Source of the DNA: a virus
Reading direction: 5' to 3' (one strand)
Length of the DNA stretch: 20,201 bases
IMG/VR virus record: IMGVR_UViG_3300020183_005982
Coordinates: 1 to 20,201 of that record
Shown here: one piece after another, positions 1-20,201 of the stretch
Layout: every line of letters starts with the position of its first letter
Numbering within the stretch: position 1 is the first letter of the stretch
Position numbers and translations under genes: made by a program
The notes under the pieces: model-generated
The model's database searches: none
Seen by the model: the letters and a program-made list of their open reading frames with translations, nothing else
Told to the model about the DNA's origin: nothing

Positions 1-1703
1 CTCAGCGACGCGGCGGTGGTGTTGTTGGTGAACACCGAGTTGGTTATCTTCACGAACCTCTCGGTGCTTATCCCCGTGGTGTTGTCCGTGAAAATCCCGT
101 CGTTTATGTAGATTCGGTTCGTGTAGTCGGCGTCCGCCATGCTGAGCGACGACGGGGTGGAACCGTAGTCCGAGCCGATGCCGACGTGGTTGTTGGCGAA
201 CACGCAGTCCTCGAAGGTCGTGACGGTCGCGTTCGACTGGAACCACGCGGAGTTACCCGTCTGTTCGCTGAACTTCACCGAGTCGACAATGAAGGTTCCG
301 CCGTTCGTGTTGACCAAGCCACCGGCCGCGTTCTTGCCTCGCTTGAGGGTCATGTCCTCAATGATGATTGTTCTACTGCCGCTGTTCGTGATGACTCTGT
401 AAAGATTGTTCCCGTCGATAATCGTGGTATTGATTCCAGTACCCGTAATCACCACGCCTGCCGTTATTGATGGGAGGTCGCTCGTCAGCGTTATCGTGCC
501 CTGCACCCCGAAAGCAATTGAGTCGTAAATGCCACCCGCGGTAGCGTTTGCCTGTGTTATCGCCCAGCGCAAGGTTCCGCTTGAACCATCATCAAGAAGG
601 CTGGTCACCTCGAGTGAAGGGGCCGTCGCCGTCACTACGAGGGTCATCGCAACCGAGGCACCGTCAGCATCAACCGCGTTTACCGTCACATTTGATGTAC
701 CTGCCGTCGCCGCAGTTATTGTGATAGTTCCGGCGGTCGCACTCGACATAGATGCCGATATAGAACCAAGCGGAACCACCGTCGCGTTACTTGAAGATTT
801 TGTGAAAGTCCACTGTGCCTGAGTGGTTGCATCATCAGCCAAAACAAATGACGCAGTTGTCGCCGTGTTCCGGATGATTGAAGCCGCAATTGTCGGCGCG
901 GTGGCTACTGTCGGAGCGGTGTTCACTCGGGCGGTTCCCGTGTAGGTGATGTTCCTCACCTGTTGAAGGTTGTTGGCCCCACCAGTTGCGGCAGTGAAAC
1001 CCCAATAAACCTCCCCGCTAAAGTTGGCTTCAAGGTTCACCGAGACTGCGTCGAACAACTTCTCGCCCGCATCGTCCATGTCGCCGTCATAGTTTTTGTC
1101 AAGCCAGACCGAGACCTTGTCGGTCGTTGACTCCCACAAAATTTTTGTTTTGCGCCACTGACCGTCTTCGATGTTGCCGACGTCAACGGGATTCTGACCC
1201 CACTGCGAAGCGGCGATGTGGTAGGTACTTCCGTTTTTCATCAACCCGACGTGGTCGTTGTACAGGTCGTAAACATCGCTGTTCCAGTAGGTGTCGTACT
1301 CAACCACAAAAGACGGAGTTATGCCCTGGTATCCGAGACCACCGCCCGAGCCGCCAGCCGCCGTTGAATTCGGTTGCATGACGAACGCCATCCCGTCCGC
1401 GCCCCCGTCCGATGCGCCGAGGTATACCTCAGCCGTGAGGCAGAAGTCGTTGGCGAGGTTGATGCGGGTCTTGTTCCAGATGGCGCCGAACTGGCCGCCC
1501 GCTGCCGGGGTCAGTCGAATCGTGCCAGCATTGTCTTGCCCGACTCCGCCGAATACAAAGTTGGAAGCAGAGTAGGCGGTGTTGCAGTTAGCCGTGGCGA
1601 TTGCCGGATTTGAAGAACCGAAAAACGAAAACAGCAAAGAAAAGACTGCTGGGATGGCCATAATAATCGCAGATTTATTGACACGGCGGCGCCGTTTAAG
1701 CAT
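1..1703 (-). CDS. Secreted L-type lectin / Ig-like / beta-helix protein, C-terminus cut by window edge
   Basis: The minus-strand frame from the ATG at 1703 stays open to the window edge (567 codons), so the 3' end is missing. Residues 1-38 form a signal peptide: RRRR, a hydrophobic core, then AIATA. Residues ~39-258 match the legume/concanavalin A-type lectin fold. ADGMAFVMQ (102-110) carries the sugar-binding Asp103. E135, D137, N141, D146 and H151 have the same spacing as the Mn/Ca ligands E8, D10, N14, D19 and H24 of concanavalin A, and VYWGFTAATGG follows near residue 235. Residues ~261-365 look Ig-like. From ~366, SGTLRWAITQANA and IIDGNN suggest a right-handed beta-helix of the CSLREA/polymorphic-outer-membrane type. 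The start is backed by GGAGG 4 nt upstream. GC is high (39/60 at 1321-1380) against 16/60 in the neighbouring glycosyltransferase. It is likely exported from the host and carbohydrate-binding; whether it belongs to the virion is unknown. Confidence 0.9.
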   Translation of the reverse strand, partial: MLKRRRRVNKSAIIMAIPAVFSLLFSFFGSSNPAIATANCNTAYSASNFVFGGVGQDNAGTIRLTPAAGGQFGAIWNKTRINLANDFCLTAEVYLGASDGGADGMAFVMQPNSTAAGGSGGGLGYQGITPSFVVEYDTYWNSDVYDLYNDHVGLMKNGSTYHIAASQWGQNPVDVGNIEDGQWRKTKILWESTTDKVSVWLDKNYDGDMDDAGEKLFDAVSVNLEANFSGEVYWGFTAATGGANNLQQVRNITYTGTARVNTAPTVATAPTIAASIIRNTATTASFVLADDATTQAQWTFTKSSSNATVVPLGSISASMSSATAGTITITAATAGTSNVTVNAVDADGASVAMTLVVTATAPSLEVTSLLDDGSSGTLRWAITQANATAGGIYDSIAFGVQGTITLTSDLPSITAGVVITGTGINTTIIDGNNLYRVITNSGSRTIIIEDMTLKRGKNAAGGLVNTNGGTFIVDSVKFSEQTGNSAWFQSNATVTTFEDCVFANNHVGIGSDYGSTPSSLSMADADYTNRIYINDGIFTDNTTGISTERFVKITNSVFTNNTTAASL

Positions 1704-1707
1704 GGAG

Positions 1708-1736
1708 CCTCCAAGAAGGAAGTACCAATATTAGCA
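1708..1736 (-). promoter_or_regulatory. Extended -10 promoter and RBS of the lectin gene
   Basis: On the minus strand, TGC-TAATAT (1736-1728) is a TG-n extended -10 element. A transcript starting near 1721 would have a leader of about 17 nt containing GGAGG (1712-1708). No -35 element is obvious, as is common for extended -10 promoters. Confidence 0.45.
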
Positions 1737-1758
1737 GAACATTATTTAAGACTATTTA

Positions 1759-2847
1759 TTAATGTTCCAATATTTCTCTGAATACATTGTTCCAGTCTTT
1801 TCCTCTTTGCGACATTGAAAATTTAGGTAATATTTCTGTAGTTGTCTCTACTTCATCTTTCAACATAGACAAATCAAGTAATTCATCCAAATGATAAACC
1901 CATTCACTTGTGGACCTAGCTATTCTCCCAATACCATTATCCGATAAATATTGATATTCTGGTGAATAAGAACTCACGAACGGAATTCCAGAAGCTGCAT
2001 ATTCAAGACCTTTAATAAACGATTTTGCATGATTGAATTCAATATTGTTAAGAGGAACTATTCCAATATCTATATCTCGAAACAGAACCGGATATTCAAG
2101 TATTGGAACAAGGGGCTTTAGTCTTGTAAATTTTTCATTTACGCCCAACAAATCCGATGCCTTTGGTGCGTTTAGCAAGTGTCCAGAATGTTGAAATAAA
2201 ATATTTCGCAATTGTATGTATGAACCAAAAAATGAACTTAATTGTTCAAGGTCATTTGACCTCCAATGCGTTGCTCCAACCCATCCAATTTTAAGTTTTT
2301 TTGTTGAATTTATTTGTCGTTTTTTCCAGCGATTTATATCAATTCCATTTCTTACCATAAAAACATTTTTACGCAATTTGGAGTAGTAATCATACAAAAA
2401 AGGAGTAGATGTTATTACCGCATCTGCTGAAAGAATTATTTGTTTGTAAATTTCCCTATTTGAATTTGGATTATTTTTAGGGTCCGTAACCGAATGTGCT
2501 CTGTTTGATTCTGACAAACCATCAAACCAATCATCAACATCAACTACTATTTTTTGTCCAAGCGATTGAGCAATTGGTATTGAATGAAGAACTTCTTTTT
2601 GCATTAAAAGTTTAAATACAACGATGTCCCATCCGTGAACAGCTCGGTTGCCTTCAATCAACAAACCAAAACCACGTTTTGAATTGAATCCGGGAAATCC
2701 AACTGTTGTATTCCATCCCAATTTATTTAATTCATGCGACGGCAAAACACATCTATACCAAGCACATCCGTTTGGTTGTAACGGGTCAGTTCCCCACGAC
2801 CAATCATGTGTCAAAAATGCAATTGTTGGTTTATGTCGTTTTTTCAT
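1759..2847 (-). CDS. GT-B fold glycosyltransferase (GT4-like)
   Basis: A 362-aa protein from the ATG at 2847; a GTG directly before it (2850) could add one residue. The N-terminal half has a Rossmann-like pattern with IVVDVDDWFDG near residue 105 and DAVITSTPFL near 145. The hinge follows with VRNGIDINRW (~167-176). The C-terminal half holds the retaining GT4-type donor-binding region: DIGIVPL, then AKSFIKGLEYAASGIPFVSS, with the E-x7-E-like glutamates replaced by K/E spacing typical of divergent members. No signal or membrane segment is seen, so it is cytoplasmic. It probably transfers a sugar from a nucleotide-sugar donor to a phage or host glycan, protein or lipid; the acceptor cannot be told. 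It is AT-rich (16 of 60 G/C at 2281-2340), unlike the lectin gene 56 nt downstream on the same strand. No strong Shine-Dalgarno is visible. Confidence 0.85.
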   Translation of the reverse strand: MKKRHKPTIAFLTHDWSWGTDPLQPNGCAWYRCVLPSHELNKLGWNTTVGFPGFNSKRGFGLLIEGNRAVHGWDIVVFKLLMQKEVLHSIPIAQSLGQKIVVDVDDWFDGLSESNRAHSVTDPKNNPNSNREIYKQIILSADAVITSTPFLYDYYSKLRKNVFMVRNGIDINRWKKRQINSTKKLKIGWVGATHWRSNDLEQLSSFFGSYIQLRNILFQHSGHLLNAPKASDLLGVNEKFTRLKPLVPILEYPVLFRDIDIGIVPLNNIEFNHAKSFIKGLEYAASGIPFVSSYSPEYQYLSDNGIGRIARSTSEWVYHLDELLDLSMLKDEVETTTEILPKFSMSQRGKDWNNVFREILEH

Positions 2848-2887
2848 CACCTGTATGTTATTTCAAAAATAATGTCATCAAGAAATG

Positions 2888-2896
2888 TGATATGCT
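2888..2896 (+). promoter_or_regulatory. Extended -10 promoter for the holin gene
   Basis: TGA-TATGCT is a TG-n extended -10 element in the divergent intergenic region between the glycosyltransferase and holin genes. It predicts a start near 2903 and a 35-nt leader that contains the AGGAG ribosome binding site (2927-2931). No clear -35 is seen. Confidence 0.5.
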
Positions 2897-2937
2897 CGTA
2901 ATGCTGCCCAAAAATAACTAAGCAGTAGGAGAAAAAT

Positions 2938-3150
2938 ATGTCAACATTTGTTAAAGATACAGCAGAGAGAGCAGTGAGAACATTTCTTCAGGGCTATCTT
3001 GGTGCATGGATTGCAACTGGTGCTGATTTTGATGGACTTGTTTCAACAGACAATCTTAAAGTTGGCGCAGTTGCCGTTGCTCTTTCGGTTGCGATGAGCA
3101 TGGGGCTAAAAAATGTTGGTCCAAATAAGGGTTCTGCCTCCGCAGTCTGA
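2938..3150 (+). CDS. Small holin-like membrane protein
   Basis: A 70-aa protein with an amphipathic first segment (residues ~8-27, ERAVRTFLQGYLGAWIATG) and one clear hydrophobic segment (~41-57, KVGAVAVALSVAMSMGL), ending in a short polar tail. The N-terminal 'AERAVRTF' and the size match r1t-type holins of Gram-positive and actinobacterial phages. Such proteins form lesions in the inner membrane and let the endolysin reach the wall. No endolysin gene lies in this window, so the lysis role rests on family resemblance alone. The ATG is well supported by AGGAG 6 nt upstream and by the extended -10 promoter at 2888. It sits between two divergent blocks and just ahead of the tail-fibre genes, and a hairpin follows it. 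Confidence 0.75.
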   Translation: MSTFVKDTAERAVRTFLQGYLGAWIATGADFDGLVSTDNLKVGAVAVALSVAMSMGLKNVGPNKGSASAV

Positions 3151-3154
3151 AAAC

Positions 3155-3172
3155 TGCACCTTTTGGGGTGCA
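3155..3172 (+). terminator. Hairpin after the holin gene, possible weak terminator
   Basis: TGCACC (3155-3160), loop TTTTGG, GGTGCA (3167-3172) form a perfect 6-bp stem starting 5 nt after the stop codon. Only a short T-poor tract follows (TTCCTAAT), so intrinsic termination would be weak; it may instead be an RNA-processing or 3'-end-protecting hairpin. Confidence 0.45.
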
Positions 3173-3181
3173 TTCCTAATC

Positions 3182-3209
3182 TACAATTTGTATTGAAAAT
3201 AGTTAGGAG
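3182..3209 (+). promoter_or_regulatory. Possible -10 box and RBS before the tail-fibre block
   Basis: TACAAT at 3182-3187 could act as a -10 with a start near 3194, giving a 25-nt leader with AGGAG at 3205-3209, 9 nt before the ATG at 3219. There is no TG extension and no clear -35. The RBS is strong; the promoter is a weak call. Confidence 0.3.
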
Positions 3210-3218
3210 CGCTCGTAC

Positions 3219-3602
3219 ATGAGGGCAGGAAATTACAACATCACTTGCGAACAGGGCTCAACGTTTGTAAGAACTATTGAACTTGAAACACCTGACATAG
3301 AGGCAGACCCTACCGGGAATACATTTATACCTCTAAGTTTGGAAAACTATACGGCAAGGATGCAAGTAAGAAGAACTATGGAATCAGAAAACTTTTTACT
3401 TGAGTTGACAACCGAAAACGGTAACTTGACAATAAATCCATTAGAAGAACAAACAAATGTTATACAAATTGATGTTTCTGCATCTGTTACTGCATCAGTA
3501 GAACACAGTGGAGTTTATGACATTGAGATAATCTCCAACGATGGGATTGTGTCAAGAATACTTCAAGGCATTTTTACCCTCAGCCCTGAGGTAACAAGAT
3601 GA
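3219..3602 (+). CDS. Conserved phage virion-associated protein (tail-fibre adaptor type)
   Basis: A 127-aa beta-rich soluble protein. The pattern EQGSTF near the N-terminus, YTARMQVRR (44-52), LTTENGNLTI (63-72), GVYDIEI (98-104) and the C-terminal L-Q-G-I-F...SPEVTR is shared by a family found just upstream of tail-fibre genes in many tailed phages; I cannot name a specific family. It resembles the N-terminal domain of baseplate upper proteins (BppU-like) in layout. It may join fibres to the baseplate or collar, but no function is proven for this group. The start has AGGAG 9 nt upstream. The stop overlaps the next gene by 4 nt (ATGA), which indicates translational coupling. Confidence 0.7.
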   Translation: MRAGNYNITCEQGSTFVRTIELETPDIEADPTGNTFIPLSLENYTARMQVRRTMESENFLLELTTENGNLTINPLEEQTNVIQIDVSASVTASVEHSGVYDIEIISNDGIVSRILQGIFTLSPEVTR

Positions 3603-3907
3603 GCAATGTCCCAAACAATGTCATTGTTAATGAAGATACAGCAAATCAAGTAGTCGTAAATCAAGATGCTCCAAATCAAGTTGTTGTACGGATGGGTTCT
3701 GCTGGGGCAAATGTAAGAAGACATATTCACGCCCAACAGTCTGTATCAAACACGTGGGTGATAAACCATACGCTTGGCGGAAAGCCACAAGTAACTGTGG
3801 TCGATTCTGCAGATACGGTGGTCATTGGTGAGGTAACATATAACAGTAATTCGCAGGTGGTTGTACTGTTTTCGGCCCCCTTCTCGGGTTACGCCTATTT
3901 GACGTGA
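3599..3907 (+). CDS. Small tail-fibre-associated protein with decapeptide repeats
   Basis: A 102-aa protein. The N-terminal 30 residues contain three imperfect ten-residue repeats built on N-[NQ]-V-[IV]-V (NNVIVNEDT, ANQVVVNQDA, PNQVVVRMGS). Residues 43-102 form a small beta domain with the pattern H-A-Q-x-S-V-S-N-T-W-x-I-N-H-T-L-G and FSAPFSGYAYL. A related block (SASFTITHNLNTRNLTIQVV and following) ends the next gene, the 433-aa fibre, so the two share a C-terminal module. It is probably a virion surface or fibre-tip component. The start overlaps the previous stop (ATGA); 7 nt separate it from the next gene. Confidence 0.7.
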   Translation: MSNVPNNVIVNEDTANQVVVNQDAPNQVVVRMGSAGANVRRHIHAQQSVSNTWVINHTLGGKPQVTVVDSADTVVIGEVTYNSNSQVVVLFSAPFSGYAYLT

Positions 3908-3914
3908 GGTAAAC

Positions 3915-5216
3915 ATGGCTCAGAAGTTCTTGACGAATCTAAACCTTAATCAGAACCAACTCATTAATGCCACGTTTGAGGTCCTTGCGTCTGACCCTGG
4001 TGTTGGTCAGGGCAATTTTGAGGGTCGCCTCATCTACAACTCAACCGAAGACACCATCAAGGTCTATTCGGGTTCCGCGTGGAGAAAGATGCTCCACAAT
4101 GTCGTCAAGGGTGGCGCGCACACAGATGCGATAACACTCAACGAAGAAAACGGCACGATTACCATCACGCTCAATCTTGCCGATGCGGACAGCGCGGGCT
4201 TGCTAACCGCCGCGCATTTCAACGACCTAACCGCCGCAACAGCGGACATAACTGGCGGCACACTCGCCAAGCGTGATGGTAGCGGAAGGATTCATGTCGG
4301 CACCCCGACACAGGACACCCACGCCGCCAACAAGTCTTACGTTGACGCTGCTCGCCAGGGTCTCGATGTCAAGAAGTCGGTGCGCGCAGCGACGACGGCG
4401 CCAATCAATCTCGCCACGGACCTTGAGGCTGGCGACGTAATCGATGGAGTAACTCTCGTCGCTGGCGACAGAGTTCTCGTCAAGGACCAACTTACCGCAT
4501 CCGAGAACGGTATCTATGTCGCCGTTGCCTCTGGTGCCGCTTCTCGTTCTTCTGATGCAAATGGAACTGCGGACACTGGCGAACTTTCGGGCGGCACATT
4601 CACGTTCGTTGAAGAAGGTGATACGAACGCAGACCACGGGTTTGCCATTTCATCCAATGGACCGCTTACTGTCGGCACGGATGCAATTAACTGGACGCAA
4701 TTCTCTGGTACTGGTTCGTTTATTTCTGGTGATGGTTTGGTCAAGGATGGCAACACCATCAACGTCGTTGGGACTGCGAACAGAATTACGGTCACCGCAG
4801 ACGCGGTCGACATCGCCGCTACCTACGTCGGTCAATCAACAATCACGACTCTTGGGACAATCACTACTGGCACGTGGTCTGCCACAGATGTCGGCATCGC
4901 GCATGGTGGTACCAACGCATCGTCGGAAGCGGACGCAAGAACAAACCTCGCCGCAGGCGGTGATGCTGACACAAGGTCAACATCCGTTCCTTCGTTGGCT
5001 CGCGTCGTAACTCAAACGATTGGCAACAACTCATCTGCTTCGTTTACCATAACCCACAACCTGAACACAAGGAATCTGACGATTCAGGTTGTTGAGACAA
5101 ATTCTCCATACGATACTGTCTTTGCGGACGTGGCAAGAACCAGCGTCAACACGGCGACTGTAACTTTCGCTACCGCACCCGCCACAGACGCGTACACGGT
5201 GGTTGTAACTGGTTAA
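3915..5216 (+). CDS. Tail-fibre protein
   Basis: A 433-aa protein of tail-fibre type. It begins MAQKF, followed by a fibre-attachment region with YNSTEDTIKVYSGSAWRKM (~41-59). AANKSYVDAA (138-147) leads into a domain with GLDVKKSVRAAT, AGDRVLVKDQ (183-192), NGIYV (198-202) and TQFSG (261-265), a module very common in phage fibre and baseplate proteins. YVGQSTITTLGTITTGTW (~305-321) and IAHGGT follow. The C-terminal ~70 residues form a beta domain related to that of the 102-aa protein upstream. The AANKSYVD...TQFSG module recurs at residues ~255-420 of the 1443-aa fibre. It is probably part of the adsorption apparatus. GAGGT lies 4 nt before the ATG. Confidence 0.85.
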   Translation: MAQKFLTNLNLNQNQLINATFEVLASDPGVGQGNFEGRLIYNSTEDTIKVYSGSAWRKMLHNVVKGGAHTDAITLNEENGTITITLNLADADSAGLLTAAHFNDLTAATADITGGTLAKRDGSGRIHVGTPTQDTHAANKSYVDAARQGLDVKKSVRAATTAPINLATDLEAGDVIDGVTLVAGDRVLVKDQLTASENGIYVAVASGAASRSSDANGTADTGELSGGTFTFVEEGDTNADHGFAISSNGPLTVGTDAINWTQFSGTGSFISGDGLVKDGNTINVVGTANRITVTADAVDIAATYVGQSTITTLGTITTGTWSATDVGIAHGGTNASSEADARTNLAAGGDADTRSTSVPSLARVVTQTIGNNSSASFTITHNLNTRNLTIQVVETNSPYDTVFADVARTSVNTATVTFATAPATDAYTVVVTG

Positions 5217-5221
5217 CAAAC

Positions 5222-5241
5222 ATTGACCTTGAGGGGTCAAT
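5222..5241 (+). terminator. Hairpin after the 433-aa fibre gene
   Basis: ATTGACC (5222-5228), loop TTGAGG, GGTCAAT (5235-5241) form a perfect 7-bp stem 5 nt after the stop codon. No T-run follows, so it is not a classical intrinsic terminator. Placement and 6-nt loop size match the hairpin after the holin gene. Confidence 0.4.
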
Positions 5242-5268
5242 CAGAAGAAACCGAAAGCGATTGAGGTC

Positions 5269-5751
5269 GTGGCACAAAAATTTACAGTTCCAATTACCAT
5301 CAAAGAGTTGTCGTCTGCTGGGTCAGATGCAATAACTATTCTTGTTGATGAAGATTCTTTTTCCCGACTGAAAATTGAGGCTGGTGGCAGACTCACTTGG
5401 GGAACTGGTTCAGTCTCTGGGGATGTGAACCTGTATCGCGACTCGGCAAACACCCTCGCCACCGACGACATATTCAGGGCGTTCTTGGGTTTGGTGACCA
5501 AGACAGTCAGCGGAGAACCAGTTGACGCACTCCCCGACGGCGCATTGGTCGTCGACAACACAAACGAAGATTTTTATTTCAGGACCAACGGCGCCTGGAA
5601 ACAGGTCAGCGGCGGCGGAGCAAGCATCACAATTTCCGACACAATTCCAACAGAAGACATTACCGAAGGCGATTTGTGGTTTGATTCAAGTACGGCAAAA
5701 ACCTTTGTCTACTACGACTCTTTTTGGGTTGAAATAGGGGGCATCGCCTAA
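5269..5751 (+). CDS. Tail-fibre-like structural protein (GTG start)
   Basis: A 160-aa protein starting at GTG. It begins M-A-Q-K-F like the fibre gene before it, which supports this start; GAGGT at 5263-5267 lies unusually close to the GTG. Residues ~30-80 resemble a trimeric fibre segment (IEAGGRLTWGTGSVSGDVNLYRD). The C-terminal part holds DALPDGALVVDNTNEDFYFRTNGAW, typical of fibre repeats that bind a short coiled or triangular shaft. DLWFDSSTAKTFVYYDSFWVEI near the C-terminus is the common 'GDLWFDs...tfvYyd..WvEi' phage module. It is likely a short fibre or connector. The stop and the next start share one base (TAATG). Confidence 0.75.
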   Translation: MAQKFTVPITIKELSSAGSDAITILVDEDSFSRLKIEAGGRLTWGTGSVSGDVNLYRDSANTLATDDIFRAFLGLVTKTVSGEPVDALPDGALVVDNTNEDFYFRTNGAWKQVSGGGASITISDTIPTEDITEGDLWFDSSTAKTFVYYDSFWVEIGGIA

Positions 5752-5957
5752 TGCCAATAAATTTCCCGAATTCTCCATCAATTGGAGACACTCACTCATC
5801 TGGAGCAAAAACATGGACATGGGATGGGGAAAAGTGGTTGCTGAATCCAGAGGATAGGGCTTTGACCGTTGACGATTTGGACGGTGGTATTCTTGAAATA
5901 GACGAGGCCGAAGTGACGAATAATTTGATTTTTAGTTTTGATGGAGGGACGTTATAA
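5751..5957 (+). CDS. Short tail-fibre accessory protein with GDxxxxGxxTWxWDGxxW module
   Basis: A 68-aa protein. Residues 1-32 (FPNSPSIGD, then KTWTWDGEKW) form the short module that often starts phage fibre proteins. The remaining ~35 residues are acidic and have no recognised match. Its length suggests a split-off fibre N-terminus or a small adaptor rather than a full fibre. It overlaps both neighbours by one base (TAATG at each end), so translation is coupled through the three genes; AGGGGG (5736-5741) lies 9 nt before its ATG. Confidence 0.7.
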   Translation: MPINFPNSPSIGDTHSSGAKTWTWDGEKWLLNPEDRALTVDDLDGGILEIDEAEVTNNLIFSFDGGTL

Positions 5958-8900
5958 TGTCGGGTGCAAGAATTCAACTCAAGCGCGCAACCGCTGCTTC
6001 GTGGACGTCCAATAATCCAGTTCTTTATGTTGGTGAAATCGGTTTTGAAACAGACACCAAGAAACTCAAGATTGGTGACGGCACCACTGCTTGGACTTCA
6101 CTTACTTATGCGTCTATACCCATTGCTCTTTCGACGTTAAATGACCTTAGCGATGTAACGATTACAAGCGCCGCGAACGGTGACTTCCTTCGCTGGAACG
6201 GAACTGCTTGGATTAACGACGCCGTCAATCTCTCCGCGGACACCGTCGGCTCGTACGTGGAGTCGCTCGTCGCTGGCACCGGTGTAACACTTACAAACAA
6301 TTCTGGCGAAGCCGCAACACCAACGATTTCAATTGGTCAGGCAGTGGGAACTGGCTCGAACGTCACGTTCGCCGGTGTAACCGCACCACTTACCGGCAAC
6401 GTAACTGGTAACGCAGACACGGCAACGACACTTGCTACTTCACGAACCATCGAACTGACGGGCGACGTCACTGGTTCGGCTTCTTTTAATGGTTCAGCAA
6501 ACGCATCAATTGCCGCAACCATCCAGCCAAACTCTGTCGCGCTGGGTACTGACACGGTCGGAAACTATGTTGAATCGTTGGTCGCTGGAACTGGCGTAAC
6601 ACTCACCAACAACTCTGGTGAAGGTGCAACGCCGACTATCGCCATTGGTCAATCTGTCGGTACTACCGATAGCCCGACCTTCGCAAAAGTGACGCTTTCG
6701 GGCACCCCAAGCGCGTCTACCGACGCCACTACAAAAAGCTATGTAGACAATATTGCAGCAGGTATAAATTTTCATGATGCTGTTAACCTTGCAACCGCTG
6801 CAGCTCTTCCCAATTCGCCAACTTATAACAACGGCACAAGCGGTGAGGGTGCGACGCTTACCGCAACAACAAACGCAAGATTGCAAGTTGACGGAACAAA
6901 CGCTTCAAATGGAAATAGAATACTTGTAAAAGACCAAGCCACTCCGCAGAATAACGGTGTTTATGTTGTAACTGTACAAGGTTCTGTAAGTACTACATAC
7001 CAACTTACTCGTGCAACTGATTTTGACTCAGTTAATAATTACATTGAACCAGGAGACGCATTTTTTGTACTTGATGGCGCCATAAATGCGGGAAATGGAT
7101 TCATTGTTAATTCAATTGGAACAGCGGAAAATCAAAGTGGAACAGGGACAATTGGAAGACACATTCTTGGAACAGACGAAGTAAATTTTACGCAATTTAC
7201 TGGAACTGCCACCATCACAGCAGGAAATGGATTGTCCAAATCGGGAAATATTTTAAGTATTAATACTGCGACTGTTGCGACACTTTCTGATGCGCAGACG
7301 TTAACAAACAAAACACTTACATCGCCAACAATAAATAATCCAACAATTACGGGTGTTTCTCCAGTTGTGACTCTTGATGGAGACCTTTCTGGTTCGCTTA
7401 CATTGACAAACCTTGGAAGCGGAACACTTACAGCGACCATTCAACCCAACTCGGTGGCACTAGGTACCGATACAACTGGCGACTATGTTGCGGGTCTTGT
7501 TGCTGGTACTGGCGTAACACTTAGTAACAACTCCGGAGAAACAGCAACACCAACTATCGCTATCGGTCAAGCAGTGGGCACTGATTCCACCGTGACCTTT
7601 GCGGGCGTGACCGCACCGTTGACTGGAAACGTCACGGGCAACGCTGATACGGCGACGACACTTGCTACATCACGCACAATTGAATTGACTGGCGATGTCA
7701 CTGGTTCGGCATCATTCAATGGTTCAGCGAACGCCTCAATCACTGCGACGATTCAACCAAATAGTGTTGCTCTCGGAACTGATACAACTGGTAACTATGT
7801 TTCCGATGTAAGCGCTGGAACTGGCGTAACTGTCACGCACACCCCTGGTGAAGGTTCTAGCCCAACAATCGCGATTGGTCAGGCAGTCGGTACTGGCTCT
7901 AGCGTCACTTTCGCGAGCGTCACCGCGCCGTTGACTGGCAACGTCACTGGCAATGCAGACACCGCAACGACCCTTGCCACTTCAAGAACGATTGAACTGA
8001 CTGGCGACGTCACTGGTTCTGCCTCGTTCGATGGCTCCGCCAATGCGTCAATCACCGCAACGATTGCGGCAAATAGCGTTGCTCTTGGTACTGACACAAC
8101 AGGCAATTACGTCTCTGATGTAACTGGCGGAACTGGTGTAACCGTCACTCACACACCTGGCGAAGGTTCTAGCCCGACGATTGCAATCGGTCAGGCAGTG
8201 GGTACTGGTTCTACCGTAACTTTTGCGGGTGTTACCGCACCATTGACCGGCAACGTCACTGGCAATGCAGACACGGCAACAACGCTCGCCACCTCGCGAA
8301 CAATTGAGTTGACGGGCGACGTAACTGGCTCGGCTTCGTTCAATGGGAGTGCAAATGCATCAATTGCCGCGACCATTCAGCCCAACTCGGTGGCGCTGGG
8401 CACCGACACGACTGGTGACTACGTAGCGAGCCTCGTTGCTGGTACGGGTGTAACGCTCACTGACAACTCTGGAGAAACGGCAACGCCAACCATCGCAATC
8501 GGTCAATCTGTCGCCACGAATGCCAACCCGACGTTCGCTGGCGCGACGCTCGATGCCGTCCAGGTCGGAATCACTGCCGCTGGGGAAATAGACACCACGT
8601 CGGGCAACCTGACGATTGACTCGGCTGGCGGCACGGTGACCGTCGATGACGTCTTGACCGTCAATGGCAACATCAACACGAGCAACCAAATACGAATCAC
8701 TGGTACAACCGCAACGTCAATTCCAAACGTGAATGGGCAACAAGAAGCATTCTTGACCGTCAGGGCATCAGAAGCCTCCTTCGCCGACGGCAACGGACCA
8801 AGTCTTCTCCTTGTGCGTAATCATATGAATTCTGGATTGACGGTAAGTCAATACGGCAATTTCTCGCTGACTGGCGGGGGTCGAATCTCTGGCTTCACGG

Positions 8901-10288
8901 GCGATGGCGGTGGCGGCACCGTTGAAATTTATGGCACGAATGGCGCAACCCAAAGAGGACTCATGGTTACCGCCAACGAGTATGCCGCCTCTGGCAACAA
9001 GATACAAACCTGGCAGTCCCATGACTACACGATAAATTCGTTCGTAAAGCCAGACGGTTCGTTCAGCATCAGGAACGTCCAGGTCGGTCTCACCGCCGCT
9101 GGCGAGATTGACACATCTTCAGGCAACCTCACGATTGACTCGGCTGGCGGAACCGTCACCGTCGACGACAACCTGACGGTCACGGGCAACCTGACCGTCT
9201 CGGGGACCACGACCACCGTCAATACAGAGACGATTGAGTTGGCGGACAACATCATCGTTTTCAACAGCAATGCCTCTGGCGCCCCATCGGAGAACGCGGG
9301 AATCGAAATCGAGCGCGGTTCCTCCACAAATGTTCTTCTTCGCTGGAACGAGACCAGCGACAAGTGGGAAATAACCACGGACGGAACAACCTACGACAAC
9401 ATAGCAACCGAGACGTACGCCGCATCGCTGACGCCAGCAACGCTAAACGATATTGGTGATGTCACAATTACCAGCGCTGCCAACGGCGAGTTCCTGAAGT
9501 GGAACGGCTCCGCGTGGGTTAATGCCTCGATTCCGACAATCAACACCCTTGATGATGTCGGCGATGTCACCATCACATCTGCGGCTTCTGGCGATTTCCT
9601 CAAGTGGAACGGCACCGCGTGGGTAAACGACCCCATCAACCTTGCAACCGACACGGTTGGAAATTACATGGCAGATGTTTCGGCAGGAACGGGCATCTCA
9701 GTAACCCACACCGCAGGCGAGGGTTCAACAGCCACCATCGCCGTCGGCGCAACAGTCGTCCAAACGACCGATACTGGCACGGTAACTTCTGCAATGATTG
9801 CAGATGGCACGATTGTCAATGCCGATATCAACGCTTCTGCGGCAATTGATAAAACGAAGATTTCAGGAACCGCAGTAACCGTTGCGGATACCGGCACAGT
9901 AACCAGCACAATGATTGCTGACGGCACGATTGTCAATGCAGACATAAATGCTTCGGCTGCGATTGAGTTGGGCAAATTGGCAGATGTGTCAACCAATGCG
10001 CAGACAGACAGTTACACACTCGTGTTGGCTGATAAAAACAAAATCGTAGAGATGAACAAGGCTTCTGCAAATAACTTGACAGTTCCGCTAAACAGTTCAG
10101 TTGCATTTGCTGTTGGTTCACAAATCAACATTCTTCAAACTGGTGCTGGCCAGACAACAGTTGTCGCAACCAGCGGCGTAACAATTAATGCAACTCCAGG
10201 TTTGAAACTTAGAGCTCAATGGTCATATGCTACGCTCATTAAGCGAGCAGAAAATACTTGGGTTCTCGTTGGAGATGTGTCAGCGTAA
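5957..10288 (+). CDS. Large repeat-rich tail-fibre protein (Mtd_N-like start)
   Basis: A 1443-aa protein, probably the main long tail fibre. Residues 1-52 (RIQLKRATAASW, VLYVGEIGFETDTKKLKIGDGT) match the Mtd_N-type N-terminal domain. The shaft contains four copies of a 104-aa unit starting VTAPLTGNVTGNADTATTL (residues 141, 551, 655 and 759). Residues ~255-495 carry an inserted KSYVD...ILVKDQ...NGVYV...TQFTG module like that of the 433-aa fibre. Near 868 and 1041 there is a repeated V-Q-V-G-x-T-A-A-G-E-I-D block; from 1272, two 39-aa units start DTGTVTS. Residues ~1347-1443 form a common phage fibre C-terminal domain (SYTLVLADKNKIVEMN, INILQTGAGQTTVVA, GLKLRAQWS, TWVLVGD). GGAGG lies 9 nt before the ATG, which overlaps the previous stop (TAATG). 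Confidence 0.9.
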   Translation: MSGARIQLKRATAASWTSNNPVLYVGEIGFETDTKKLKIGDGTTAWTSLTYASIPIALSTLNDLSDVTITSAANGDFLRWNGTAWINDAVNLSADTVGSYVESLVAGTGVTLTNNSGEAATPTISIGQAVGTGSNVTFAGVTAPLTGNVTGNADTATTLATSRTIELTGDVTGSASFNGSANASIAATIQPNSVALGTDTVGNYVESLVAGTGVTLTNNSGEGATPTIAIGQSVGTTDSPTFAKVTLSGTPSASTDATTKSYVDNIAAGINFHDAVNLATAAALPNSPTYNNGTSGEGATLTATTNARLQVDGTNASNGNRILVKDQATPQNNGVYVVTVQGSVSTTYQLTRATDFDSVNNYIEPGDAFFVLDGAINAGNGFIVNSIGTAENQSGTGTIGRHILGTDEVNFTQFTGTATITAGNGLSKSGNILSINTATVATLSDAQTLTNKTLTSPTINNPTITGVSPVVTLDGDLSGSLTLTNLGSGTLTATIQPNSVALGTDTTGDYVAGLVAGTGVTLSNNSGETATPTIAIGQAVGTDSTVTFAGVTAPLTGNVTGNADTATTLATSRTIELTGDVTGSASFNGSANASITATIQPNSVALGTDTTGNYVSDVSAGTGVTVTHTPGEGSSPTIAIGQAVGTGSSVTFASVTAPLTGNVTGNADTATTLATSRTIELTGDVTGSASFDGSANASITATIAANSVALGTDTTGNYVSDVTGGTGVTVTHTPGEGSSPTIAIGQAVGTGSTVTFAGVTAPLTGNVTGNADTATTLATSRTIELTGDVTGSASFNGSANASIAATIQPNSVALGTDTTGDYVASLVAGTGVTLTDNSGETATPTIAIGQSVATNANPTFAGATLDAVQVGITAAGEIDTTSGNLTIDSAGGTVTVDDVLTVNGNINTSNQIRITGTTATSIPNVNGQQEAFLTVRASEASFADGNGPSLLLVRNHMNSGLTVSQYGNFSLTGGGRISGFTGDGGGGTVEIYGTNGATQRGLMVTANEYAASGNKIQTWQSHDYTINSFVKPDGSFSIRNVQVGLTAAGEIDTSSGNLTIDSAGGTVTVDDNLTVTGNLTVSGTTTTVNTETIELADNIIVFNSNASGAPSENAGIEIERGSSTNVLLRWNETSDKWEITTDGTTYDNIATETYAASLTPATLNDIGDVTITSAANGEFLKWNGSAWVNASIPTINTLDDVGDVTITSAASGDFLKWNGTAWVNDPINLATDTVGNYMADVSAGTGISVTHTAGEGSTATIAVGATVVQTTDTGTVTSAMIADGTIVNADINASAAIDKTKISGTAVTVADTGTVTSTMIADGTIVNADINASAAIELGKLADVSTNAQTDSYTLVLADKNKIVEMNKASANNLTVPLNSSVAFAVGSQINILQTGAGQTTVVATSGVTINATPGLKLRAQWSYATLIKRAENTWVLVGDVSA
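6377..6688 (+). repeat. 104-aa / 312-bp fibre repeat, isolated copy
   Basis: One copy of the VTAPLTGNVTG... unit (residues 141-244). It is separated from the three tandem copies by the AT-rich module and part of a further unit. Third-base differences show it is not a recent exact duplication. Confidence 0.8.
7607..8542 (+). repeat. Three tandem 104-aa / 312-bp fibre repeats
   Basis: Copies start at 7607, 7919 and 8231, exactly 312 bp apart (residues 551, 655 and 759). Each runs from VTAPLTGNVTG through ELTGDVTGSASF, NSVALGTDTTG and TIAIGQ. The amino acid sequence is far better kept than the codons, as expected for an old expansion under selection on the protein shaft. Confidence 0.85.
8558..9175 (+). 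repeat. Paired 33-aa fibre block, copies 519 bp apart
   Basis: V-Q-V-G-x-T-A-A-G-E-I-D followed by SGNLTIDSAGGTVTVDD occurs at 8558-8656 and again at 9077-9175. The segment between them (~8660-9076) has a unique sequence with RISGFTGDGGGGTVEIYGT and may be a globular domain on the shaft. Confidence 0.75.
9770..9993 (+). repeat. Two 39-aa fibre units (DTGTVTS...)
   Basis: DTGTVTS[AT]MIADGTIVNADI followed by NASAAI starts at 9770 and at 9887, 117 bp apart, just ahead of the C-terminal domain. This is the usual phage-fibre 'ADGTIVNADI' unit. Confidence 0.75.
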
Positions 10289-10291
10289 TTT

Positions 10292-10915
10292 ATGGCCGGT
10301 AGAACCAATCCGAAAGATACTGGTGGCAAAAAGCCAACAACGCCAACCAACGTTTCTGGCACCGCCGTAGCCCAAACCAATAACACAGCAGGAAATAATG
10401 CTCAGCAAGTCAGTGTTGCTTTTACTGCATCAACATACATTGGCAAAGGAACAGTCACCTATACGGCAACAAGTTCTCCAAGCGGGCTTACAGGAACCGG
10501 CAGTAGTTCTCCAATAACGGTTTCTGGATTGACTGCTGGAACAGCTTATACATTTACTGTCAAAGCCACTACAAACTATGGCGTTGCATCGGATGATTCA
10601 AGCGCATCGAGTTCCGTAACCCCACCATACTTTCCTCCATTTTTCCCACCGTTCTTTCCTCCATACTTCCCGCCGTTCTTCCCACCGTTCTTTCCGCCGT
10701 ACTTTCCACCATTCTTTCCGCCCTTTTTCCCGCCGTACTTCCCACCATTTTTCCCGCCCTTTTTCCCGCCGTACTTCCCACCATTTTTCCCGCCGTTCTT
10801 TCCCCCATACTTCCCACCGTTCTTCCCGCCGTTCTTTCCCCCGTTTTTCCCTCCATTCTTCCCGCCGTTCTTCCCCCCATACTTCCCACCGTTCTTCCCA
10901 CCAGGATTTAAGTGA
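10292..10915 (+). CDS. Fibronectin-III-like protein with eightfold PYFPPFFPPFFP tail
   Basis: A 207-aa protein. Residues ~14-110 form a fibronectin type III-like domain (VSVAFTAS, VTYTATSSPSG, ITVSGLTAGTAYTFTVKA), a fold common on phage virion surfaces. Residues 112-207 are 24 tetrapeptides P-[YF]-F-P, organised as eight 12-residue units P-Y-F-P-P-F-F-P-P-F-F-P; the seventh has lost its Tyr and the last ends PGFK. No signal peptide is seen. The repeat has no Lys, Arg or acid except the final Lys, so it is very hydrophobic yet rigid, perhaps a polyproline-II rod or adhesive tip. It starts 3 nt after the 1443-aa fibre with no clear Shine-Dalgarno, so it may be translated by coupling. Prolyl-hydroxylase-like genes follow two genes downstream. 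Confidence 0.85.
   Translation: MAGRTNPKDTGGKKPTTPTNVSGTAVAQTNNTAGNNAQQVSVAFTASTYIGKGTVTYTATSSPSGLTGTGSSSPITVSGLTAGTAYTFTVKATTNYGVASDDSSASSSVTPPYFPPFFPPFFPPYFPPFFPPFFPPYFPPFFPPFFPPYFPPFFPPFFPPYFPPFFPPFFPPYFPPFFPPFFPPFFPPFFPPFFPPYFPPFFPPGFK
10625..10912 (+). repeat. Eight 36-bp units encoding P-Y-F-P-P-F-F-P-P-F-F-P
   Basis: The array has a 12-bp basic period and a 36-bp super-period set by a Tyr codon at units 1, 4, 7, 10, 13, 16 and 22. Unit 19 (10841-10852) has TTT where Tyr is expected, so phase is kept. Pro and Phe codons vary between copies. Confidence 0.9.
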
Positions 10916-10933
10916 TACAAAATGGAGACAACC

Positions 10934-11932
10934 ATGACAGCAACAACCGTAAATGAATTTATTTCTAAAACAAAATTGCAAAATGGAGTTCCAGAAATAG
11001 CAAAACATTGTGTATCGGAATCGATTAAAAACGACACAGAATGGCACGAGCGCATATTGCCAGTTTCTATTTATGACATTAAGTTGTCCTCTGCTGACGG
11101 AAAAGAATCAGATATTTTGAGTAAACAAAAAGGCAAAGTGACACTTGTATTTAATGTTGCTGCTGGGTGCGGGAACATACCGCAACACTCAGTCATTGAA
11201 GAACTTAACCAGATGTATAAACACGAACCAAATTTTAATATCATTGCCATAGTTGTTGACGACTTTGTTTGCCACGGATATCCAGAATTTCAAAATGGAC
11301 TGATGGCCTATGCAGAACAAAATAGTTTAAATCTGACCCCAGGAGAAGTGGCAAAAAAATATGCTGAAGACAATTTTGGAACCACGTACAAGTTTTCCGA
11401 ATTAACAAATGGAAGATTTGATAAACACACTTATGACCCTGGCTACGTTCCGGGGAAAGAAAAAATTCAAGAACAACATGAACTTTGGTGGTATTTGACA
11501 GGGGCATACAAAGCAGACCTTCAGCCAAATGGTGTTCCATACCACAATGAGGTAATACCTTGGTCATACGCAGAAGAAATGGACGAAAGCGGTCAATTGA
11601 AACAACCAGAAAAAATAAAAGCTTTTGACCCGTTGCGTGGAAATTTTGAAAAGTTTTTGATTGATAAAACAGGAACAAGAATAAAAAGATACGCAAACGG
11701 ATTTCTTCTTGGGGAAAGAAACATCAATGGGGAAACATTCCCATGGATTACAGAGTCTTGGACCAATGATGGACGTCGAAACCATAATCCAAAAATTGAC
11801 CCCTCACCAGAAAACGAAGATGCATACAAGGCATATGGAGATAAATCATGGCCAAATCTTCTTCAAAGAAAAGGCATTGAAGTATCTCTTCATATAATTA
11901 GCAAAGATATAGAGACATTTCTTGGCAAGTAG
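10934..11932 (+). CDS. Glutathione-peroxidase-like thioredoxin-fold protein with altered active site
   Basis: A 332-aa protein from the ATG at 10934, chosen because GGAG (10924-10927) lies 6 nt upstream; an ATG at 10922 would add four residues. Numbering here is from 10922. IYDIKLSSADGKESDIL (50-66), GKVTLVFNVAAGCG (71-84), then a helix, then FGTTYKFSEL (152-161) and NFEKFLIDKTGTRIKRY (241-257) follow the order of glutathione peroxidases. The likely peroxidatic Cys is C83. The usual NQ (of FPCNQF) is replaced by VVDDF and the usual WNF by GNF, so the catalytic Gln and Trp are missing. Extra sequence lies at ~165-237 and ~260-336. A reduced or different redox activity is possible. It lies between the repeat protein and the oxygenase genes, with 2 nt to the next start. 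Confidence 0.7.
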   Translation: MTATTVNEFISKTKLQNGVPEIAKHCVSESIKNDTEWHERILPVSIYDIKLSSADGKESDILSKQKGKVTLVFNVAAGCGNIPQHSVIEELNQMYKHEPNFNIIAIVVDDFVCHGYPEFQNGLMAYAEQNSLNLTPGEVAKKYAEDNFGTTYKFSELTNGRFDKHTYDPGYVPGKEKIQEQHELWWYLTGAYKADLQPNGVPYHNEVIPWSYAEEMDESGQLKQPEKIKAFDPLRGNFEKFLIDKTGTRIKRYANGFLLGERNINGETFPWITESWTNDGRRNHNPKIDPSPENEDAYKAYGDKSWPNLLQRKGIEVSLHIISKDIETFLGK

Positions 11933-11934
11933 AT

Positions 11935-12522
11935 ATGAACGCCGGAGCGGCAGACCCAAATAACATTGTCATCGTTCGAAATTTTATTTCAGCTGACGAC
12001 TTGAGCAGACTATATAAATACTGCTATTCCATCAACGAGTGGGAAACATGGTCAGCTGGTGGTGAAGACAAAATATCAACAGCAAAATACATGAAAGCCA
12101 AAAACCCAGAGCTGTATGACACGATGAAGGGTTACGTTGACGAAATACAAAAACAAATTGAGTTTAAATTTGGTAGACCATTAGAACCAGCTGAAGCAGG
12201 AGTACGTAGATGGGATGTCGGAGAAGAACAGGGACTGCACGCAGATGGGGAAAACCGCGATGGCAGTCCAAATGGCACATATATTGTGGACTATGGTTCG
12301 GTCATGTACTTGAACCAGAACTTTATTGGTGGAGAGATATATTTTCCTCAATACGAGCTTGAAATTACCCCAGAAGCTGGCATGTTAATCTATTTTCCAT
12401 CCAGTAGATACTACCTACATGGTGTTAGAAAGATACTCCAAGGAATCAGATACACATCGGCGCATTTTTGGGTTCCCGAAAAACACAGAAAGTTAATTAA
12501 CAATGTTATTGGGAAAACCTAA
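11935..12522 (+). CDS. 2OG-Fe(II) oxygenase, prolyl 4-hydroxylase-like (A)
   Basis: A 195-aa protein of the P4H/2OG-Fe(II) oxygenase superfamily, which uses 2-oxoglutarate, O2 and Fe(II) to hydroxylate a substrate. Iron ligands are H102, D104 (LHADGE) and H162 (YLHGVRK); the 2OG-binding residue is R172 (GIRYTS), ten residues after the second His. The core GGEIYFPQYELEITPEAGMLI (132-152) and FPSSRYYLHGV match P4H-type proteins. No signal or membrane segment. It is the first of four P4H-like enzymes here; it lies 2 nt after the GPx-like gene and overlaps the sulfotransferase gene by 20 nt. The substrate is not shown by the sequence. Confidence 0.9.
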   Translation: MNAGAADPNNIVIVRNFISADDLSRLYKYCYSINEWETWSAGGEDKISTAKYMKAKNPELYDTMKGYVDEIQKQIEFKFGRPLEPAEAGVRRWDVGEEQGLHADGENRDGSPNGTYIVDYGSVMYLNQNFIGGEIYFPQYELEITPEAGMLIYFPSSRYYLHGVRKILQGIRYTSAHFWVPEKHRKLINNVIGKT

Positions 12523-13279
12523 GCTCTACCATCTTCATATTCCAAGGACGGGGGGGACAAACATACTGTATGCCATGCAGAAGTCTTTTGGAATCGATGC
12601 CAACATGGCTTGGCCGGGGATATTTGAATTCATCTACAACCATGAGAAATTAAAAAATAATGGATTTATCTCTGGTCATTTTGCTTTAAATCCCATACTC
12701 CAAAATCACGAGATAAAAACATTTTCTGTAGTTCGCGAACCAATTGACCACTTTATAAGTGTTGCGGCATATCGTGCGGCCAGCAACAATAAAGAATTTA
12801 ACAACAAGACACTGGATGCATTTCTTGAAGAATATCAATTATTTTGCTTCTCTTCTGACGTTTTTGGATTATCTGGAAACCTTCAAACAAAGCACTTAAC
12901 ATGCAGATTGATAAATTTTTGCGAACTTTTCACGGATAAAGATGTTGCTGAACTTAAGACAACCACTGGAACTGTAGGCAATATTGAAGAATCAATAATT
13001 TTCGAAGAAGGTTCATTTCCAGCTGATGAGGCTGAGTTGTTAAAAAAAATAGAAAATATCAAATTATTCAAGTTTTATGAGAGAGATAAAATAAATAGCT
13101 ATTTGCATCAAGTTCTAAATAATGTGTTTGGAGTGCAATTCTGTGGTATTAGCAAAAATCAGGTCAATTCTTCGGTCAGAAATATGATGATGCCCAGCCC
13201 ACAGCAAATTAGAGAAATTGAAAATAGGTGCAAAATGGATTTGATATTGTATGAGCATGTCTGCTCCGTCAATAAATAA
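12503..13279 (+). CDS. PAPS-dependent sulfotransferase-like protein
   Basis: A 258-aa protein with sulfotransferase signatures. HIPRTGGTN (12-20) is the 5'-phosphosulfate-binding loop of the form HxPKxGGT(S/N), with Arg in place of the usual Lys. TFSVVREPIDHFIS (73-86) is the 3'-phosphate-binding element. Together they mark a carbohydrate- or protein-directed sulfotransferase (Sulfotransfer_2-like) that moves sulfate from PAPS to a hydroxyl group, either glycan or Tyr/Ser/Thr. No membrane segment precedes the domain, unlike many eukaryotic members, so it would act in the cytoplasm. It overlaps the gene before it by 20 nt and the one after it by 23-29 nt, so it belongs to the same operon as the oxygenases. 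Weak RBS. The acceptor is unknown. Confidence 0.8.
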   Translation: MLLGKPKLYHLHIPRTGGTNILYAMQKSFGIDANMAWPGIFEFIYNHEKLKNNGFISGHFALNPILQNHEIKTFSVVREPIDHFISVAAYRAASNNKEFNNKTLDAFLEEYQLFCFSSDVFGLSGNLQTKHLTCRLINFCELFTDKDVAELKTTTGTVGNIEESIIFEEGSFPADEAELLKKIENIKLFKFYERDKINSYLHQVLNNVFGVQFCGISKNQVNSSVRNMMMPSPQQIREIENRCKMDLILYEHVCSVNK

Positions 13280-13892
13280 CGAATCCCCATGGAATATTAA
13301 ACCTGGGCATTTTGGTAGCGGACCAGAGAATATTCACATTCTAGAAAATTTTATCGACCCAACTGACTTAAAAATAATTCATGACTTTTGCCCCACCATC
13401 AGCGAGTGGAATAACGAGGCCGAAAGCGTGTATGCAGAGGATGGGACATGTCTTTATAACGCCGATTACTGGAATGACAGACAGTGCAGCAGTGACATTT
13501 TGCTGCGACTTAACCCAGCAGTACATGCCCTAGTAGATAAATACATCTACAAAATGAAAGAAACTATTGAGTCCATATTTGGGGTTGAGGTGTCGGTCCG
13601 TCCGCCGGTAATCATGAAGTGGCGTCCTGGCATAGAACAACAACCCCACGCAGACAAACAGCTAAATGACGGGCGCCCAAATGCATTTGTCGACTACGAC
13701 ATAAATACGCTTTTTTACTACAACGATGAATTTACCGGTGGAGAGCTCTACTATCCACAGCACAATATAACCGTGCGCCCCAAGCCTGGTCTTGCAGTTA
13801 TCCACCCAGGTGATGTGAATTACCTGCATGGGGTCAAAATGATTACGTCTGGAGAAAGATATACGACCCCATCGTTCTATACGGTTGTATAG
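13251..13892 (+). CDS. 2OG-Fe(II) oxygenase, prolyl 4-hydroxylase-like (B)
   Basis: A 213-aa protein from the ATG at 13251, with an alternative ATG at 13257; both overlap the sulfotransferase gene. Iron ligands are H133, D135 (PHADKQ) and H193 (YLHGVKM); R203 (GERYTT) is in the 2OG position. GGELYYPQHNITVRPKPGLA (163-182) matches the GGEIYFPQYELEITPEAGM block of enzyme A, so they are clear but divergent paralogues. The ~60-residue N-terminus is longer than in A. There is no signal peptide. Only 3 nt separate it from the next gene. The substrate is unknown. Confidence 0.9.
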   Translation: MSMSAPSINNESPWNIKPGHFGSGPENIHILENFIDPTDLKIIHDFCPTISEWNNEAESVYAEDGTCLYNADYWNDRQCSSDILLRLNPAVHALVDKYIYKMKETIESIFGVEVSVRPPVIMKWRPGIEQQPHADKQLNDGRPNAFVDYDINTLFYYNDEFTGGELYYPQHNITVRPKPGLAVIHPGDVNYLHGVKMITSGERYTTPSFYTVV

Positions 13893-13895
13893 CAA

Positions 13896-14432
13896 ATGTC
13901 TTCCGATAAAAGCAGAAAACTAGACGGTATTTATCAAGTTTTAAACTTCATCAACCACGATTCTCTCGAGCTTATTAATCAATTGTCGGTTGATGTGAAA
14001 GAATCGCTTAGCCCACAGAAAATGAAAGAAGAAGGCTATTCAGAACTATATAACACTATTCGTGTTGAAACAATGGCCGCAGGTAAATTGATTGAAGACT
14101 CCTATAACGTAAACCTCAACTGGTCCGTATTTCATCCGGGATTTTTTGTCAGGCGGACAGACAACCACGAACCAGAAATACACGCCGACAATGAAACCCT
14201 TGACGGGAAACCAAAACCAAATTTTGAAAATTTTGACGTATCCGGAGTAATATATTTTGGCTCAGAGTTCGAAGGGGGCGAGATTGAGTTTGTCAACAAA
14301 AATATAAAAATAAAACCAAAAGCTGGCAGTTTGATATTCTTTCCGGGAGATGCCCGATATGCCCACTGTGTGCATAGGGTTGTTTCTGGTGTTAGGCTTT
14401 CCTCCGCAATGTGGTTTGCAATTTTGGATTAA
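13896..14432 (+). CDS. 2OG-Fe(II) oxygenase, short P4H-like (C)
   Basis: A 178-aa protein, shorter than its neighbours. Iron ligands H96 and D98 (IHADNE) and H157 (RYAHCVHR), with R167 (GVRLSS) in the 2OG position. The core is present (GGEIEFVNKNIKIKPKAGSLI, 128-148), and FFPGDARYAHCV is typical of P4H-like enzymes. The region before the HxD is short and shows no other domain. The ATG starts 3 nt after the stop of gene B, without a strong RBS, suggesting coupled translation. Substrate unknown. Confidence 0.88.
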   Translation: MSSDKSRKLDGIYQVLNFINHDSLELINQLSVDVKESLSPQKMKEEGYSELYNTIRVETMAAGKLIEDSYNVNLNWSVFHPGFFVRRTDNHEPEIHADNETLDGKPKPNFENFDVSGVIYFGSEFEGGEIEFVNKNIKIKPKAGSLIFFPGDARYAHCVHRVVSGVRLSSAMWFAILD

Positions 14433-14452
14433 CGATTAACAAGGAGAGAAAA

Positions 14453-15190
14453 ATGACAGAGATGCTTTGCCCAGACATTCAAGTTTTTCATGTCGACGAC
14501 CCACGTTTTGGAATTATTCTCTACAGAAACGCCCTCAGCGAAAAAGCAAAAAATGTAGTCGAAAGACTTGAAAAAACAATTGGTGAAAGCACAACCGCTC
14601 CGTACATGTGGATGGAAGCCCTTGTCGGTGACCAAACAAAAATGCCAGAATATAGAGATTGCCACGATTGCAAAATTGGGCAAGCACACGCAGATAATGC
14701 TCAGGATGAATTTTTAGAAATAAAAAACATTTATCATGATGTTTCCGAATCCTTAAAATTTGCGCTAGCCGATTACGAGGCAAGATACAACATAAAAATG
14801 GATTTTATGGAAGCAATTAATTTCGTTAGATACAAGGAAGGCGAACACTTCAGCGTTCATACGGACCATGGTTTTTCATATACCTGCACAGTTTCCTCAT
14901 GTCTTTATTTGAACAGTGGCTACGAAGGCGGAGAATTGTATTTTCCAAATCTCAACATCACAATTAAACCAGAGTTTGGCGATAACGTGATTTTCCCATC
15001 GACATACATATATTCCCATGGCGCCAAACCAGTCACAAGCGGCACAAAATACGTTGCCGTGACAATGTTTGACTACAACGACAGAAACCACAAGCATGGA
15101 TATGGCGAAAATATTGATGGAACACCGGCCACGCCCGGCGCAGGAATACCTAAATACACCCCAGGGCAACTGGCGGTTCCAAAAGGATGA
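14453..15190 (+). CDS. 2OG-Fe(II) oxygenase, P4H-like with C-terminal tail (D)
   Basis: A 245-aa protein from the ATG at 14453, chosen because AAGGAG (14441-14446) sits 6 nt upstream; a GTG at 14411 would overlap the previous gene and lacks an RBS. Iron ligands H136 and D138 (VHTDHG) and H189 (YSHGAKP); K199 (GTKYVA) takes the 2OG position held by Arg in A to C, as in collagen-type P4Hs. GGELYFPNLNITIKPEFGD (159-177) matches the shared core. A further possible motif, AHADNAQDEF (78-87), lies before the catalytic block; it resembles an HxD but has no partner His and is probably not a second centre. The ~35-residue Pro/Gly tail after the fold is unusual. The stop overlaps the next start (ATGA). 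Confidence 0.88.
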   Translation: MTEMLCPDIQVFHVDDPRFGIILYRNALSEKAKNVVERLEKTIGESTTAPYMWMEALVGDQTKMPEYRDCHDCKIGQAHADNAQDEFLEIKNIYHDVSESLKFALADYEARYNIKMDFMEAINFVRYKEGEHFSVHTDHGFSYTCTVSSCLYLNSGYEGGELYFPNLNITIKPEFGDNVIFPSTYIYSHGAKPVTSGTKYVAVTMFDYNDRNHKHGYGENIDGTPATPGAGIPKYTPGQLAVPKG

Positions 15191-15891
15191 CAAAAATAGG
15201 GCTGTGCCCATCTGGACAAAATCCGCCAGCAATCAAGCAGGCTGGCATAAGGCGCAACTGGATGGATGACACGCACAAAAAACACGCATATCAATGTCTC
15301 CCCGTAACTGTTTCCAATGTGAGTGGCTGGGAGGTGCAACTAAAAGAAGAAGTTGTGGTCATTTGGGATGGTGGGAACACTGTGCCGCGAGTCATCAAGG
15401 GAGAACTTTCGTCAGACGGATTCCGTCAGGTCCAACAATCAATTATTGGAATGGTATCTTTTACACTTGGTTGGATAATAAAAACAGAACAGCCGTACTC
15501 GACGGTCATTTCTGGGAGCCCGAATTATTTCCCGGATGGAGCAGTTGGTTTGACTGCCACCATTCCTACGTGGTGGTGGCCGGACGAAGTTCAAATGAAC
15601 TGGAAAATTACAAAAGTTGGCGAAGAGGTTGTTTTCCCTGCCGGCTCTCCAATTTGTTTTTTCACCATACAAGACGATGGATTGCTGGGTTCTGTGGAAT
15701 TTGAATCATTTAACATTTGGGAAAATAAAGAATTTATTGACAGAAGGGTCAAGTACAGTCAAGAAAAAGCAGAAAAATCCAGAGAGTGGATTTGGTCCAA
15801 GGGAATCAAAACCGGACTCGACTCTGATGGACAAAAAATAGGTCCGGAGTTCATGGGTATGCCCAAACTCGCAGAGCCGCCACTGCTATAA
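15187..15891 (+). CDS. DUF6065-like protein
   Basis: A 234-aa protein I recognise as DUF6065-like from memory of the family: an N-terminal WMDDT, then AYQCLPVTVSNVSGWEV (34-50), EVVVIWDGG (55-63), a mid block with GMVSFTLGWIIKTE, SGSPNYFPDGAVGLTATIPT (109-128), PDEVQMNWKITK (132-143) and VVFPAGSPICFFT (148-160). This order fits that family, which occurs in phages and bacteria and has no established function. It is a compact soluble beta-rich protein, with no signal peptide. The start overlaps the preceding oxygenase stop (ATGA), so it is coupled to that cassette. Its own stop codon lies inside the next promoter. Confidence 0.7.
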   Translation: MTKIGLCPSGQNPPAIKQAGIRRNWMDDTHKKHAYQCLPVTVSNVSGWEVQLKEEVVVIWDGGNTVPRVIKGELSSDGFRQVQQSIIGMVSFTLGWIIKTEQPYSTVISGSPNYFPDGAVGLTATIPTWWWPDEVQMNWKITKVGEEVVFPAGSPICFFTIQDDGLLGSVEFESFNIWENKEFIDRRVKYSQEKAEKSREWIWSKGIKTGLDSDGQKIGPEFMGMPKLAEPPLL

Positions 15892-15892
15892 T
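15884..15892 (+). promoter_or_regulatory. Extended -10 promoter for the small-protein cluster
   Basis: TGC-TATAAT is a perfect TG-n extended -10 that overlaps the stop codon of the DUF6065-like gene. A start near 15899 would give a leader of ~27 nt with GGAG at 15917-15920 before the ATG at 15926. No good -35. Confidence 0.55.
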
Positions 15893-15925
15893 TGACTGTA
15901 ATTGCACCAAAGTATTGGAGAAAAT

Positions 15926-16144
15926 ATGGAATTCACAACACAGCTAACCAATAATGAGAAGCGTGGCATTTATGAGAGAAGCTTGCGTGATGCCGAGAAG
16001 TTGTTGTTTGACCGTCTCATCTCACATGGTGTTGACCCAGACACATTTGACCTCAATGCTGAACACAAATTTGATGTTGATAACCTTAATGACTCAATCA
16101 CTGCCGTCCGTTTGATAAGGCGAAAGCTTGCTGAGCTAGGCTAA
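15926..16144 (+). CDS. Small helical protein, paralogue family member 1
   Basis: A 72-aa helical protein. The ATG at 15926 is preferred to a TTG at 15902 because GGAG lies 5 nt upstream. It contains LLFDRLISHGVDPDTFDL near the middle and ends in a basic helix (VRLIRRKLAEL). The G-V-D-P-D element is shared with the small proteins that follow. No domain is recognised. It lies first after the promoter at 15884, suggesting that it heads its own transcript. The stop is 4 nt from the next ATG. Confidence 0.75.
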   Translation: MEFTTQLTNNEKRGIYERSLRDAEKLLFDRLISHGVDPDTFDLNAEHKFDVDNLNDSITAVRLIRRKLAELG

Positions 16145-16148
16145 CTCA

Positions 16149-16403
16149 ATGGACTTTAATCGAGTAAGTCCACAAGCAAAAATTGCTGCGGCCTATCGGC
16201 TGTTGCAGCAGCAGTCAAATACCATGATTGGCATCCTTCTCAGGGTAGGGGTTGACCCATCGGGAATTACGGAAGAAGAAGTTGATGCCCATTTAAATGC
16301 AAATGATTCAAACGAATTAACGGACAAGGTTAAACATTTGCGAAGCGTCGCCTATTTGAGAAGAGCCAACAACCTTATAAAGCAAAAACTTGAAACGAGA
16401 TAA
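16149..16403 (+). CDS. Small helical protein, paralogue family member 2
   Basis: An 84-aa helical protein. IGILLRVGVDPSGITEEEVDAHL matches the LISHGVDPDTFDL region of member 1, followed by a second helix pair ending NNLIKQKLETR. The function is unknown. It starts 4 nt after member 1. TAGGCT at 16137-16142 lies 6 nt before its ATG and fits TANNNT-N6-ATG, but this may be chance. No strong Shine-Dalgarno. Confidence 0.75.
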   Translation: MDFNRVSPQAKIAAAYRLLQQQSNTMIGILLRVGVDPSGITEEEVDAHLNANDSNELTDKVKHLRSVAYLRRANNLIKQKLETR

Positions 16404-16405
16404 TT

Positions 16406-16618
16406 ATGGCATTGTCAGCAGCACAAAAAGAGGCCGCAAAAGAAGAGGCAAAGCAGTATCTTGAATATTCCATTTACGTACTCGCGTTGATACTAGGTGT
16501 TAATCCAGATGAACTAGATGAAAATTTCGTAAACCCGGAGACGCCAGAGTCCGACGCATCAAGATACAAGTCGTTTAATAATTTAATTCACCAGATACAA
16601 ACCTATACGGCGCTGTAG
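16406..16618 (+). CDS. Small helical protein, paralogue family member 3
   Basis: A 70-aa protein. The N-terminus is charged (KEAAKEEAKQ), followed by YVLALILGVNPDELDENFV, which aligns with the G-V-D-P region of members 1 and 2, and a C-terminal helix (LIHQIQTYTAL). The family is not recognised. It begins 2 nt after the stop of member 2, so translation is probably coupled. Confidence 0.72.
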   Translation: MALSAAQKEAAKEEAKQYLEYSIYVLALILGVNPDELDENFVNPETPESDASRYKSFNNLIHQIQTYTAL

Positions 16619-16628
16619 GAATACCCGC

Positions 16629-16934
16629 ATGAAAGTTCCTACCCCACTCATCAAGGAATCGATTGCACTCGTTGATGCCGCTATTGCCACTGGTCAATAC
16701 AACATTTGTCCAGAACAGTCAAAGTCGGAGCCGGACATCTCAAACCCAATGGATAATCCAGACCGCAAAGAAAATGTTATGAAGTGGAATCCAAAAACAT
16801 TTTCTTTTATACTCCCGGATGGGGCTGCTATTTTTTGTGAAAGACTTCAGGGAGCCGACCCAATGGCGCCATACGGGAGTGACCCAGTTGAAGACATGGA
16901 AGATTGGGCGGAGGCAGAAGATGAGACGGACTAG
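16629..16934 (+). CDS. Small acidic hypothetical protein
   Basis: A 101-aa protein unlike its neighbours. The N-terminus has one helix (ESIALVDAAIATGQY), a Pro/Asp/Ser-rich linker (~30-48) and then a small beta-like part, WNPKTFSFILPDGAAIFCERL (53-73). The C-terminus is strongly acidic (DPVEDMEDWAEAEDETD). It lacks the GVDP motif. No family recognised. AGGA lies 8 nt before the ATG; the end overlaps the next start by 14 nt. Confidence 0.65.
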   Translation: MKVPTPLIKESIALVDAAIATGQYNICPEQSKSEPDISNPMDNPDRKENVMKWNPKTFSFILPDGAAIFCERLQGADPMAPYGSDPVEDMEDWAEAEDETD

Positions 16935-17229
16935 GAGTGCTGGCGGCGAAAGAGCCTACGATGCAGCAGAGCACCTTAACAGCATAGAGCGCGAGTTGGC
17001 GACCATTTTGTATATTGCTGGCGTGGAATTTAATCAAATATCCGACGTTGAGATAGATGACATTTTTTTTAAGTTGAGAAAATCGTTCCACATGAGTAGC
17101 AGTACGTACAATCAACAGGGCAAGCCTGCTTGCGACCTAACAAGAAAACAGAACTTTCTACTCACTAATCGAGCTAGACACCTATGGCTTGAAAGACAAG
17201 TTGCATTGGCGGCGGCACAAAATGGATAA
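16921..17229 (+). CDS. Small helical protein, paralogue family member 4
   Basis: A 102-aa protein; the ATG at 16921 is chosen because GGAGG (16910-16914) sits 6 nt upstream. The N-terminus is basic (MRRTRSAGGERA). LATILYIAGVEFNQISDVEIDDI aligns with the IGILLRVGVDPSGITEEEVDAHL region of member 2, with G-V-E replacing G-V-D and Pro lost. The C-terminus has a basic, Trp-containing helix (RARHLWLERQVALAAAQ). The function is unknown. It overlaps the next start by 8 nt. Confidence 0.7.
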   Translation: MRRTRSAGGERAYDAAEHLNSIERELATILYIAGVEFNQISDVEIDDIFFKLRKSFHMSSSTYNQQGKPACDLTRKQNFLLTNRARHLWLERQVALAAAQNG

Positions 17230-17929
17230 TTTTGCACTTAGAAGCTCGATGGTCACCCAGCAGAGCTCAAAAACATCTCTGGGAAGTTGGTTTGACTTCA
17301 AACAAATGATGTCCGAGGTTGGCGAAAATGTATCCGATTACCTAACGTCAATAAATATTGATAAGCGAAATGTGGCAGTTGCTGGTCTTAATACCTTCTG
17401 GATATATGAACTAATCAAAAATATGGAACCAGAGTGGCTAGCAGTAGTTGAATGTGAGCATATTGCACAAGAGCAGATTCTTTTTACGCATAAACCGAAT
17501 TCCGTGTTATTTATTAGTGCCGACATGTTTGCGATTCCTGTTTATAAAGCCAAGTTCCCCAACTCGACGATTTGTGTAATGAACAACTGTTACTTGTTTT
17601 ATGCTGAGAGCATTATTGATTGGGGAAATCAAGATGATTACGAATATGACGTAATAGACCGCGAAGACCTTGGAGTTGAAAAATTTGACATGATTGTTGC
17701 TTGGGCGTGGTCAATTGTTGGCAGCGACTCGATGCTCTTGGATATGGTTTCGTCATTAAATAGCGGCGGTGCATTGCTGATAGATTGTTCAAATCACAAT
17801 ACAAAACTGTATAGAGAAGACTTTCATATTCACCCATATTCAAGAATGCATGATTTGCTTAAAGAGCAAGACGGCTATACATACCACCTAGCGAACGGTT
17901 ACGGACAAACTGTATTCATTAAAAATTGA
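17222..17929 (+). CDS. Degenerate SAM-methyltransferase-like Rossmann protein
   Basis: A 235-aa protein; the ATG at 17222 is used in place of an upstream TTG at 17189. The pattern VAVAGLNTFWIYELIKNM (51-68), AVVECEH (74-80), NSVLFISADMF (93-103), KFDMIVAWAWSIVGSDSMLLDMVSSL (154-179) and SGGALLIDCSN (181-191) follows class I methyltransferase strands 1 to 5. The glycine-rich GxGxG of motif I is replaced by V-A-G-L-N, so SAM binding is uncertain. It overlaps the previous gene by 8 nt. Target unknown; a Rossmann enzyme with a different cofactor is the main alternative. Confidence 0.6.
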   Translation: MDNFALRSSMVTQQSSKTSLGSWFDFKQMMSEVGENVSDYLTSINIDKRNVAVAGLNTFWIYELIKNMEPEWLAVVECEHIAQEQILFTHKPNSVLFISADMFAIPVYKAKFPNSTICVMNNCYLFYAESIIDWGNQDDYEYDVIDREDLGVEKFDMIVAWAWSIVGSDSMLLDMVSSLNSGGALLIDCSNHNTKLYREDFHIHPYSRMHDLLKEQDGYTYHLANGYGQTVFIKN

Positions 17930-17934
17930 AGTTT

Positions 17935-17951
17935 TGGGCTAGTATTTTTCT
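17935..17951 (+). promoter_or_regulatory. Leaderless-type promoter of the AspH-like gene
   Basis: TGGGC-TAGTAT places the hexamer at 17940-17945, exactly 6 nt before the ATG at 17952, so transcription would start at or next to the ATG. This is the TANNNT-N6-ATG layout of leaderless genes. There is no Shine-Dalgarno in the 22-nt gap. The same GGGCTAG-N9-ATG recurs at 20005. Confidence 0.5.
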
Positions 17952-18695
17952 ATGAAAAATAAAACTCCAGAGTTTTGGGATGAGATAATCTCAACAATAC
18001 CCGTATGTATTGAACTTGAAAAAAATTGGATAAAAATAAGGGATGAATACCTTGTACAGGATTCTCACAACAACAACAATACGACTGATAGCATTACCAG
18101 GTTTTCGGTTCCCAAATTCGCCATTTCTAACCGCGGACAAATAGATAAAGAGTCGAGTCGCGAAGCCACAACACCCGACAGCGCCAGGGAGGGAAATGAA
18201 AAATTGCATGACGGCGTATGGGAGGGGTTTGCAGCTGGAACAATGCCAAAAGAAGACATTAATGTTCAATGGGCAAATACTAATTACATTCGTAAAGTGC
18301 TTAAATGGAAAACAAAAAGAACCATTCCAGAACATCTCGAAGATTCTCGAAAAAAATTCCCAACATTCAATAAAATAGTTAATGAGTTTGCAGACGAGGG
18401 GCAATGTTCTGGAGCTTTCTACAGCTTGGTTAAGCCAGGGACAACAATCAATCCACACTTTGGAGCAGATGAACATATGAGATGTCATTTGTCATTAATC
18501 AATGACCCAAAATGTATTTTGACAGTAGGGGATAAAAGCAGAACTTGGGAAGAAGGAAAAATACTAGCATTTAAAGACGGTCGCCCATATATGCATTCAG
18601 TCAGACACAACGGAGACAAAGATAGATTAGTTTTGTTTTTCGACTTTGATATGACGTATCTCAGGGCTCGCTTTCCAGATATCGAAGGGTTGTAA
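17952..18695 (+). CDS. Aspartyl/asparaginyl beta-hydroxylase-like 2OG oxygenase (E)
   Basis: A 247-aa protein. The C-terminal half (~152-232) matches aspartyl/asparaginyl beta-hydroxylases: YSLVKPGTTINPHFGADEHM (157-176) with iron ligand H169, the R177-x-H179 pair that contacts 2OG in this family, TVGDKSRTWEEGKILAF, the second iron ligand H215 (YMHS) and R225 (DRLVLFF). AspH-type enzymes use two His and no Asp ligand, which fits. The N-terminal ~100 residues hold an Asn run (HNNNNTTD) and are not recognised. No membrane anchor, unlike human AspH. It is distant in sequence from A to D, so it joined the island separately. Its leaderless-type promoter suggests independent expression. Confidence 0.85.
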   Translation: MKNKTPEFWDEIISTIPVCIELEKNWIKIRDEYLVQDSHNNNNTTDSITRFSVPKFAISNRGQIDKESSREATTPDSAREGNEKLHDGVWEGFAAGTMPKEDINVQWANTNYIRKVLKWKTKRTIPEHLEDSRKKFPTFNKIVNEFADEGQCSGAFYSLVKPGTTINPHFGADEHMRCHLSLINDPKCILTVGDKSRTWEEGKILAFKDGRPYMHSVRHNGDKDRLVLFFDFDMTYLRARFPDIEGL

Positions 18696-18703
18696 AAGAA
18701 TGT

Positions 18704-19375
18704 ATGCAGATATTGGACGATGCAATCAGCAGGAATCTCTATCTTGATGTGCTTGGGGACTGCTTATTTTTCCCTGAATCGATGGGACCAGGCGAGAAAA
18801 TAGCAACAGAGCTAAATTCCTACCACGATGAAAAAGCTAGTTGTTTTGCGCCGTATATGTTTTGGGATGGGTGGTGGTTATCCGAAGCAAACACTCTAAA
18901 AAAAAGAGTAATCAAGGAGCTATGGGAAAATAGACTCCCAGCGCGACAAGATGAGATATTGGGATTTGAATATTGGACCAGGACGTATCTTCCCGGCCAA
19001 TATTTGGATGTCCACGTCGACGAAGATACGTTTTTGTACGCGGATTCCAAGACGTTTTCTGGACCACATGCTGGTGGAATTTGGTACGGTTGCGATAATA
19101 AAGATGGTGGATTTCTAGAGATACATCAGTCCGTATTGGTTGACGGACAAAAAATGATACTTGAGCGAGACAGCATTGACCGCAACATTTCTCCAATTGA
19201 GCAAAGAGAAAGAATTGCGTACAGGGGCAATAGGTTTATTAATTTCGATGCAGGCCATGTTCTTCATTCAACGACTCCAGCAAAGTCCGGAAAACGCGAA
19301 GTAATGGTTATCAATGTGTGGCACAAAAACAACCCACCGACCGCACTTGGGTTAGATAAGTTTTTCTATGAGTGA
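18704..19375 (+). CDS. 2OG-Fe(II) oxygenase (F), divergent
   Basis: A 223-aa protein of the 2OG-Fe(II) oxygenase superfamily. LDVHVDEDT (101-109) gives iron ligands H104 and D106; GHVLHSTTPAKSGKREVMVINVW (184-206) gives H188 and R198. A long insert (~110-165) lies between the HxD and the second His, with GGIWYGC and GGFLEIHQS. It differs from A to D, which have a tight GGE-x-Y-F-P core; it is nearer the broad PHD/P4H-like group. No RBS is strong; the gene starts 8 nt after the AspH-like stop. The end overlaps the next start by 8 nt. Confidence 0.82.
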   Translation: MQILDDAISRNLYLDVLGDCLFFPESMGPGEKIATELNSYHDEKASCFAPYMFWDGWWLSEANTLKKRVIKELWENRLPARQDEILGFEYWTRTYLPGQYLDVHVDEDTFLYADSKTFSGPHAGGIWYGCDNKDGGFLEIHQSVLVDGQKMILERDSIDRNISPIEQRERIAYRGNRFINFDAGHVLHSTTPAKSGKREVMVINVWHKNNPPTALGLDKFFYE

Positions 19376-19985
19376 AGAGCTTGCATACACACCCCTCATA
19401 ACACAGGGTATATTTACAACAATTTTAAATGATATTGACAACAAAAAGCTTGTACATGAAATACAAGAATATGGATATGCGGTGCCGTCTGGTGATGAGC
19501 GGTATAACTGGAGCGGATTTATACAATACGAGGACACCGTATGCCCAAGAAGCAAAGAGTTTGAAAAACTCGAAAAAGCAGTGATTGCCGCAGTGGACAG
19601 GGTTGGTGGACGCGCCCATCAAATTGACGAATTATGGGCAATACTTCTTGATAAAGGTAAAAGCGTTATGGCGCACTGCCATCACAAAAAACACCACATA
19701 TATCCGGAAGAGTATTTTTCAGTATCGTATTATCCACAGGTTCCGGATGGCTCTGCCGCACTGGTATTTTCTGCAAACTGGTGTGGATATATGAATAGTT
19801 CCGTGATGATTGAGCCAAAAGAAGGCATGCTTACAATCTTTAATTCATACCTAAATCACATGACCACGAGGCACAATTCAAGCATCCCAAGAATTGTGAT
19901 AAGCATGAATCTAAGCCCTGTCAAGCCAAATATTGCGCCAAATGCAGACTGGTCAATCTACCAAGAAAGGCCCATAGTTAATTAG
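19368..19985 (+). CDS. Putative 2OG-Fe(II) oxygenase-like protein (G), unusual HxH
   Basis: A 205-aa protein. ELWAILLDKGKSVMAHCHH (88-106), EYFSVSYYPQVPDGSA (115-130), IEPKEGMLTIFNSYLNHMTT (148-167) and IPRIVISMNLSP (173-184) follow the order of the 2OG-FeII_Oxy_5 group seen in marine phages. The candidate iron ligands are H103 and/or H105 and H164, with R175 as 2OG contact. The usual HxD is HCH here, so the acidic ligand is missing or supplied elsewhere; activity is therefore less certain than for A to F. The start overlaps the previous stop by 8 nt. It is the last gene before a promoter-bearing gap. Confidence 0.65.
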   Translation: MSEELAYTPLITQGIFTTILNDIDNKKLVHEIQEYGYAVPSGDERYNWSGFIQYEDTVCPRSKEFEKLEKAVIAAVDRVGGRAHQIDELWAILLDKGKSVMAHCHHKKHHIYPEEYFSVSYYPQVPDGSAALVFSANWCGYMNSSVMIEPKEGMLTIFNSYLNHMTTRHNSSIPRIVISMNLSPVKPNIAPNADWSIYQERPIVN

Positions 19986-20014
19986 CTCATATTGACTTGA
20001 CCATGGGCTAGAAT
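19983..20014 (+). promoter_or_regulatory. Stem-loop overlapping a leaderless-type promoter
   Basis: TAGCTCAT (19983-19990), a 12-nt loop and ATGGGCTA (20003-20010) form an 8-bp stem with one G-U pair. The right arm runs into TAGAAT (20009-20014), which lies 6 nt before the ATG at 20021. The structure could end the upstream transcript, act as an operator, or be incidental. Confidence 0.4.
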
Positions 20015-20020
20015 CTAAAA

Positions 20021-20201
20021 ATGATACAAAATCTCAATAATTCTGAACTAAAAATCAGTACGCCACTTGGGCTAGATAGGTTTTGGCTGCGTATCAATGA
20101 TGATAATTCTGGAGTGTTTGATTCGGGCTTAGATAAATATCCATTCACGGCAGACAGTCATCGCGTCAACGACGGACGTGTGACTATCGACGTTGAAATT
20201 A
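20021..20201 (+). CDS. Unknown gene, 3' end cut by window edge
   Basis: The frame from the ATG at 20021 is open to the window end (60 codons). It begins MIQNLNNSELKISTPLGLDRFW; nothing in these 60 residues is recognised. The N-terminal PLGLDRFW resembles the LGLDKFF at the end of gene F, both in protein and in DNA (19349-19369 against 20063-20084). Its TANNNT box 6 nt upstream suggests a leaderless transcript. Confidence 0.6.
   Translation, partial: MIQNLNNSELKISTPLGLDRFWLRINDDNSGVFDSGLDKYPFTADSHRVNDGRVTIDVEI

Follow-up and report, generated by a model that had tools for sequence, protein, structure and literature searches.

A proline-aromatic tetrad array linked to 2OG-Fe(II) oxygenase genes in uncultured phages: a candidate hydroxylated fibre stalk

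A small protein of an uncultured virus carries, behind a fibronectin-III (FN3)-like domain, a long array built of proline and aromatic residues, and a series of 2OG-Fe(II) oxygenase genes lies downstream of it. This raises the question of what such an array is for and whether the neighbouring enzymes act on it. The window analysed here is the whole stretch of 20,201 nt from IMG/VR record IMGVR_UViG_3300020183_005982, a 20.2 kb virus record that represents a fragment. The original prediction had seen a strict eightfold 12-residue repeat at 10625-10912 and had offered an adhesive tip, a membrane-active segment and a modified scaffold as possible roles. The following features of the window are concerned.

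5957-10288, + strand: upstream tail-fibre gene with an Mtd_N domain, 1443 aa (Pfam Mtd_N, E 2e-14), also adjoining upstream in relatives
10292-10915, + strand: repeat protein gene (ORF), FN3 domain plus proline/aromatic array, 207 aa, with relatives in at least 193 viral-contig stretches
10346-10621, + strand: FN3-like domain, approximately residues 19-110 (Pfam fn3, AF2, Foldseek)
10622-10897, + strand: array of 23 PP[Y/F]F tetrads (DNA pattern; pN/pS 0.058)
10898-10912, + strand: PPGFK at the C-terminus, with the FK ending seen in 106 of 214 array ORFs
10922-11932, + strand: glutathione-peroxidase/redoxin-like protein (Pfam GSHPx, E 2e-6), in 22 of 38 relatives
11935-12522, + strand: 2OG-Fe(II) oxygenase (PF13640, E 4e-8)
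12503-13279, + strand: sulfotransferase-like protein, a weak assignment (Sulfotransfer_2, E 0.019, under cut-off; phrog_3347, E 0.002)
13251-13892, + strand: core 2OG-Fe(II) oxygenase A (ox13251), prolyl-hydroxylase-like, in 37 of 38 relatives (HxD...H...R invariant; AF2 pLDDT 88)
13896-14432, + strand: 2OG-Fe(II) oxygenase (PF13640, E 3e-11)
14453-15190, + strand: core 2OG-Fe(II) oxygenase B (ox14453), P4H-like, in 38 of 38 relatives (HxD...H...K invariant; nearest PDB entry B. anthracis P4H)
15187-15891, + strand: DUF6065 protein (PF19541, E 4e-40), kept in 35 of 38 relatives
17952-18695, + strand: aspartyl/asparaginyl beta-hydroxylase-like protein (PF05118, E 1e-24)
18704-19375, + strand: conserved downstream gene, probable 2OG-type oxygenase (HVDEDT motif), in 22 of 38 relatives, with no NCBIfam family
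19368-19985, + strand: TIGR02466-like protein, putative 2OG-Fe(II) oxygenase family (TIGR02466, E 6e-11, under cut-off)

Architecture of the repeat protein and selection on its array

According to profile searches and structural modelling, the N-terminal part of the repeat protein is an FN3 domain, in agreement with the original prediction. The window copy matched Pfam fn3 over residues 35-99 with an E-value of 2e-4 and 22 bits, under the cut-off of 25, and relatives matched it above the cut-off (e.g., L019, E 3e-18). The AF2 model of the domain had pLDDT values mostly of 81-96, and its best Foldseek match was 1k85, an FN3 domain from chitinase A1 of Bacillus circulans (target TM 0.76). Peptidase_S74, known from relatives, was not found in the window repeat protein itself.

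The last 97 residues of the protein are P, F and Y only, except for the final GFK, as had been predicted. The array is a tandem repeat as well, although it begins at 10622 rather than 10625 and its strict unit is the four-residue tetrad PP[aromatic]F, not a 12-mer in eight strict copies. With its tetrads in the order YFFYFFYFFYFFYFFYFFFFFYF, it consists of six clean YFF triplets, confined to the first 18 of the 23 tetrads, and an irregular end; the 12-residue period, two copies of which make the 24-mer (PPYFPPFFPPFF)2, is a higher-order pattern. A three-tetrad DNA pattern gave 21 matches in the window and none in 100 shuffles. Gly-X-Y triplets, looked for as a test of collagen, were absent from the window array, which has no Gly ahead of the terminal GFK. 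AF2 assigned the array no secondary structure, with pLDDT values of 54-62, a low-confidence and uninformative result. A rigid, uncharged rod is plausible, and 92 residues at 3.1 angstrom per residue would span approximately 28 nm if they adopted polyproline-II geometry.

Codons of the array vary while residues do not, which the original prediction had taken as a sign of selection on the protein. Pairwise comparison of the 23 window tetrads gave 547 synonymous and 112 non-synonymous differences (pN/pS 0.058); the sole residue change is Y/F at position 3, even though all four codons for Pro and both for Phe occur. Across 51 distinct arrays of relatives, pN/pS was 0.059. Selection on the protein is thus borne out, and the array is real at the protein level. 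One could still suppose that the antisense frame at 10576-11055, with its GGKNGGK repeats, is the true gene and the sense repeat a by-product, given that this antisense ORF is open. However, its openness is forced by the CCN/TTY codons of the sense array, pN/pS of the sense frame is 0.06, and the sense FN3 domain and array are kept in at least 193 relatives, so we consider this reading scarcely credible.

Variation of the array and of the domains around it

A protein homology scan of IMG/VR detected at least 193 relatives, 80 of which were kept, and a homology-free DNA-pattern scan detected at least 120 stretches. Among the homology-found relatives, FN3 domains number from one to four or more, and arrays range from 3 to 29 tetrads. 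In the near-identical relatives L001-L004, the array comprises 23, 26, 20 and 29 tetrads, respectively. Because copy number in these relatives moves in steps of three tetrads (36 nt), array length apparently changes by tandem duplication. Repeat loss in close relatives, which the original prediction had named as evidence against it, was not seen in the assessable ones. Across 868 tetrads of 68 distinct arrays, PP was constant, position 3 was F, Y, W or H, and position 4 was F in 868 of 868. In the DNA-pattern set, P or PP precedes the aromatic pair and 2546 of 2547 units end in F. Many arrays of this set sit in other scaffolds, with FN3-like, PASTA-like or unassigned heads. The PASTA-like heads gave weak matches to Pfam PASTA (1 of 11 at E 0.0026; L287 at E 9e-4, under the cut-off) and no match in a PDB profile search. 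The array stays constant while the head switches from FN3 to PASTA-like.

The C-terminal ends are varied too. Among 214 array ORFs, 106 end in FK, 32 have a Cys-rich end, and 5 and 4 have Hint-like and Peptidase_S74 ends, respectively, both classes being assigned by motif. S74 chaperones are intramolecular chaperones of tail spikes that are freed by self-cleavage. In two relatives, L223 (337-1077; E 1e-11) and L317 (1085-1771, - strand; E 4e-11), Peptidase_S74 starts immediately past ...PPAFK. Given this position and the self-cleavage of S74, the FK end of other members may equal the mature C-terminus, so the widespread PPxFK end may be what self-cleavage leaves behind. Since a further domain (Cys-rich, Hint-like or S74) follows the array in many relatives, the array there is a stalk rather than a tip, which makes the predicted adhesive tip less likely. 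In L030, L042, L064, L065, L066, L069, L072 and L369, a small Cys-rich cap stands in place of FK, and such a cap is perhaps a receptor-binding knob. Hint/intein-like domains lie past the array in L283, L312, L326, L343, L349, L370 and L375, with weak Pfam matches (Hint_2, E 0.003; Intein_splicing, E 9e-5).

Spacing of Y at lag 3 was enriched overall (z 4.7), with a z of 5.1 in the FN3 group versus 0.8 outside it, and synonymous identity among tetrads also peaked at lag 3. Because the Y signal is found in the FN3 group only and synonymous identity peaks at the same lag, 36-nt duplication accounts for at least part of the 12-residue period. The period had been considered as proof of a polyproline-II register (12 being a common multiple of 3 and 4); it was rejected as such, in view of its limitation to the FN3 group and of the 36-nt duplication.

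Searches with tblastn and blastn against annotated phages found no repeat protein; because low-complexity filtering and codon variation mask the array, they do not prove its absence from cultured phages. A scan of 84,980 genomes gave one weak match, L083, which comes from a Verrucomicrobiales MAG; it has the whole fibre-array-oxygenase module and is probably a phage contig. Dishui Lake phage DSL-LC01, considered as a known relative, was dismissed, having neither PF13640 nor the array pattern. WhiB, an actinobacterial marker (PMC10202952), was detected in 13 of 20 related records, among them all seven longer than 120 kb. The hosts of the lineages of these long WhiB-bearing relatives are probably Actinobacteria, a statement limited to those lineages. 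No description of the repeat was found in the literature searched. FN3 domains, fibres, S74 and the P4H fold are known parts; what appears to be new is this class of repeat and its association with batteries of oxygenases.

Linkage of the array to 2OG-Fe(II) oxygenases

In the window, the Mtd_N fibre gene is followed by the repeat protein gene, the GSHPx-like gene, a 2OG oxygenase and the sulfotransferase-like gene. Three additional oxygenases of the 2OG type come next, and then DUF6065 and other genes that are hydroxylase-like. Relatives repeatedly show the succession of fibre, array protein, ox13251, ox14453 and DUF6065. Among 38 non-redundant loci found through the array, each with at least 6 kb downstream, ox14453 was present in 38, ox13251 in 37 and DUF6065 in 35, and 4-10 genes of the 2OG family (median 7) lay within 10.5 kb of the array. 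PF13640 occurred in 49 of the 50 records found through the array protein; the remaining one, L018, lies at a contig end. The linkage also held when approached from the enzymes: wherever 2.5 kb or more of sequence was available upstream of an ox13251 relative, the array was present, and the same held for ox14453 relatives given 3 kb or more. L224, the one apparent exception among the latter and considered as an array-free relative with collagen-like fibres, was rejected as such, its array lying further along, at the contig end. The ox14453 sequences fall into 62 clusters at 95% identity and 11 at 70%, so the linkage does not reflect one clone.

Contigs picked by the array DNA pattern alone carried PF13640 in 43 of 50 cases, and at least one of the other seven ends at the array. 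As a control, we used contigs picked by the WhiB gene, which is unrelated to the module. PF13640 was present in 2 of these 38 and the array in 1, the array-positive contig being among those two. Comparison of the array-picked with the array-negative WhiB-picked contigs (43/50 vs 1/37) gave a Fisher p of approximately 3e-16, and restricting the comparison to contigs of 14 kb or more (42/48 vs 1/25) gave approximately 1e-12; as the records are fragments and some are related, these p-values overstate independence, which leaves the effect size unaffected. Of 71 pattern-picked loci flanked by 4 kb or more, 55 contain a 2OG oxygenase, and in these 55 a median of 296 bases separates the array from the nearest one.

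Both core oxygenases retain the HxD...H iron triad and the 2OG-binding Arg/Lys ten residues on. H133, D135, H193 and R203 were invariant in 12 aligned sequences of ox13251, and H136, D138, H189 and K199 in 11 of ox14453, the role of each residue being deduced from its spacing. In sequence searches, the closest solved structures were B. anthracis P4H (E 3e-4 for ox13251 and 3e-7 for ox14453), P3H1 and lysyl hydroxylases, joined by PBCV-1 P4H in the case of ox14453. The ox13251 model (pLDDT 88) had PBCV-1 prolyl hydroxylase 5c5t as its top Foldseek match (E 6e-10), with Chlamydomonas P4H 2jig among the others, and VIA-align placed P3H1, PBCV-1, PHD2 and Pseudomonas P4H at Z 15-17 and PiuC at 15.8. 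NCBIfam weakly placed the core oxygenases nearest FlmC and the PKHD-type YbiX/PiuC. Their nearest solved relatives are mostly prolyl hydroxylases; alignment and model establish the fold and cofactor site, and specificity for proline is putative.

Further genes and repeats of these loci were observed. DUF6065 is linked to the array as tightly as the oxygenases are, had no match in cultured phages and could be part of the same modification system. A flavin-dependent (tryptophan) halogenase-like gene lies among the fibre genes of an array-positive phage (L235:9343-10857, - strand); seen in one contig only, it was rejected as a general part of the module. The Mtd_N fibre gene contains a 312-nt tandem repeat (7550-8346; 2.6 copies, 80% matches), and the region 1759-2850 on the - strand of the window is glycosyltransferase-like by eye, with a relative at the same place in L064.

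Possible role of the array and comparison with known systems

The repeat gene follows the Mtd_N fibre gene in a conserved order and relatives carry S74 fusions, a fibre setting that fits the virion location expected in the original prediction. Since arrays adjoin tail-fibre genes, the array is very probably a fibre stalk. This role is well supported; its hydroxylation we infer from linkage and fold. The best explanation, about which we are evenly divided, is that the array forms a rigid fibre stalk of polyproline-II-like character and that the oxygenases encoded next to it hydroxylate its prolines. The repeat protein would be a tail-fibre accessory protein of the phage, its FN3 head would anchor or bind, and the (PP[Y/F]F)n array would form an extended polyproline-II-like stalk that drifts in length via tandem duplication. 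Dedicated downstream 2OG-Fe(II) oxygenases, at least ox13251 and ox14453, would hydroxylate stalk prolines before assembly. Hydroxylation would add polarity and favour polyproline-II, turning a very hydrophobic rod into a soluble, stiff one, and the hydroxylated prolines might be sites for further modification. Among the roles first offered, the modified scaffold is favoured because of the linked prolyl-hydroxylase-like genes.

We put the chance that the adjacent oxygenases hydroxylate the array at about even, because the array stays constant across differing heads and tails, the enzymes share the fold of prolyl hydroxylases, and no conserved array residue other than proline is one that such enzymes are known to modify. 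B. anthracis P4H acts on collagen-like (PPG)n peptides, hydroxylating them (PMC8968730). Counter-evidence comes from the sequence kinship with YbiX/PiuC and FlmC, which are not shown to be prolyl hydroxylases (PiuC is also close in structure); as for a polyproline-II screw, the 12-residue period with its threefold fit was not seen outside the FN3 group. Furthermore, the members of the oxygenase battery cannot all target the array. Neither partner strictly requires the other, since 7 of 50 array contigs are without PF13640 and cyanophages have the enzymes without a detected array (PMC9602691).

In another reading, which we find possible but doubtful, the stalk is unmodified and the oxygenases travel with fibre genes in a host-recognition module and act on other targets, such as glycans, other fibre residues or host proteins. 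The island also has sulfotransferase-like, redoxin-like and DUF6065 genes, and cyanophages carry many 2OG oxygenases (PMC9602691), one of them giving no two-tetrad pattern match. Nevertheless, the linkage follows the array itself across different heads at a median gap of 296 bases, oxygenases are almost absent from array-negative WhiB-picked contigs, and the core enzymes are prolyl-hydroxylase-like. An adhesive or membrane-active tip that touches the host envelope via its aromatics is improbable. Extreme hydrophobicity, the C-terminal place of the array in many members (FK end in 106 of 214 ORFs) and likeness to PPFFPP in PR-39, an antimicrobial peptide (PMC3995882), speak for it, but the array is internal in many relatives with further domains after it, is without cationic residues, unlike PR-39, and follows a residue pattern far stricter than membrane segments need; a membrane-active array finds no support. 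The fibre neighbourhood and S74 fusions also make it very improbable that the repeat protein acts in the infected cell instead of the virion, as a scaffold, a competitive substrate or a cause of EF-P-dependent translation stalling, even though dense PP motifs slow translation.

The hydroxylated stalk may extend beyond this locus. With slightly less than even confidence, we suggest that the fibres of many uncultured phages contain a genetically encoded aromatic rod rich in hydroxyproline. This rod would be a (P1-2[F/Y/H/W]F)n stalk, and prolyl hydroxylases dedicated to it and supplied by the phage would modify it in the cytoplasm of the host. If so, a major purpose of the 2OG-Fe(II) oxygenase batteries of phages would be explained, and phage fibres would gain a post-translationally modified structural polymer. 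As a strict proline repeat genetically tied to the enzymes, the array is the first concrete candidate target, and a defined substrate candidate, for these oxygenases.

Among known systems, cyanophage S-SCSM1, with 24 reported 2OG oxygenases, is likewise a single phage with numerous PF13640 genes, some of which lie close to tail genes (PMC9602691). The two-tetrad DNA pattern was not found in it, so such batteries also serve without arrays, and cyanophage oxygenases are only distantly related to ox13251 and ox14453. S-SCSM1 has an annotated tryptophan halogenase near baseplate genes, comparable to the halogenase-like gene of L235. The proline-rich antimicrobial peptides PR-39 and Bac5 are cationic host-defence peptides, whereas the array has no charge and is part of a fibre protein. 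Collagen-like proteins of phages and bacteria share with it a fibre stalk of short proline-containing repeats, but the array has no Gly-X-Y and no collagen triple helix is possible.

The Chlorella virus PBCV-1 likewise encodes an enzyme of P4H fold, vCPH, the top Foldseek structure for ox13251. This prolyl 4-hydroxylase reportedly acts, according to a 1999 paper, on proline-rich repeats encoded by the same virus. The present system differs in belonging to a tailed phage, in having a battery of candidate enzymes that are linked directly to a single repeat protein, and in the PP[Y/F]F unit of its repeat. The hydroxyproline-rich glycoproteins of plants and algae (extensins) combine long proline repeats, a polyproline-II rod and prolyl-hydroxylase-fold enzymes. 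The array resembles them in its long proline repeats, expected polyproline-II rod and enzymes of that fold; it differs in being aromatic, in having no Ser for glycosylation and no homology, and in that its hydroxylation is putative. If this hydroxylation is real, the module would represent, in a virus of bacteria, the equivalent of the maturation of extensin or collagen.
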